From: Faecalibacterium sp. I4-1-79
Lineage (GTDB): Bacteria; Bacillota; Clostridia; Oscillospirales; Ruminococcaceae
NCBI RefSeq assembly: GCF_023347235.1
Contig: NZ_CP094467.1
Span: 1,488,001-1,552,000 of the forward strand
Reading direction: 5' to 3'
DNA: 64,000 nt
A program made the position numbers and the translations under genes. Under the pieces are notes generated by a model. It worked only from the letters and a program-made list of their open reading frames with translations. It searched no databases and was not told where the DNA came from. This document shows positions 1 to 64,000 of the stretch, one piece after another. The number at the start of each line of letters is the position of its first letter. The first letter of the stretch is position 1.

Positions 1-53
1 GTTTTGTCCATGTCATATCACAAAGCAGCAAAAATAAAATTTGTTAATTTTTG

Positions 54-82
54 TTGAAATGATTGGCAAAATACGGTATACT
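54..82 (+). promoter_or_regulatory. Promoter for the decarboxylase subunit pair
   Basis: TTGAAA (54-59) and TATACT (77-82) are separated by 17 bases, a sigma-A type arrangement. It lies 69 bases upstream of the first gene. Bases 1-53 are AT-rich and hold nothing else I can identify. Confidence 0.6.
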
Positions 83-151
83 ATACCCAAATTGATTTTC
101 TGCTAACGATGTTGTATCGCTTGCAGTATCCAACAAACAGGAGGAAAAACC

Positions 152-508
152 ATGGACTTAGGTTTCGATGTGGTCGTTACCATTACTGGTATCGTGCTGG
201 TGTTCCTGATCCTCGTGCTGCTGATGGCTATCATCACGCTGGAGGGCAAGATCTTCGACTCGATGAATGCCAAGAAGAAGGCCGCTAAGACTGTTGCGCA
301 AGCACCCGCAGCAAAGCCCGCTGCCGCTCCGGTACAGCAGGCTGCGCCCGCTCCTCAGGTAGAGGAGGGCATCCCTGGTGACGTGGTGGCCGCTATTATG
401 GCTGCTATCCATGCAATGGGCAACGGCAAGTACACCCTTAAGGCAGTGCGTCGTGGCAAAAATGGCTGGGGCAAGGCCGGCGTGAACGACACCACGGCCC
501 CGTTTTAA
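152..508 (+). CDS. Sodium-translocating decarboxylase gamma subunit (OadG family)
   Basis: Small membrane-anchor subunit of a biotin-dependent, Na+-pumping carboxylyase; in the family it holds the complex together. The 118-residue protein has one hydrophobic helix at about residues 8-30. An Ala/Pro-rich linker (about 45-68) and a conserved soluble tail follow, as in OadG. AGGAGG (139-144) sits well for the ATG at 152. The beta subunit gene starts 16 bases downstream, so the two are co-transcribed. No carboxyltransferase (alpha) or biotin-carrier gene is visible, so the substrate (oxaloacetate, methylmalonyl-CoA or glutaconyl-CoA) cannot be told. Confidence 0.8.
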   Translation: MDLGFDVVVTITGIVLVFLILVLLMAIITLEGKIFDSMNAKKKAAKTVAQAPAAKPAAAPVQQAAPAPQVEEGIPGDVVAAIMAAIHAMGNGKYTLKAVRRGKNGWGKAGVNDTTAPF

Positions 509-523
509 CACAGGAGGAAGAGC

Positions 524-1732
524 ATGACACAGTTTATTGATACTCTGGTCGGTATTTTCCAAAGTTCCGGCTTTGCACAGTTTGGCCAGCCCGGCGGCTG
601 GCTGTACGCCGTGATGATCTGCGTGGGCTGCTTTTTGCTGTACCTCGCCATCGTCAAGGAGTTCGAACCCCTGATCCTGCTGCCCATGGCCTTTGGTATG
701 ATCCTTGCCAACCTCCCCGGCAGCGGCATCATCCACATGCAGTACTTCGTTGGTGACGGTCTGGAGCACCCCATGTGGGTCGAGATCCTGAACAACGGCG
801 GTCTGGCTGATATGCTCTACATGGGCGTTAAGCTGGGCATCTACCCGCCGCTGATCTTCCTCGGCATCGGCACCATGACCGACTTTGCACCCCTGATCTC
901 CAACCCCAAGAGCCTGCTGCTGGGCGCTGCCGCACAGTTTGGTATCTTCGGTACTTACATGGGTGCCCGTCTGCTGGTCGCTACTGGTCTGGTAGACTTC
1001 ACCCAGAAGCAGTCCGCTGCCATCTCCATCATCGGCGGTGCCGACGGTCCTACCGCTATCTTCGTTACCTCCCGTCTGGCACCTGAGCTGCTGGGCAGTA
1101 TCGCCGTGGCAGCCTACAGCTACATGGCACTGGTGCCCGTCATCCAGCCGCCCATCATGAAGGCACTGACCAGCTCCAAGGAGCGCTCTGTGGTCATGAA
1201 GCAGCTGCGCACTGTCTCCAAGACCGAGAGGATCATCTTCCCCATCATGGTCGCCATCATCGTTTCCCTCATCGTACCGGATGCCGCCGTTCTGGTCGGT
1301 ATGCTGATGCTGGGCAACCTGATGAAGGAGTGCGGCGTTGTGGACCGTATCCAGAAGACCGCCGGTAATGAGCTGATGAACATCATCACCATCTTCCTGG
1401 CTCTGTCTGTTGGCTGCACCACCAGTGCAAACACCTTCCTGAATACCCGCACCCTGTTCATCATCGTGCTGGGTCTGATCGCCTTCTCCTTCGGCACCGC
1501 AGCCGGTGTGCTGTGCGGCAAGGTCATGTACAAGCTGACCGGCGGTCAGGTGAACCCCCTGATCGGTTCTGCCGGCGTTTCCGCCGTGCCTATGGCCGCT
1601 CGTGTTTCCCAGAAGGTCGGCCAGAGCGAGAACCCCTCCAACTTCCTGCTGATGCACGCCATGGGCCCCAACGTGGCCGGCGTTATCGGTTCTGCCGTTG
1701 CTGCTGGTATCCTGATCAACATCTTCGGCTAA
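524..1732 (+). CDS. Sodium ion-translocating decarboxylase beta subunit (OadB family)
   Basis: Polytopic membrane subunit that couples decarboxylation of carboxybiotin to outward Na+ transport. The 402-residue protein is of normal family length, starts with a helix-rich N-terminus and contains the family motif GGADGPTAIF near residue 170, whose Asp is implicated in Na+/proton binding. The C-terminal segment with NPSNFLLMHAMGPNVAGVIG (near residue 370) is also typical of OadB. A GGAGG ribosome site precedes the ATG. It is second in a two-gene operon with the gamma subunit and is followed by a terminator. Confidence 0.92.
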   Translation: MTQFIDTLVGIFQSSGFAQFGQPGGWLYAVMICVGCFLLYLAIVKEFEPLILLPMAFGMILANLPGSGIIHMQYFVGDGLEHPMWVEILNNGGLADMLYMGVKLGIYPPLIFLGIGTMTDFAPLISNPKSLLLGAAAQFGIFGTYMGARLLVATGLVDFTQKQSAAISIIGGADGPTAIFVTSRLAPELLGSIAVAAYSYMALVPVIQPPIMKALTSSKERSVVMKQLRTVSKTERIIFPIMVAIIVSLIVPDAAVLVGMLMLGNLMKECGVVDRIQKTAGNELMNIITIFLALSVGCTTSANTFLNTRTLFIIVLGLIAFSFGTAAGVLCGKVMYKLTGGQVNPLIGSAGVSAVPMAARVSQKVGQSENPSNFLLMHAMGPNVAGVIGSAVAAGILINIFG

Positions 1733-1754
1733 GCAAAACCTGAAATACGACCTC

Positions 1755-1791
1755 AAGAGCCATCGCACAAGGCTGTGCGGTGGCTCTTTTT
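1755..1791 (+). terminator. Terminator after the decarboxylase operon
   Basis: Thirteen-base arms 1757-1769 and 1774-1786 pair with one G-U, separated by a four-base loop and followed by a T run. Confidence 0.85.
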
Positions 1792-1805
1792 GTGCAGAAC
1801 GATTT

Positions 1806-1910
1806 CAATGGCCTCCGCTGCGCTTTGGCCATATTCAGCGGAATTATGATTTATTATTTCGGGATAACGGAGCGTCTGCGGACGCTCCGTTATCCCATTT
1901 TCACGGGAGA
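1806..1910 (-). repeat. Variable-stem hairpin repeat, copy A (inverted)
   Basis: A 16-bp perfect hairpin (1861-1896) has loop CGCA when read on the minus strand. It is flanked by TCTCCCGTGAAAAT on one side. On the other side an AT-rich stretch leads to a second hairpin with arms ATGGCC and GGCCAT. The stem sequence differs from copies B (1948-2055) and C (18095-18200), but flanks, loop and both paired structures are kept. Copy A is in inverted orientation to copy B, with 37 unrelated bases between them. The 1733-2170 gap otherwise holds only a terminator and a promoter. Confidence 0.7.
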
Positions 1911-1947
1911 GGACGTAAGAGGTAACAGCAGACGTTTCCAGTTACGA

Positions 1948-2055
1948 CCCCTTCTGTGAAAAAGAGGTTCTGAAACGCCCGCAGGCGTTTCAGAACCTCA
2001 AATATTAAAATATACTTTCCTTGAACAATGGCCAGAGCGGCAGCGGAGGCCATTC
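1948..2055 (+). repeat. Variable-stem hairpin repeat, copy B
   Basis: Left flank CCCCTTCTGTGAAAAA is followed by a 16-bp perfect stem (arms 1964-1979 and 1984-1999) with loop CGCA. An AT-rich linker and a second hairpin (AATGGCC with GGCCATT) complete the unit. It has the same architecture as copies A and C with an unrelated stem sequence. Confidence 0.7.
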
Positions 2056-2096
2056 AAAATCGTTTTGCAATAAGGATGATAGCAACTTTTTCCTGT

Positions 2097-2125
2097 TTGT
2101 GTTTGGCTTCTGCTTGTGCTATCAT
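2097..2125 (+). promoter_or_regulatory. Possible promoter of the hydrolase/acetyltransferase pair
   Basis: TTGTGT (2097-2102), 17-base spacer, TATCAT (2120-2125). Both boxes are imperfect, but spacing and position 46 bases before the ATG are good. Confidence 0.4.
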
Positions 2126-2170
2126 AGAGAAAACAGGGCGCAATACGCCCCCAGAACAGGAGGGACTGTT

Positions 2171-2863
2171 ATGGAAAAAATCAAGCTCGAGGTTGCAGGC
2201 ATTCCGGCTGTCCTGTACGGCAAGCGCAGCCGTAAGGTCTATCTCTATGTCCATGGCAAAAACGGCAGCGCAGCCGAGGCTGCTCGCTTTGCCCGCACAG
2301 CTTGCCCGGTAGGCTGGCAGGTGCTGGCTGTCGATCTGCCGGAGCACGGCACCCGAAAAAACAGCCCGGAAAAGCTGGTGCCGTGGGTGGTTACCCGGGA
2401 GTTGCAAGCGGTCTATGCCCGGATGCAGCCGGTATGGAAGCAGATCCGCGTGTACGGGGTCAGCATCGGTGCGTGGTTTGTCATGCAGGCGTTGCAGACG
2501 CAAACGCCGGAAAAGGCACTGCTTGTCTCCCCGGTGGTGGATATGGAAAAGCTGATCCTTGACTTGATGCAGCAGGCAGGGGTAACGGAGGAACAGCTGC
2601 ACGCGGCAGGGGAAATCCCCACCGCCATGGGGGAGACCCTCTCGTGGCCGTATCTGTGCTGGGTGCGGGAACATCCGCTGCATTGGAAGGTGCCCACACA
2701 GGTGCTCTATGCCGATACGGACCCCCTTACCGGGCACACCGCTATGGAGCGGTTCCGGCAGCAGACCGGGGCGCACCTGACCATTCTGGAGGGCGGGGAG
2801 CACTGGTTCCACACCGAGACCCAGCTGGCCGCTCTGCAAAGCTGGGAGGAACACAATTGCTGA
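2171..2863 (+). CDS. Alpha/beta hydrolase
   Basis: Putative serine hydrolase of 230 residues; substrate unknown. The nucleophile elbow GVSIGAW (about residues 97-103), an HGK oxyanion-side motif near residue 28, an Asp in YADTDP (near 190) and the late His in GEHWFHT (near 213) supply a plausible Ser-Asp-His triad. I chose the ATG at 2171 because AGGAGGG lies 5-10 bases before it; longer readings start inside the upstream repeat. The stop overlaps the start of the GNAT gene, so the two are translationally coupled. Confidence 0.78.
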   Translation: MEKIKLEVAGIPAVLYGKRSRKVYLYVHGKNGSAAEAARFARTACPVGWQVLAVDLPEHGTRKNSPEKLVPWVVTRELQAVYARMQPVWKQIRVYGVSIGAWFVMQALQTQTPEKALLVSPVVDMEKLILDLMQQAGVTEEQLHAAGEIPTAMGETLSWPYLCWVREHPLHWKVPTQVLYADTDPLTGHTAMERFRQQTGAHLTILEGGEHWFHTETQLAALQSWEEHNC

Positions 2864-3324
2864 ACCTTACCGAACAGAAAGCCACGCTGGCAGAGCTGGA
2901 ATTGCTGGTAGCGGTGCGCTGCCGGGTGCTGCGGGCAGCCAATCAGCTGCCGGAAGATACTCCGCTGCCGGAGGTGGAGAGCCAGACACGGACCTATTAC
3001 CAGAAGGCCTTTGCCGAGAACACCCACACGGCGTATCTCCTTTGGAACGGTGAAACGCTGGCAGGCACCGGCGCCGTGAGCTATTTTCAGGTCATGCCCA
3101 CCGTCCATAACCCCACCGGTCGGAAAGCCTACCTTATGAATCTGTACACCGCACCGCAGTACCGGCGGCAGGGCATTGCGACCCGCATCCTGACCCGGTT
3201 GGTGGAGGATGCGCACCGGCGCGGGGTGACGGCCATCTCGCTGGAAGCGACCGCAATGGGCAGGCCGCTGTATGAAAAGTTCGGCTTTGTACCCATGGAA
3301 CATGAAATGGAACTGCCGGAATAA
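2857..3324 (+). CDS. GNAT-family N-acetyltransferase
   Basis: Transfers an acetyl group from acetyl-CoA to an unknown amine. The 155-residue protein has the acetyl-CoA pyrophosphate-binding loop YRRQGIATRIL (Q/RxxGxG/A type) and the C-terminal LYEKFGF motif of this fold. The start is taken as TTG 2857 because GGGAGGA ends six bases before it; CTG 2860 is an alternative. The start lies inside the hydrolase stop region, so expression is coupled. Confidence 0.85.
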   Translation: MLNLTEQKATLAELELLVAVRCRVLRAANQLPEDTPLPEVESQTRTYYQKAFAENTHTAYLLWNGETLAGTGAVSYFQVMPTVHNPTGRKAYLMNLYTAPQYRRQGIATRILTRLVEDAHRRGVTAISLEATAMGRPLYEKFGFVPMEHEMELPE

Positions 3325-3330
3325 AACAAA

Positions 3331-3370
3331 ACGCCGCTGACGGCTTTGTGCATCGTCAGCGGCATTTTGT
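3331..3370. terminator. Bidirectional terminator between GNAT gene and cstA
   Basis: Arms GCCGCTGACG (3333-3342) and CGTCAGCGGC (3354-3363) pair perfectly. A-rich and T-rich tails on the two sides suit both convergent genes. Confidence 0.8.
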
Positions 3371-3406
3371 TTATTGAAAACAGGATTGTGAATGGCAGGG
3401 TTAAAA

Positions 3407-5134
3407 TCAGACCTTAGTTTCGCTGTTGTGCTCAGCCTTCTTGTAAGCGGAGAAGGAATGGAACACAATGTTCAGACCCAGCACGATCAGCAATACGGCA
3501 AGGATCAGCTGCAGGCCGTTTGCGATGAACACAGCGCCCCAAGTGGTCTCACCGGCAGGGATGGTAACAGAAGCGGCAGTGCTGATGGCCTTGACCATAG
3601 CGATCAGGCGCTGCACCAATGCGGTAAAGGTAACGCACAGCATGATGATCAACGGGGGGAACAGCATCTTGTTGCTGCGGCCGGTCACCTTCAGGAACAC
3701 GCACAGGGTAGCCAGCACCAGTGCGCTCAGCAGCTGGTTGGCAGAGCCGAACAGCGGCCAGATGTTGGCGTAGCCGATCTTGGTCAGGATAAAGCCGAAC
3801 ACCAGCGTGATAAAGGTGGAGAAGTACACATTGCAGAACAGCTTGCGCCAACCCTCAGCGTGCTCCATATCGTCCACGCTGAACAGCTCCTGGAAGCTCA
3901 TGCGGCCAATGCGGGCCACGGCATCCAGACTGGTCAGTGCCAGTGCGGAAACGCACATGGTCATGAACACGGTAGCAGCGTAGGCGGGCACACCGAACAT
4001 CTCAAAGAAACCGGCAACGCCGCGGCTGAAGATCTGGAACGGGGTACCAGCGGCAGGGGTGCCGTCGGCAGCTGCGGCAGCACCGGCCACGCACAGAGCC
4101 AGCACAGCCAGCAGGCTTTCAAGGATCATGGCACCGTAGCCGACCTTCAGCATATCCTTCTCGTTCTCAACGGTCTTGGAGGAAGTACCGGAGGAAACAA
4201 GGCTGTGGAAGCCGGAAACTGCACCGCAGGCCACGGTGACAAACAGGATGGGGAACATGGTGCCCAGCTTTTCGTTGGTAAAGCCGGTGAACACGGGCAG
4301 GTTCATGGTGGGGTGTGCAACCAGCAGGCCAACCACAGCGCCCACGATCATGGCCACGAACATAAAGGTGGTCATGTGGTCACGGGGCTGCTTGAGCAGC
4401 CACATGGGCAGCACAGCGGCAAAGAAGATGTACACAAAGGTGATGTAGCTCCAAGCGGCCTTGCCCAGGATCAGGGGCAGGTTTGCGCCGATAACAAAGG
4501 ACAGCACGATGAACACGATGCTGATAACGCTTTCCTTCCAGCCGGAGAAGTTGAACTTTTTCTGCAGCAGGCCAAAGATAACGGCAAACACCATGAACAT
4601 GATGGACACCATACCGGCAGCGCCGTTGGTCTTGGCGGCCTCGACCATTGCACCGTCTGCGCCGAAGGCATTGAAGGTGCCGGCAACCATGTCCGCAAAG
4701 GCGGCAATGACGATGCCGCAGAACAGCCAGCAGAACAGCAGGAACAGCTTGCGGCCGGTCTTGCCGATGTACTTTTCAATCAGCATACCCATGCTCTTGC
4801 CGTCGTTCTTAACGGAAGCATACAGGGCACCAAAGTCGGTGACAGCGCCGAAGAAGATGCCGCCCAGCAGCACCCACAGCAGCACCGGCAGCCAGCCGAA
4901 GGCTGCGGCCTGAATGGCACCGGTGACAGGGCCTGCGCCGGCAATGGAGCTGAACTGGTGGGCAAACACCGTCCAGCCGTTGGTGGGCACATAGTCCCGG
5001 CCATCCTCGTGGACGACAGCCGGAGTCTTGGCTGCGGGGTCAATGCCCCATTTGTTAGCCAGCCAGCGGCCGTAAAGCACATAAGCGCCAAACAGGCACA
5101 CCGCTGCGATCAATACGATGACCAGCGTGTTCAT
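3407..5134 (-). CDS. cstA: Carbon starvation protein A family transporter
   Basis: Multi-pass membrane protein of the CstA family, which takes up peptides or pyruvate. The 575-residue protein shows about 16 hydrophobic segments and the family block HQFSSIAGAGPVTGAIQA at residues 59-76. It is a stand-alone gene read leftward, with an AAAGAGG ribosome site just before its ATG. A long T-box leader lies upstream (5215-5560), which suggests control by the charging state of one tRNA and favours amino acid or peptide uptake as the role. The substrate is inferred, not shown. Confidence 0.9.
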   Translation of the reverse strand: MNTLVIVLIAAVCLFGAYVLYGRWLANKWGIDPAAKTPAVVHEDGRDYVPTNGWTVFAHQFSSIAGAGPVTGAIQAAAFGWLPVLLWVLLGGIFFGAVTDFGALYASVKNDGKSMGMLIEKYIGKTGRKLFLLFCWLFCGIVIAAFADMVAGTFNAFGADGAMVEAAKTNGAAGMVSIMFMVFAVIFGLLQKKFNFSGWKESVISIVFIVLSFVIGANLPLILGKAAWSYITFVYIFFAAVLPMWLLKQPRDHMTTFMFVAMIVGAVVGLLVAHPTMNLPVFTGFTNEKLGTMFPILFVTVACGAVSGFHSLVSSGTSSKTVENEKDMLKVGYGAMILESLLAVLALCVAGAAAAADGTPAAGTPFQIFSRGVAGFFEMFGVPAYAATVFMTMCVSALALTSLDAVARIGRMSFQELFSVDDMEHAEGWRKLFCNVYFSTFITLVFGFILTKIGYANIWPLFGSANQLLSALVLATLCVFLKVTGRSNKMLFPPLIIMLCVTFTALVQRLIAMVKAISTAASVTIPAGETTWGAVFIANGLQLILAVLLIVLGLNIVFHSFSAYKKAEHNSETKV

Positions 5135-5214
5135 AGTTTTCTACCTCTTTCCTTTTTTCACTCCGCAACAGGTTCGGAACGATAGACTGCCGTCCGGCAA
5201 AGCATTGCCCCGGA

Positions 5215-5560
5215 GCGTAAAAAACCTTCGTCCTCGGCACATGACCGGGTTTTCCGGCCACACTCCGAAGACGAAGGCTTCTGCTCCCGCCTGCCAGGGC
5301 AGGAGCAATACTCCGCGGTACCACTTCGCTTGCTGTGTTAAAACAGCCACTCTCCCACGCATGGTACACTGACCATGCTGCCCGATAACGTGGGCTGGAC
5401 GGCACCGTGCTACTAAGGGGCACAAAACCCGGTTCACACAGGCTGCTCGCAGGCGAGGGTCCTCTGCTCCTGACTGCCGCTTTTTCACCCGAGAAGCGGC
5501 TCGCTGAAAGAGGGTGATGCAGAAGATCATGTCCTGTTCCTTGCATTTGCTGAATGATTG
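5215..5560 (-). promoter_or_regulatory. T-box riboswitch upstream of cstA
   Basis: Read on the minus strand, the T-box core GTGGTACCGCGG is at 5313-5324. It is followed by a strong terminator with 13-bp arms (5265-5277 with 5225-5237) and a T run near 5224-5216. About 230 bases of structured sequence upstream can form Stem I. T-box leaders read through when the matching tRNA is uncharged. I could not assign the specifier codon with confidence; alignment to the pheS leader places it near GAC/ACC around 5458-5462. Confidence 0.85.
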
Positions 5561-5566
5561 TGTCCT

Positions 5567-5595
5567 ACTTTATTCCCGTTTTCATCAATTGTCAA
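5567..5595 (-). promoter_or_regulatory. Promoter of the cstA leader
   Basis: On the minus strand: TTGACA (5590-5595), 17-base spacer, TAAAGT (5567-5572). Transcription should begin near 5560, giving a leader of about 425 bases. Confidence 0.7.
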
Positions 5596-5729
5596 TATTT
5601 TCGTCACAAGTTCAGAGGATACGCCAATTCAAGCCATTTTCTGGGAATAATTTTTAGGTGATTTTCTTTCATGTGTGAAGAGAATAAAACTAAACACGTC
5701 TACAATTGAAAACCATTCACTCACAGGTC

Positions 5730-5758
5730 TTGACTTTCACACTTTGAAGTGCTAAAGT
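5730..5758 (+). promoter_or_regulatory. Promoter of the yerC-like gene
   Basis: TTGACT (5730-5735), 17-base spacer, TAAAGT (5753-5758). It lies 80 bases upstream of the ATG at 5838. The gap 5600-5729 is AT-rich and shows no other feature. Confidence 0.65.
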
Positions 5759-5837
5759 AATGGCGTGCAGAATATTCCGTGCGGCAGCACTGCCTGTTTT
5801 GCCCGCTGCCGCCGCTATTATAATAAGGAGAAAAACA

Positions 5838-6146
5838 ATGGCTGAAAAAAATTCCAGAAGAAACGAGACGACGGATGCGCTCTTTGATGCCATCCTCAGT
5901 CTGGAGAGCCGGGAAGAGTGCTACGCTTTTTTTGAGGATCTGTGCACTGTAAAGGAGATCTCGGATATGGCACAGCGCTTACAGGCTGCAAAGCTCCTGC
6001 TGGATGGTGCCACCTACGAGCAGATCGTCAAGGCGGTGGAGATCAGCACCGCCACCATCAGCCGTATCAACCGCTGCATCCAGTACGGCTCCGGCGGCTA
6101 CCGCGACACCATTGAGAAGGTGCGCGCACAGGCAGAAAAGCAGTAA
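5838..6146 (+). CDS. TrpR-related regulator, YerC/YecD family
   Basis: Small DNA-binding protein (102 residues) of the Trp-repressor superfamily. The helix-turn-helix segment ATYEQIVKAVEISTATISRI is at about residues 58-77, preceded by the conserved EISDMAQRLQAA block. AAGGAG (5825-5830) supports the ATG at 5838. Members are conserved in Firmicutes near nucleotide or DNA metabolism genes; target and ligand are unknown here. Confidence 0.85.
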   Translation: MAEKNSRRNETTDALFDAILSLESREECYAFFEDLCTVKEISDMAQRLQAAKLLLDGATYEQIVKAVEISTATISRINRCIQYGSGGYRDTIEKVRAQAEKQ

Positions 6147-6205
6147 CAGCCGTACCCGCCGCAGCATAGGATAGGGCACACGACCGGAAAGGAAGGTTTT
6201 GCCCT

Positions 6206-6532
6206 ATGATGATCGATACACCCTGTGCCCGTTCTCAGTGCCCGGAGATGCCCAAGGTCAGTCTGGATCAGGCTGTCGTGGACCTGATGGAAAGCATTGC
6301 CCTGCAGGAAACAGCGCTCAGCCACATTTTGTGTGCCGAAAGCCGGAAGATGCAGAAAGCCATGGATCTGGACGGTCTGGATCTTTGCAAGCTGCTGGAG
6401 GTGAACGACTCCGCTACCAACATGGTGCACGCCGTAGCAAACCTTGAGCTGGTGCTCAAGGATAAGCTGGAGTTCGTTTCCAACAACCTCTATGTCCCGG
6501 GGGACAGCAGCTGCCCGTCACCTGCGCAGTAG
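6206..6532 (+). CDS. Conserved small protein of unknown function
   Basis: A 108-residue acidic protein with no signal peptide or membrane segment. The central part (residues 20-75) contains VVDLMESIALQETALSHIL and LVLKDKLEFV. This pattern of paired amphipathic helices resembles short clostridial proteins often found beside coat or collagen-like surface proteins. AAGGAAGG lies about 10 bases before the ATG. It may share the yerC promoter (60-base gap). Confidence 0.6.
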   Translation: MMIDTPCARSQCPEMPKVSLDQAVVDLMESIALQETALSHILCAESRKMQKAMDLDGLDLCKLLEVNDSATNMVHAVANLELVLKDKLEFVSNNLYVPGDSSCPSPAQ

Positions 6533-6590
6533 CGCTTTTGCAGGGGACGGTCTCTGCTGCAATTTGATCCGTGAAAATGCAATGCCGGGC

Positions 6591-6622
6591 AGCCCGCGGG
6601 CTGCCCGGCATTGTGCTGCACC
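6591..6622. repeat. Perfect GC-rich hairpin with CGCG centre
   Basis: Fourteen-bp arms (6591-6604 and 6609-6622) around CGCG, preceded by CCGTGAAAAT. The stem-plus-flank resembles the left half of the variable-stem repeats at 1.8-2.1 and 18.1 kb, but the right-hand ATGGYC hairpin is missing. Confidence 0.5.
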
Positions 6623-6634
6623 GCGCTGCCGCAA

Positions 6635-6677
6635 GGGAGGCTGCTGTGCAAAAAACGGCGCAGCGGCCTCCCTTTTT
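6635..6677 (+). terminator. Terminator upstream of the HAD gene
   Basis: Fifteen-base arms 6635-6649 and 6658-6672 pair with two G-U wobbles and are followed by TTTTT. Confidence 0.8.
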
Positions 6678-6719
6678 AGGAAAATTCTGCATAAGAGACA
6701 GAAAAATCTTTTGTTGGAA

Positions 6720-6748
6720 TTGCTGATGTATCAAATCTGTGCTATACT
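6720..6748 (+). promoter_or_regulatory. Promoter of the HAD phosphatase gene
   Basis: TTGCTG (6720-6725), 17-base spacer, TATACT (6743-6748). Predicted transcription start near 6755 makes an ATG at 6764 nearly leaderless and favours the TTG at 6785. Confidence 0.65.
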
Positions 6749-6784
6749 ATTGGATGTATCACCATGAAAGCGAGGAATAAAACA

Positions 6785-7438
6785 TTGCTGCATTATGATG
6801 CGATCCTATTTGATGTGGACGGGACGCTGATCGATTCAGCCCCCGGTATCATTCATACATTGCAAGAGGTTTTCTGCACCATGGGTGTGGATGTATCCGG
6901 CATCAACCTGCGCCGTTATCTGGGCCCGCCCCTGCGCAAAAGTTTCGGCGAGCACTTCACCGACCCGGCGCTGATCGAAAAAGCTACCGACCTTTACCGC
7001 ACGAGTTACGCGGTGAAGGGCAGTCACGAGTGTGCCGTGTTCCCGGGGGTTCCGCAGATGCTGCAAACCTTGAAACAGGCCGGTTTTCGCCTGTGCACTG
7101 CCACCTCCAAGCCCACCAAGGTGGTCACCCCCATTCTGGAAGAGCAGGGGCTGGCACAGTATTTTGATTTTATCGGCGGCGCCTCTATGGACGAAAGCCG
7201 GGACACCAAGACCGAGGTCGTGCGTTATGTGCTCAGCCAGCCCGCTTTGCAGGGCAAGCGGGTGCTGATGGTGGGCGACCGTAACGATGATATGCGGGGC
7301 GCTGCCGACTGCGGTCTGGATGCTGCCGGTGTGCTGTACGGCTACGGCAGCCGGGAAGAGCTGGAAGCCTTCCATCCAGTGCTGCTGGCCGAAAGCTGCG
7401 CCGACCTTACCGACCGGCTGCTGGCAGCCCGGGTATGA
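6785..7438 (+). CDS. HAD-family phosphatase, phosphoglycolate phosphatase-like
   Basis: Hydrolyses a small phosphorylated metabolite. The 217-residue protein carries HAD motif I FDVDGTL at residues 7-13, motif II TATSKP near 108 and motif III/IV MVGDRNDD near 161. The helical cap between them is of the Gph/PpaX type. I chose TTG 6785 because GAGGA (6772-6776) is correctly spaced before it; ATG 6764 in the same frame has no ribosome site. Substrate is not determinable from sequence. Confidence 0.8.
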   Translation: MLHYDAILFDVDGTLIDSAPGIIHTLQEVFCTMGVDVSGINLRRYLGPPLRKSFGEHFTDPALIEKATDLYRTSYAVKGSHECAVFPGVPQMLQTLKQAGFRLCTATSKPTKVVTPILEEQGLAQYFDFIGGASMDESRDTKTEVVRYVLSQPALQGKRVLMVGDRNDDMRGAADCGLDAAGVLYGYGSREELEAFHPVLLAESCADLTDRLLAARV

Positions 7439-7477
7439 CAGGAAGTTTCATTCCTTCGGAAGGAGAATGGATAGAAT

Positions 7478-9334
7478 ATGAGAAGCAATAACCAAAAGGA
7501 GAATCAGGCGCTGACCCCGATGCAGAAGCAGGCAGTGCTGGTGTGCATCGTGTGTGCACTGGCGGCGCTGCTGACCATCGGTATCACCCTTACCATGCTC
7601 AAGCGGGGCAAGAACCCGGCGGAGCAGCCGGGGGATTCTTCCATTATTACCCCCGCGCCCGCCCCGGAAGGGGAGGAGGATATCTCTGACCACTATCAGA
7701 TCAACAAGACCTCCAGCGCGCTGCTCACCGGGACTGCTGATGCTGGTGACGCCTATCAGGAGCAGACCCTTTTTATCGGCGATTCCAACACGGTGCGTCT
7801 GTACGCCAGCGGTCTGATCTCGTTGCAGCAGTTCTGTGCCAAAGAGGGCATTGGTACCAGTGCCGCCCTGAATGAGGGCATCGTCACCTTCAAGCGGGAC
7901 GATAACCGCTACACCATCGCACAGGCAGTGGCAAAAATGAAGCCCCGCCGGGTGGTCATCATGCTGGGCACCAACGATAACGGCATGAACACCGAGGACT
8001 TTATCAGCAACTACACCGCGCTGGTACAGGCCATTCAGGCCAGCTATCCCCATACCGATATCATCGTCAACACGGTGCCGCCGGTCCCGTCCAACCACTC
8101 CAACTACCCCAACATGGACCAGACCCGTATTGATGATTTCAACATGGCGCTGCTGACCATGTGCGAGCAGCTGGGCGTCAAGTTCCTCAACTCTGCCGAG
8201 GCGCTCAAGGACGCCAACGGCTACGGCAATGTGGATTACTACCAGAGCGGGGACATCCACCTCAAGCCTGCAGGTCTGAAGGTGCTGCTGAAGTATCTGC
8301 GTACCCACGCCTATGAGACCGAGGATCGCCGCCCGGACACCAATAACATTCCCACCCGCGCCGAGTATACCGCTAACCCCAGCTCTGCCGTGGAAGCACC
8401 CAGCAGCTCGGAGGAAGTCTCTTCCTCGGCTGTTGAGGAAAAAACGGAGTATCAGGCCGGTTACCGTGTAGATAAAACCGGCGGCGGTACCCTGACCTGC
8501 GGCAACGAGAGCGGCAAGTCTCTTACCGTCAAGGTGACCAGCGCCGCCCAGACTGTTACTGTCACCGCAGTGCCGGAGGACGGCTATGTGTTCGTCAAGT
8601 GGAGCGATGGCGTGACCAAGCGCACCCGCACGGATACCAATTTTGACCAGAACGTGGATGTGACCGCTGTGTTTGCGGCAGCCTCTATCCAGATCAGCAG
8701 CAGCGGCAAGGCTGCGCTGGGGGATTCCTACACCTTCAAAGCTACCCTCAAGGGCAAGTATCTGGATACTTCCAGCATCCGCTGGTATGTCAATGGCAGC
8801 GAGGTGACACAGGCTGCCGGCAAGACCACCGTAAAGGGCGAGGTAGACCCCTCCATGCTGGGCGGCAACTTCCGGGTGTACGCCACCGCCAGCTATAATG
8901 ACTGCACTGTGACCAGCAACAAGCTGGAACTTTCGGTCAGCGGTGCACCGTCCAGCTCGTCCAGCAGTTCCAGTGCATCCTCTAAGGAGGATAAGCCTGC
9001 TTCTTCCAAGGACGAAACGTCTGCCTCCTCTAAGGAGGACAAACCGGCCTCTTCCAAGGAGGAGAAGCCCGCTTCTTCCTCCTCGAACGGTACTTCTGAA
9101 AGCACCGGCAGCTCCTCCAAGGCAGAGAAGCCCGCCTCCTCTGCGGCTTCTTCTAAGGAAGAAAAGCCCACTTCTTCTTCGCAGAGCAGCTCCTCCTCCA
9201 AGGTGGAAAAACCTGCTTCTTCTAAGCAGGAGCACACGGCTTCCTCCAAGGAAGATGCACCGGCAACCTCTAAAGAGGAAAAGCCCGCGTCCTCCAAGAC
9301 CGAAGCCAGCGCCAGCAAGGAAGCTGCCAACTAA
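7478..9334 (+). CDS. Membrane-anchored SGNH hydrolase with serine-rich tail
   Basis: A 618-residue surface protein. A single N-terminal membrane segment spans residues 19-40. The SGNH/GDSL esterase domain has block I GDSN (nucleophile S103), block III GTND (164-167) and block V DIHL (D259, H261). An InlB/Flg-like beta repeat (VTAVPEDGYVFVKWSDG) lies near residues 360-380 and an Ig-like segment follows. The last 130 residues are repeats of the type SSKEEKPA. It probably deacylates a cell-surface glycan or peptidoglycan from outside the membrane. It follows the HAD gene by 39 bases with a GGAAGGAG site and may be co-transcribed. Confidence 0.85.
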   Translation: MRSNNQKENQALTPMQKQAVLVCIVCALAALLTIGITLTMLKRGKNPAEQPGDSSIITPAPAPEGEEDISDHYQINKTSSALLTGTADAGDAYQEQTLFIGDSNTVRLYASGLISLQQFCAKEGIGTSAALNEGIVTFKRDDNRYTIAQAVAKMKPRRVVIMLGTNDNGMNTEDFISNYTALVQAIQASYPHTDIIVNTVPPVPSNHSNYPNMDQTRIDDFNMALLTMCEQLGVKFLNSAEALKDANGYGNVDYYQSGDIHLKPAGLKVLLKYLRTHAYETEDRRPDTNNIPTRAEYTANPSSAVEAPSSSEEVSSSAVEEKTEYQAGYRVDKTGGGTLTCGNESGKSLTVKVTSAAQTVTVTAVPEDGYVFVKWSDGVTKRTRTDTNFDQNVDVTAVFAAASIQISSSGKAALGDSYTFKATLKGKYLDTSSIRWYVNGSEVTQAAGKTTVKGEVDPSMLGGNFRVYATASYNDCTVTSNKLELSVSGAPSSSSSSSSASSKEDKPASSKDETSASSKEDKPASSKEEKPASSSSNGTSESTGSSSKAEKPASSAASSKEEKPTSSSQSSSSSKVEKPASSKQEHTASSKEDAPATSKEEKPASSKTEASASKEAAN

Positions 9335-9389
9335 GGGCACATTCCGCGCCCGCGCCGCATAGGCTGGCGTGAGAGGAAGGTGGAGCCCT

Positions 9390-9611
9390 ATGTACTGGCA
9401 AGAAATGCGCACACCCTCCCTGCCCGGGGAGAACGACGTGACCAACGGCAGCGTGGATTACTACGATACCGACTGGGAAAATGTGGATAACAGCGCATTG
9501 GAGGAAGAAATGCAGAAATGCGGTCTGACGCCCTGCGAGGGAAAGACGCTGTGCCCGGACAACACCCCGGCACAAACAGACCTGTCTGCGTATGAAATCG
9601 TTTCTGAATAA
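9390..9611 (+). CDS. Small hypothetical protein
   Basis: A 73-residue acidic protein starting MYWQEMRTPSLPGEN; no domain recognised. AGGAAGG (9374-9380) supports ATG 9390; a GTG at 9369 would add seven residues. It lies 55 bases after the SGNH gene and is closed by a terminator, so it ends that transcript. Confidence 0.55.
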   Translation: MYWQEMRTPSLPGENDVTNGSVDYYDTDWENVDNSALEEEMQKCGLTPCEGKTLCPDNTPAQTDLSAYEIVSE

Positions 9612-9612
9612 C

Positions 9613-9655
9613 GAGAAGCCAGCTCTGCCGGGGGTGGGGCTGGCTTCTCCCTGTT
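9613..9655 (+). terminator. Terminator of the SGNH/small-protein transcript
   Basis: Eleven-base perfect arms (9613-9623 and 9639-9649) with a 15-base loop; the T run is short. Confidence 0.65.
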
Positions 9656-9695
9656 GATACACAAGTGGGAAATGCTGAAAAGAAAGTGAGATACT

Positions 9696-10436
9696 ATGGC
9701 AAAATATTATTGCATCCTGTTCGATGCGGACAATACGCTGCTCAACTTTGATGCAGCCGAAAACAAGGCGCTGGCCGAAACGCTGGTAAACTACGGTATC
9801 GAGCCGGATGCTGAGACCGTGCAGACCTACCGCACCATCAACGAGGAACTGTGGCGGCAGCTGGAAAAAGGCCAGATCCGCCGCGAGAAGCTGTTCGGCG
9901 AGCGGTTCAGCCGCTTTTTAAAAGCCATCAATGCCGCCGGTGACGGTGTGGAGATGAACCGCTTCTATCTGGAGCAGCTGTCCACCCACCCGGATCTGAT
10001 GAGCCCGGAGGTGCTGGACGTGCTGCGCGAGCTTTCGGAGGTAGCAACGCTGGCCATCGTCAGCAACGGCGCGCAGAAGGTGCAGACCCGCCGTCTGGCA
10101 GAAAGCGGCGTGATGAATTTTATGGAGGACGTGTTCATCTCTGAGAAAATGGGCTGCGAAAAGCCCAATGCCCGCATCTTTGATGCCGCCCTGCGCGCGC
10201 TGGGTGTGGAGAACCGGGAGCACGTCCTGATGGTGGGCGACAGTCTGCCCAGTGATATTCAGGGCGGCAGCAACGCCGGGCTGGATACCTGCTGGTACAA
10301 CCCAAACCACGCCGAGAACCCCGGCAAGGTGATCCCTACCTACGAGATCGCCAGTCTGGAAGAGCTGTATCCGCTGGTGATGGAGCAGGAGGAGCTGGCC
10401 AACGTTGGCCTGAAGAACCGCCGCCACCAGTGCTGA
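9696..10436 (+). CDS. HAD nucleotidase, YjjG-like
   Basis: HAD-superfamily phosphatase of 246 residues. Motif I is FDADNTL (residues 9-15), which carries the DxDxT pattern seen in YjjG-type pyrimidine nucleotidases. Motif II is IVSNGA (near 125), and motif III/IV KPN...MVGDSLPSDI follows (near 155-188). YjjG enzymes dephosphorylate non-canonical nucleotides; that role here is inferred. The ABC-F gene begins 40 bases downstream on the same strand. Confidence 0.82.
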   Translation: MAKYYCILFDADNTLLNFDAAENKALAETLVNYGIEPDAETVQTYRTINEELWRQLEKGQIRREKLFGERFSRFLKAINAAGDGVEMNRFYLEQLSTHPDLMSPEVLDVLRELSEVATLAIVSNGAQKVQTRRLAESGVMNFMEDVFISEKMGCEKPNARIFDAALRALGVENREHVLMVGDSLPSDIQGGSNAGLDTCWYNPNHAENPGKVIPTYEIASLEELYPLVMEQEELANVGLKNRRHQC

Positions 10437-10476
10437 AACATGAAAAAGAATAGATAACGGATAACGGATCAAAACT

Positions 10477-12372
10477 ATGCTGATACATTTAGAAAAACTG
10501 GGTAAGACCTTTGGCGAAAAGGTGGTGCTGCACGATGTGACCGCCAGTGTCGAGCGGGAGGACCGCATCGGCATCGTGGGACAAAACGGCGCGGGCAAGA
10601 CCACTCTGCTCAAGATCCTTACCGGCGAATATCAGGACTACGAGGGCGAGTTCAGCGTGACCCATGGGGTGACGCTGGGCTATCTGGAACAGAACGCAAA
10701 GCTGGATGCTACGCTGGATATCTACGGCGAGATGCGCGCCACCTTTGCCCCAGTGCTGGACGCCATGGCGCAGATGCAGATCTTGGAGCGCCGCATGGCT
10801 GCCCAGCCGGACAACGCCGACCTGCTGGCACAGCACGATGCTTTGCAAAACATCGTAGACGCCGCCGATGGCTACAACATGGACGTGAACATCAAAAAGG
10901 TGCTGTCCGGCATGGGATTTGCGCAGGATACATGGCAAAAGAACATTGCGGTGCTCTCCGGCGGCGAGCTGACGCGGCTGCGTCTGGCGAAGCTGCTGCT
11001 GGAAAAACCGGATGTCCTCATTCTGGACGAGCCCACCAACCACTTGGACTTTGCCACCATGGAATGGCTGGAAAACTACCTCAAGGGCTACTCCGGTGCG
11101 GTGCTGGTGGTCAGCCACGACCGCTATTTCCTCGATAATGTCTGTACAAAGATCTGGGAGGTGTCCTTCCAGACCATGACCACCTACAAGGGCAACTTCT
11201 CGGCCTATCTGCCCCAGAAGGAAGCCGCCGATGCCCTGCGCCAGAAGCAGCACGATGCCGACGTAGCACTGGCTGAAAAGCTGCAGGACTATGTAGACCG
11301 CAACCTTGTGCGCGCCTCCACCACCAAAATGGCGCAGAGCCGCCGCAAGCAGCTGGAAAAGCTGGAGATCACCGAGGCACCCAAGGACGAGACCAACCAG
11401 CTGAAGTTCCGCTTTGAATATGACGTAGAGCCGTGGAATGAGCTGGTGATGCTGAAAAACCTCAGCATCAAGATCGGGGAGCGCACCCTGCTGGAACCCT
11501 TTACCTATACGGTCTGCCGCGGGCAGCGGCTTATCATTGCCGGCCCCAACGGTGCAGGCAAATCCACCCTGATGCAGGTGCTGGACGGCAAGCGCCGCCC
11601 CTCCGGCGGCATGGTGCGGCTGGGCACCGGAGCACGTCCCAGCATCTTTGCCCAGCAGCAGAACCGTCTGGGACAGGGCAGGGTCATTGATGTCATCTGG
11701 AACAAGTACCCCCGCATGACCGAGCTGGAGGTGCGCAGCCACCTTGCAAAGCTGGGCTTCCGGGGCGATACCGTATTCAAGCCCTGCGAAGCATTGTCCG
11801 GCGGCGAGCTTGCGCGTCTGCGCTTTGCGGAGATCGTGCTGGAGCGCCCGAATCTGCTGTTTCTAGACGAGCCCACCAACCACTTGGACATCTATACCCG
11901 CGAGAACCTGACTGAGGCGCTGATGGCCTACACCGGTACCCTGCTGCTGGTCACCCACGACCGTCACCTGATGAACAGTCTGGCCTGTCCCATCCTCTAC
12001 CTTGAGGACGGCAAGGCAGTGCTCTATCCCAGCTACGATGCCCTGATGGGTCGTGCCGACCCGGTGCAGGCTGCCCAGAAGGCGGCCGAGCCCGCCAAGA
12101 CCGGCTACGGCAAGGAGCAGCGCCGCCGCCGCGCCGAGCTGCGCGCCAAGATCAAGGCATGCGAGGACGAGATGGAGGCCTGCGGTGCACGCGAGGTAGA
12201 GCTGGACAACGAGATCAACTCCCCGGAGGTATATAACGACCCCGACCTGCTGCGCCAGAAAAGCGATGAGCTGAGCGACCTGCGCTTCCATCAGGAGGAG
12301 CTTTTTGCCGCATGGGAAGCCGCCATGGAAGAACAGGAAGCCTACGAGCAGACGCAGCAGCCCGAAGAATAA
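10477..12372 (+). CDS. ABC-F family ribosome-associated ATPase
   Basis: Duplicated ATPase of 631 residues without membrane segments. The first domain has Walker A GQNGAGKT (35-42) and signature LSGGELTRL; the second has GPNGAGKS and LSGGELARL. Each has a Walker B ending LDEPTNHLD. A linker of about 80 charged residues separates them and a C-terminal coiled coil (about 545-620) follows. ABC-F proteins act on the ribosome; resistance subtypes cannot be told from housekeeping ones by eye. The ribosome site is weak. The Gx-type transporter gene follows at 15 bases. Confidence 0.92.
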   Translation: MLIHLEKLGKTFGEKVVLHDVTASVEREDRIGIVGQNGAGKTTLLKILTGEYQDYEGEFSVTHGVTLGYLEQNAKLDATLDIYGEMRATFAPVLDAMAQMQILERRMAAQPDNADLLAQHDALQNIVDAADGYNMDVNIKKVLSGMGFAQDTWQKNIAVLSGGELTRLRLAKLLLEKPDVLILDEPTNHLDFATMEWLENYLKGYSGAVLVVSHDRYFLDNVCTKIWEVSFQTMTTYKGNFSAYLPQKEAADALRQKQHDADVALAEKLQDYVDRNLVRASTTKMAQSRRKQLEKLEITEAPKDETNQLKFRFEYDVEPWNELVMLKNLSIKIGERTLLEPFTYTVCRGQRLIIAGPNGAGKSTLMQVLDGKRRPSGGMVRLGTGARPSIFAQQQNRLGQGRVIDVIWNKYPRMTELEVRSHLAKLGFRGDTVFKPCEALSGGELARLRFAEIVLERPNLLFLDEPTNHLDIYTRENLTEALMAYTGTLLLVTHDRHLMNSLACPILYLEDGKAVLYPSYDALMGRADPVQAAQKAAEPAKTGYGKEQRRRRAELRAKIKACEDEMEACGAREVELDNEINSPEVYNDPDLLRQKSDELSDLRFHQEELFAAWEAAMEEQEAYEQTQQPEE

Positions 12373-12387
12373 AGGAGCGTATCCTCT

Positions 12388-12933
12388 ATGCCTAAAAATC
12401 ACCGCAGCTATCAAAAAACACGGCACATCGCCCTGTCTGGTCTGCTGTTTGCACTGGCCATGGCGCTTTCCTTCATCGAGGGTACGCTGGTCATCCCGGG
12501 GCTTTTGCCGGGCATGAAGCTGGGCCTTGCCAACATCGTGGTCATGTACGCCTTGTTCTTCATGGGACCCCGGCAGGCACTGGTGCTGGATGTGCTCAAG
12601 GCGCTGTTCGTCTTTCTGGTGTCCGGCTTCACGGCGGGCTTCCTCTCGCTGTGCGGCGGGCTTTTGTCCCTTGCGGTGATGTGGGTGCTGTACTATCTTT
12701 TGCCGGTGCGCCCCACATGGTTCATCCTGTCGGTCTGCGGTGCACTGGCACATAACGTGGGGCAGCTGCTGGGCGCGGGGGTCATCATCTCCTCGTCCTT
12801 GTCGCTGTACTACGCTCCGGTCATGCTGGTGCTGGGGCTTGTCATGGGTGCGCTCACCTCGGTCACCCTGCGGGCGCTGCTGCCCGCGCTGGGCAAAATG
12901 GGCTTCAACACCCACGAAAACCGCCCCGAATGA
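12388..12933 (+). CDS. Gx transporter / heptaprenyl diphosphate synthase component I family protein
   Basis: Membrane protein of 181 residues with about five hydrophobic helices and the family segment LPGMKLGLANIVVMYALFF at residues 34-52. The family was first named after a heptaprenyl diphosphate synthase component but is now considered a membrane transport component, often beside flavinylated NusG-domain proteins. No such partner is present here. AAAGGAG (12372-12378) supports the ATG. Confidence 0.8.
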   Translation: MPKNHRSYQKTRHIALSGLLFALAMALSFIEGTLVIPGLLPGMKLGLANIVVMYALFFMGPRQALVLDVLKALFVFLVSGFTAGFLSLCGGLLSLAVMWVLYYLLPVRPTWFILSVCGALAHNVGQLLGAGVIISSSLSLYYAPVMLVLGLVMGALTSVTLRALLPALGKMGFNTHENRPE

Positions 12934-13008
12934 CCGACCATTCCGGCAAGGCAGTTGCATTTTGGCCGGAAATCTGTATAATAAGGAAACAACTGTATTT
13001 TTATCTAG

Positions 13009-13168
13009 GGTGTATCTGAAAAGTCGAAAATTTAGTCTATTTCTACAAACACAGCTGGATTTTGCGTTAAACAGCCTTGAAATCCACAAAGGATTCCTGC
13101 GGCTATTTGCCTTAAATCCCGCTTGTGCTTGCGAAATATTCGTCATTTTCTTTGTTTTCAGATACACC
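13009..13168. mobile_element. MITE-like element with 14-bp terminal inverted repeats
   Basis: GGTGTATCTGAAAA (13009-13022) is repeated inverted at 13155-13168. The 160-base interior is AT-rich against GC-rich neighbours and has no gene. I see no clear target duplication (CTAG on one side, TTAA on the other). Such ends resemble those of IS5-like elements, so it may be a non-autonomous derivative. It fills most of the 304-base gap before lon. Confidence 0.6.
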
Positions 13169-13237
13169 TTAAAAGACCCCAAAGGATAGCGCTGCCGCAG
13201 CATGGAAACTCGAGCGGCAGTCGGGAGGTGTTTGTAT

Positions 13238-15691
13238 ATGTCTGAAAAAGTTACCATCAAGGTCGAGCGGAAGGAGCTCCATCTGCCCACCATCGCACTG
13301 CGCGGGCTGGTGGTGTTCCCCAACAACCTTGTTCATTTTGAAGTCGGGCGGGAAAAGAGCATTGCCGCTGTGGAGTGGGCTATGGCCAACAACTCCAACG
13401 TATTTCTGGTAGCCCAGAAGGAGATGGAGACCAGCGAGCCCACCCAGCAGGACCTGTACACCTACGGCGTAGTAGCCGAGGTCAAGCAGGTGCTGCGCGT
13501 GTCGGACGAGCTGGTCAAGGTGCTGGTGGAGGGCAAGTACCGCGCCAAGCTGACCGAGTTGGATACCACCGGCGATTTTCTGCTGTCTGCCGTGCGCTCC
13601 GCTCCGGTGCGCGCCGCAAAGCCTGAAGAGGCTGTGGAGACCGAAGCACTGCTCCGCGCCCTCAAGACCGGCTTTGACGAGTATCTGGGCATGAACCCGC
13701 GCCTTGCCAAGGACGTGGTGTTCACCATCGTTTCCAGCGATGACCCTATGTTCCTCACCGAGTATATGCCGGCAAACCTCTTGTTCCGCTACGAGGACAA
13801 GCAGGCCGTGATGAACGAAAACACCCTCAACGGCCGCCTGCAGCGCCTTGTGGAGATGCTGCGCCGCGAATGTCAGGTGATGAAGATCGAAAAGGAGATC
13901 GCGGAAAAGGTCAACGAGTCCATGGACAAGAACCAGCGCGATTACTACCTGCACGAGCAGCTGCACATCATCAACGACGAGCTGGGTGAGGGGGACGATA
14001 CCCACGCCGAGGCTGATGATTACCGCCGCAAGATCCGGGAGCTGCACCTTGCGGAGGACAGCGAGAAAAAGCTGCTCAAGGAGGTAGACCGCCTGTCCCG
14101 GATGCAGAGCAGCAATCAGGAAGCCACGGTCATCCGTACCTATCTGGATACCTGTCTGGATCTGCCGTGGAACACCATGACCGTGGATGATCTGGATATC
14201 CACCGCGCCCAGCAGATCCTGGATCGGGATCACTACGGCCTGAAAAAGGTCAAGGATCGCATTCTGGAAATGCTGGCCGTGCGCAAGCTGGCACCGGATG
14301 TAAAGGCACAGATCATCTGCTTGGTCGGCCCTCCGGGCGTTGGCAAGACCAGTATTGCGCGTTCCATCGCGGAAAGCCTTGGCCGTAAGTATGTGCGCAT
14401 CAGTCTGGGCGGCGTGCGGGATGAAGCCGAGATCCGTGGCCACCGCCGTACCTACATCGGTGCCATGCCCGGCAAGATCATCAGCGCCATGATCACCGCC
14501 AAATCCTCCAACCCCCTGATGCTGCTGGACGAGATCGACAAGCTGGCAGGGGACTTCCGGGGCGACCCGGCGGCAGCTCTGCTGGAGGCGCTGGACCCGG
14601 AGCAGAACAGCACCTTCAACGATCATTTCATTGATATCCCCTTTGACCTGAGCCATGTGCTCTTTATCACCACCGCCAATGATCTGGGCAGCATCCCCGG
14701 CCCGCTGCGGGACCGCATGGACGTCATCGAGCTGCCCAGCTACACCCGCGTGGAAAAGTATAACATTGCCCGCAAGCATCTGCTGCCCAAGCAGCTCAAG
14801 GCCTGCGGCCTGACCGGCAAGGTCACCATGAATCAGAGCGCGCTCTACGGCATCATCGATGGCTACACCCGCGAGGCCGGTGTGCGTAATCTGGAGCGTA
14901 CCATCACCAGCGTGCTGCGCAAGTGCGCCCGCAAGATCGCTGCCGGCGAGGTGGAGAGCGTAGCTGTTACCGCTACCATGCTGGAGGAGCTGCTGGGCCC
15001 CCGCATCGTCAAGCCGGACTTCCTTAACCGCACCAACGCCGTGGGCATCGCCAACGGTCTGGCATGGACCAGCGTAGGCGGCGAGACCCTGCCCATCGAG
15101 GTGCAGGTCATGGATAACGGCACCGGCAAGATCACCGTTACCGGCTCTCTGGGCGATGTGATGAAGGAGAGCGCACAGCTGGCAGTTACTTGGGTGCGCG
15201 TCCACGCCGAGGAATACGGCATCGACCCCGAGCGGCTGAAAAAGTGCGACCTGCACATCCACGCCCCGGAGGGCGCTGTGCCCAAGGACGGCCCTTCTGC
15301 GGGCGTCACCCTGACCACGGCTCTGGTGTCCTGCCTGTCCGGCGTGCCGGTGCGCGGCGATGTTGCCATGACCGGCGAGATTACCCTGCACGGCAATGTG
15401 CTGCCCATCGGCGGTCTGCGGGAAAAGAGCATGGCTGCCTACCGTGAGGGTATGAAGACCGTGCTCATCCCCAAGGATAATGAGCCTGATCTGTATGACG
15501 TGGACGAGGAGGTCAAGAAGAATCTGACCTTCCTGCCCATGCAGAACCTCTCGCAGGTGCTGGCTGCCGCCCTGCTCAAGCCGAAGGCGGCAAAGAGCAC
15601 CGCAGGCCGCCCCCGCACCAAAAAGTCCAAAGCAGGGGAAAGCCGCATCCCTGCCGCGCCTGAGAAGAACCAGCCGGGCGCTGTCTGCTGA
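13238..15691 (+). CDS. lon: ATP-dependent Lon protease
   Basis: Cytosolic AAA+ serine protease (817 residues) that degrades misfolded and regulatory proteins. It shows the Lon N-terminal substrate domain (about 1-200), Walker A GPPGVGKT (364-371), Walker B LLDEIDK (near 430) and the catalytic dyad Ser687 (in PKDGPSAG) with Lys730 (in REKSMAA). The C-terminal tail ends in a basic, Ala/Lys-rich stretch. GGGAGGTG (13223-13230) fixes the ATG at 13238 rather than one 36 bases upstream. It leads a run with engB, a methyltransferase and hslO. Confidence 0.97.
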
Positions 15692-15712
15692 AAAACTAGA
15701 AAGGAACACGCC

Positions 15713-16315
15713 ATGATCTTCAATAAAGCAGATTTTATTGCCAGCTATGGCATTTCCAGCCAGCTGCCCGAGAGTGACCGCCCGGAGCTGAGCTTTTCGG
15801 GGCGCTCCAACGTGGGCAAATCCAGCCTCATCAACAAGCTGTGCAGCCGCAAAAATCTGGCGCGCGTGTCCAGTACGCCGGGCAAAACAGCTACCATCAA
15901 CTTCTATTCGGTGGATGATTGCTACTTTGTGGATCTGCCGGGCTACGGCTATGCCAAGGTGAGCAACGCCGACCGCGAGCGCTGGGACGACCTCATCAAC
16001 AGCTACTTCGAGGCGCCCCGCCACCACACCCTGCTGGTGCAGCTGTTGGACTGCCGCCACGCCCCCAGCGCAGACGATTTGCAGATGCTGCGCTATCTGC
16101 ACTACCACCGCATCCCCTATGTGGTGGCGCTGACCAAGGCGGATAAACTGAAAAAAAGCCAGCTTGCCAAAACGCAGGAGGACTTTGAAAATATCTGCCG
16201 CCCCTACGGCTGCCAGAAAGTGGTGCTGACCAGTGGCGAAAACGGCTACGGCATCCCGGAGCTGCAGGCGGTACTCAACGCCGCAGTGGCTGCGGAAAAC
16301 GAGGAAGCGGAGTAA
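15713..16315 (+). CDS. engB: Ribosome biogenesis GTPase YsxC/EngB
   Basis: GTPase of 200 residues needed for large-subunit assembly. G1 is GRSNVGKS (about 31-38), G3 is DLPGYG (near 78), and G4 is TKADK (near 141). lon-engB linkage is common in Firmicutes. It starts 21 bases after lon and ends four bases before the next gene. Confidence 0.95.
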   Translation: MIFNKADFIASYGISSQLPESDRPELSFSGRSNVGKSSLINKLCSRKNLARVSSTPGKTATINFYSVDDCYFVDLPGYGYAKVSNADRERWDDLINSYFEAPRHHTLLVQLLDCRHAPSADDLQMLRYLHYHRIPYVVALTKADKLKKSQLAKTQEDFENICRPYGCQKVVLTSGENGYGIPELQAVLNAAVAAENEEAE

Positions 16316-16319
16316 CGCC

Positions 16320-17069
16320 ATGGCTTACAACGAATTTGCCTATTTTTACGATGAATTCAACGGCGAGGCAGACTACGACGCCCTGTACAGCCAGATCCAT
16401 GCAAAGCTGGAAGCCCACGGCATCCACGACGGTATTGTGGCCGACCTTGGCTGCGGCACCGGGGAACTGACCCTGATGCTGACACAGGCGGGTTACGATA
16501 TGATCGGCATCGACCAGTCGGAAGAGATGCTCTGCGTGATACGGGATAAAGCCGAGCAGCTGGGGCTTTCCGGTCGGTTGCTGTTGCTGCGGCAGGACCT
16601 GCTCAAGCTGGATCTCTACGGTACCATCCGGGCGGCGGTATCCACCTTTGATACCTTCAACCACATCCCGGATCTGGATACCGCCATTGCCAACGCGGGC
16701 TTTTTCATGGAAAAGGGCGGCGTGTTCCTGTTTGATATGAACACCCCCTATAAGCACCAGAAGGTTCTGGGCGATAACGCATTTACCTTTGAGGAAGAGG
16801 ATGCCTCCTGCGTGTGGCGCAACCACTATAACGCCGCCGACCGCAAGGTGGAGATCACGGTGGACATTGATTATCACGAGACCGGTGAGCATTTCCACGA
16901 GGAATTCTGCGAGTATACCTATGATCTGGATACTATTCGTGCGGCGCTGGAAAAGCACGGCTTTGCGCTGGAAAGCGTCTGTGATGGCGAAACCTTTGGC
17001 CCGCTGACCGAAGAAAGCCAGCGCTATTTCTTCTGCGCAACAAAACAGTATACACAACTGGAGGGATAA
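16320..17069 (+). CDS. Class I SAM-dependent methyltransferase
   Basis: Methyltransferase of 249 residues with motif I VADLGCGTGE at about 39-48 and an acidic motif II (IGIDQSE) near 62-68. The N-terminus (YNEFAYFYDEFN) resembles the small-molecule methyltransferases often found beside Hsp33. The acceptor is unknown. The start ATG lies four bases after the engB stop and hslO starts three bases after its stop, so it is within the operon. Confidence 0.85.
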   Translation: MAYNEFAYFYDEFNGEADYDALYSQIHAKLEAHGIHDGIVADLGCGTGELTLMLTQAGYDMIGIDQSEEMLCVIRDKAEQLGLSGRLLLLRQDLLKLDLYGTIRAAVSTFDTFNHIPDLDTAIANAGFFMEKGGVFLFDMNTPYKHQKVLGDNAFTFEEEDASCVWRNHYNAADRKVEITVDIDYHETGEHFHEEFCEYTYDLDTIRAALEKHGFALESVCDGETFGPLTEESQRYFFCATKQYTQLEG

Positions 17070-17072
17070 CCT

Positions 17073-17987
17073 ATGGCAAACCTGATCCGCGGCCTGTCCG
17101 AGAATGGCGGTGTCGTGTTCTGCGGTGTGGATTCCACCGAGATCGTCCGTAAAGCAGAAAAGCTTCACACCACAAGCGCCACCTGCAGCGCGGCACTGGG
17201 TCGTCTGCTCACGGGTGCTACCCTGATGGGCTCCATGCTCAAGGATGACCGCGACCGTATCACTCTGCGTGTGGCGGGCGGTGGCCCTGCGGGCGTGCTC
17301 ATCGCCTGCACCGACGGCACCGGCAACGTGAAGGGCTGCATTGATAATCCGCTGGTGGAGCTGCCCGCCAAAGCCAACGGCCACTTGGACGTGGGCACTG
17401 CCGTGGGCAAGGATGGCGTGCTGACCGTCATCCGCGATAACCGCCTGCAAAAGGAGCCTACGGTGGGGCAGGTGCCTCTGGTATCCGGTGAGATCGCCGA
17501 GGATCTGACCAGCTACTATGCTTACAGCGAGCAGGTGCCTACCGTGATGGCGCTAGGCGTGCTGGTGGACAAAGACCTGTCCATCCTCTGCGCCGGTGGC
17601 TTTATGGTGCAGCTGCTGCCCGGCGCTACCGATGCCGAGATCGACCAGCTGGAAAAGAACATCAACGCCATGCCCTCTGTCACCGAGCTGCTCCATGCCG
17701 GCAAAACCCCCAAGGATATGATGCAGATGGCGCTGGCGGGTTTCAACCCCAACGTGCTGGACGAGCGCACGGTGCAGTACCAGTGCGATTGCAGCGCCGA
17801 GCGCACCAAGGAGATGCTGCTCAGCCTTGGCCGTGCAGAGCTTGTGCGTATGCGGGACGAGGACCCCAACTGTGAGGTGGTGTGCCACTTCTGCCACAGC
17901 AAGTATCAGTACGACCTGAACGCTCTGCTTGCTGAGTACGATGCACAGGCTGCGCAGGCCGCTGAAGCCGAACATCCCGTACAATAA
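17073..17987 (+). CDS. hslO: Redox-regulated chaperone Hsp33
   Basis: Cytoplasmic holdase (304 residues) activated by oxidation. The C-terminal zinc switch is seen as YQCDC and CHFC, about 32 residues apart, the CxC...CxxC pattern of the family. It is the last gene of the lon-engB-methyltransferase run and is followed by a terminator. Confidence 0.95.
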   Translation: MANLIRGLSENGGVVFCGVDSTEIVRKAEKLHTTSATCSAALGRLLTGATLMGSMLKDDRDRITLRVAGGGPAGVLIACTDGTGNVKGCIDNPLVELPAKANGHLDVGTAVGKDGVLTVIRDNRLQKEPTVGQVPLVSGEIAEDLTSYYAYSEQVPTVMALGVLVDKDLSILCAGGFMVQLLPGATDAEIDQLEKNINAMPSVTELLHAGKTPKDMMQMALAGFNPNVLDERTVQYQCDCSAERTKEMLLSLGRAELVRMRDEDPNCEVVCHFCHSKYQYDLNALLAEYDAQAAQAAEAEHPVQ

Positions 17988-18004
17988 AAAATTTCGCTTT
18001 TCAA

Positions 18005-18040
18005 AAGGCGGCTGCGCAGTTGTGTGCAGCCGCCTTTTTT
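18005..18040 (+). terminator. Terminator after hslO
   Basis: Perfect 11-base arms (18005-18015 and 18026-18036) followed by TTTTTT. Confidence 0.88.
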
Positions 18041-18094
18041 GCTTCTGCGTTTCAAAAGCAAGTTGCTTTTTTATAGCTGCCGTTTTCCGTCACA

Positions 18095-18200
18095 CTCCCT
18101 CCCGTGAAAAGACCGGTCTGGAAAATCCGCAGATTTTCCAGACCGGTAAATAAACAATAATTTTTCCGCTGAACATGGTCAGAGCAAAACGGAGACCATT
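18095..18200 (+). repeat. Variable-stem hairpin repeat, copy C
   Basis: Flank CCCGTGAAAAG is followed by a 16-bp perfect stem (18112-18127 with 18132-18147) and loop CGCA. An AT-rich linker and a second hairpin ATGGTC/GACCAT follow. In copies A and B the second hairpin is ATGGCC/GGCCAT, so the pair has co-varied. It lies between convergent hslO and yqfD. Confidence 0.7.
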
Positions 18201-18219
18201 CCAAACCATCTGGCTTTTG

Positions 18220-19356
18220 CTATGTGCAAATGTCTGCCGTCACGGTATACACCGCATTGTAATGCAGTGCTTCCTCCTGCACGGTGCATTCCTCCCGGCG
18301 GGCGAGGATGTCGGCATCCGGGAAAGCATCGTGCAGCGCCCGCAGTCCTTGCAGCCGCGCCAATGTAAGCGCCTGCGCCTCGGTGCGGTACATCGTCTCC
18401 TGCTGCTGCCCGTAATAGATGGTCTCCTCCACCGCGCAGGGCAGGGGCAGGCCGAAAACCTCTAATTGCAGATGCCGGGTGCGGCACAGCCCGTCCCCGT
18501 CAGGCGCAGAGGGGGAAAGCACGGCAGAATGCTCTGCAAAAAACAGCTTGTAATTCGTTGTATTTTTGCCGGTCAGCTGCGGCAGGGTCTCTGCCAGCGG
18601 AATGTTTTGATTTGTCTCCCATTCCAGCTGTGCCACTACCGTGCCTGCCGCCGGGGCAAAGATCAAGGTGCCGTCCCGCTCGCTGCGCGCCGTGCCAATC
18701 AACCCCTGTCCGGCTTCCACAGTCTGCCCGGGCACTACCAGCATGGTTCCGCTGGCAAGATTTGTACGCAGCACCGTTCCGTTGCACTTTGCCCGCAGCC
18801 CGTGTAAGGTGCCTGCGGCGATTTCTGGCCGTGCATGGGCAGGGGCGGCCTCCACCGCAAGCCTGCCTTTTTCAAAATTCAGGCTTACCCACGAAAACTC
18901 GCCGCTTTCCAGCAGCGCATACTCTCCGGCGCGCAGCAGCTCCTCGGTTACGGCAGTGCCGGGCTGCAAGCCGCAGCTGCGCAGCACTGCACCCGCCCGC
19001 GCCCGCTGCCCGGTGGTCAGGCTGCCGTAGTCCACCGCCCATATAAGCCCTTGCAGCCAGAGCAGCCCCAGCCCCCATGCTGCCAGCCCTACCCACAGCC
19101 CCTTGCGCCGCAGCAGCGGACGGAGCAAAAAATACAGCCCTTTCCGTTTATCCACCCGCAGCCGCACTCGCCTGTGCCGGGCAAGGGCTGCAAGCCGCCG
19201 GTACTGCCATGCTGCGCAATGGGCACAAAAGCCCCCGGGCCGGGCAGAGATGCCGTACAGGTGTATCCCTTGCGCGGCGGCATCGGTCAAAAGCGCCTCG
19301 GGGCTGCCGTTCCGGGCGGTAAAGCACACTCCGGCCCAAAGGCTTGCAGCTTCCAT
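18220..19356 (-). CDS. yqfD: Sporulation protein YqfD family
   Basis: Membrane protein of 378 residues. One strong transmembrane helix is near residues 86-110. A soluble extracytoplasmic part follows with the YqfD-type segment PGQTVEAGQGLIG. In spore formers yqfC-yqfD are switched on in the mother cell and YqfD is needed for an intermediate sporulation stage. It lies directly downstream of yqfC on the minus strand (9-base gap). Faecalibacterium is not known to form spores, so this is either a relic or a retained envelope function. Confidence 0.82.
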   Translation of the reverse strand: MEAASLWAGVCFTARNGSPEALLTDAAAQGIHLYGISARPGGFCAHCAAWQYRRLAALARHRRVRLRVDKRKGLYFLLRPLLRRKGLWVGLAAWGLGLLWLQGLIWAVDYGSLTTGQRARAGAVLRSCGLQPGTAVTEELLRAGEYALLESGEFSWVSLNFEKGRLAVEAAPAHARPEIAAGTLHGLRAKCNGTVLRTNLASGTMLVVPGQTVEAGQGLIGTARSERDGTLIFAPAAGTVVAQLEWETNQNIPLAETLPQLTGKNTTNYKLFFAEHSAVLSPSAPDGDGLCRTRHLQLEVFGLPLPCAVEETIYYGQQQETMYRTEAQALTLARLQGLRALHDAFPDADILARREECTVQEEALHYNAVYTVTADICT

Positions 19357-19365
19357 GGCGGCCTC

Positions 19366-19653
19366 CTATTCATCGGAAAAATCGGTACGCAAAAACTGCC
19401 CCTGCACCGTCAGCCGGGCGGCGGTCAGGGTGCAGATGCGCAGTCCGCTGCCGTATACTGTGAACCGCCCCTTCGCCAGCCGCAGGCACAGCCTGTTTTC
19501 ATCAAAAAACAACACCGTGCAAAAATGCTCTATCTCCATCCGGTCGCCGCTCAGGTATACGGCAGGGCGGCTGTAAAACCCGGGCGGCGGCTGTCGGAAC
19601 AGCCCGCGCAGCCAGTCGCCCGGGGTGCGCCGGTCGTGGTGTGCTCTGGCCAT
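19366..19653 (-). CDS. yqfC: Sporulation protein YqfC family
   Basis: Ninety-five residues beginning MARAHHDRRTPGDW, with the beta-rich YqfC core (PAVYLSGDRMEIEHF, GRFTVYGSGLRI). GGAGGG sits six bases before the ATG at 19653. The coding frame is buried in a longer open frame; I placed the start by ribosome site and family length. It is first gene of the yqfC-yqfD pair and divergent from the ylbJ-like gene. Confidence 0.75.
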   Translation of the reverse strand: MARAHHDRRTPGDWLRGLFRQPPPGFYSRPAVYLSGDRMEIEHFCTVLFFDENRLCLRLAKGRFTVYGSGLRICTLTAARLTVQGQFLRTDFSDE

Positions 19654-19700
19654 CTTTGTCCCTCCCGTCCCGCGCCTTGTACATTGCACAGCCCATGCTT

Positions 19701-19712
19701 CCATATATATGG
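19701..19712. promoter_or_regulatory. Palindrome in the yqfC/ylbJ divergent region
   Basis: CCATATATATGG is a perfect 12-base palindrome between two divergent sporulation-type genes, just before the ylbJ ribosome site. It could be an operator; no regulator is identified. Confidence 0.35.
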
Positions 19713-19723
19713 AGGGGGAGGGC

Positions 19724-20851
19724 ATGCTTATGAGTAAAAGCTGCAAACCGCTGTATCCGGGGCTTTTTTTGCTGGGTGCAGCCACGGCGTTTCTGGTATT
19801 TGCCGCGCCGCAGACCTGTGCGGCAGCTCTGCGGCAGGGTCTTGCACTCTGCGGTGGGCCGCTGCTGGTGTCACTGTTTCCGTTTCTGGTGGTGTCGGCG
19901 CTCATCATGCGCAGCGGTGCGGGCGAGGTGCTGGGGGTGCTGCTCTGGCCGGTGGTGCGTTGTATCGGTCTGCGCAGCCGCAGCGCGGGCAGTGTGCTGC
20001 TCATCGGTCTTGTGGGCGGCTTTGCCCCTGCCGCCGCCGCTGCTGCCGAGACAGTCCGCAGCAGGGAGCTGACCCCGCAGGAGGCTTCGGCTCTGCTGCC
20101 CGCCTGCATCTGCTCCGGGCCATCCTTTGTCATCCTGACGGTAGGGGAGCAGCTGCTGGGCAGCCGCACAGCCGGGATATGCCTGTTTGCCGCACAGGTG
20201 CTGGCGGGCTGGCTGACGGCGGCGCTGCTCTGCCGTGTTTGCGGCATACCGGAGCCTTTGCCCGTGCCGCCCGCTGCCGCGCAAGCAGAACCGCCGCCCG
20301 CGCTGGATGCCATCCTTGCACAGGCGGCGGTGACCTACCTGAAATTATGCGGCTTTGTGCTGTATTTTCGGCTGTTGGCGGCAGGCTGCGGGCTGCTGCT
20401 GCCTGCGGCGCTTGCACCCTTTCCGGCGATGCTGCTGGAAGTGTGCTCCGGCTGCGACTACGCCGCCCGCACCGGTCTGTGGGCAAGCGGGCTGTGCTGC
20501 GCCGCGCTCAGCGTGCAGGGCGCTTCGGTGCTGCTGCAAGTGCGCACCCTCTGCCCGCCGGAGGTCTCGTTCAAATCCTTATTATGGGGCAGGGCACTGC
20601 ACCTGCCGCTTTCGCTGGCGCTGTTTTATCTGGGCTTGCCGGAGCGTGCCGTGGAAAGTTTCAATACCCTGTGTAGCCGGGTGGTGCCTATGCGTCGCGT
20701 GCCGACAGACTGCGCCCTGCTGGTGTTTGCAGTTTGCTGTATGACCGCCTGCGAGGCCTGCCGCCTGACCGAAAAGAAGGCACAAAACGCAGCTCCGGCA
20801 AATAAAAACCGCTCTGCGGCTTGCAAACCGCCGCAAAATGTGGTAACATAA
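19724..20851 (+). CDS. ylbJ: YlbJ-like sporulation membrane protein (nucleoside recognition domain)
   Basis: Hydrophobic protein of 375 residues with about eight membrane segments. The Gate/nucleoside-recognition type blocks are visible: FPFLVVSALIM near residue 50 and GFAPAAAAAAETVRS near 100. YlbJ is needed for spore cortex formation in B. subtilis. Purine-rich GGAGGGGGAGGG precedes two in-frame ATGs (19724 and 19730), so the exact start is uncertain by two residues. Its last codons overlap the pheST promoter. Confidence 0.75.
   Translation: MLMSKSCKPLYPGLFLLGAATAFLVFAAPQTCAAALRQGLALCGGPLLVSLFPFLVVSALIMRSGAGEVLGVLLWPVVRCIGLRSRSAGSVLLIGLVGGFAPAAAAAAETVRSRELTPQEASALLPACICSGPSFVILTVGEQLLGSRTAGICLFAAQVLAGWLTAALLCRVCGIPEPLPVPPAAAQAEPPPALDAILAQAAVTYLKLCGFVLYFRLLAAGCGLLLPAALAPFPAMLLEVCSGCDYAARTGLWASGLCCAALSVQGASVLLQVRTLCPPEVSFKSLLWGRALHLPLSLALFYLGLPERAVESFNTLCSRVVPMRRVPTDCALLVFAVCCMTACEACRLTEKKAQNAAPANKNRSAACKPPQNVVT
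20821..20849 (+). promoter_or_regulatory. Possible promoter of the pheST leader
   Basis: TTGCAA (20821-20826), 17-base spacer, TAACAT (20844-20849). It lies inside the end of the ylbJ-like gene, just before the T-box leader. Confidence 0.45.
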
Positions 20852-20864
20852 CTCTTGGTTATCA

Positions 20865-21150
20865 TAATACCAAACGCAGCGACGGAGAGAGTAGGTGCTG
20901 TCTGCACGGCAAAGAGAGAAGCTTCACCGGCTGAAAGGGCTTCCATGTGCGGCAGGGGCTGAAGTTCGCTCCCGAGCGGTCTGCGCGAACGATGCGGATG
21001 CATCTATTAGCACAGGACGGTTGCGCCCCGTTACGGCGTTTGAGCGCTGTCTGCCTTTGTGCAGACGGAAACCGGGTGGTACCGCGGAGCAGAAATGATT
21101 ATAGCTTCGTCCCTTTTGCCTGAGCAGTCGGGCAGGGGACGGAGCTTTTT
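20865..21150 (+). promoter_or_regulatory. T-box riboswitch of pheST
   Basis: T-box core GGGTGGTACCGCGG is at 21074-21087. The terminator follows (arms 21103-21113 and 21136-21146, then T6). Stem I lies upstream, and TTC at 20965-20967 is positioned as the Phe specifier. Uncharged tRNA-Phe should stabilise the antiterminator and raise pheST expression. Confidence 0.9.
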
Positions 21151-21197
21151 TGTTATACTCCGCTCCATGAACACAAAGAATAAAGGAGAGAAAATCC

Positions 21198-22220
21198 ATG
21201 CAAGCAATGATCGATGAGCTGGCCAAGCAGGCCGCTGAAAGCCTTGGTCAGGTGTCCAGCAAGGAGACGCTGGCTTCCTTCTGGCAGGAATACCTCAGCA
21301 AAAACGGCAAGATCCCTGCCCTGATGAAGAATCTGCGCACCGTTGCGCCGGAAGAGCGCCCCGCCATGGGCAAGATCATCAACGAACTCAAGCAGAAGGT
21401 GCAGGCAGACTACGATGCCGCCGCCGAGGCCGTGAAGCAGGCAGAGCTTGCTGCCCGCAACGCCGCCGAGACGGTGGATATCACCCTGCCCGCTAAGACC
21501 CGCTCTGTGGGCGGTCTGCACCCGTTGACGCTGGTCACCAACCAGATCATCGACGTGTTCTCCGGCATGGGCTTTGCCGTGGCAGATGCCCCGGAGATCG
21601 AGGATGACGACCACAACTTCACCCGCCTGAACGTGCCCAAGGATCACCCCGCCCGCGATATGCAGGATACCTTCTATCTGTCCGATGAATTCCTGCTACG
21701 CACCCAGACCTCTGGTGGTCAGATCCGCACCATGGACAGCCAGAAGCCGCCCATCAAGGTGCTGATCCCCGGCCGCGTGTTCCGCTCTGACTCGGACGCT
21801 ACTCACAGCCCCATGTTCCACCAGATGGAAGGTCTGGTCGTGGATAAGGGCATCACGCTGGGCGACCTGCAGGGTGCGCTGAACACCTTCGTGCAGAAGC
21901 TGTTCGGTGCCGACACCCGCACCCGTCTGCGTCCCTCCTACTTCCCGTTCACCGAGCCCAGCGTGGAGGTGGACGTAAGCTGCTTCGAGTGCCACGGCAA
22001 GGGCTGCCCCCTGTGCAAGCACACCGGCTGGATCGAGGTGCTGGGCGGCGGCGTCGTCAACCGCAAGGTGCTTGAGAACTGCAACATCGACCCGGACGAG
22101 TACTCCGGTTTCGCCTTTGGCATTGGCATCGAGCGTATCGCCATGCTGAAGTATGGCATCAACAACATCGGTCTGATGTTCGAGAACAATCTGCAGTTCC
22201 TCAAGCAGTTCCACGAATAA
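21198..22220 (+). CDS. pheS: Phenylalanine--tRNA ligase alpha subunit
   Basis: Catalytic subunit of the alpha2-beta2 synthetase (340 residues). The N-terminal coiled coil (about 1-85) is followed by the class II catalytic core with motif 2 RVFRSDSDATHSPMFHQMEG and motif 3 FAFGIGIERIAML. AAAGGAG precedes the ATG. pheT follows at 18 bases; both are under the T-box. Confidence 0.97.
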   Translation: MQAMIDELAKQAAESLGQVSSKETLASFWQEYLSKNGKIPALMKNLRTVAPEERPAMGKIINELKQKVQADYDAAAEAVKQAELAARNAAETVDITLPAKTRSVGGLHPLTLVTNQIIDVFSGMGFAVADAPEIEDDDHNFTRLNVPKDHPARDMQDTFYLSDEFLLRTQTSGGQIRTMDSQKPPIKVLIPGRVFRSDSDATHSPMFHQMEGLVVDKGITLGDLQGALNTFVQKLFGADTRTRLRPSYFPFTEPSVEVDVSCFECHGKGCPLCKHTGWIEVLGGGVVNRKVLENCNIDPDEYSGFAFGIGIERIAMLKYGINNIGLMFENNLQFLKQFHE

Positions 22221-22238
22221 GAGGGGAGAGAACAAACA

Positions 22239-24650
22239 ATGAAAGTACCTTTCAGTTGGTTAAAAGAATTCGTTGATATCGATGTCACCGCACAGGAACT
22301 GGAGGAGAAGCTGTTCTCCTGCGGTTTCGAGGTGGAAGAGCTCATCCCGCTGGATGCCGGCATCAGCAAGGTGGTCGTCGGCAAGATCGTGGAGATGGAA
22401 AAGCAAGAGGGCACCCACCTGACTAAATGTGTGGTGGACTGCGGCGCTTACGGCCACGAGATCCGCATCAGCACCGGTGCCGCCAACATGAAGCTGGGCG
22501 ATTGCGTGCCTACCGCACTGGATGGCTCCACTCTGCCCGGCGGCATCACCATCAAGGCCCGCAAGATGCAGGGCGTGGAGTCCAACGGTATGCTGTGCTC
22601 CGGCGCAGAACTGGGTCTGAACGATGACCTGTTCCCGGGCTCTGAGGTCTACGGCCTGCTCATCCTGCCCGAGGACTCTGTCCCCGGCACCGACATTGCC
22701 CCGGTGGTGGGTCTGGACGACTACATCTTTGATATCTCCATCACCGCCAACCGCCCGGACTGCCAGTCTGTTCTGGGCATTGCCCGCGAGGTGGCTGCCG
22801 TTCTGGGCAAGCCCCTGCACATGCCCGCCATGGACTACAAGGCCGTCTGCGAGCCGGACGCTCCCATCACCGTCAAGGTGGAGGCACCGGAGCTGTGCCC
22901 CCGCTACATGGCACACTATGTGCGCAACATCCGCATGGGCGAGTCTCCCCGTTGGATGAAGCGCCATCTGGCACTGTGCGGCCTGCGCTCCATCAGCAAC
23001 GTGGTGGATATCACCAACCACACCCTGCTGGAGATGGGTCAGCCCATGCACGCCTTTGACCTGAACAAGGTCGCCGGCCGCACCATCGATGTGCGCCGCG
23101 CCCACGAGGGCGAAAAGATCGTCACGCTGGACGAGAAGGAATTTACCCTGAACCCCAACAATCTGGTCATCTGTGATGCCGAAAAGCCGGTGGCACTGGC
23201 CGGCATCATGGGCGGCGCAAACTCCGGTATGGACGATAACACCACCAGCCTGCTGTTCGAGTGCGCCACCTTTGCCCGCGACTGCGTCCGTAAGACCAGC
23301 CGTGCACTGGGCCAGAACAGCGATTCCTCTGCCCGCTACGAGAAGGGCGTGGATCGCTATTCTCCGCAGCTGGGTCTGGCACGCGCTCTGCATCTGATCC
23401 AGCAGCTGGATTGCGGTGATATCACTACGCTGGAATACGATCTGACCGATGGCCGCCCGCTGGAGCGCAAGCACATCGTCACCACCCCGGCAAAGATCTG
23501 CGCCGTGCTGGGCATCACCGTGCCCGACCAGACCATGATCGACATCCTGCAGCGTCTGGAGTTCACCGTGGATGTGCAGGCCGATGGCAGCTGGGATGTG
23601 TCCGCACCCCTGTACCGTGATGACGTGGAAAGCTTCCCGGATCTGGCCGAGGAGGTCATCCGTGAGTACGGCTACGACCATATTGTGCCCACCTTCCTGA
23701 ACACTGCCTCCGTTACCAACGGTGGCCTGAACTACGACCAGAAGCAGCAGCTCAAGACCAAGCGTCTGCTGGCCGCACAGGGCTTCTACGAGGCCTCCAC
23801 GCTGGCTTTCTACTCCAACGCTGAGCTGGATATGCTGCATATCCCCGCCGAGGACGAAGCCCGCAAGGCCATCCGCATTCTGAACCCCATCAGCGAGAAC
23901 CTGTCCATCATGCGCACCCTGCTGACTCCCTCCATGCTGAACGTCATCGTGGACAACCTGAAAAAGGGCAACGCCGAGGGTCGCCTGTTCGAGATGGCAC
24001 CGGTCTATCTGGCCAAGGAACTGCCCATCAATGAGCACCCCCACGAGCGCCAGACTCTCTGCATCGGTGCCTTCGGCCCCGAGGAGGACTTCTTCACCGT
24101 CAAGGGCGCGCTGGAAGCACTGGCAGCCGGCTTTGGCCTGACCTTTGATTATCAGCGCGAGACCGCCGCATGGCTGCACCCCGGCATCAGCGCCGCTGTG
24201 TATTGCAACGGCAAGCGTCTGGGCGTGTTCGGCAAGCTTGCCAACGAGATCAACGCTGAGCTGGAGATCGCCAAGGAGCAGAAGGACAGCCAGAATATCT
24301 ATCTGGGCGAGCTGGACTACGAGGCTCTGATGTCCTGCGTAGAGGGCGAGCTGCGCTATAAGCCCCTCAGCCCCTATGCACCTGTCAAGCGCGATTTGGC
24401 TCTGGTCTGCAACGAGACTGTGTCCTGCGGCGAGATCGAGGAGACCATCCGCAAGGCCAGCCCGCTGGTCAGCGAGGTCAAGCTGTTCGATATCTATCGC
24501 GGCGCAAACCTCGGCGAAGGCAAAAAGAGCATGGCCTTCAGTCTGTCCCTGTCTGATCCCAAGAAGGAAGTCTCCGCTGAGGAAGTGGAGCGCGTGGTCA
24601 AGAAGATCCTCGGCAACCTGAAGTTCAAGCTGGGTATCGAGATCCGCTAA
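22239..24650 (+). CDS. pheT: Phenylalanine--tRNA ligase beta subunit
   Basis: Beta subunit of 803 residues, normal full length. It has the OB-fold tRNA-binding domain (about 40-150), the B3/B4 editing domain (about 210-380, with EIRIST... upstream and NALARAL-like helix LGLARALHL), the B5 domain and the C-terminal ferredoxin-like anticodon-binding domain (YAPVKRDLALV near 710). Co-transcribed with pheS. Confidence 0.97.
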   Translation: MKVPFSWLKEFVDIDVTAQELEEKLFSCGFEVEELIPLDAGISKVVVGKIVEMEKQEGTHLTKCVVDCGAYGHEIRISTGAANMKLGDCVPTALDGSTLPGGITIKARKMQGVESNGMLCSGAELGLNDDLFPGSEVYGLLILPEDSVPGTDIAPVVGLDDYIFDISITANRPDCQSVLGIAREVAAVLGKPLHMPAMDYKAVCEPDAPITVKVEAPELCPRYMAHYVRNIRMGESPRWMKRHLALCGLRSISNVVDITNHTLLEMGQPMHAFDLNKVAGRTIDVRRAHEGEKIVTLDEKEFTLNPNNLVICDAEKPVALAGIMGGANSGMDDNTTSLLFECATFARDCVRKTSRALGQNSDSSARYEKGVDRYSPQLGLARALHLIQQLDCGDITTLEYDLTDGRPLERKHIVTTPAKICAVLGITVPDQTMIDILQRLEFTVDVQADGSWDVSAPLYRDDVESFPDLAEEVIREYGYDHIVPTFLNTASVTNGGLNYDQKQQLKTKRLLAAQGFYEASTLAFYSNAELDMLHIPAEDEARKAIRILNPISENLSIMRTLLTPSMLNVIVDNLKKGNAEGRLFEMAPVYLAKELPINEHPHERQTLCIGAFGPEEDFFTVKGALEALAAGFGLTFDYQRETAAWLHPGISAAVYCNGKRLGVFGKLANEINAELEIAKEQKDSQNIYLGELDYEALMSCVEGELRYKPLSPYAPVKRDLALVCNETVSCGEIEETIRKASPLVSEVKLFDIYRGANLGEGKKSMAFSLSLSDPKKEVSAEEVERVVKKILGNLKFKLGIEIR

Positions 24651-24683
24651 AAGCTTATTATATAAGTAATTATATATAGACCC

Positions 24684-24719
24684 AAGACCGTCTGTGCAGT
24701 GCATGGACGGTCTTTTTGT
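24684..24719 (+). terminator. Terminator after pheT
   Basis: Nine-base arms (24684-24692 and 24706-24714) followed by TTTTT. Confidence 0.85.
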
Positions 24720-24792
24720 ATGGGGAAGAGGGGTTGATTACAATATAAGTGAAGCAAACTCAATTTTCTTTTAAAAAAGATGTCAAAAAGTG

Positions 24793-24821
24793 TTGACAAG
24801 CGCCCCGGGGTGTGGTATTAT
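24793..24821 (+). promoter_or_regulatory. rRNA operon promoter P1
   Basis: TTGACA (24793-24798), 17-base spacer, TATTAT (24816-24821), preceded by an A/T-rich UP-like stretch. It lies about 380 bases upstream of 16S. Confidence 0.8.
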
Positions 24822-24978
24822 ACTTGAGCGCCAAGCGCTGAGACAAAAGAATGACTTCTGAAAGCTCAGCAGGAAGCCCTTGAAAAGAACCAATGAACGT
24901 TCGAATGTTCCGGTTAGCACCGAGAAACTGCTGAGCGATTTAAGTTCGGAAAACTTCAAAAGCTTCTCAAAAAAGTGC

Positions 24979-25007
24979 TTGACAAAAAACCGCTTCTGTG
25001 GTAAAAT
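24979..25007 (+). promoter_or_regulatory. rRNA operon promoter P2
   Basis: TTGACA (24979-24984), 17-base spacer, TAAAAT (25002-25007). Tandem promoters are usual for rRNA operons. The rest of 24720-25200 is leader sequence with no gene. Confidence 0.8.
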
Positions 25008-25202
25008 AATCAAGTCGTCAGCCGCAAGGCTGCGGCGCACAGGACCTTGAAAATTGAACAATATCGAAAGAACTTGTAACGGAACCTATATTCGTGTTGG
25101 AAAAACACGGTAAACAATTCCAAACAAAGGTAATTCACACAGGACGCAAGCGATTGCGTGCTGAGCGAAACAAGATTTAACACTTTTAAGTGATAAATAT
25201 CA

Positions 25203-29818
<4,616 letters not shown>

Positions 29819-29944
29819 AATTCGCTTGAGACTTTTAAGTCAACGAAAAAATGTTAGCAGTGATTATTCAGTTTTGAAGGCACGTCCTTCTAAGAAATAC
29901 TGGACAGAAGCACAGAAATGTGTTATACTGATTCAGTCAAATCG

Positions 29945-30060
<116 letters not shown>

Positions 30061-30069
30061 TTAACAAAG

Positions 30070-30099
30070 AGCTCTGAGAGAAATCTCAGGGCTTTTTTG
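30070..30099 (+). terminator. rRNA operon terminator
   Basis: Ten-base arms (30070-30079 and 30084-30093) with a GAAA loop and a T run. Confidence 0.9.
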
Positions 30100-30140
30100 T
30101 TGCATGAACATAAAAATACATAGCCGCAAATTTGCAGGAA

Positions 30141-30179
30141 AAAGCGCTTTTGCCTCGTGTTAAGAGGTGAAAGCGCTTT
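30141..30179. promoter_or_regulatory. Twin AAAGCGCTTT operators, cre-like
   Basis: The palindrome AAAGCGCTTT occurs at 30141-30150 and 30170-30179, 29 bases apart (nearly three helical turns). The second sits in TGAAAGCGCTTTAC, close to the CcpA/LacI-family cre consensus. They immediately precede the carboxypeptidase gene. Confidence 0.5.
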
Positions 30180-30208
30180 ACAATTTTGCAAAAAGGATGC
30201 GACTAAAC

Positions 30209-31081
30209 ATGAAACGATTCCACCGCCGCTGTCGGCGGCTATGTATTCTGGCGGCGCTGCTTGTGCTGCTGGTACTGTTTCTGCGGCAGAACGTTCTGCT
30301 GGATACAGCCAGCCGACATGCGATCTTGCTGGACGCCCAAAGCGGGCAGGTACTGGCGCAGAAACGTGCTGACGAGCGCACTGCACCGGCATCTCTGACA
30401 AAAATGATGACCATACTGCTGGCCATTGAGGCAGAGCCGGATTTGGATAAGCAGGTAACACTGCCGGAGGGTATTTTCCCGGCCTTGCAGATCGAAAGAG
30501 CATCTATGGCAGGCTTTGCGCCCGGGGAGACAGTCACGGTGCGGGACTTGCTCTATGGTGCGATGCTGCCTTCCGGTGCAGAATGCTGTGAGACGCTGGC
30601 GCGGCTGGTGAGCGGCAGTGAGGATAACTTTGCCGCACTGATGAACCAAAAGGCTGCAGAGCTTGGTATGAAGAATACCCATTTTACCAATCCCACCGGC
30701 CTGACGGATACCGAGCACTATTCCAGTGCGGCAGATATGGCAAAGCTCTTGCAGGCAGCATTACACAATGCGACCTTTCGCACCATTTTTACTGCGGAGC
30801 ACTACACCACCACAGCGACTGCGCAGCACCCGGAAGGCGTTTCGCTGACCAGTACACTGCTGGGCAAGCTGGACGGAACAGAGCTTCCCGAGGGGGCACA
30901 AATCGAGGGCGGCAAAACAGGGTATACCGCCGCCGCAGGGCTGTGTCTGGCCAGCCTTGCCACCGTGAATGGAAAGGAGTATATCCTTGTTACGCTTGCC
31001 GCGCCTGGAGACCATGGAACGGAGCAGTACAATATCCGCGATGCAGTGCATGTGTACCGGAAACTGGCGGATAAAAAATAA
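30209..31081 (+). CDS. D-alanyl-D-alanine carboxypeptidase (S11 family, DacF/PBP5-like)
   Basis: Trims the terminal D-Ala of peptidoglycan pentapeptides at the outer membrane face. The 290-residue protein has an N-terminal signal/anchor helix (about 11-26), the SxxK motif SLTK (S62, K65) and the KTG motif (236-238). The SxN motif reads SGA (122-124), so the usual Asn is absent, as in some clostridial members. ATG 30209 is chosen because AAGGA lies 11 bases before it; a GTG at 30167 would overlap a cre-like site. No C-terminal beta domain is present. Confidence 0.85.
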   Translation: MKRFHRRCRRLCILAALLVLLVLFLRQNVLLDTASRHAILLDAQSGQVLAQKRADERTAPASLTKMMTILLAIEAEPDLDKQVTLPEGIFPALQIERASMAGFAPGETVTVRDLLYGAMLPSGAECCETLARLVSGSEDNFAALMNQKAAELGMKNTHFTNPTGLTDTEHYSSAADMAKLLQAALHNATFRTIFTAEHYTTTATAQHPEGVSLTSTLLGKLDGTELPEGAQIEGGKTGYTAAAGLCLASLATVNGKEYILVTLAAPGDHGTEQYNIRDAVHVYRKLADKK

Positions 31082-31102
31082 CCGCGTTACACAGGGCTCG
31101 CC

Positions 31103-31131
31103 TTGCAAACCGGGTGCTTCGGCGGTACAAT
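31103..31131 (+). promoter_or_regulatory. Promoter of the cysteine-cluster gene
   Basis: TTGCAA (31103-31108), 17-base spacer, TACAAT (31126-31131), 34 bases before the ATG. Confidence 0.65.
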
Positions 31132-31165
31132 AGGGACATTCTATCATGGAAAAGGATGTTTGACT

Positions 31166-31891
31166 ATGCGAGACGAAGCCATTGACCTGTGCGGACAGAT
31201 AAATTTTACCCGTACCGATGCCATGCCTCTGCTGGAACGGGATGCGCAGTTCCGTTTTACCTGTGCGGGCTGCGGCAACTGCTGCCGCGGGCGGGAGGAT
31301 ATCGTGCTGTCCGGCTATGATTTGTGGCGTATTGCTGCTCGGCTGCGTCTGCCGCCGCAGATCGTGGCACGGGGCTACTGCCGCAGCAGCATAGGCAGGG
31401 TGAGCCATTTACCGGTGCTGCGGCTTGCCCCGGTCAAGGAAAACCGCAATAACTGCCCCTTTCTGACCGAAAACCACTGCGCCATCCATGAGGCAGAGCC
31501 GTTGGTATGTGCGCTGTATCCGCTGGCGCAGGAGATCAGCCGGGCAGGGGAGGTTCACTACTTTTTACAGCCCACCGGCTGCGGCGGGCAGGTGATCGAA
31601 GCAAGGGTGCAGGATTACCTTGCCCGCTACGATGTGCCCGCCCGGGAAGCCATTGATGTGCGCTGGGCGCAGACCTGCATGGCGCTAGAAGATACGGTGG
31701 AACAGCTGGAGACAGTGCTCAGCCCGGTACTGGTGCGCAGGATGCAGGCAAAGCTCTGGCAGGCACTGTATTTTGGCTACGATTATACGCAGGACTATCT
31801 GCCGCAGCTGGAAGCAAACCTGCAAACGCTGGACACGGAGCTGCATAAACTGACGGAGTATCAGAAAAAACGAAATAATTGTTCAAAATAA
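31166..31891 (+). CDS. YkgJ-family cysteine cluster protein
   Basis: Putative metal-binding protein (241 residues) of unknown role. CAGCGNCC at residues 33-40 gives the CxxCxxCC cluster. Further cysteines in NNCPFL, CAIHEAEPLVC and PTGCGG complete the family pattern. AAAGGA (31151-31156) supports ATG 31166. It has its own promoter. Confidence 0.85.
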   Translation: MRDEAIDLCGQINFTRTDAMPLLERDAQFRFTCAGCGNCCRGREDIVLSGYDLWRIAARLRLPPQIVARGYCRSSIGRVSHLPVLRLAPVKENRNNCPFLTENHCAIHEAEPLVCALYPLAQEISRAGEVHYFLQPTGCGGQVIEARVQDYLARYDVPAREAIDVRWAQTCMALEDTVEQLETVLSPVLVRRMQAKLWQALYFGYDYTQDYLPQLEANLQTLDTELHKLTEYQKKRNNCSK

Positions 31892-31947
31892 TTGATGGAT
31901 GGCTTTACTTGAATCGATAATAAAGGCCGTTTTCGGGCAAAAGTGGA

Positions 31948-31976
31948 TTGTTTTGCCAGCGATTCTGTGATATACT
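31948..31976 (+). promoter_or_regulatory. Promoter of the ABC transporter operon
   Basis: TTGTTT (31948-31953), 17-base spacer, TATACT (31971-31976). The following 100-base leader shows no T-box core. Confidence 0.65.
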
Positions 31977-32077
31977 TCACGAGTGTAAAGCGAACCTTGA
32001 TTGATCCGCTTACAATATCGGCCCGGAGTGCGGCGTCCTGTTGGCTGCAAGGGCTGGAGATAGAGGAGATCATCAAT

Positions 32078-33106
32078 ATGCGTAAAATCACTCGTCGTTC
32101 CTTCCTGACTGCTGCCGCTGCCTGCGGTGCAGCAGCTGCTCTTTCTGCCTGCGGCGGTTCTTCCTCCGCATCTTCTGCGGCAACATCCTCCACGGTTGCT
32201 TCTGCATCGGTCGCTGCGGCTTCCAACGGAGAAAAGTTCACCGTTGGCATCTGCCAGCTGGTGCAGCACGCTGCACTGGATGCCGCTACGCAGGGCTTTG
32301 AGGACGCCCTGACCGCTTCCTTTGGCGAGAACGTCACCTTCGACTTCCAGAATGCACAGGGCGATTCCGCTACCTGCGCCACCATTGCCAACGGCTTTGT
32401 TTCTTCCAGCGTGGCACTGATCATGGCAAACGCTACCCCTGCTCTGCAGGCTGCACAGGCTGCTACCAACACCATCCCCATTCTGGGCACCTCTGTTACC
32501 GAGTACGGTGTGGCACTGGGTCTGGACAACTTCTCCGGCACCGTGGGCGGCAACGTCTCCGGAACCTCCGATCTGGCACCGCTGGATCAGCAGGCAGATA
32601 TGATCGTGGAGTGGATGCCCGAGGTCAAGAAGGTCGGCCTGCTGTACTGCTCTGCCGAGGCAAACAGCCAGTATCAGGTAGACGAAGTGCAGAAGTATCT
32701 GGAGGCCAAGGGTGTAACTGCTACCCAGTACGCTTTCTCGGATTCCAACGATCTGTCCTCCGTCTGCCAGAAGGCTGCAGACGAGAACGATGCGCTGTAT
32801 GTGCCCACTGATAACACCGTTGCCGCCAACACCGGCATCGTGGACGGCATCTGCCGCCCGGCTAAGAAGCCTGTATTCGCCGGTGAGGAGGGCATCTGCT
32901 CCGGCTGCGGCGTGGCTACCCTGTCCATCAGCTACTACGACTTGGGCTACACCACCGGTGAGATGGCAGTCAAGATCCTGAACGGTGAGAGCGACATCTC
33001 CACCATGCCCATCGAGTACACCGATGTGACCAAGAAGTACAACAAAGCTGTCTGCGATGACCTTGGCCTGACCGTACCGGAAGGCTATGTAGAAATCGAA
33101 GCCTGA
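32078..33106 (+). CDS. ABC transporter substrate-binding lipoprotein (TrpX-like)
   Basis: Extracellular binding protein of 342 residues. The signal peptide ends in a lipobox with Cys25 (LSAC), followed by a Ser/Ala-rich linker. The fold is that of the ABC_sub_bind family (VGICQLVQHAALDAATQGFE near residue 54), which includes TrpX. The presence of a BPD_transp_2 permease and an ATPase next to it matches the TrpXYZ layout. The ligand (tryptophan or another aromatic or small molecule) is inferred only. GAGGAG precedes ATG 32078. Confidence 0.88.
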   Translation: MRKITRRSFLTAAAACGAAAALSACGGSSSASSAATSSTVASASVAAASNGEKFTVGICQLVQHAALDAATQGFEDALTASFGENVTFDFQNAQGDSATCATIANGFVSSSVALIMANATPALQAAQAATNTIPILGTSVTEYGVALGLDNFSGTVGGNVSGTSDLAPLDQQADMIVEWMPEVKKVGLLYCSAEANSQYQVDEVQKYLEAKGVTATQYAFSDSNDLSSVCQKAADENDALYVPTDNTVAANTGIVDGICRPAKKPVFAGEEGICSGCGVATLSISYYDLGYTTGEMAVKILNGESDISTMPIEYTDVTKKYNKAVCDDLGLTVPEGYVEIEA

Positions 33107-33135
33107 TAACAGCAAAACCGGAACAATATAAAAAT

Positions 33136-33172
33136 AGCGGAGAAGAGTGAATTTTTACTCTTCTCCGCTTTC
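33136..33172 (+). terminator. Intra-operon terminator or attenuator
   Basis: Perfect 13-base arms (33136-33148 and 33157-33169) between the binding-protein and permease genes. The weak T tail suggests partial termination, which would keep the binding protein in excess. Confidence 0.7.
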
Positions 33173-33223
33173 CCGTATCAAAGCGGGAGATAAAAAAAGT
33201 GTAACGTTTAGGAGGAAATTGTT

Positions 33224-34165
33224 TTGGAGATCATTGCAAGACTTGCAAACCTGCCGGGCGCTTTACCGGGTGCCTGTGCGCAGGGGCTTATCTGGGGTAT
33301 CATGGCCATCGGCGTGTACCTGACCTACCGTATTCTGGATGTAGCCGACCTGACCGTGGACGGCAGCTTTGGCACCGGCGGCGCGGTGTGCGTCATGTGC
33401 CTGCTTTCCGGCATGAACGTTTGGGCAGCATTGCTGGTGGCTGTGCTGGCCGGCCTTGCTACCGGCCTTGTCACCGGCCTGCTGCACACCTTTATGGGCA
33501 TTCCCGCCATTCTGGCCGGTATCCTGACCCAGCTGGCGCTGTATTCCATCAACCTGAAGATCATGGGCAAGGCCAACCAGTCCATCAACGTGGATAAGTA
33601 CGGCCTGCTCATCTCCCTGCGCTGGGTCAAGGAATTTGCCCTGCATAACCCCATTATCATGGTTATCCTTGCTACGGCGGTGGTCATCGGGGTGCTGTAC
33701 TGGTTCTTCGGTACGGAGCTGGGCTGCGGCATCCGTGCTACCGGCTCTAACCCTGCCATGTCCCGCGCACAGGGCATCAACACCAACTTCAACATCGTGC
33801 TGGGTCTGGCCGTCTCCAATGCGCTGGTGGCTTTGTCCGGTGCGCTGCTCAGCCAGTATCAGGGCTTTGCAGACGTCGGCATGGGACGCGGTGCTATTGT
33901 CATCGGTCTGGCTGCCGTCATCATTGGCGAGGCCGTGTTTAGCCGCATCTTCCACAACTTTGCCCTCAAGCTGGCCTCTGTTTCCATCGGCGCGATCATC
34001 TATTATATCGTCATTCAGCTGGTGCTGACACTGGGCTTTGATGCAAACCTGCTCAAGCTGCTGAGTGCCTCTGTGGTGGCAGTGTTCCTTGCCGTGCCGT
34101 ACTGGAAGGGCAAATACTTCTCGAAGCCGGTCAAAAAGGCAAAGGAGGACGCAAAAAATGCTTGA
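33224..34165 (+). CDS. ABC transporter permease (TrpY-like)
   Basis: Inner-membrane permease of 313 residues with about eight to nine hydrophobic segments and the YRILDVADLTVDGSFGTGGA block typical of this family. The start is TTG 33224, fixed by GGAGG at 33211-33215. Its end overlaps the ATPase start by eight bases. Confidence 0.88.
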   Translation: MEIIARLANLPGALPGACAQGLIWGIMAIGVYLTYRILDVADLTVDGSFGTGGAVCVMCLLSGMNVWAALLVAVLAGLATGLVTGLLHTFMGIPAILAGILTQLALYSINLKIMGKANQSINVDKYGLLISLRWVKEFALHNPIIMVILATAVVIGVLYWFFGTELGCGIRATGSNPAMSRAQGINTNFNIVLGLAVSNALVALSGALLSQYQGFADVGMGRGAIVIGLAAVIIGEAVFSRIFHNFALKLASVSIGAIIYYIVIQLVLTLGFDANLLKLLSASVVAVFLAVPYWKGKYFSKPVKKAKEDAKNA

Positions 34166-34952
34166 GATTCAAAATGTTTCCAAAACCTTCAATGCAGGTA
34201 CAGTGAACCAGAAGACCGCCCTGAACGGCCTGAACCTGAAGCTGAACGAGGGCGATTTTGTCACCGTCATCGGCGGCAACGGTGCGGGTAAATCCACCAT
34301 GCTGAATGCCGTGGCCGGTGTGTGGCCAGTGGACGAGGGCAAAATTTTGATCGACGGTGTGGACGTCACCCGTCTGAGCGAGCATCAGCGCGCCGCCTAC
34401 ATTGGCCGCGTGTTCCAGGACCCCATGACCGGCACTGCCGCCACCATGCAGATCGAGGAAAACTTGGCGCTGGCAGCCCGGCGCGGCAAGCGCCGCACCC
34501 TGCGCATCGGCATCACCAAGGCCGAGCGGGAGCAGTACCGCGAGCTGCTCAAGACCCTTGATCTGGGCCTTGAGGATCGCCTGACCGCCCGCGTGGGACT
34601 GCTTTCCGGCGGTCAGCGGCAGGCGCTGACTTTGCTGATGGCTACCATGAACAAGCCGAAGCTCCTGCTGCTGGATGAGCACACCGCCGCACTGGACCCC
34701 AAAACGGCGCTGAAGGTGCTTACCCTTTCGGCACGCATCGTGGAAGAAAACCATCTGACCACCATGATGATCACCCACAACATGAAGGATGCCATCAAAT
34801 ACGGCAACCGGCTGATCATGATGCACGAGGGGCACATCATCTACGATGTGGCAGGGGAGGAGAAGCAGAAGCTGCACGTCTCCGACCTGCTGGCCAAGTT
34901 CCAGATCGCCAGCGGCGGCGAGTTTGCCAATGACCGCATGATCTTGTCCTGA
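34158..34952 (+). CDS. ABC transporter ATP-binding protein (TrpZ-like)
   Basis: Cytosolic ATPase of 264 residues: Walker A GGNGAGKST (about 39-47), signature LLSGGQRQ (near 155), Walker B LLLLDEHTAALD (near 175) and the H-loop ITHN. AAAGGAGGAC precedes ATG 34158. Overlap with the permease gene implies translational coupling. Confidence 0.93.
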   Translation: MLEIQNVSKTFNAGTVNQKTALNGLNLKLNEGDFVTVIGGNGAGKSTMLNAVAGVWPVDEGKILIDGVDVTRLSEHQRAAYIGRVFQDPMTGTAATMQIEENLALAARRGKRRTLRIGITKAEREQYRELLKTLDLGLEDRLTARVGLLSGGQRQALTLLMATMNKPKLLLLDEHTAALDPKTALKVLTLSARIVEENHLTTMMITHNMKDAIKYGNRLIMMHEGHIIYDVAGEEKQKLHVSDLLAKFQIASGGEFANDRMILS

Positions 34953-34964
34953 AGAGGGATTGCG

Positions 34965-36215
34965 ATGAGAAAACTTTGGAAACGAGCAGCGGCGCTGGTC
35001 GTCAGCGCTGCATTGGCCGGTGCGATGCTTCCCAGTGCATTCTCGGAAGAAGCAACGGATGCGGTGGAAGCAAAACTTACAACGATGACTTTGCGGGAAA
35101 AGGTTGGGCAGCTGTTCTGGGTGCGCCCTGAAACGCTGGACTTTTCACTGAATCCTGAAAAAAAGACGCTGACGCAGACCATGCGGCAGAATCTGGAACA
35201 GTATCCGGTGGGCGGCATCACAGTTTTTAAGAAGAACATTCAGGACGAGAACCAGCTTTCCTCCTTGATCGCGGATTTCCAAAGCGCTTCCAAAATACCG
35301 ATGATCGTGGCCGTTGATGAAGAGGGCGGCGCGGTAGCCCGGCTGGCAAATCATGAGGCCTTCTCTCTGCCTAAATATACGAGCGCCCGGGATATTGGCA
35401 AAACAGGCGACCCGGAGCAGGCCCGCCAGATGGGACGGACGATCGGCGGCTACCTGCGATTTTACGGGTTCAATCTGGATTTTGCACCGGTTGCGGATGT
35501 GGATTCCAACCCGGCTAATCCGGTCATTGGCAGGCGGGCTTATTCCACCGATGCGCAGCAGACGGCGCAGATGGTGGCCGCTGCAGTGGAGGGCTTCCAC
35601 GAGGCCGGGATGCTCTGCACGGTAAAGCATTTTCCGGGCCATGGGGATACCGGACAGGACAGCCACTACGGAACAGCGACATCCTACAAGACCTGGGAAG
35701 AAATGAAAGCGATGGAAATGCTTCCCTTTAAGGCTGGGATCGCCGCCGGGGCCGATGTGGTCATGACGGCGCACATCACGACCCCGAATGCGACCACGGA
35801 CGGCCTGCCGGCATCGCTGTCCTACACGATGATAACCGAGCGGCTGCGCGGAGAATTGGGCTTTCAGGGCGTGATCGTAACCGATGCACTGGAAATGAAT
35901 GCCATCAAAAACCACTTTACGCCGGCGGAATCGGCTGTGGCAGCACTTCGAGCCGGTGTGGATGTGCTGCTGATGCCCAGTGATCTGCGCGCGGCCTTTG
36001 ATGGTGTAGTTCAGGCAGTGGAGGACGGCACGCTTTCAGAAGAGCGCCTGAACGAAAGTGTCCGGCGGATCCTGACCCTCAAACAAAAGGCTGGCCTGGA
36101 TCTCAGCGGGTCGTCTGCAGCAAAGCAGCCTATAGCGGAGAAAACCTCCGATACGAAGTGCAGCTTTTCGGGCTGGCTGAAAAAGCTGTGGTATGGGGCT
36201 GATACCGTAGCGTGA
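34965..36215 (+). CDS. Glycoside hydrolase family 3, beta-N-acetylhexosaminidase-like (NagZ)
   Basis: Exported GH3 enzyme of 416 residues, likely cleaving GlcNAc from muropeptides. A signal peptide covers about residues 1-28. The NagZ hallmark KHFPGHGDT (from residue 221) holds the catalytic His/Asp of the mobile loop, and the nucleophile Asp lies in VIVTDALEM near 308. It starts 12 bases after the ATPase stop and so may be read with the transporter. A 50-residue Ser/Lys tail follows the domain. Confidence 0.9.
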   Translation: MRKLWKRAAALVVSAALAGAMLPSAFSEEATDAVEAKLTTMTLREKVGQLFWVRPETLDFSLNPEKKTLTQTMRQNLEQYPVGGITVFKKNIQDENQLSSLIADFQSASKIPMIVAVDEEGGAVARLANHEAFSLPKYTSARDIGKTGDPEQARQMGRTIGGYLRFYGFNLDFAPVADVDSNPANPVIGRRAYSTDAQQTAQMVAAAVEGFHEAGMLCTVKHFPGHGDTGQDSHYGTATSYKTWEEMKAMEMLPFKAGIAAGADVVMTAHITTPNATTDGLPASLSYTMITERLRGELGFQGVIVTDALEMNAIKNHFTPAESAVAALRAGVDVLLMPSDLRAAFDGVVQAVEDGTLSEERLNESVRRILTLKQKAGLDLSGSSAAKQPIAEKTSDTKCSFSGWLKKLWYGADTVA

Positions 36216-36235
36216 ATCCCACAATATGTGCAAAA

Positions 36236-36266
36236 CAGGCTCCCCGCCAATGGCAGGGAGCCTGTT
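36236..36266. terminator. Bidirectional terminator between the GH3 and kinase genes
   Basis: Nine-base arms (36236-36244 and 36256-36264) with A-rich and T-containing tails, between convergent genes. Confidence 0.7.
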
Positions 36267-36278
36267 GCTGTATGCGGC

Positions 36279-37367
36279 TTACCGCTTGATATCGTAGTTC
36301 ATGTTCATCAGGTTGCGGATGGTGCTCACATCATCGGTGATGTTGGCGTCGCCGTGGATGGTGTGCTTGATGGCGCTGCTGGCCACTGCAAAGTTGATCA
36401 TATCCATGGCCTTGTAGTTGTGCAGCATGGCGTAGATCAGGCCGCTGGCAAAGGCGTCGCCGCCGCCCACGCGGTCCAGAATGTTAAAGGTGTACAGCTT
36501 GCTCTCGAAGGTGTGACCCTCGTACCACATAAAGGCCTTCAGGCTGTTCTCGCTGCCGCTGTGAGCGTAGCGCACATGGCGGGCGATGCACTTCAGGTTG
36601 GGGTAGCGCTCGATGAACCGCTGGAAGATCTCGTCCTGCTGCTCGTAGCTGGGTTGCAGGGGCACGCCGTCCTTCCAGTCGCCCTTGCTGTGGTCGTTTT
36701 CGTCCTTCCACAGGTGGTAGGGCTCAATGCCCAGCAGCACATCCACATAGGGCAGGCACTCGGTACAGAAATCCCGTGCTTCCTCCCAGGTCCACAGGGT
36801 GGAGCGGAAGTTGCCGTCAAAGCTCACGGTCAGGCCCTTTTTCTTGGCAACCTTCAGCATATCAAGGATCAGGCTGCGGCAGTTGGGAGCCAGCGCCGGG
36901 GTAATGCCGCTGAGGTGCAGCCAGTCGTAGCCCTCCAGCAGAGCGTCCAGATCCACCTGAGAGAAATCGTACTCGGTAATGGCGCTGTGTTTGCGGTCGT
37001 AGATGACCTTGGAAGCGCGGATGCCGTAGCCGGTCTCCAGATAATAAGTACCCAGACGGTTAGAAGGGGTCTCGTCCGGCTCGGTCAGGATCATGGGGGT
37101 GCAGTGCACATCGTTGGAGCGCAGCCAGCGCACAGCGCTCTTGCCCAGACTGTTATTGGGCACTACGCTGAAAAAGGTGCTGTCCACGCCAAGGTTTGCC
37201 AGCGCCAGCGCAATGTTGGCCTCGCTGCCGCCATAGCTGGCCTCAAAAGCGGATGCCATGCGGATCTTTTCGTAGTTCGGCGGGGTCAGGCGCAGCATGA
37301 TCTCACCACAGGTGATGAACTTCTGGCCATTGGGTTCGCTGCCAAGGATCGGATTGAAATGTTCCAT
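36279..37367 (-). CDS. kdgK: PfkB-family sugar kinase, 2-keto-3-deoxygluconate kinase-like
   Basis: Cytosolic kinase of 362 residues. The N-terminal PfkB block GGSEANIALALANLG is near residue 44. The C-terminal signature DRVGGGDAFASGLIYA near 290 has the catalytic Asp and the anion hole. Overall sequence resembles KDG kinases, which feed uronates into the Entner-Doudoroff route; other keto-sugar substrates are possible. GGAGGAG precedes ATG 37367; longer readings begin in the promoter. Confidence 0.85.
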   Translation of the reverse strand: MEHFNPILGSEPNGQKFITCGEIMLRLTPPNYEKIRMASAFEASYGGSEANIALALANLGVDSTFFSVVPNNSLGKSAVRWLRSNDVHCTPMILTEPDETPSNRLGTYYLETGYGIRASKVIYDRKHSAITEYDFSQVDLDALLEGYDWLHLSGITPALAPNCRSLILDMLKVAKKKGLTVSFDGNFRSTLWTWEEARDFCTECLPYVDVLLGIEPYHLWKDENDHSKGDWKDGVPLQPSYEQQDEIFQRFIERYPNLKCIARHVRYAHSGSENSLKAFMWYEGHTFESKLYTFNILDRVGGGDAFASGLIYAMLHNYKAMDMINFAVASSAIKHTIHGDANITDDVSTIRNLMNMNYDIKR

Positions 37368-37424
37368 AACGCTCCTCCTGATAACATTGCGGACACTCGC
37401 AACTATTAACACATCGTTGTATCC

Positions 37425-37453
37425 ATTATAGTGCGTTCCCGGACAGAATGCAA
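37425..37453 (-). promoter_or_regulatory. Promoter of the kdgK-like gene
   Basis: Minus strand: TTGCAT (37448-37453), 17-base spacer, TATAAT (37425-37430). Confidence 0.75.
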
Positions 37454-37530
37454 GGGTTTGCACGCGCAAGCAAGAGAAAATAAACCATAAAATTTGGTAA
37501 AGTTGCCGAAAAAGCTGCCTTAATGCGGAA

Positions 37531-38445
37531 TTACACCCCGGTCAGGTCAAAGCTGGGGGTGTATTCTTCTTTGGCGCTGCTCTTTTGCTGCATATAGCCC
37601 TGCACAAGCCCCTTGTCCATGGCGTAGTTCACCACCCGGCGGTATTCGTAGGTGGTGATGCGCCGCCCGATGCCGTGCTCTGCGGCCTTGTAGAAGGGGG
37701 TATACTGGCTCATGACGCTGGGCAGAAAGCACCCGGGGTCGGCGTCGTTCCATGCAGCCATCTGGTCCAGTACGGCAAAGCTGTCCTCCACATGACCCGG
37801 CAGCGCCAGATGCCGCAGAATGACCCCCTTTTGCAGGATGCCGTCTGCATCGAACACCGGATGCCCGGCCTGCGCCATCATGGCTTCAATGGCGGGCTTT
37901 GCCTGTGCAAAGTAGTCCGGCGCGGCGGAAAGCTTTGCGGAAAGGGCAGAGGATACATATTTTAAATCAGCCAGCCAGATATCAATATACCCGTGCCACG
38001 CCTCCACGCTTTCCACCGTCTCGTAGCCGCCGGTGTTGCACACGATGGGCAGACGCAGCCCTTTGGCGCGGGCAATGTCCAGCGTGGCAATGATCCACGG
38101 TTGCCACTGTCCGGGAGTGACCAGATTGATGTTGTGTGCGCCCTGCGCCTGTAAATTTAAAAAGATTTCGGCCAAGTGCTCCACGGTGATCTCTTTGCCC
38201 AGCCCCTCGGCGCTGATGGGATAGTTCTGGCAGAAGCAGCACTTCAGGGTGCAGCCGGAAAAGAACACCGTGCCGCTGCCCCTTGTACCGCTGATGCAGG
38301 GCTCCTCCCAGTGGTGCAGGGCAGCGCGGGCAGCTTTTAGCGTAGCGCCTGCCCCGCAGAAGCCGGTGCGCCCGGCGGCACGGTCAGCACCGCAGCGGCG
38401 GGGGCAGAGGGTACAGCGAGTGGGAACGGAAATGGTTTTCGGCAT
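37531..38445 (-). CDS. Radical SAM protein, PflA-type
   Basis: Iron-sulfur enzyme of 304 residues. The SAM-binding cluster is C65xxxC69xxC72 in FSGCTLKCCFC. A Cys-rich N-terminal segment (CTLCPRRCGADR at 11-22) precedes it. This layout matches the widespread pyruvate-formate-lyase-activating-like family (AmmeMemoRadiSam-related), whose target is generally unknown. ATG 38445 is preferred over TTG 38454 on ribosome-site spacing. Confidence 0.82.
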   Translation of the reverse strand: MPKTISVPTRCTLCPRRCGADRAAGRTGFCGAGATLKAARAALHHWEEPCISGTRGSGTVFFSGCTLKCCFCQNYPISAEGLGKEITVEHLAEIFLNLQAQGAHNINLVTPGQWQPWIIATLDIARAKGLRLPIVCNTGGYETVESVEAWHGYIDIWLADLKYVSSALSAKLSAAPDYFAQAKPAIEAMMAQAGHPVFDADGILQKGVILRHLALPGHVEDSFAVLDQMAAWNDADPGCFLPSVMSQYTPFYKAAEHGIGRRITTYEYRRVVNYAMDKGLVQGYMQQKSSAKEEYTPSFDLTGV

Positions 38446-38478
38446 AATATCCAAAGTCCTTTGCTTAAAATTTTCGTA

Positions 38479-38518
38479 TTCAGTATACCACTTTTGGTGC
38501 CATTCGTGCTATACTGAA
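38479..38518. promoter_or_regulatory. Symmetric divergent promoter region
   Basis: TTCAGTATA (38479-38487) and TATACTGAA (38510-38518) form an inverted repeat. Each half provides a TATACT -10 box facing outward, for the radical SAM gene (minus) and the fbp gene (plus). No good -35 boxes are visible, so an activator may be needed. Confidence 0.5.
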
Positions 38519-38590
38519 ATATAGAGAAACGATAATACAAAAAACGCAACATCTTTGCAGGGCAAGGAATGCGTTACGATGGAGGAAGCC

Positions 38591-40597
38591 ATGCGCACCG
38601 AAACCGATGAGATCCGCGACAACCTGAAGTACCTGACCCTGCTGGCCAGAGATTACCCCTCGCAGGCGGCAGCTGCCAGCGAGATCATCAGCACACAGGC
38701 GCTGCTCAAGCTGCCCAAAGGCACGGAGCATTTCATGAGCGACCTGCACGGCGAAAACGAGGCCTTTGTGCACATCCTGAACTCCGCCTCCGGTGTCATC
38801 CGGGAAAAGGTGGATGCCGTGCTGGGTGACACCATGCCGGAGGCAGCCCGTGCAGAGCTTGCCACCCTGATCTACTATCCCACCGAAAAGCTGCCTCAGC
38901 TTAAAGCACGCTGCACCACTGAGGATGCGCTGGAGCAGTGGTATACCCAGACCCTTCTCCAGCTGATCGATATCTGCCGTCTGGTGTCCTCCAAGCACAC
39001 CCGCGACCATGTGCGCGGCTGTCTGCCGTCCAGCTGCGGCTATATTCTGGACGAGCTGCTCCACGCCCATTTTGAGGATCACGATAAAGACCTGTACTAC
39101 GGCCAGATCGTGGGCAGCATCATCGAGAACGGCCGCGCCGACCGCTTTATTGTGCGGCTGTGCGAGCTGATCAAGCATCTGGCGGTGGATAAGCTGCATA
39201 TCGTGGGCGACCTGTTCGACCGTGGCCCCCGCCCGGACATTATTCTGGATTTGTTGATGCGCCACCATAACGTGGATATCCAGTGGGGCAACCATGACGT
39301 GGTGTGGATGGGTGCTGCCGCTGGCAGTCCCATCTGCATCTGTACGGTACTTAAAACTACGCTGGCCTACCATAACCATGGCATGCTGGAGGATTGCTAC
39401 GGCATCAATCTGCGGCACTTACAGCGCATGGCGGAGCAGTTCTATGGTGAGGATGATCTTTCCATCTGGATGCCCCACACGGACGCCGCCCGCGGCCCCT
39501 ATACGGAAGGAATGCTCCACCGCTGCGCCGTGATGCACAAGGCCATCTCCATCCTCATGTTCAAGCTGGAGTGTCAGGTCATCGACCGCAACCCGGATTT
39601 CCAGATGCAGGGGCGGGATTATCTGCGCCGCATCGATTGGAGTACCCATACTGTGCAGGTAGGGGAGAAGTGCTACCCCCTGCGGGACACCTCTTTCCCC
39701 ACGGTAGACCCGGCAGACCCCGCAAAGCTGAACCCGGACGAGGAACTGGTGCTGCACAAGCTGGTGCAGTCTTTCCGGCAGAGCGAAAGATTACAGCAGC
39801 ACATTGAATTTTTGTATGCCAAGGGCAGCGTGTATCACATTGAAAACGGCAATCTGCTCTACCACGGCGCTGTGCCCATGAACACGAAGGGCGGCTTTGC
39901 GGTGGAGCACTTCGAGGGACGCCGCTACTCCGGTCGTGCCCTGATGGATTACTGCGACGCCCGCGCCCGCCGTGGCTACTACGGGGCAGAGGGCAGCGCC
40001 GCCCGCCAGAGCGGACAGGATTTTCTGTGGTATCTGTGGTGCGGCAAACTTTCGCCGCTGTTTGGCCGCAGCGCCATGACCACCTTCGAGCGGCTGTATA
40101 TCGCAGACCCCGCCACCCATACGGAGGTCAAGGACCCTTATTATAGCTGGTACAACGACGAAGCCGCCTGCCGCCGCATTCTGGCAGAGTTCGGTCTGCC
40201 GGGCACGAGCCATATCGTCAACGGCCATGTGCCGGTGCAGGAGAAAAACGGCGAGAGTCCCATCAAGGGCGGGGGACGGCTGGTGGTCATCGATGGCGGG
40301 TTCTGCCGCGCCTACCACGAAAAGACCGGCATTGCGGGCTACACGCTGGTGTATTCCAGCCGCACCATGTCCCTGCGCACCCATCAGCCCTTTGAAAGCG
40401 CAGAAAAGGCGGTGCGGGAGAACTTGGACATCCTGTCCCAGAAGAACATTCTGGAGACCGAAAATCATCGCATCCTCGTGGAAGATACGGACGAGGGCGA
40501 GGTGCTGCGGGAGCGCGTGCACGACCTCAAGCAGCTGGTAACGGCCTATCAGCTGGGCTGGATCCCGGAGGCGCGGTGCGAGGATCACGTTTGGTGA
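38591..40597 (+). CDS. fbp: Fructose-1,6-bisphosphatase, class 3
   Basis: Gluconeogenic phosphatase of 668 residues, close to the 671 of the Bacillus enzyme. Metallophosphatase motifs are SDLHGE (near 52), GDLFDRGP (near 208) and WGNHD (near 231). The start ATG 38591 has GGAGGA five bases before it and matches the family N-terminus; ATG 38579 in the same frame is possible. Confidence 0.93.
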   Translation: MRTETDEIRDNLKYLTLLARDYPSQAAAASEIISTQALLKLPKGTEHFMSDLHGENEAFVHILNSASGVIREKVDAVLGDTMPEAARAELATLIYYPTEKLPQLKARCTTEDALEQWYTQTLLQLIDICRLVSSKHTRDHVRGCLPSSCGYILDELLHAHFEDHDKDLYYGQIVGSIIENGRADRFIVRLCELIKHLAVDKLHIVGDLFDRGPRPDIILDLLMRHHNVDIQWGNHDVVWMGAAAGSPICICTVLKTTLAYHNHGMLEDCYGINLRHLQRMAEQFYGEDDLSIWMPHTDAARGPYTEGMLHRCAVMHKAISILMFKLECQVIDRNPDFQMQGRDYLRRIDWSTHTVQVGEKCYPLRDTSFPTVDPADPAKLNPDEELVLHKLVQSFRQSERLQQHIEFLYAKGSVYHIENGNLLYHGAVPMNTKGGFAVEHFEGRRYSGRALMDYCDARARRGYYGAEGSAARQSGQDFLWYLWCGKLSPLFGRSAMTTFERLYIADPATHTEVKDPYYSWYNDEAACRRILAEFGLPGTSHIVNGHVPVQEKNGESPIKGGGRLVVIDGGFCRAYHEKTGIAGYTLVYSSRTMSLRTHQPFESAEKAVRENLDILSQKNILETENHRILVEDTDEGEVLRERVHDLKQLVTAYQLGWIPEARCEDHVW

Positions 40598-40721
40598 TAT
40601 CGCCAAAGGGTAAAATTTGGGTCAGATTTGGCCAAAATTGATGAAAAACCCAATAAATTTTTGGAATATCCGCGTGTAATCTGGGCAAAACAGAAAATAA
40701 TGAAACAGATACAAATCGGGC

Positions 40722-40750
40722 TTTGCTTTTTTGTGGAAGTAGTGTATAAT
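40722..40750 (+). promoter_or_regulatory. Promoter of murA
   Basis: TTGCTT (40722-40727), 17-base spacer, TATAAT (40745-40750). The 128-base leader contains a hairpin (AGGCCTG 40840-40846 with CAGGCCT 40852-40858) ending six bases before the ribosome site. Confidence 0.75.
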
Positions 40751-40878
40751 AGGATAGTTATAAAACCGCCCCGGTGTTGGTAAATCTGTACACCCCGGCA
40801 GTACAAGTAACGAAATGGAATGCTTTCAGTAGCCTTAACAGGCCTGTGGCACAGGCCTTTGACAAGGAGATCATAAAA

Positions 40879-42165
40879 GTGGAGAAATTTGTTATTACCG
40901 GCGGTAAGCCCCTGCACGGAGAAGTGACTATTTCCGGCGCAAAAAATGCGGCTGTGGGTATTCTGCCTGCTACTATTCTGGCAGCGGATGTCTGCGTGAT
41001 CGAAAATCTGCCTGATATCAGCGATGTGTCGGTCAGCCTCAAGATCCTGAGCACCCTGGGTGCACAGGTGAAGATGCTCAACCGCAACACCTACGAGATC
41101 GATACGCGGCATCTGGTCACTACCAATGTGCCAGACGATCTGTCCCGCCAGATGCGCGCCAGCTACTACTTCCTCGGTGCGCTGCTTTCCCGCTTCGGCA
41201 AGGCACAGGTGGCCATGCCCGGCGGCTGCAATCTGGGCCCCCGCCCCATCGACCAGCACCTGAAGGTGTTCAGCGCACTGGGCGCAGAGGACAGCGTGGA
41301 TTACGGCATGATCACCGTGCGCACCAAGCAGGAGCTGACCGGTGCCCATATCTTCTTTGATAAGGTCAGCGTGGGCGCTACCATGAACGGTATGCTCTCT
41401 GCGGTCATGGCCAAGGGCCAGACCATTCTGGAAAACTGCGCCAAGGAGCCCCATGTGGTGGACTTGGCAAACTTTTTGAATATGTGCGGCGCAGATGTGC
41501 GTGGTGCCGGTACGGATGTCATCAAGGTGCGCGGCGTGGAAAAGATGCACGGCTGCACTTACAGCATCATTCCGGATCAGATTGAAGCCGGCAGCTACAT
41601 GGTGGCTGCCGCTGCCACCGGCGGCGATGTGCTCATCAAGAATGTTACCCCCAAGCATTTGGAGCCCATCACGGCCAAGCTGCGCCGTGCAGGGATCACA
41701 GTGGAAGAATTTGACGATGCTGTGCGGGTATCCCGTACCGGCGATATTCTGCCGCTGAAGATCAACACCATGCCGCACCCCGGCTTCCCCACCGATATGC
41801 AGCCCCTGATGGGTGTGCTGCTGAGCGTGGCTAAGGGCACCAGCACCATCACCGAGAGCGTGTGGGATAATCGTTTCCGCTATGTGGACGAGCTGCGCAA
41901 GATGGGAGCCAGCGTACAGGTGGACGGTCAGGTAGCCGTGTTTGAGGGCGTAGAAAAGCTCAGCCCCGCACCGCTGCGCGCTTCCGACCTGCGTGCCGGT
42001 GCAGCTATGGTAGTGGCTGCTCTGATGGCCGATGGCACCAGCGAGATCGAGGAGATCGGTCATATCGAGCGCGGCTACGAGAATATCGTGGAAAAGCTGC
42101 GCGGTCTGGGCGCTGATATCAGCAAGGTGGAGCGGACGCCCGCCGCACTGGAACAGGCCCTGTAA
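40879..42165 (+). CDS. murA: UDP-N-acetylglucosamine 1-carboxyvinyltransferase
   Basis: First committed step of peptidoglycan synthesis, enolpyruvyl transfer to UDP-GlcNAc. The 428-residue protein has the substrate-binding ISGAKNAA near residue 17 and the fosfomycin-target cysteine Cys117 in PGGCNLGPRPID. Start GTG 40879 is set by AAGGAGA (40864-40870); an ATG 105 bases upstream lacks a site and adds non-homologous residues. Confidence 0.95.
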   Translation: MEKFVITGGKPLHGEVTISGAKNAAVGILPATILAADVCVIENLPDISDVSVSLKILSTLGAQVKMLNRNTYEIDTRHLVTTNVPDDLSRQMRASYYFLGALLSRFGKAQVAMPGGCNLGPRPIDQHLKVFSALGAEDSVDYGMITVRTKQELTGAHIFFDKVSVGATMNGMLSAVMAKGQTILENCAKEPHVVDLANFLNMCGADVRGAGTDVIKVRGVEKMHGCTYSIIPDQIEAGSYMVAAAATGGDVLIKNVTPKHLEPITAKLRRAGITVEEFDDAVRVSRTGDILPLKINTMPHPGFPTDMQPLMGVLLSVAKGTSTITESVWDNRFRYVDELRKMGASVQVDGQVAVFEGVEKLSPAPLRASDLRAGAAMVVAALMADGTSEIEEIGHIERGYENIVEKLRGLGADISKVERTPAALEQAL

Positions 42166-42180
42166 CGCAAACAACAAAAC

Positions 42181-42217
42181 AAACAGCCTGCCGTAAGTTC
42201 TGTGCGGCGGGCTGTTT
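42181..42217 (+). terminator. Terminator after murA
   Basis: Thirteen-base arms (42181-42193 and 42205-42217) with one G-U pair and a T run. Confidence 0.85.
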
Positions 42218-42242
42218 TCAGGTGGTAACATAAGAGGTTTTC

Positions 42243-43031
42243 ATGGCAGAGTTCATTTCATTGTATTCCGGTTCTTCCGGCAACAGCAGCGTGGTGCGCT
42301 GTGGTGCGCAGTACCTTATCGTGGATATGGGCAAGGGGGTACGCACTACCACAGCAGCGCTCAAATCGCTGGGGCTAGCCGTCAGCGATTGCGCGGGCAT
42401 CCTTGTCACCCACGAGCACAGCGACCACGTCAAGGGGCTTTCCACCTTCCTCAAAAAGAACCCACTGCCGGTGTACGGTGCAGCGGCTACGCTGGATTTT
42501 CTGGATGCCAACGATATCGTGCCCGCCAACTGCGAACTGAACGCGCTGGAGGGCAGGGAAGAGGACATCGGCTGCTTCGGGGTACAGTCCTTTCCCACCA
42601 GCCACGACGTGCCCTGCGTAGGTTACCGCATCCATACCCCGGACGATAAGACCATGACCATCGCCACTGACCTTGGCACCCTGACCCCGCCGGTGCACGA
42701 AGCGCTTTCCGGCTGTGACCTTGTGGCGCTGGAAAGCAACTACGACCTGCACATGCTGCGCAGCGGGCCCTACCCCTATTATCTGCGCGCCCGCATCGAG
42801 AGCGTGCGAGGGCACCTTTCCAACGACGAGTGCTCCGCAAAGCTTCTGGAACTCATCCAGAGCGGCTGCAAAAAGTTCGCCCTGTGCCATCTCTCGCAGG
42901 AGAATAACACGCCGACTCTTGCTTTGCAGACCGTGTTCACCACCTTGGGTGCAGCCGGTGTCGTGCCGGAAAAGGACTGCATTGTGCAGGCACAGCGCCG
43001 CAACGAGGTAAGCCCTGCATTAGAGTTCTGA
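42243..43031 (+). CDS. Metallo-beta-lactamase fold hydrolase, WalJ/YycJ-like
   Basis: Predicted metal-dependent hydrolase or nuclease (262 residues). The HxHxDH motif is seen as THEHSDH near residue 56, with later metal ligands in SHD and ATDLG. The N-terminal SLYSGSSGNSS is typical of YycJ/WalJ, linked in B. subtilis to coordination of cell division and DNA replication. The usual walRK neighbours are absent here. Confidence 0.88.
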   Translation: MAEFISLYSGSSGNSSVVRCGAQYLIVDMGKGVRTTTAALKSLGLAVSDCAGILVTHEHSDHVKGLSTFLKKNPLPVYGAAATLDFLDANDIVPANCELNALEGREEDIGCFGVQSFPTSHDVPCVGYRIHTPDDKTMTIATDLGTLTPPVHEALSGCDLVALESNYDLHMLRSGPYPYYLRARIESVRGHLSNDECSAKLLELIQSGCKKFALCHLSQENNTPTLALQTVFTTLGAAGVVPEKDCIVQAQRRNEVSPALEF

Positions 43032-43044
43032 TTTGTCGCAAAAT

Positions 43045-43112
43045 AAAGCCATCTGCAACAGCTGATTCCAAGGGTTTCACCCCCCCGGTCATGCTGCGGC
43101 AGATGGCTTTTC
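43045..43112. terminator. Bidirectional terminator between walJ-like gene and dnaI
   Basis: Perfect 12-base arms (43045-43056 and 43099-43110) with a 42-base loop; A and T tails face both ways. Confidence 0.65.
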
Positions 43113-43188
43113 ATTTGCACGGCAATTCGCACTTATTTTAAAATTGCTTCTCTCAAAAGATGTACAGCTCCGGCAGAAACAAAACGAC

Positions 43189-44169
43189 TTACTCTGCGGC
43201 CTTCTGCACCCGGATATCACTGCCTAAAAACTTGATCTGTACAAAGGCCGCAAGGCGGCTGGAGATCTTCTCTGTATACAGCTTTTCCAGCAGCGCACCG
43301 TCCGTGATATTGGTGGTGACGATGGTGGGTAGCTTTGCGCCCAAGCGGTTATTCAGCAGGCTGTACAGATTCGTCAGGAAGAAGCTGGAGTTGAACTCGG
43401 TGCCCAGATCATCAAGGATCAGCAGATCGGCGTTGCAGGCAGTCTGGAACAAAGTCTCCTCCTCGCCGCCGGGGTCTGTGCCGAAATGCAGCGCTTCCAG
43501 CTTGCCGAAAAAGTCCGGGCAGGAGACATAGATCACATCATAGTTCTGCCGCAGCACCTCTCCGGCAATGGCAAGGGCGGCATGGGTCTTGCCAAGCCCT
43601 GCGTTGCCCACCAGCAGCAGGCTTTCGCGGGTGGCGGGGGAGAAGTCTGCGGCGTAATCCCGCAGGTCGGCCAGAACCTCGGCCATGTAGCTGCGCACAC
43701 TCTCACCCAGCGTCTTGTCCACCGTGTTGGGGTAGTAGTCCAGCTGCATGGTGTCAAAGCTGGAGATGGACAGGCTGGACAGCTCCTCGATCTCCTTGCG
43801 GCGCAGCTGCTGCATCACCCGGCGCACACAGTCGCAGGTATGGCCGTCCACTGCGCCGGTGTCCTCGCACCACTTGCAGGTGAACTTTGGCTCCAGCGCA
43901 TCCGCAGGACGTCCGCTCTCAGCCAGCAGCGCGGTCAGCTTCTGCTTTGCCGCCGCAAGCGCAGCGGCAGCTTCGGTGCGGTCTTTGCCGGAGGCTCCGG
44001 CAATGGCACAGCGGATGCCTCGCACCCGCACCTCTTCCTCGGCGTGACGCAGCCCGGGAATCGCGGCTTCGGCTTCAGCCTGTGCATCCTGCGCCAAAGC
44101 GCGGGCGGTCTGCCGCCGCATGGCTACGGTGCGCAATGCCTGCTGATATAATTCGTTTTTGGTACGCAT
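43189..44169 (-). CDS. DnaI/DnaC-like helicase loader ATPase
   Basis: AAA+ protein of 326 residues that loads the replicative helicase. The zinc-binding CKWCEDTG...CDC is near residues 98-112, Walker A GNAGLGKT near 189 and Walker B LLILDDLGTE near 250. A charged coiled-coil N-terminus precedes. It lies directly after the dnaD-like gene, the common primosome pairing. Confidence 0.9.
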   Translation of the reverse strand: MRTKNELYQQALRTVAMRRQTARALAQDAQAEAEAAIPGLRHAEEEVRVRGIRCAIAGASGKDRTEAAAALAAAKQKLTALLAESGRPADALEPKFTCKWCEDTGAVDGHTCDCVRRVMQQLRRKEIEELSSLSISSFDTMQLDYYPNTVDKTLGESVRSYMAEVLADLRDYAADFSPATRESLLLVGNAGLGKTHAALAIAGEVLRQNYDVIYVSCPDFFGKLEALHFGTDPGGEEETLFQTACNADLLILDDLGTEFNSSFFLTNLYSLLNNRLGAKLPTIVTTNITDGALLEKLYTEKISSRLAAFVQIKFLGSDIRVQKAAE

Positions 44170-44178
44170 AAAGGCTCC

Positions 44179-45093
44179 TTACTCCGGCTTCTTGATCAGG
44201 GGACGACGGCGGGTGGCGTTTTTCAGGATATCGTTTCCGCTGGGTGTGTCGCGGTCCACCCGGATATTCCGGCTGGCACCGGCTGCGGCCACCGGGCCGC
44301 GCACATCATGGATGCTGCGCAGACCCTTGGCGTTCCATGTTTTCAGGATGCTGTTCCAGTACCACAGATCCCGCTTGGGGCCGGCCTGTACGGCGGCTTC
44401 CTGCACCATGGCGTCATCATAGCCGTACACCTCGTACCAGCGTGCAATGGCCTTGCGCCCGCCCAGCGTCAGCTCCTCGGGGGTGATCTGCAACAGGCTG
44501 CTGACGTATTCCTCGCGGCTCTGGCGCAGCGCCAGCAGCTTTAAGTGGGCATCGGCCTGCTCGCCGGTCTCTACGCCCTCGGCGCGCCAGACCTTCAGCT
44601 CATGGGTCACAGCGGCCATGGTGCGTTTGCCCCGGCTGGCCACATAGGCTACGCACAACATCACAGTCTCGGGTGCAAAGCCTTCCTGCACATACAGGTT
44701 CACCAGTTTTTCCATCTCGGTATGGGTCAGCGGACGGGCAAAGCTGGTCTGTGCGCAGTCGATCAGGCTGGAGATCATAGGGTCGGTACGGCTGGCAGCG
44801 GCGATCTCCGCCCACCGCATGGGGGCAGGGGCGCTGGGCTCTGCGCCCGGCGCGGCGTTCTCCTCGTAGCGCTCCAAAAGCCCCGCACCCGCCCAGAACG
44901 CCAGCGCACTCTCGGCGCTGATGTGGCTGCGCAGCTTAAGGTCTGCGCAGAGCTTGTCCGGGTCGGTCACGCCGGTGGCCAGCACATATAACGCCACCCG
45001 CACATTGTATTCTTCGGCAATGCCCAGCTTGGAGAACACCAGCTGCGGCACGGCGATGGTATCGCCCTTCAGTTCTTTCAAACGGTAGATCAT
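44179..45093 (-). CDS. DnaD-domain replication initiation protein
   Basis: Primosome component of 304 residues. An N-terminal winged-helix-like part is followed by two DnaD domains with the hallmark WNSILKTW (YYWxxILxxW type) near residue 258. Co-directional with dnaI (9-base gap) and with the upstream small gene, forming a replication-start operon. Confidence 0.88.
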   Translation of the reverse strand: MIYRLKELKGDTIAVPQLVFSKLGIAEEYNVRVALYVLATGVTDPDKLCADLKLRSHISAESALAFWAGAGLLERYEENAAPGAEPSAPAPMRWAEIAAASRTDPMISSLIDCAQTSFARPLTHTEMEKLVNLYVQEGFAPETVMLCVAYVASRGKRTMAAVTHELKVWRAEGVETGEQADAHLKLLALRQSREEYVSSLLQITPEELTLGGRKAIARWYEVYGYDDAMVQEAAVQAGPKRDLWYWNSILKTWNAKGLRSIHDVRGPVAAAGASRNIRVDRDTPSGNDILKNATRRRPLIKKPE

Positions 45094-45109
45094 GGTTTCC
45101 TCGTTCGGT

Positions 45110-45478
45110 TTATTCGTTGGCAGTATCCGGCTCAGCAGGCGGCTCCCAGGGGTCGCAATCCATCATGTCCGGGCAGTTGTTCCAGCGCTCTGGTTCGGCA
45201 TCGTAGGCGTCTTTCAGATACTGCGCGGCGGCGGCACGTCCCTCGTCGGTCAGCGGAAACACCTCCCGGCGGCGCAGGGCGGGGTCGGTCTTGTCGATCG
45301 TCCAAGGCGCGGGCCAGTAATCCACGGTGAGAATTTTCTCCTCCTTGGTGGCATCCGCGCCGCCGTCCGGGTTCGGCACGGTGCGCTTGCCCGGGGTAAG
45401 CCGGTAGCGCAGCCCGGCCTCGTTGCCGCTGTAATCATTCTTGCACAAAAAGTAGTGCAGCAGGGGAACAAAGATCAT
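45110..45478 (-). CDS. Conserved hypothetical protein upstream of dnaD
   Basis: A 122-residue acidic soluble protein beginning MIFVPLLHYFLCKNDYSG. A middle segment rich in Pro and charged residues and a Pro/Glu C-terminus follow. I do not recognise it. AAAGGAC is upstream of ATG 45478. Its position as first gene of the dnaD-dnaI operon suggests a replication or cell-cycle link, by context only. Confidence 0.6.
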   Translation of the reverse strand: MIFVPLLHYFLCKNDYSGNEAGLRYRLTPGKRTVPNPDGGADATKEEKILTVDYWPAPWTIDKTDPALRRREVFPLTDEGRAAAAQYLKDAYDAEPERWNNCPDMMDCDPWEPPAEPDTANE

Positions 45479-45670
45479 GGTGCAGCTCGTCCTTTCCGGC
45501 AAAAGGCACGGCCTTTTGCGCAATCAATTCTATTATAAAGCCGCCGGGCCAAAATGCAACAACTTTTTGTGAAACGCCCCACAAAAGCTGCCCTGCTTAC
45601 AGGAAATCCGGCCTTGACAGCACCGTAGAAATATGGTAAAATATTGCCTGTTGCAGCAGATGTGCAATGT

Positions 45671-45746
45671 GCTACTGTGGCTCAGCTGGTAGAGCAGCTC
45701 ACTCGTAATGAGCAGGTCGCCTGTTCGAATCAGGTCAGTAGCTCCA
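45671..45746 (+). tRNA. tRNA-Thr(CGT)
   Basis: Complete cloverleaf: acceptor GCTACTG pairs with CAGTAGC, the anticodon arm GCTCA/TGAGC carries loop CTCGTAA (anticodon CGT, 45704-45706), the T loop is TTCGAAT and CCA is encoded. No repeat of its 3' end is visible in the window, so I cannot call it an attachment site. Confidence 0.95.
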
Positions 45747-45751
45747 AAAAG

Positions 45752-45798
45752 AAACCCCCGAAAGTTGGCTTGTGAAGCCAGTTTTCGGGGGTTTTTGT
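45752..45798 (+). terminator. Terminator after tRNA-Thr
   Basis: AACCCCCGAAA pairs with TTTTCGGGGGTT around an inner GGCTT/AAGCC stem, followed by TTTTT. Confidence 0.85.
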
Positions 45799-45964
45799 TT
45801 GTGCGGCAGGGGATGGGAAAGTGGGCGATTGTGCCTTAATTACCCCTGTTTATCTGGAAATTGCTTTAATTAGTGGCGCAAAAGACGGCGCAATAAAAGC
45901 ACGGTGCAAACTGCATCGTGCTAAAAATGGGCAAACAAAAACCACGGTGCGTGTGCATCGTGGT

Positions 45965-46087
45965 TCAATCGTCAACGTAGTTATCTACATCTGGCCATTC
46001 GGTCATATTTTCGCTTTTTTCTTCCAGCTTTTTGATTTCAGCTGCAAGTTCTTCCGGTGTTTTACCAGAAGGTGTGTATTCTTTCAT
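45965..46087 (-). CDS. Forty-residue acidic protein
   Basis: MKEYTPSGKTPEELAAEIKK is its first half; the rest is acidic and helical. GGAG lies ten bases before ATG 46087. The start overlaps the end of the next-upstream gene in its repaired frame by ATGA, so it was translated by coupling. Last of three tiny AT-rich genes, probably from a mobile element. Function unknown. Confidence 0.5.
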   Translation of the reverse strand: MKEYTPSGKTPEELAAEIKKLEEKSENMTEWPDVDNYVDD

Positions 46088-46265
46088 TTAATTTCACTCC
46101 GTTCGATTCCGTACCAGCGTTTTCCTTTTTTGTTGGTTTCAATACGCGGGCATCATAAATCTTTCCATTGCGCAATGCAATAGGATCGTCTTTTTCGATA
46201 AATCTTACTTTGATCATATCGCCTGTACGCATTGAGGTTCGGTTTCTGATAAGGCGATAAGACAT
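46062..46265 (-). CDS. Small mobile-element protein, probably frameshifted
   Basis: As read, 67 residues starting MSYRLIRNRTSMRTGDMIKV. The core IALRNGKIYDARVLK resembles a short beta-rich domain found in clostridial phage and plasmid proteins. After KPTKK the frame becomes non-typical. One base earlier, the -1 frame continues GKRWYGIERSEIK and stops at TGA overlapping the next ATG. The shift is at a run of six A (A AAA AAG, near 46120-46126). This is a one-base deletion, a sequencing error, or -1 frameshifting. AT-rich against its neighbours. Confidence 0.5.
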   Translation of the reverse strand: MSYRLIRNRTSMRTGDMIKVRFIEKDDPIALRNGKIYDARVLKPTKKENAGTESNGVKLNERIHTFW

Positions 46266-46274
46266 TCTGGCTTG

Positions 46275-46388
46275 TTACAAACTCATTTCGTTTGCACCGT
46301 CGGGAAGGTCGGGGTCGAAAAGTTGCACAGGGTCATATTCCGCAACATGGGTTTTGCTGCATACTGGGCAAGGAATCGTTTCTGCCAC
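46275..46388 (-). CDS. Thirty-seven-residue CPVC-motif protein
   Basis: Starts GTG 46388 with GGAGAGG seven bases upstream. MAETIPCPVCSKTHVAEYDP has one CxxC knuckle. It is first of the three tiny genes, behind a structured leader. Function unknown; its coding status rests on the ribosome site and operon position. Confidence 0.45.
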   Translation of the reverse strand: MAETIPCPVCSKTHVAEYDPVQLFDPDLPDGANEMSL

Positions 46389-46417
46389 GATCGTGCCTCT
46401 CCATTTTTATTATATAA

Positions 46418-46484
46418 AAGATACTCCCACACTGCTCCCGAAGGCAGTGCGGTGCACCCTTTGCGGATGCACAGGAAGTATCTT
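46418..46484 (-). ncRNA. Three-way-junction structured leader RNA
   Basis: On the minus strand, closing stem AAGATACT/AGTATCTT (46477-46484 with 46418-46425) encloses two hairpins. One is GTGCATCC/GGGTGCAC with a GCAAA-type loop. The other is CACTGCC/GGAGCAGTG capped by C(UUCG)G. A T-rich tail follows. This could be an attenuator or riboswitch-like leader of the small genes; I recognise no known class. Confidence 0.5.
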
Positions 46485-46492
46485 CTGCAATA

Positions 46493-46521
46493 AGTATAGC
46501 GCGGGTTACCGCTGAAAGCAA
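46493..46521 (-). promoter_or_regulatory. Promoter of the tiny-gene operon
   Basis: Minus strand: TTGCTT (46516-46521), 17-base spacer, TATACT (46493-46498). Start near 46486 matches the beginning of the structured leader. Confidence 0.6.
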
Positions 46522-46563
46522 GGGGAGGGCGTTGCGAGTTAATAATTTTACGCGGTCGTAAAG

Positions 46564-46613
46564 CCAAAACCCGCCGCACCCTGCCCGGAAACTCCGGCGG
46601 CAGAACGCGGCGG
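46564..46613 (-). terminator. Terminator of glsB copy 1
   Basis: Minus-strand hairpin of about 15-base arms (46599-46613 with 46571-46585, one internal mismatch) followed by TTTT. The same sequence, diverged, follows copy 2 at 62387-62437. Confidence 0.7.
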
Positions 46614-46631
46614 TATACTGTTACAAAAAAC

Positions 46632-46916
46632 TTACTTAGAGATCTTCTGTCCGATCCAGATGCAGGCACCGATCACCGAGATGGCAAAAGAAGAAAAGCT
46701 GCCGGAAGCGTGGATGCCCAGCAGACCGAACAGAAACTCGCCCACAAAGCTGCCCAGCACACCCATCAGGATGTTGCGGCCAAGGGAAGTTTCGGTGCCC
46801 ATAAAGCGCCCGGCCAGATATCCGGCCAATGCGCCCACCAGCGTCAGCAGGCCGGTCAGGCAGCCCACCAGTACGCACAGCAGGGCAACAATGAGCAAAA
46901 TCGTTAAAGTGATCAT
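46632..46916 (-). CDS. GlsB/YeaQ/YmgE-type membrane protein, copy 1
   Basis: Ninety-four residues, almost wholly hydrophobic, three helices with Gly zipper motifs (LAGYLAGRFMG, GVLGSFVGEFLFGLLG) of the transglycosylase-associated/GlsB family. It is a diverged duplicate of the gene at 62455-62781, lacking a 12-residue insertion. Identity ends seven bases before its ATG, where prophage sequence begins, so it has no ribosome site or promoter and is probably silent. Confidence 0.8.
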   Translation of the reverse strand: MITLTILLIVALLCVLVGCLTGLLTLVGALAGYLAGRFMGTETSLGRNILMGVLGSFVGEFLFGLLGIHASGSFSSFAISVIGACIWIGQKISK

Positions 46917-46918
46917 AG

Positions 46919-47056
46919 TTTATCTACGACGAGTGCCGGTATGTGCTGATGGAAAACCCCATCAGTCCCCGGCAGGTACGCAAAGAGGTGGTGCTGCGGG
47001 ACGACACGTTGGACATGGATGTGCACCGCAGCCCCATCCGGGTGATGCGGGTATAA
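46919..47056 (+). pseudogene. C-terminal fragment of a phage terminase large subunit (probable)
   Basis: An open frame without start runs from the glsB junction to TAA 47054. It reads IYDECRYVLMENPISPRQV and ends IRVMRV. Position immediately before a portal gene and the IYDE...LMENP pattern suggest the end of a terminase. The 5' part is lost at the breakpoint near 46921. Confidence 0.5.
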
Positions 47057-47071
47057 GCGGAAGGAGAAGCG

Positions 47072-48769
47072 ATGACAGGAAGATACGAGGGACAGCAGCC
47101 GAACACCGAACAGGACGGGGAGAAGCTGCTGCGGATCATGGCGATGGCGGCCAAGGCGGCCGGGGCGCAGCAGGCACCGGCGGACACAAGGCCCGCAGAA
47201 GCGAACCCCGGCGGCATGAGCGAGGGAGACCGGATGGTGAGCACCGCGAGACCCGGCACCGGGCGCGATGATGCCATGCAGAGCCTTTTGCAGGGCGATG
47301 CAGGCGGGAGCGCACCGGCGGGCGCTGCTGCAGAGACGGTGATCGGGCCGGAGGAGATAGCCAAGGCGGGAGAGATTTTGCAGCGGTACAAGACCGGCAA
47401 GGCAGCACTGGACAAGCGGATCATTGAAAACGAGCTGTGGTTCCGGCTGGGGCACTGGAAGAACTACCAGAACAAGATGATGGAGGGAAAGCCGCAGCCT
47501 TCCAGCGGGTGGCTATTCAACAGCATTGCCAACAAGCACGCGGACGCCATGGACAACTACCCAGAGCCGAACGTGCTGCCGCGAGCGGCGGACGACGAGG
47601 AGACGGCAAGGACACTTTCCAAGGTGATCCCGGCGGTGCTGGAGCAGTGCAACTACGAGCAGGTGTACAGCGACACATGGTGGCGCAAGCTCAAGACCGG
47701 CACCGGCGTGAAGGGCATCTTCTGGGACCCGGTGCTGCGGGGCGGGCTGGGAGACATCAGCATCCAGAGCGTCAACCTGCTGATGCTGTACTGGGCACCG
47801 GGCGTGGAGGACATTCAGCAGTCGCCGCACCTGTTCAGCCTGAGCCTTGAGGACAACGAGCAGCTGATCGGGCGCTTTCCGCAGATGGAGGGGCACACCG
47901 GCAAGGGGCTGGACGTGGGGCAGTACATCCACGATGACAGCATTGACACCACCGACAAGAGCGTGGTGGTGGACTGGTACTACAAGAAGGCGCAGCCCGG
48001 CGGACAGACGGTGCTGCACTACTGCAAGTACTGCAACGGCGTGGTGCTGTATGCCAGCGAGAACGACCCGCAACTGGCGCAGCGGGGCTTTTACGACCAC
48101 GGGAAATACCCCTTTGTGTTTGACCCGCTGTTCATGGAAGAGGATTCCCCGGCGGGGTTTGGGTACATCGACGTGATGAAGGACACCCAGACCGCCATTG
48201 ACGAGATGAACCACGCCATGGACGAGAACGTGAAGCTGGCGGCAAAGCAGCGCTTTGTGTTGAGCGACACGGCGGGGGTGAACGAGAAAGAGCTGGCAGA
48301 CTTTAGCAAGGACATCGTGCACGTTGTGGGGCGGCTGAACAGTGACAGCTTTATGCCGCTGCAGACGAACGTGTTGAGCGGCAACTGCATGAACTACCGG
48401 GATGCCCGGGTGAGCGAGCTGAAGGAAGTGAGCGGCAACCGGGACGTGAGCCAGGGCGGAACCACCAGCGGCCTGACCGCTGCCAGTGCCATTGCGGCGT
48501 TACAGGAGGCGGGCAGCAAGCTGAGCCGGGACATGCTGAAAAGTGCGTACCGGGCGTTTGCGAAGGAGTGCTACCTGATCATTGAGCTGATGCGACAGTT
48601 CTACGACGAGCAGCGGGTATACCGCATTACCGGCGAGAGCGGCGGGGTGGAGTATGCCACCTTCAGCGCACAGATGCTGCGCGGGGTGCCCGGCGGCGTT
48701 GTGGGCGGGGTGCAGCTGGGCGACCACGAGCCGGCGTTCGACATTGTGGACGGAAAGATGAACCTGTAG
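47072..48769 (+). CDS. Phage portal protein
   Basis: Portal-type protein of 565 residues that would form the DNA entry ring of a virion. The N-terminal 80 residues are Ala/Gly-rich. The conserved portion begins near FRLGHWKNYQNKMMEGKPQP (about 127-146). It includes GFGYIDVMKDTQTAIDEMNH and the Thr-rich GGTTSGLTAASAIAAL segment of clostridial siphophage portals. The C-terminus after DIVDGKMNL is shorter than I would expect, so it may be truncated. GGAAGGAG supports ATG 47072. Confidence 0.8.
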   Translation: MTGRYEGQQPNTEQDGEKLLRIMAMAAKAAGAQQAPADTRPAEANPGGMSEGDRMVSTARPGTGRDDAMQSLLQGDAGGSAPAGAAAETVIGPEEIAKAGEILQRYKTGKAALDKRIIENELWFRLGHWKNYQNKMMEGKPQPSSGWLFNSIANKHADAMDNYPEPNVLPRAADDEETARTLSKVIPAVLEQCNYEQVYSDTWWRKLKTGTGVKGIFWDPVLRGGLGDISIQSVNLLMLYWAPGVEDIQQSPHLFSLSLEDNEQLIGRFPQMEGHTGKGLDVGQYIHDDSIDTTDKSVVVDWYYKKAQPGGQTVLHYCKYCNGVVLYASENDPQLAQRGFYDHGKYPFVFDPLFMEEDSPAGFGYIDVMKDTQTAIDEMNHAMDENVKLAAKQRFVLSDTAGVNEKELADFSKDIVHVVGRLNSDSFMPLQTNVLSGNCMNYRDARVSELKEVSGNRDVSQGGTTSGLTAASAIAALQEAGSKLSRDMLKSAYRAFAKECYLIIELMRQFYDEQRVYRITGESGGVEYATFSAQMLRGVPGGVVGGVQLGDHEPAFDIVDGKMNL

Positions 48770-48901
48770 TATTTCGCTGCAACGGAGGCGACCGCTGCCA
48801 GCGGCAGAAACAGGGAGCCGAGGTTGGGGCCGTGGCCAGCAGGACACGAGTGCCGCTCAAGGCACGAAGTGGACGCTGGAAGCCACAACCCGTTTGGTGG
48901 C

Positions 48902-49399
48902 ATGGATCTGCAGCTGTTTGCAGATGGTAATGTTGCTGGTAGTGCTGCTGCCGGAGAGGGCGGCGCAGAGGCAGCCCCGGCGGTGCAGGAACCTGCGCTG
49001 CGTCCGGCACAGGAGCGGCTGGCACGGCGCAGCGGTGCACTGCGGGGAAAGGCAAGCCCGGCGGAACAGCCCCCTCAGCTGAGCGGTCAGCCGGAGACGC
49101 AGCCGCAGGAAGGTGAGAAGCCGACCGAGGAGAAGCCGCAGGAGCAGAAGGCGGAAAAAACCCCGGAGGAAAAGCGCAAGGCCTTTGGGGCGCTGGTGCG
49201 GGACAGCGGCGAGTACAGCGACATTTTCAACGAGGTGATGCAACAGGCCATCATCAAGGCGGGCGAGGCGGTGCACGCGGACCCCAAGGCGGCTGCCCTG
49301 CCGCAGGCGCTGAGCGAGGCCTACGGCATCGATGGCGAGGATGTGGACGGACTGATCGAGGCCGTGAAGAACGGCAAGGTGAAGGACAACGCCTACTAA
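48902..49399 (+). CDS. Phage scaffold-like protein
   Basis: A 165-residue protein starting MDLQLFADG, a start common in clostridial phage scaffold and minor head genes. It is followed by a Pro/Glu/Lys-rich disordered middle (about 60-100) and a helical end. No typical ribosome site is present (only GGTGG). Shorter than full scaffolds, it may be a remnant. 48770-48901 holds no gene. Confidence 0.55.
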   Translation: MDLQLFADGNVAGSAAAGEGGAEAAPAVQEPALRPAQERLARRSGALRGKASPAEQPPQLSGQPETQPQEGEKPTEEKPQEQKAEKTPEEKRKAFGALVRDSGEYSDIFNEVMQQAIIKAGEAVHADPKAAALPQALSEAYGIDGEDVDGLIEAVKNGKVKDNAY

Positions 49400-49404
49400 T
49401 CGGG

Positions 49405-49800
49405 ATGGTGACGAGCGACAAGACCGGGGACGAGGACACGGAGGGCGCAATCAATGAACTGGCAGACGACCTTTTGAAGGGCGACAGCGAGAAGGCGACC
49501 GACACACTGGAGCAGGCGCTGGAGAGCGTACGGGCAAAGGATGCACAGGAGGAGCTGGACAGGCTGCTGCGGGCGGGCAAGAGCCTTGGCAGCGTGAAGA
49601 GCAAGATCACCGCAGTATGCAAGCCGGAGTATGTGGCGGGCAACGAATACGACCGGACACAGCTGGACGAGATGCTGCTGGCGCTGCGTGATGCGGATAA
49701 TAACCCGCTGTACACCCAGAAAACGCTGGACGGCTGGGTGAGCGATGCCGAAAAGAAGAGCGCGGAACCTGTGAACGACCCGTGGGCAGACCTGCGGTAA
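49405..49800 (+). pseudogene. C-terminal fragment of a large phage virion protein
   Basis: The 131 codons open with MVTSDKTGDEDTEG but have no ribosome site. The body is a helical repeat-like segment (LRAGKSLGSVKSKITAVCKP, YDRTQLDEMLLALRDADNNP). It resembles the tail of very long phage proteins that may be injected with DNA. I infer a 5'-deleted remnant; the missing capsid and tail genes between scaffold and tail fibre support decay. Confidence 0.45.
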
Positions 49801-49828
49801 AGACAAACAATAACAAACAAAGACGAAC

Positions 49829-49862
49829 ACCCCGGCGGCTGAGAAGGGACAGCTGCCGGGGT
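49829..49862 (+). terminator. Terminator-like hairpin in the prophage block
   Basis: ACCCCGGC (49829-49836) pairs with GCCGGGGT (49855-49862) around an inner CTG/CAG; a short T stretch follows. Confidence 0.6.
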
Positions 49863-49940
49863 ATGTTTTGTGTAAGAATGTCCGCAGGTGTTTTGCAAAG
49901 CGGGATGCGGTAGACTGGACACAGGAAAGGAGGCCGGGAG

Positions 49941-51335
49941 ATGCTGGTAAGAATTGTGAAAAGAACCTTTAGCGGGGCAGAGTACTGCCCGGAGCAGAAG
50001 GTTTTGAAGCTGGGCGGCGAGGGCAGCACCGGGGTGGAGACACTGGAATTTGAGCTGCCGGAGGAATGGGCCGGTATGGCGGTGACGGTGCATGTGCAGC
50101 AGCTGGACGGCACGCTGCCGCAGTCGGTGCTGCTGGGAGAGGACAGGTGTCTGGAGGTGGACAGGATGTTCACCGCCAGCGAAAAGGGGTTGTGGATGCT
50201 GCGGGCGATGGACGGCAACGGATACTGTGCCATGACAAGGCCTGCGCGGTACGAGTGCTACGAGACTTTTGCCACGGACGGGGACACCGAAATCACCCCG
50301 AGCCAGTACGAGGCCTTTGTGGCGCAGGTGCTGGGGGCGGCGAACACGGCAAGCCAGAAGGCAAAGGACGCGCAGAGCGCGGCGGACAGAGCGGAAGGTG
50401 CAGCGGGAGAGGCACAGAAAGCCAAGGCCGCCGCTGCGGACAGCGCGCAGCAGGCAAAGGGCGAGGCAGAAAGTGCACAGACGGCGGCGCAGCAGGCAGA
50501 CAAAGCGGCGGCGCGGGCAGAGGGATACGCGCCCAAGGACGGCACCGTGCTGAGCGTGAACGGCAAGGGCGGCGCGGTGAGCCTGAACGCTGCGGACGTA
50601 GGGGCGATGGATGCGGACAGGGGAGACCTTGTGCAGCAGGTGGTGCTGGAGGGCCGCACCCTGACCGTGGTGTTTACGGACGGCACGCAGCAGACCTACA
50701 CAACACAGGACACCACAGAGCTTACGGCCATGACCGGGGTGCTGAGCACAGAAAACGGCGGCACGGGGCTTGACCGGGCACTGACAGCGGCAGACGTAGG
50801 TGCCGTGGAAAAGGGCAGCGGGGATTACCTGAAGGGCAACCGGGGCAACTACCGGCTGCGCATTGAGCAGCGGGGCGAGTGGAAGGGGCTGACCGTATGC
50901 GCCCACTGGCACACCCCCGGCGCAAGCGCGGTCACGCTGGTGGAAAACGGTGTACTGACCGTTCCGGCGGCGGTAACGGCAGTGCCCGGTGTGGGCTGCA
51001 TCACATTTGAGGGTACGGACGGCAGCTGCACTGTGACCAGCGCCGATGTGCGGTGCAAAGTATGCGCCAACAGCGGCACGGCAGAGGGCGCAATGCCCGC
51101 ACCGGCTACCCCGGCATGGGAAGCGCTGGTAGGGATGCTGGGAACCGGCGGCATTACCACTGCGGAAAAGCGGGCGGTGCTGACCGTGCTGCGCACGCTG
51201 GCGGCGGGCAATGATGCAGCGGCAGCGGCCTGTGACCGCTTAGAGGCGCTGTGGGGCGCAGACGACCCGGACAACAGGAACACTGCCCGGCTGAGCCTTG
51301 CAGTGCTGGGCAGAATGATCCTTGGGAGGAGCTAA
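49941..51335 (+). CDS. Phage tail fibre / baseplate-type protein
   Basis: A 464-residue structural protein. Beta-rich N-terminal 120 residues are followed by an Ala/Lys/Gln coiled coil (about 130-195, QKAKDAQSAADRAEG). Then come the tail-fibre motif DGTVLSVNGKGGAVSLNAADVGA and a receptor-side region. The end (about 390-464) is helical. AAAGGAGG (49926-49933) supports ATG 49941. Likely adhesin of the former phage. Confidence 0.7.
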   Translation: MLVRIVKRTFSGAEYCPEQKVLKLGGEGSTGVETLEFELPEEWAGMAVTVHVQQLDGTLPQSVLLGEDRCLEVDRMFTASEKGLWMLRAMDGNGYCAMTRPARYECYETFATDGDTEITPSQYEAFVAQVLGAANTASQKAKDAQSAADRAEGAAGEAQKAKAAAADSAQQAKGEAESAQTAAQQADKAAARAEGYAPKDGTVLSVNGKGGAVSLNAADVGAMDADRGDLVQQVVLEGRTLTVVFTDGTQQTYTTQDTTELTAMTGVLSTENGGTGLDRALTAADVGAVEKGSGDYLKGNRGNYRLRIEQRGEWKGLTVCAHWHTPGASAVTLVENGVLTVPAAVTAVPGVGCITFEGTDGSCTVTSADVRCKVCANSGTAEGAMPAPATPAWEALVGMLGTGGITTAEKRAVLTVLRTLAAGNDAAAAACDRLEALWGADDPDNRNTARLSLAVLGRMILGRS

Positions 51336-51336
51336 G

Positions 51337-51888
51337 ATGGGGTACACAAAACAGAATTTTATTGACGGCCAGACCCTGACCGCTGCCAAGCTGAACCACA
51401 TGGAAGCAGGCATTGCAGCAGCGTGGGACATGGCCGGAAGCGGCACGGGCGGCGGCGCAGTGACGGGTATTCCCGGTGCGGCGGGGGACGGAGAGACGGA
51501 CGACACGGAAGCACTGACGGCGGCGCTGAGCCAGAGCAACTGCGTGGTGGACGGAGGAAACAAAAAGTACAAGTACTTTGAGATCATCGTCAACAACGTT
51601 GAGGATCTGGAAGTTCGGAACGTGATCTTTTGGAAGGGCGCGAACATGGTGCTGGAGGGGTGCAAAAACATCCGGTTCGTCAACTGCACATGGGAAGGCA
51701 TCAACCCGAACGGTGTAAACAAAATATGGACCTGAGGCATCCGGCTGCGGGGACGCATGGAGAACGACGAGAGCATTTGGTGCGAAAACATTTGGATCGA
51801 AGGATGCATATTCCAGAAAGTCTGGTATAACCCGTATGTGAATAACGGCAGACCGCAGGATGTTTCGGACGCTGCGATTTTACCATAG
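51337..51888 (+). pseudogene. Tail-associated beta-helix protein, interrupted by TGA and truncated
   Basis: GGGAGGAG precedes ATG 51337; the protein starts MGYTKQNFIDGQTLTAAKLN. At residue 133 a TGA (51733-51735) interrupts. The same frame stays open for 50 more codons with beta-helix-like sequence (GIRLRGRMENDESIWCENIW) until TAG 51886. Nine bases later the CRISPR array starts, so the gene has lost its 3' part. Confidence 0.7.
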
Positions 51889-51897
51889 CTTTTTTAA

Positions 51898-54230
51898 ATT
51901 TCTATCCACGCCCTCCTCGCGGAGGGCGACCGTTGTACAGCGTACCGGGTCTGTACAAACTGTAAATTTCTATCCACGCCCTCCGCGAGGAGGGCGACAT
52001 GGGTTACAACACCTTACAGGCAATCATGCAAGATTTCTATCCACGCCCTCCGCGAGGAGGGCGACTATAGCTCATAACGTAGTTGAAAGCCCACGTTGAA
52101 TTTCTATACACGCCCTCCGCGAGGAGGGCGACTCGCCACGTCCCAGCCGTTCTTGATGACGTACTGTATTTCTATCCACGCCCTCCGCGAGGAGGGCGAC
52201 GATCAGATCCTGACTGCTCTCGTCCTTGCCGCCAAAATTTCTATCCACGCCCTCCGCGAGGAGGGCGACGCTTCTGCGATTTTGTCACGGTCTGCCATCG
52301 CCTATTTCTATCCACGCCCTCCGCGAGGAGGGCGACCGGCGGCGGCTGATGCCGGTGCGGGCAAGTACCCGAATTTCTATCCACGCCCTCCGCGAGGAGG
52401 GCGACCGACGACTACCTTGTTAAAATCTTAGATATCCTACATTTCTATCCACGCCCTCCGCGAGGAGGGCGACACTGGGCTATCGTCACAGGCGAACTCC
52501 TTAACTTTATTTCTATCCACGCCCTCCGCGAGGAGGGCGACAATCATACCAGACGAATGCGGCATAATCGTATATAATTTCTATCCACGCCCTCCGCGAG
52601 GAGGGCGACCTGCGTCTGGCTCTAATCTCTCTCAGTTCGTCAATTTCTATCCACGCCCTCCGCGAGGAGGGCGACATTTGATGGCACTGATTAAAATCAA
52701 GGACGTAAAAATTTCTATCCACGCCCTCCGCGAGGAGGGCGACTATTAACTTGTTGTAGTAGTAGTAGTGTTATTTCTATCCACGCCCTCCGCGAGGAGG
52801 GCGACGCCGCTCTGGTTACTGTTCGTTATGATGCCAGTTAATTTCTATCCACGCCCTCCGCGAGGAGGGCGACACGCACTTCCGCGTCTATCGGCAGAGT
52901 GGATTCAAGATTTCTATCCACGCCCTCCGCGAGGAGGGCGACATGGGGCAAAGGCTTTGTGATCATCGGCGCAGCGATTTCTATCCACGCCCTCCGCGAG
53001 GAGGGCGACCAGTACGAACCGGAGTACAAAGAGCGGTACGACATTTCTATCCACGCCCTCCGCGAGGAGGGCGACTCATCTGTGCCGGCTGTTGCAAGTT
53101 TTCATCCCGATTTCTATCCACGCCCTCCGCGAGGAGGGCGACCGCTCCAGACCGTTGGAACATACTGGCAACGTTGTATTTCTATCCACGCCCTCCTCGC
53201 GGAGGGCGACTATACCACAAACGCACCTCATGGTCAAGAGGTGTTATTTCTATCCACGCCCTCCTCGCGGAGGGCGACTGATTTTCACCCCCTTTTTATC
53301 CATTTTTTACCAAATTTCTATCCACGCCCTCCTCGCGGAGGGCGACCCCGGACGGCGCTGCGTTCTGCCCATGGTGCGGATTTCTATCCACGCCCTCCTC
53401 GCGGAGGGCGACACGGCGTTTCTTCTACTTCCCCCATGAAGTATTTATTTCTATCCACGCCCTCCTCGCGGAGGGCGACCTGACATCCATTCTTGCGAGA
53501 GTGTAGGCACTTCTATTTCTATCCACGCCCTCCTCGCGGAGGGCGACACTTGCGCTGTTGCAATCATGCGGTGATACTCGTATTTCTATCCACGCCCTCC
53601 TCGCGGAGGGCGACGACCCGGATATTTGCGTCAACTGCCCGCTTGAGGATTTCTATCCACGCCCTCCTCGCGGAGGGCGACGGCCTTGCCTGCCGGTGTC
53701 CCGGCCAGCGTGAGACATTTCTATCCACGCCCTCCTCGCGGAGGGCGACTTTGCTTCGCGGTCGCTGCATTCGCGGTACTTGTGCATTTCTATCCACGCC
53801 CTCCTCGCGGAGGGCGACGTCTGCGTCTGGCTCTAACTTCTCTTAGCTCGTCAATTTCTATCCACGCCCTCCTCGCGGAGGGCGACGCGCGGGCGCGCGC
53901 AGCAGCGGGCGCACGCCGCGGATTTCTATCCACGCCCTCCTCGCGGAGGGCGACCAGCGGCTGCAATCCATGGTCGAGGACTTGCCGGAGATTTCTATCC
54001 ACGCCCTCCTCGCGGAGGGCGACGCTGACCTACTTGATAAGTGGGATGTATCAATAGCGATTTCTATCCACGCCCTCCTCGCGGAGGGCGACAGGCGGCT
54101 CCCCTTAAGGCATAAAGGGGAACAGATATATTTCTATCCACGCCCTCCTCGCGGAGGGCGACCCTGCCCCTCGGTATCGATGAGCGACAGCTTGCTGATT
54201 TCTATCCACGCCCTCCTCGCGGAGGGCGAC
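51898..54230 (-). CRISPR. Type I-C CRISPR array, 35 repeats and 34 spacers
   Basis: Repeats are 33 bases; in transcript orientation each begins GTCGCCCTCC, has a 4-base loop, then GGAGGGC, and ends GTGGATAGAAAT, as in type I-C. Spacers are 33-37 bases except one of 29 (52744-52772). Repeat 1 (51898) and repeats 20-35 (53178-54230) share one loop; repeats 2-19 (51966-53142) carry its reverse complement. Repeat 4 (52100-52132) has one substitution in the handle. The leader lies at the right, next to cas2, so spacers near 54.2 kb are newest. Apparent reading frames across the array are repeat artefacts. Confidence 0.98.
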
Positions 54231-54410
54231 AGCAAAAACAGAGAGAAAACCCTCTGCGTTTGTCTCATTATACACCTCTCTGCACAAATTGCAAAGAGAT
54301 GTCTGCAAACCAAACCGCAAAATCACACCGTTACTTGCGCAAACGGCTGGTATTCCGGTGCGAAGCGTCCCGGAAAACCATGTGTGCTGCCGATTCGCAC
54401 TGGCCGGACA
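54231..54410 (-). promoter_or_regulatory. CRISPR leader and pre-crRNA promoter
   Basis: Minus strand: TTGCAA (54289-54294), 16-base spacer, TATAAT (54267-54272), then about 30 bases to the first repeat. The AT-rich 180 bases between cas2 and the array are the leader. Confidence 0.75.
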
Positions 54411-54701
54411 TCAAAAGAGCAACACGCTGTCTTGGGCAAATTCTGGGTGCAGTCCAACCTGCTCGACCTTGGTCTGGTAGTTGTTGCCCAGCTGGTAGAA
54501 CCGCAGACTGTCCAAGGCAGGGTCGATCAGGGCGGTCAGCTCTGCTTTGAGAACTGCGTACTGCGAAGCGTTCAGCAGGCATTCGAACACGGAATTTTGC
54601 ACCCGCTGCCCATGATCTACGCACTTCTTGGCAACCTTGCGCAGCCGCTTGCGTCCGGCGGAGGTCTCGGTGTTTACGTCGTAGGTGATCAGTACTAGCA
54701 T
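54411..54701 (-). CDS. cas2: CRISPR-associated endonuclease Cas2
   Basis: Ninety-six residues starting MLVLITYDV with the ferredoxin-like fold and the conserved Asp8 and SVFEC motif. Partner of Cas1 in spacer integration. It lies nine bases after cas1 and last before the leader. Confidence 0.95.
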   Translation of the reverse strand: MLVLITYDVNTETSAGRKRLRKVAKKCVDHGQRVQNSVFECLLNASQYAVLKAELTALIDPALDSLRFYQLGNNYQTKVEQVGLHPEFAQDSVLLF

Positions 54702-54710
54702 GATTGCACC

Positions 54711-55742
54711 TCATTTCCAGAAAAACGGAGGGTAAACCTCTAAATCGCCCCGCAGGGTGCGCGCCAGCAGCAACGCCTGCACATAAGGCACAAGCCCCCA
54801 GCAGAGCTTTTCCTTCAAAAACGGGTGGGTGATGACTTCGCGCTTTTTCTGCTGCCATGCGTTCAGGAATGCACGGCGTCCCTCCTCGGTCAGCAGAACG
54901 GCACCGTTTTCCTGCTTTTCAAAGTGCTTTGCATTCAGCACTTTCTGGTTGATACAGGACAACACGAAACGGTCAGCCAGAACGGTGCGTAGCTCTTCCA
55001 TCAGATCCAATGCAAGGCTGCGCCGCCCGGGACGGGCGCGGTGCAGAAAGCCCACATAAGGGTCCAGCCCGGCACCCTCCAGCGCAGCGGCGCAATCGCT
55101 GGCCAGCAGGGAATAGGCAAAGGACAGCAGCGCGTTCACATTGTCCAGTGGCGGTCTGCGGCTGCGGCAGGTAAACACAAAGGCATCGTTCTGCTGTAAG
55201 ATCAGCGCGTTGAACCGGTCGAAGTACCGCTGTGCAGCTTCGCCTTCCAGCCCGCGCAGCTGCTCCAGATCCTCGCAGCCTTCCACCAGCGGTAGGGCAG
55301 CCGCCAGTTGTGCGCTGGTCTGTTTCAATTCGTCCACGGGCACCCGCTGCGGGTGGTCCCGGGTGGCGCGCTCCAGCACCCAGCGGGCATTGTAAACCTT
55401 GCCCAGAATAAAGCTGCGGGCATAGCTACAGCTGAGCGCTTCACTGGAGGCAACGGCGTACTGGGTCTGCCGCAGCAATACGTTGCCGCGTTCCTCGCCC
55501 ACAGTGCGCGCTAAAAAGCGGCCGCGCGGGGTATAAAAGCTCAGGTCGATGCCCATACGCCCGCATTTGCCCATTAGCGCAGGGCTGGCACCGCTGTAAC
55601 TGAAGCAGAGGATGCTTTCCAGCGTGTGCAGCGGCACCCGCCCGACCTCGGATTTCCCACGGCTGACCACAACGTTTTCGCCGTCCAGCGTGAGGTAAGC
55701 GTCCTCGCTGAGGACGAACAGGGAGTTCAGGAATTGCCGCAT
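54711..55742 (-). CDS. cas1: CRISPR-associated integrase Cas1 (type I-C)
   Basis: Metal-dependent integrase of 343 residues, the usual Cas1c length. N-terminal beta domain with ENVVVSRGKSEVGRVPLHTLE; C-terminal helical domain with the PPLDNVNALLSFAYSLLASD segment and downstream acidic and His ligands (GFLHRARPGRRSLALDLMEE). GGAGGTG fixes ATG 55742. It overlaps cas4 by 16 bases. Confidence 0.96.
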   Translation of the reverse strand: MRQFLNSLFVLSEDAYLTLDGENVVVSRGKSEVGRVPLHTLESILCFSYSGASPALMGKCGRMGIDLSFYTPRGRFLARTVGEERGNVLLRQTQYAVASSEALSCSYARSFILGKVYNARWVLERATRDHPQRVPVDELKQTSAQLAAALPLVEGCEDLEQLRGLEGEAAQRYFDRFNALILQQNDAFVFTCRSRRPPLDNVNALLSFAYSLLASDCAAALEGAGLDPYVGFLHRARPGRRSLALDLMEELRTVLADRFVLSCINQKVLNAKHFEKQENGAVLLTEEGRRAFLNAWQQKKREVITHPFLKEKLCWGLVPYVQALLLARTLRGDLEVYPPFFWK

Positions 55743-56413
55743 GGTGTCACCTCCGTGGCCGTCTCGTCCAGATAGCGCCGCAGATAAGCCTTGGCGTCTG
55801 CCTTCTGGCAGAGCATCGGCAGACAGAGCTCTTTCAGGGAACAGGCGTTGCAGTGCTTGCCGGGCTTTACCTTTGGGGTGTAGCCGCGGGCAAAATACTG
55901 GTTCATTTCGTCCGCCATCTGCCGGGTGGTGCTGCGCAATTCGTCGGTAAAAGGTACGACCTCCCGCCGCTTCGTCTCGCAGTAATACAGCGCCCCTTCC
56001 GGGATATGGCACACCAGCATTTCCTCCAGCGCCATGGCCTGTGCGCATAATTGCAGCCGGTCGGCATCGGTTTCCTTTGCGTGGCCGTGCTTGTACTCCA
56101 CCGGGTAGGGCTGCCAGCGCCCGGGGGTGCTTTGCAGCGGGATGCCATCCGCACAAGCCCGGAACTCCACCACGTCACAGTTGCCGGACATCCGCAGCCG
56201 GTGGCTGGTCACCCGCATTCCCCGAGTGATCAGCAAATCGCCCCGGCGCTCGGTGCGGGTGTCATCGTGGCAGCGGGTATGGTTCAGCTGTCCTTCGGTG
56301 GTGCGCAGATTTTCTGCCCATTGCTGCTCCAGATGGATCAGTGCCCACTGGCGGCGGCAGAAGGCAAAATGCTGGATGCCGGACATTTGCAGGTAGTCAT
56401 CCGGCGCGTCCAT
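55727..56413 (-). CDS. cas4: CRISPR-associated exonuclease Cas4
   Basis: Iron-sulfur nuclease of 228 residues that processes prespacers and helps set the PAM. Cys19 (HFAFCRRQ) and the C-terminal CNACSLKELC supply the cluster; PVEYKHG near 113 holds the nuclease Glu and Lys. Start overlaps the cas7 stop (ATGA). Confidence 0.95.
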   Translation of the reverse strand: MDAPDDYLQMSGIQHFAFCRRQWALIHLEQQWAENLRTTEGQLNHTRCHDDTRTERRGDLLITRGMRVTSHRLRMSGNCDVVEFRACADGIPLQSTPGRWQPYPVEYKHGHAKETDADRLQLCAQAMALEEMLVCHIPEGALYYCETKRREVVPFTDELRSTTRQMADEMNQYFARGYTPKVKPGKHCNACSLKELCLPMLCQKADAKAYLRRYLDETATEVTPCGNS

Positions 56414-57312
56414 CAGTGGAACCTCTCGCAGTGTACACCCTCCGGCAGGGTGTCGGCCACCGTAACGGTGTAGTCCTGATAGCTGCGGGGCGCGACCACC
56501 TCGGCCTTGTGCTCCACGGTAACGGCATCGAACAGCTTATAGGCGGGCGCATTGCCCAGCTCGGAATCGTGCTTGAACACGATCAGCTCCCGCACGGCCA
56601 TCTTGCCGCGTGCAGCACTGTGGTCGTTTTCGAACATATTCAGGATAGCCTGCCACAGCAGCTGCAAGTCCTCTTCCGAGAAGCCGGTGGTCTTGCGGGC
56701 AAGATTGGCAGAAACGTAACCCTCGGCACGGTACAGACCGTAGGGCACGATATGCTTGTTGCCCATTTCACTGTTCTTCTTTTCAGCGTCTGCCTCGGTG
56801 GTGATGGCTACGCGGGTAATGGTCACCTCCTGCGGCACGATAGGGTCAACAGAGCGGGCGAAGCTCAGCTGCACCGGCCCGCGCACCTGGCCGCAGTTCA
56901 GCGCACCCTTGACAAAGGTGGTCATCACGGCACCGAAGGTGCGGATATCGTAGAAATGTTCGCACATATAATCCCGCAGCTTGCGGTCGATATCCGGGTC
57001 GCTTTTCTTGGCCTTTTTCAGGTCGTCCTTGGGGGTCAGACCGTTGTGCTCCAGCGCCTCGGCATCACTGCGGTTCAGGGGTACGCCCTCCTTGACATAG
57101 ATGCGGTAATTGTCGGCATCGGGGGCGTCCTCCTTCAGCGTCTCCACATAGTTGCGGATCTTGCGCTTCAGGCAGACATCGGTCACCAGACCGTAGCCGG
57201 TCTCGGGGTCGATGCGGGGCATATTACCGGCATCGGGGTCGCCGTTGGGGTTGCCGTTCTCTACATCGAACAGAATGACGAAATCGTAGCGGTTCTTGAT
57301 AGGTGCAGACAT
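56413..57312 (-). CDS. cas7: Cas7 (Csd2), Cascade backbone
   Basis: RAMP-family backbone subunit of 299 residues that coats the crRNA spacer. Begins MSAPIKNRYDFVILFDVENGNPNGDPDAG, the DVxNGNPNGD block typical of Csd2 (quoted in part: DVENGNPNGDPDAG). Internal PVQLSFARSVDPI is also conserved. Confidence 0.96.
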   Translation of the reverse strand: MSAPIKNRYDFVILFDVENGNPNGDPDAGNMPRIDPETGYGLVTDVCLKRKIRNYVETLKEDAPDADNYRIYVKEGVPLNRSDAEALEHNGLTPKDDLKKAKKSDPDIDRKLRDYMCEHFYDIRTFGAVMTTFVKGALNCGQVRGPVQLSFARSVDPIVPQEVTITRVAITTEADAEKKNSEMGNKHIVPYGLYRAEGYVSANLARKTTGFSEEDLQLLWQAILNMFENDHSAARGKMAVRELIVFKHDSELGNAPAYKLFDAVTVEHKAEVVAPRSYQDYTVTVADTLPEGVHCERFH

Positions 57313-57316
57313 TTTT

Positions 57317-59083
57317 TTATTCCTCCTCGTTCTTTTTGACGTAACGTTTCTGGGTCTGGTGGTAGTAGCCGATGGTGAATTTACCCTGATCCGGCAGGCT
57401 GAGCCGAGCGGGGAAACCGCTCTCCGGCAGCTGTGCCATCAGTTCGGTGATCTGCTTATCGTAGTGGGTGGCAAGGCCGTCATTCAGCTTGCGCAGATGC
57501 TTCTGGCTCAGCCGCAGCAGGGTGGGGAAGGACATACCCGGCGTGGCGCAGGCGGCGTTGAAATACCGGTCCTTGATGGTAGTGTTGATGCCGGGGTTGG
57601 CAGCTTTTTGCACAGCCTCCAGCACAGAGAACAGCCGTCCCAGAAGATAGGGGACATTGGTGGTTTCGTTCAGGCTCACAGTATAGACCTCCTTGTTCAG
57701 TTCGGTAGGGTAATTACGCAGGTAATACGCTTTGATCACAGCAGCCCGGCCGCGGGTCACATTCTGCTCGGCACGGATACGCAGGGTCACACCGTTCAAT
57801 AGGGTTGCGGGATAGCGCCCGCCGGTCAGCACGGCGCGCAGCAGGTCGCCTGCCAGCTGCGGGGACGGGTCAGGCGGCGTACTGCCTTTGACGGTGCGTA
57901 CCGTAGTCAGAGCAACAGACCAGACAGATAGATATTCGCGTATGTCGAGGTCTGGTCGGGCGATTGCAGTCTCATCTAAAAAACGCTGGAGATTCTTGGA
58001 AAATGCTCCAAAGGTATCCCGCATGAAAAAACGAACAGATAGCCGTGCTGCGTTTGGTGAAAGACCCAGAATACAGAAATGCTCATCGGGCTGTAACTCG
58101 ATACCGTTAAAATGTACATGTTGTCCAAGCGCTAACTTTTTCATTATTGCAGCGAGTTCGCCGTTCAAGTCACTGGAAAAAAACATAGAAAAAGCATCGG
58201 AATAAGCTGGTTCTGCATTTTCGGCCCAGAAGACCATGGCGGTGGAGCTACTGCCACTACCTAGAATGCGACAATGATTTTTACGGTCAGCCAAGAGATA
58301 ATTCAGTGCAGTGGTATAGGCAAAGGCGGCGTACTTGCTGACAGGGGCATTATCGCCCTGCTCGTGACCGTAGGAGCAGAAGGCCGGTGCGTTGAAGGAT
58401 ACCAGTGCTGCGCCGGAGCTTTGCGCCCCGGGCACACCGCTGATATTCGGATGGGTGCGCTCGATAGGGGCATATTTTCCGGTAATCAGGCATTGCCCCA
58501 TGTCGGAATCAGCAGAGCGGTCGTTGTAGTGCGCCTGCCAAGCGTTCTGAATGGCAGGGTCGTCATTGACAAAGCTGTGACTGTGGTCGGCAGCTTCGTA
58601 GCCAAAGATCAGGTTGGCGTTGCCGGTGATCTCCTTCCACTGCTCAGCCAATAGGGGATGCGCGGCAGCCTGCGCCGGATCCCAGCTGTCAAAATAAGCA
58701 AGGAGCGCCCGGGCTGCGGGGCTGTCTACACCGTCTAGAATGACGTGATGCAATTTGGCACAGGCCTTGAAGCAATCCGCAGCGCGCTCCGGCTTGCCTT
58801 TTTCGTCTGCGCCCAGCAAATAGGTGGAGTTATCGCACAAAAAGTTGGCGGCAATGCCGGAGGAACGCTTTTCATGCGCCGGTACGCGCATTGCACGCGG
58901 GGCAAGGACTGTCTTTTTGCCCATCTTCGTTTCTGTGCGCAGGTCGAGCACGGAAACCAGCTGCCCGGCATCGTTCAACCGCAGCTCATAGCTCACCTTA
59001 AAGCTGTCATCCCAGCCGGGGGCAGAAAGCTTGCCCTGCCGGACAAGCTGCTCGTAATAGGCAGTAAGTGCCTGTAAGATCAT
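57317..59083 (-). CDS. cas8c: Cas8c (Csd1), Cascade large subunit
   Basis: Large subunit of 588 residues, responsible for PAM recognition in type I-C; an internal start in the family also yields a small Cas11-like subunit. Family features are the N-terminal ILQALTAYYEQLV, LVSFNAPAFCSYGHEQGDNAPVS around residue 230 and the C-terminal YYLGRLFSVLEAVQ-like helix. It overlaps cas5 by four bases. Confidence 0.95.
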   Translation of the reverse strand: MILQALTAYYEQLVRQGKLSAPGWDDSFKVSYELRLNDAGQLVSVLDLRTETKMGKKTVLAPRAMRVPAHEKRSSGIAANFLCDNSTYLLGADEKGKPERAADCFKACAKLHHVILDGVDSPAARALLAYFDSWDPAQAAAHPLLAEQWKEITGNANLIFGYEAADHSHSFVNDDPAIQNAWQAHYNDRSADSDMGQCLITGKYAPIERTHPNISGVPGAQSSGAALVSFNAPAFCSYGHEQGDNAPVSKYAAFAYTTALNYLLADRKNHCRILGSGSSSTAMVFWAENAEPAYSDAFSMFFSSDLNGELAAIMKKLALGQHVHFNGIELQPDEHFCILGLSPNAARLSVRFFMRDTFGAFSKNLQRFLDETAIARPDLDIREYLSVWSVALTTVRTVKGSTPPDPSPQLAGDLLRAVLTGGRYPATLLNGVTLRIRAEQNVTRGRAAVIKAYYLRNYPTELNKEVYTVSLNETTNVPYLLGRLFSVLEAVQKAANPGINTTIKDRYFNAACATPGMSFPTLLRLSQKHLRKLNDGLATHYDKQITELMAQLPESGFPARLSLPDQGKFTIGYYHQTQKRYVKKNEEE

Positions 59084-59730
59084 GCAAACACCTCCACATC
59101 CCGGCAGTCCAGCACGCCGTTTTCCAGCTTTGCCCGGAAGAACTGGGAGCGGATATTTTCCGGGTCGGAGTAGTCCAGATCATACAGCATAAAGCCCAGA
59201 TCCTGCGTGAGCGGCAGTGCGGGGATCTCTTCAGCCTTGCCGTGCCATTCCCGGAAGTTTGCCGGAAACTCCCGGCAGCCAAAGCAGGGCTGGTGATAGC
59301 ACTGCCCCTTGGCAAGCCGCCGCCGCAAGATATCCTGAAATTTGCCCGGGTTATCGCCGGGTGCGGCTTTTTCGGTCATGGTAAAATGGCATTCGATCAC
59401 GTAGTGCACATCTTGCAGCACCAGCGCTGCCCGCTGCTGGATATTCTCTGCCGTGCACAGCATGGGCACCTCGCCGCCCTTGGCTGCACTGAGCGCTGCC
59501 GAGGATCGCAGGGTATCCTTGACCTCATTGCGCCGGATGCTGGCAAACTGCACCGGCTTGAGCAGGTAGATGCGGTCGATATGGTACTTCATGCCCGGGT
59601 GCCAGTAAATAGCCTCCACCAGCCCGCGTGCCGCCGAGGGCGTCATGATGTCATAGGATACACGCTCGGTTTTCATCTCGGGTCTTGAAAAGCAGGCGTA
59701 GTCGCCCCAGACCTCGATCAGCATGGACAT
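59080..59730 (-). CDS. cas5: Cas5c (Cas5d), crRNA-processing Cascade subunit
   Basis: In type I-C this protein replaces Cas6: it cuts pre-crRNA in the repeat and holds the 5' handle. The 216-residue protein starts MSMLIEVWGDYACFSRPEMK and has the family DIMTPSAARGLVEAIYW block near residue 30. I chose ATG 59730 because GGAGGTG (59743-59737) is six bases before it; GTG 59739 would overlap that site. First gene of the cas5-cas2 transcript. Confidence 0.95.
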   Translation of the reverse strand: MSMLIEVWGDYACFSRPEMKTERVSYDIMTPSAARGLVEAIYWHPGMKYHIDRIYLLKPVQFASIRRNEVKDTLRSSAALSAAKGGEVPMLCTAENIQQRAALVLQDVHYVIECHFTMTEKAAPGDNPGKFQDILRRRLAKGQCYHQPCFGCREFPANFREWHGKAEEIPALPLTQDLGFMLYDLDYSDPENIRSQFFRAKLENGVLDCRDVEVFA

Positions 59731-59810
59731 GAACACCACCTCCTTTCATTGTTTATTTGAATCTTCAGACAAAGAGAAAACTTGCCCACATAAACCACCT
59801 CTTTCTGCAT

Positions 59811-59848
59811 TTCAATTATTAAGTAAAGGACGTATAAGAATTTCTGAG
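59811..59848 (+). other. Predicted target site of the crRNA-like RNA
   Basis: A TTC PAM (59811-59813) is followed by a protospacer from 59814. Its first 24 bases match the spacer-like segment at 59960-59983 at 18 positions; mismatches are at 6, 9, 12, 14, 18 and 23. It covers the expected start region of the cas5-cas2 transcript on the opposite strand. Confidence 0.6.
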
Positions 59849-59851
59849 CCT

Positions 59852-59880
59852 AGAATAACACAATTTGATCAATAATACAA
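59852..59880 (-). promoter_or_regulatory. Predicted promoter of the cas5-cas8c-cas7-cas4-cas1-cas2 transcript
   Basis: Minus strand: TTGTAT (59875-59880), 17-base spacer, TATTCT (59852-59857); start expected near 59845, 115 bases before the cas5 ATG. It is back-to-back with the RNA promoter at 59889-59917. Confidence 0.55.
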
Positions 59881-59888
59881 GGGGAAAC

Positions 59889-59917
59889 TTGCAATTTAAT
59901 GCTTTTTTTCGTATACT
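59889..59917 (+). promoter_or_regulatory. Promoter of the crRNA-like RNA
   Basis: TTGCAA (59889-59894), 17-base spacer, TATACT (59912-59917). The expected start, six to seven bases on, is G59924, the first base of the degenerate repeat. Confidence 0.7.
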
Positions 59918-59923
59918 GTTGCT

Positions 59924-60027
59924 GTCATCCGGTGTGTACACTGGGATGTGGATAGAAATAATTAGTAGGTCATGGATGTATGACGGGGAAACGGCAGAGC
60001 GACAGATGCTTTGCCGTTTCTTCATTT
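59924..60027 (+). ncRNA. Solitary crRNA-like RNA in the cas5-cas3 gap (CreA/CreR-like)
   Basis: A degenerate CRISPR repeat (59924-59959) begins GTC like the array repeat. It forms a stem-loop (CATCC/GGATG and GTG/CAC, loop TGTA) and ends with the exact 12-base 3' part of the repeat, GTGGATAGAAAT. A spacer-like segment (59960-59987) and a terminator-like hairpin (59988-59996 with 60012-60020, then a T-rich tail) follow. It is antisense to the cas genes with its own promoter. I infer processing by Cas5c and use as a guide to the cas operon start. No toxin gene is evident beside it; 60028-60107 holds nothing else. Confidence 0.7.
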
Positions 60028-60107
60028 ATCAAATACTATATTACAACAAATAAAATACAATAAAAAGGACTTCTAAGGGCTATCTTGGCCTTATTTTTAG
60101 CTTTTGG

Positions 60108-62270
60108 TCAGAAAAACAGACCTTTTCCGGTCTCCACATCCATGGAAAGCCCGGTCTTAGGGTCGTACAGGGTGCTGTCAGTCAGGATAGCGCTGCCGTT
60201 GGGCAGTGGTTCCAATGCTCCGGCAGCATCCAGTGCCTGAAACTGCTGGGCATAACAGGCTACGCTGTAAGCGCCCAGCTTGCGGTAAAGTGTGCGGCTC
60301 ACAGTCCCACTGCGCAGCTGGTCGCAAAGGGCTTTTCCTTCGCCAATGGGCAGGTAAACGGTGCGGGTGGGGGCTTCGATCAGATGGAACTGTTCAGCCA
60401 CCTGTGCAAACGGGAAAATGCAGCCCGAGATCCCCTTGCGCAGGGCGTCCAGAATGCTGCTTGTGTCCAGTGCGGCCTCACCCCGCGCAAAATACAGCTC
60501 CTTAAAATAAGCTCTGACCGCCTCCGGGCTGTCCAGCGCTGCGGCGCAGCCTGCTGCGTACTGCATGGCGTGTACGTTCTGGCGCAGCATCTGCGGTACG
60601 CCGCAGCCTTCCAGCGTAAAACGGTATACCAGGCTCTCTTCCACGCTGCGGTGTCCCTCCCGGTTGCAGCGTCCGGCGGTCTGCAAAAGGGAGTCCAGCC
60701 CGCACTGCTCCCGGTATGCGGCGGGGAAATCCACGTCCACACCTGCTTCGATCAGCGAGGTGGACACTACCCGGCAGGGCAGGCTTTCCCGCAGCCGCCG
60801 CCGGATCTCTGCCAGCTGGCGGCGGCGGTCTGCGGCGCACAATAGGGTGGTCAGGCAGTAGCTGCCCTCGGCAGGCAAGGCGGCGTACACTTCCTGCGCC
60901 GTTTTGCGCCGGTTCACTACGCACAGCACCTGCGGCAGTGCGCAGAGCTGCGAAGTCAGCGCTTCCAGCGTCAGCTCTCCGGCATCGCAAAGGGTGGTGC
61001 GACGCAGGGTGGTGTACAAGGTGGCAGTGTCCGGCACGATCTCCTGCAAGGGCAGTTCCGGCGCAAACTGCCGGAAATAGGGCTCTAATGCGGGCTGGGT
61101 GGCGGTGCATAACACGGCGGTGGCGTTGTAATGCCGCACCAGCTGCGCAATAGCACTGACGCAGGGCAGCAGATAACTGGTGGGCAGGGTCTGCGCTTCG
61201 TCAAAGATGATCACACTGTTCGCAATGTTGTGCAGCTTGCGGCAGCGGCTGCTGCGGTTAGCGTACAGCGATTCAAAAAACTGCACCGCAGTGGTCACCA
61301 CAACAGGTGCATCCCAGTTTTCGCTGGCCAGCAGCTGGCGGTACTGCGCGGGGGTCAACTTTTCCTGTTCGAGGCTTTTATAGTCTGCGCAGGAGTAATC
61401 CGCCAGAACGTTTTCTGCGCCCAGAAGGTCTGCAAAAACAGCGGCAGTCTGGTCGATGATGGACATATACGGAATCACATAGATCACCCGCTTCATGTCC
61501 TGCGCAGCGGCCTGTTCCAGCGCAAAGGCAAGGGAGGCAAAGGTCTTGCCGCCGCCGGTGGGCACGGTGAGGGTATACAGCCCCGGTGCGCCGTGGGCAC
61601 CTTTCTCCATGCAAGCCCGCAGCACGGCATTGCGCTGGCTGCCTACCGGCAAGGTGCTCTGTGCCGCAAGATAGCCCGCCGCCTTGGTACGCACCTTTTC
61701 CAGAAGAGAAGAAAGCGCGGTGCTGCTGCCCCGGGGCGCGGCCTGCCCGTTCATAAAAGTTTCGGTGTCGATAAAATCCGCATCCACAAGACAGGAGTAG
61801 AGCATCCGGGTAAAGAATGCAAAATCCAGTGGGTCGCGGTTTGCCCAGTCCGGCGGGGCGCTCTGGGGCAGGGTGACCTCGCGCCAGCCATCGTAAGGCT
61901 CCACCGGTTTTTTCAGCCGCCCGAACAGGGTAGCGTCAGCGGCATCGGCTGTTCTTCGATTGCCGCCATCCGGCAGACCGGTGTGGTGCCCGGCTACGGC
62001 AAAGGCGGCCTGAACGTGGGGCGCACAGCCCTTCATCGCTTCCTGTGCACCGGCGGTCGAGTGGTCGGTTGCAGCACCGCCCGCCAGGCGCTGCTGAAAG
62101 GCGGCGCTGTATTTGCCAATATCATGCAGCCACGCGGCGTATTCGGCCTCCTCTTTTGCACCAAAGGGTGCGGCAAAAGCTCCGGCAAGGCGCGCTGTGC
62201 CGGAAAGATGTTCGTAGACGGTCTGGGTGCGGGTTCCGTCCTCGGAAATATGTGCAAGTGCTTTTTCCAT
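60108..62270 (-). CDS. cas3: Cas3 nuclease-helicase (type I-C)
   Basis: Effector of 720 residues recruited by Cascade to degrade target DNA. N-terminal HD nuclease domain: WLHDIGK (H49, D50), HH at 95-96, Asp in CLVDADFID near 163. SF2 helicase: Walker A PTGGGKT (237-243), DEAQ box (357-360) and motif VI QTAGRCNREG. GGAGG precedes ATG 62270. It is separated from cas5 by 377 bases and has its own promoter. Confidence 0.96.
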   Translation of the reverse strand: MEKALAHISEDGTRTQTVYEHLSGTARLAGAFAAPFGAKEEAEYAAWLHDIGKYSAAFQQRLAGGAATDHSTAGAQEAMKGCAPHVQAAFAVAGHHTGLPDGGNRRTADAADATLFGRLKKPVEPYDGWREVTLPQSAPPDWANRDPLDFAFFTRMLYSCLVDADFIDTETFMNGQAAPRGSSTALSSLLEKVRTKAAGYLAAQSTLPVGSQRNAVLRACMEKGAHGAPGLYTLTVPTGGGKTFASLAFALEQAAAQDMKRVIYVIPYMSIIDQTAAVFADLLGAENVLADYSCADYKSLEQEKLTPAQYRQLLASENWDAPVVVTTAVQFFESLYANRSSRCRKLHNIANSVIIFDEAQTLPTSYLLPCVSAIAQLVRHYNATAVLCTATQPALEPYFRQFAPELPLQEIVPDTATLYTTLRRTTLCDAGELTLEALTSQLCALPQVLCVVNRRKTAQEVYAALPAEGSYCLTTLLCAADRRRQLAEIRRRLRESLPCRVVSTSLIEAGVDVDFPAAYREQCGLDSLLQTAGRCNREGHRSVEESLVYRFTLEGCGVPQMLRQNVHAMQYAAGCAAALDSPEAVRAYFKELYFARGEAALDTSSILDALRKGISGCIFPFAQVAEQFHLIEAPTRTVYLPIGEGKALCDQLRSGTVSRTLYRKLGAYSVACYAQQFQALDAAGALEPLPNGSAILTDSTLYDPKTGLSMDVETGKGLFF

Positions 62271-62294
62271 GTTGAAGCCTCCGTTTCTGGGTCA

Positions 62295-62323
62295 ACGATA
62301 CAACGGCAGGGAATGCCTGTCAA
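62295..62323 (-). promoter_or_regulatory. Promoter of cas3
   Basis: Minus strand: TTGACA (62318-62323), 17-base spacer, TATCGT (62295-62300), 25 bases before the ATG. Confidence 0.65.
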
Positions 62324-62386
62324 GAATTGGCAGAAAGTTCGGCGGCCTGCACAGCCCGGGCGGCGTTTATCCGGCAGAACGCCCAT

Positions 62387-62437
62387 AAAAAAGCCGCCGC
62401 ACTCTGCCCGGAAACTCCGGCGGCAGAATGCGGCGGC
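62387..62437 (-). terminator. Terminator of glsB copy 2
   Basis: Sixteen-base arms (62422-62437 with 62393-62408) and T6 on the minus strand. Confidence 0.85.
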
Positions 62438-62454
62438 ATATTGTTACAAAAAAC

Positions 62455-62781
62455 TTACTCAGAGATCTTCTGGCCGATCCAGATGCAGATGCAGGCGCCG
62501 ACCACCGAGATGGCAAAGGAAGAAAAGCTGCCGGAGGCGTGGATGCCCAGCAGGCCGAACAAAAACTCGCCCACAAAGCTGCCCAGCACGCCCATCAGGA
62601 TGTTGCGGCCCAGGGAAGTTTCCGTGCCCATAAAGCGCCCGGCCAGATATCCGGCCAGTGCACCCACCAGCACGCCCACAAAAAGGGAGGCCAGCACGCC
62701 TACCAGCGTCAGCAGGCCGGTCAGACAGCCCACCAGTACGCACAGCAGGGCAACAATGAGCAAAATCGTTAAAGTGATCAT
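62455..62781 (-). CDS. GlsB/YeaQ/YmgE-type membrane protein, copy 2
   Basis: A 108-residue small membrane protein of the GlsB/transglycosylase-associated family, with Gly-rich helices. It has a proper AAGGAGG ribosome site and follows nth by 20 bases, so it is the functional backbone copy. Relative to copy 1 (46632-46916) it has a 12-residue in-frame insertion near residue 30 and a two-residue insertion near the end. Confidence 0.85.
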   Translation of the reverse strand: MITLTILLIVALLCVLVGCLTGLLTLVGVLASLFVGVLVGALAGYLAGRFMGTETSLGRNILMGVLGSFVGEFLFGLLGIHASGSFSSFAISVVGACICIWIGQKISE

Positions 62782-62801
62782 AGTTTATACCTCCTTAAAA
62801 A

Positions 62802-63491
62802 TTATGGCTCTGCCTGCTGCCCGGCGGCTTCGCGGGCAGTGCGGCAAATGTCTTTCAAACAGCATTTTTCGCATTCCGGCTTGCGGGCGTTGCACACCGC
62901 ACGGCCGTGCATCACAAAGCGGTGGCAAAGGTCGCTGCCTTCCTCCGGCGGGATGATCTTCCACAAAGCCATCTCCACTTTTTGCGGCTCCTTGATGCCG
63001 TCCACAAGGCCGATCTTATTGCACAGCCGGATGCAGTGGGTGTCGGTAACGATGGCGGGCTTGCCGAACACATCCCCCATGATGAGGTTTGCGCTCTTGC
63101 GCCCTACACCGGGCAAAGCGAGCAACTCCTCAAAGGTATTGGGCACACGGCAGTTGTATTGATCCCGCAGCATCCGCATACAAGCCGAGATATCCCGCGC
63201 CTTGGAGTGTCCCAGTCCGCAGGGCTTGACAATGGCTTCGATGTCCTCCGGCTCGGCGGCAGCCAGTGCCGCTACGCTTGGGTATTTTGCAAACAACTCC
63301 TCCACCACAATGTTCACCCGGGCATCCGTGCACTGGGCGGCCAGCCGCACGCTGACCAGCAGCTGCCATGCGTGGTCGTAGTCCAAGGTGCAACCAGCAT
63401 CCGGGTATTCGGCCTTGAGACGCCGGATGACCTCCAGCGCCAGCGCTTTTTTTGCGGTAAGATCCTCCGGGGCTTTTTTTTGTACCGGCAT
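62802..63491 (-). CDS. nth: Endonuclease III
   Basis: Base-excision repair glycosylase/AP lyase of 229 residues. The helix-hairpin-helix LPGVGRKSANLI (near 127) is followed by the catalytic Asp in VTDTHC (near 150). The 4Fe-4S loop is CNARKPECEKCCLKDIC near 203-219. The position of the usual catalytic Lys (LPGVGRKT in the family) is occupied as LPGVGRKS with Lys kept. Confidence 0.94.
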   Translation of the reverse strand: MPVQKKAPEDLTAKKALALEVIRRLKAEYPDAGCTLDYDHAWQLLVSVRLAAQCTDARVNIVVEELFAKYPSVAALAAAEPEDIEAIVKPCGLGHSKARDISACMRMLRDQYNCRVPNTFEELLALPGVGRKSANLIMGDVFGKPAIVTDTHCIRLCNKIGLVDGIKEPQKVEMALWKIIPPEEGSDLCHRFVMHGRAVCNARKPECEKCCLKDICRTAREAAGQQAEP

Positions 63492-63523
63492 GGGACAAAC
63501 CTCCTTTGAAAGGGAATACCTGA

Positions 63524-63552
63524 ATCATACCATGTTTGACAGGATTTGTAAA
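63524..63552 (-). promoter_or_regulatory. Promoter of nth-glsB
   Basis: Minus strand: TTTACA (63547-63552), 17-base spacer, TATGAT (63524-63529). Confidence 0.65.
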
Positions 63553-63594
63553 TGTTTGCAGGACATTATCTGAGAATGATTTTCAGAAAAGCCC

Positions 63595-63623
63595 TTGTCC
63601 TCCTTTTCTAAATGCGCTATACT
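63595..63623 (+). promoter_or_regulatory. Promoter of rarA
   Basis: TTGTCC (63595-63600), 17-base spacer, TATACT (63618-63623), 40 bases before the ATG. Confidence 0.65.
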
Positions 63624-63663
63624 ATATAAAAAGTGCCTTGCGGGCAGGGAAGGAGAAACCACC

Positions 63664-64000
63664 ATGAATGAACCACTTGCGCAGCGCCTGCGTCCTAAAA
63701 CGCTGGCAGATGTGTGCGGGCAGCAGCATCTGCTGGCTCCGGGGCGGGTGTTCCGCCGCACCATCGAGAGCGGGCGCATCCCCAACATGATCTTTTACGG
63801 CCCCTCCGGCACCGGAAAGACCACGGTGGCACGCATTATTGCCGAGAACAGCGGCATGACCCTGCACAAGCTCAACGGCACCTCCTGCGGCACCGGGGAT
63901 ATCAAGGCGGTGCTCAAGGATATCGGCACGCTGGCAGCGGCGGGCGGCATACTGCTGTATCTGGACGAGATCCAGTACCTGAACAAAAAGCAGCAGCAGA
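63664..64000 (+). CDS. rarA: Replication-associated recombination protein A (RarA/MgsA), 5' part
   Basis: AAA+ ATPase acting at stalled replication forks; only the first 112 codons are in the window. It begins MNEPLAQRLRPKTLADVCGQ, with Walker A YGPSGTGKTT (near 45-54) and Walker B LLYLDEIQYL (near 98-107), both typical of RarA. AAGGAG (63650-63655) supports ATG 63664. The gene runs off the right edge. Confidence 0.93.
   Translation, partial: MNEPLAQRLRPKTLADVCGQQHLLAPGRVFRRTIESGRIPNMIFYGPSGTGKTTVARIIAENSGMTLHKLNGTSCGTGDIKAVLKDIGTLAAAGGILLYLDEIQYLNKKQQQ

Follow-up and report, generated by a model that had tools for sequence, protein, structure and literature searches.

A lone repeat between cas3 and cas5 of Faecalibacterium as a likely type I-C variant of the CreR kind of cas regulators

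Regulators resembling crRNAs

Autorepression of cas genes by CreR has been treated in several reviews (PMC12737573, PMC12948488, PMC13131331), according to which a crRNA-like RNA with partial complementarity to a cas promoter brings the repression about, and competition by crRNAs or anti-CRISPRs relieves it. The name, which reportedly goes back to Liu et al. 2023 (Cell Host & Microbe), is given for types I-B, I-E and V-A in a 2026 review (PMC13131331). CreR is encoded by a two-repeat mini-CRISPR, a form that it is not known to require. CreA of CreTA, found in type I-B haloarchaea, occurs in H. hispanica in a one-repeat form with a T-rich terminator end; its positions 6 and 12 are unpaired, and a seed of positions 1-5 and 7-11 behind a TTC PAM was shown (PMC8501985). 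Type I effectors leave every sixth base unpaired. The phage RNA anti-CRISPRs called Racr include RacrIC1, a solitary type I-C repeat unit (PMC10651486), and standalone repeats whose spacers are partly complementary to cas promoters are reported to occur in diverse type I systems and also in phages (Shmakov et al. 2023, NAR). No description of a type I-C CreR was recognised in the literature searched, which excluded Liu 2023 and Shmakov 2023, and this is weak evidence.

The element considered here lies between cas3 and cas5 in a window from Faecalibacterium sp. I4-1-79, the window being the whole stretch of 64,000 nucleotides that was analysed, and has counterparts in other type I-C loci, called the family below. 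Element and family are likely to represent a type I-C variant of the CreR kind, the repression itself being inferred. A CreR should be a repeat-derived RNA gene in the cas locus outside the array, which is met here by sequence, promoter and terminator with transcription inferred, and it should show PAM-flanked partial complementarity to the cas promoter region, which is also met, although the cas5 promoter of the window was placed by hand. Different from the described CreR are the subtype, I-C with crRNAs processed by Cas5, the mostly single repeat, the start at the first base of the repeat and the pairing of about 17 nt. The two-repeat form is not met, as the window has one repeat and a terminator; because a one-repeat CreA exists (PMC8501985), this was treated as variation. 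With CreA the element shares the seed of positions 1-5 and 7-11 behind TTC, the free positions 6 and 12 and the one-repeat form. However, CreA targets a toxin promoter, whereas element and family target the region upstream of cas5 or cas3, and the pairing in the family runs on through positions 13-17; the promoter of an adjacent toxin gene, the mark of a CreA, is not the target in the window, where the target lies upstream of cas5. With Racr it has the solitary type I-C repeat unit in common, but Racr is a phage-borne inhibitor, whereas the window's element is chromosomal with a selected guide; situated between cas3 and cas5, it does not answer to a decoy on a mobile element with an unselected guide.

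The cas3-cas5 gap and its small-RNA gene

The window contains a complete type I-C cas operon on the minus strand, in which cas3 (60108..62270; TIGR01587 and TIGR01596) is followed, after a gap of 368 nt, by cas5 of type I-C (59080..59739; TIGR01876, E 1.9e-48; read from the sequence, ATG 59730 is its likely start), cas8c (57317..59083; TIGR01863, E 5.4e-138), cas7 (56413..57312; TIGR02589, E 1.4e-105), cas4 (55727..56413; TIGR00372, E 1.5e-32), cas1 (54711..55760, start approximate; TIGR03640, E 1.7e-142) and cas2 (54411..54701; TIGR01573, E 6.6e-20). Beyond cas2 lies the CRISPR array (51898..54230) with the repeat GTCGCCCTCC-GCGA/TCGC-GGAGGGCGTGGATAGAAAT, read on the same strand as the operon. 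Its repeats occur in two forms differing by the inverted palindromic loop, CTCC-GCGA-GGAG proximal to the leader and CTCC-TCGC-GGAG farther off, the first recurring at the far end. Two array spacers, TGACGAGCTAAGAGAAGTTAGAGCCAGACGCAG and TGACGAACTGAGAGAGATTAGAGCCAGACGCAG (about 53853-53819 and 52642-52610, minus strand), are near-duplicates, and related targets may have been sampled repeatedly. A search of Rfam with 59700-60140 gave zero matches at E up to 1, and no gap-like DNA was detected in INPHARED phages at E up to 0.01. That the gap's two short ORFs encode small proteins was considered and rejected: clear relatives occur only in L014, a locus of Faecalibacterium longum (E about 1e-6), where they are found on both strands, a pattern expected from DNA likeness, and all matches outside L014 stand at E 0.08 or worse.

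On the plus strand, opposite to the cas operon, the gap presents in this order a promoter, a lone degenerate repeat, a guide and a terminator, the element extending over 59924-60027. The predicted promoter (59889..59917) was found by scan with a score of 9 of 12 and consists of TTGCAA, 17 nt and TATACT, the -10 box ending 6 nt ahead of the repeat; the scan found two promoter-like sites, against 1.2 expected per shuffled region. The initial annotation had claimed a lone degenerate repeat with an intact handle and a stem-loop on this strand. Direct reading upheld the repeat and its handle: the stem sequence of the type I-C-like repeat GTCATCCGGTGTGTACACTGGGATGTGGATAGAAAT (59924..59959) is almost wholly different from that of the array repeat, whereas its 12-nt handle GTGGATAGAAAT (59948-59959) is identical to the array's. 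The hairpin of the repeat by itself folds, but not beyond chance (z -1.1; 29/200 shuffles as good), and stem strength was dropped as evidence for the repeat. The handle is followed by the guide (59960..59983), which measures 24-27 nt up to the terminator stem and of which, judged from relatives, positions 1-17 are the selected part. An intrinsic terminator hairpin with a U-rich tail (59985..60027), recognised by folding and by a strict stem scan that gave 15 pairs, is expected to form the 3' end of the transcript; a simpler scan did not report it. Compared with shuffled copies, the whole RNA of 104 nt folds far better (z -5.3), owing mostly to the terminator, and in the predicted fold guide positions about 10-25 are paired among themselves. 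The array leader (54228-54294, minus strand) and the small-RNA promoter region (59889-59926, plus strand) have TTGCAATTT in common, plus TTGCTGTC at the repeat start, a hint that the element possibly originated as a leader-repeat copy.

The guide matches a protospacer-like target upstream of cas5 (59814..59837, plus strand; first 17 nt 59814-59830), which lies where the cas5-cas2 unit is predicted to start and behind a TTC PAM (59811..59813, plus strand). As claimed initially, 18 of 24 positions agree, with mismatches at 6, 12 and 18 among others, the remaining ones being 9, 14 and 23; past the usual 17 nt the guide still matches at 19-22. On the family score explained below the window attains 13/15, exactly the threshold. 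Among 5000 dinucleotide-shuffled gaps none reached 13/15 or 18/24 if TTC was required, and a single one reached 18/24 without the PAM demand; the shuffling proposed as a check thus failed to reproduce the match. In the genome, a search for the PAM and the first 17 nt of the guide, with 6 and 12 free and up to three mismatches, returned six places, of which the cas5 target alone has two mismatches and is the closest, while the other five, one being the element itself, have three; one earlier search with a target-fitted pattern was not counted. The cas5 promoter is less well defined: promoter scans found no good one for the window's cas5, and the consensus score is poor. It was placed by hand at 59852..59880 on the minus strand (TTGTAT at 59880-59875, 17 nt, TATTCT at 59857-59852), guided by the similar TTGACA-17-TATACT that L014 has at the equivalent site, and is weak alone. 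By this analogy and hand reading, the cas5 transcript might start near 59845, which would place the target at about +8 to +31. The initial location of the target at the predicted start of the cas5-cas2 transcript is consistent with this, but depends on the hand-placed promoter.

Guide-target pairs across type I-C loci

Loci with cas5 were gathered from GTDB contigs (68) and from genus, order and phylum. The order listing contributed 99 of 107 places, together with G018 from the genus (of the other eight, two were already included and six partial or weak), and the phylum listing 80 of 115, with four more already included; the 178 and 80 loci collected came to 247 distinct ones after removal of duplicates (10/178 and 1/80). 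Over as much as 3.6 kb ahead of cas5, every handle-like motif (238) was examined, guides adjoining masked N being skipped, and scored by the best TTN-preceded match to its next 17 nt, positions 6 and 12 ignored (maximum 15). The cut-off of 13/15 was set after the split of scores had been seen in earlier scans. Upstream sequence is uneven: it covers only about 1.5 kb in most loci of the whole-genome genus survey, some contigs break off early, and in such cases elements upstream of cas3 can be missed.

A handle-led guide with a match of at least 13/15 in its own upstream region was found in 54 of 247 loci (54 guides), whereas only 1 of 2380 shuffled guides reached this score; the remaining 193 loci fail. 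The 238 motifs divide into 54 at 13-15, 14 at 11-12 and 170 at 7-10. By sample, 19/68 contig loci pass, as do 24/92 from the order, 6/79 from the phylum and 5/8 further genus loci. Tried on target regions of other members, the guides reached 13/15 on 24 occasions out of 2862, and in 22 of these the two members involved had similar guides. Forty-five elements lie within 1 kb of cas5, taken as the cas3-cas5 gap, and nine farther out, upstream of cas3. Presence follows the length of this gap, which was derived from an open-frame rule and not from annotation: 36/47 at 250 nt or more, 9/18 at 150-249, 2/31 at 60-149, 6/144 below 60 and 1/7 where it is unknown. Of 35 checkable loci, 18 have a handle identical to that of their own array (9.8 expected; 0/10000 shuffles). 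A strict scan recovered a terminator for 38 of the 54 members, 25 of which have a terminator stem that starts 25-28 nt into the guide, and some repeats are reduced to 25 nt with a 3-bp stem. In the 48 of 54 members that could be scored for a -10 box and a GTC, the distance between the two is 6 nt in 25, the window included, and 7 nt in six; because of this spacing in 31/48, transcription probably starts at the repeat itself, which supports the initial claim of a promoter with its start at the repeat's first base, transcription remaining inferred. Several repeats stand at the element in two loci, three in Desulfosporosinus sp. SRJS8 (L058:5694-5850, minus strand) and two in one Oscillospiraceae MAG (L041:4066-4150, minus strand), and in both the promoter region is matched only by the guide behind the last repeat; these are perhaps stages between a mini-array and the one-repeat form.

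Since the score presupposes both PAM and free positions, a circularity control was run without PAM demand and with all 17 positions scored (168 loci, 101 with a handle). Here 62 of 144 guides reached 13/17, compared with 21/288 shuffled and 13/144 cross-locus, by which rates chance may account for roughly one in five of the 62. Their PAMs were TTC in 39 and TTT in nine cases. Match rates amounted to 0.89-0.98 at positions 1-5, 7-11 and 13-15, 0.82 at 16 and 0.76 at 17, and to 0.29, 0.26 and 0.26 at 6, 12 and 18, with 0.18-0.42 beyond. This profile is likely the print of a type I R-loop, an inference from sequence alone. In the family proper, PAMs are TTC in 44 of 54, TTT in nine and TTA in one, TTN having been demanded; positions 6 and 12 match in 8/54 each against 14.4 and 13.2 expected, a slight shortage not used as evidence.

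Guides and targets also change together. Among 36 pairs of members whose guides are similar, the 540 cells at pairing positions include 89 double changes that compensate each other and 34 uncompensated changes, while at positions 6 and 12 none of 72 is compensated and 56 are free changes; the pairs share members and are not independent events. Between L034 and L040, for example, the guides differ at positions 1 and 5 and the targets differ alike, and the same applies to L003, L004 and L006. Extended DNA likeness to the window's gap exists in only one of the 246 other loci, F. longum L014 (70% over 121 nt at the element), in which the guide is another one and the target has changed to correspond. 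If a 1-nt bulge is allowed, its match reaches 20/23 (0/5000 shuffled guides); since it fails at 13/15, the locus was not counted with the 54. On the basis of this co-variation, L014 included, the match is taken to be maintained by selection, a further trait that a CreR should have, and the check suggested initially, an alignment of relatives' gaps, found match, PAM and repeat remnant conserved and co-varying. The element could also be a dead CRISPR unit left by decay of an array, its match a coincidence. The repeat is indeed lone and degenerate, but shuffles and co-variation contradict a chance match, and this reading is all but excluded.

The genus itself gives a mixed picture. Of ten genomes with a cas5 match, five pass (L003, L004, L006, L007, L011) and L014 does so only with its bulge; no element was found in the other four, L209 with a gap of about 100 nt (read under its duplicate L005), L012 without a handle in a gap of 281 nt, and L002 and L008, whose gaps measure 49 and 31 nt and for which the upstream sequence examined extends over only about 1.5 kb. 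The window's copy might be a decaying relic of a real family, its function already lost. In favour are the score at the threshold with additional mismatches at 9 and 14, the self-folding of the guide in the predicted fold, and the lack of an element in L012 and L209, genus relatives with enough upstream sequence. Against it, the window's copy has kept its promoter spacing, its handle, its terminator and its PAM, the matches at 19-22 may compensate, and the match of L014 is likewise atypical, being longer and bulged; the relic is considered unlikely.

Two further explanations concern the target. According to the first, the RNA would pair with the leader of the cas5 mRNA as an ordinary small RNA does, in antisense or in trans, and Cascade would have no part in it. 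Indeed, 47 of 54 members have a guide complementary to the cas-sense strand, and the target is often where a leader is expected. However, in the other seven members the target is on the opposite strand. Placed by the best nearby promoter, 34 of the 54 targets overlap -35 to +20, three lie downstream, including the window's, and 17 lie 0-15 nt upstream of -35, the last outside the transcript unless there is read-through from cas3; since the scan chose for every target the best site in its neighbourhood, this placement partly reflects that choice. PAM and free positions 6, 12 and 18 are, moreover, properties of Cascade and not of RNA-RNA pairing, which leaves this explanation very unlikely. According to the second, a CreA-type antitoxin RNA would have its true target in a toxin gene elsewhere, the cas5 match being secondary. 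CreA RNAs are alike in degenerate repeat, short seed, TTC PAM and one-repeat, terminator-ended form (PMC8501985); yet no other PAM-flanked place in the genome matches as closely as the cas5 site, and in 54 loci a match has been retained upstream of the locus's own cas5, the only region scanned. It is judged very unlikely, too.

Proposed regulation, a phage-borne copy and wider meaning

Anatomy, a match beyond chance, conservation and co-variation are shown. Likely, but inferred as to transcription, loading, repression and sensing in the absence of RNA or expression data, is the interpretation of the element as a type I-C CreR limiting its own cas operon. In this model the promoter at 59889-59917 would start an RNA of roughly 100 nt at the first base of the repeat, to be ended by the terminator. 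Cas5, the crRNA-processing protein of type I-C (PMC10651486), would cut or hold the handle, yielding a Cascade with a short guide, which would bind the cas5 promoter or start region by means of the TTC PAM and about 17-22 partly matched bases. Such pairing would be too short for a full R-loop and for cleavage by Cas3, and the bound complex would block transcription of cas5-cas8-cas7-cas4-cas1-cas2 until Cascade became scarce or was loaded with crRNAs of the array. In type I-B, spacers of 24 bp repress without interference or priming, while those of 28 bp still cut somewhat (PMC10989794); guides of the family are near this limit and pair over fewer bases. Because pairing positions 9 and 14 are broken and guide positions about 10-25 are engaged in the predicted fold, repression in the window could be weak. 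The autorepression proposed in the initial annotation, with relief under scarcity of Cascade or competing crRNAs, is supported at the level of the family and inferred for type I-C; beyond that annotation, the element was found to belong to a family whose paired part generally comprises only about 17 nt.

Scans of viral sequences with six guide-class patterns returned 23 stretches. Twenty-two look like chance, lacking the combination of repeat hairpin and terminator, which is present only in L325:2124-2200 (plus strand) of viral contig IMGVR_UViG_3300028326_000020, where a lone I-C-like repeat GTCAGGGCGTAAGCCCTGCGGATTGAAAT is followed by the guide TATTACATGTA and a terminator. The contig is that of a phage, with terminase and replication-initiation genes. 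Its seed agrees with the cas5 target of Faecalibacterium L003 in 10/10 of positions 1-5 and 7-11 behind TTC, a match partly selected for, since guides of this kind had gone into the search pattern. The host is not settled: the terminase matched 1135 phage records, all below 60% identity (best about 32%), and had matches in 5 of 148 genomes of the same family (best 52%).

A bolder reading joins these observations: a widespread, mostly one-repeat CreR in type I-C of Clostridia, with pairing of 17 nt in three segments and two docking sites, at the start site and just upstream of -35, together with phage copies such as L325 able to switch off the cas genes of the host. As a joint claim we consider it less likely than not. 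If the main interpretation, the self-limiting type I-C CreR, is right, type I-C systems of many Clostridia would limit their own expression through an RNA that reads out free Cascade, cas autoregulation would be extended to a subtype with Cas5-processed crRNAs, and a natural rule for binding without cutting would be suggested, about 17 nt with 6 and 12 free, a rule that could be tested on the co-varying guide-target pairs catalogued here. It would also suggest where phages could interfere.
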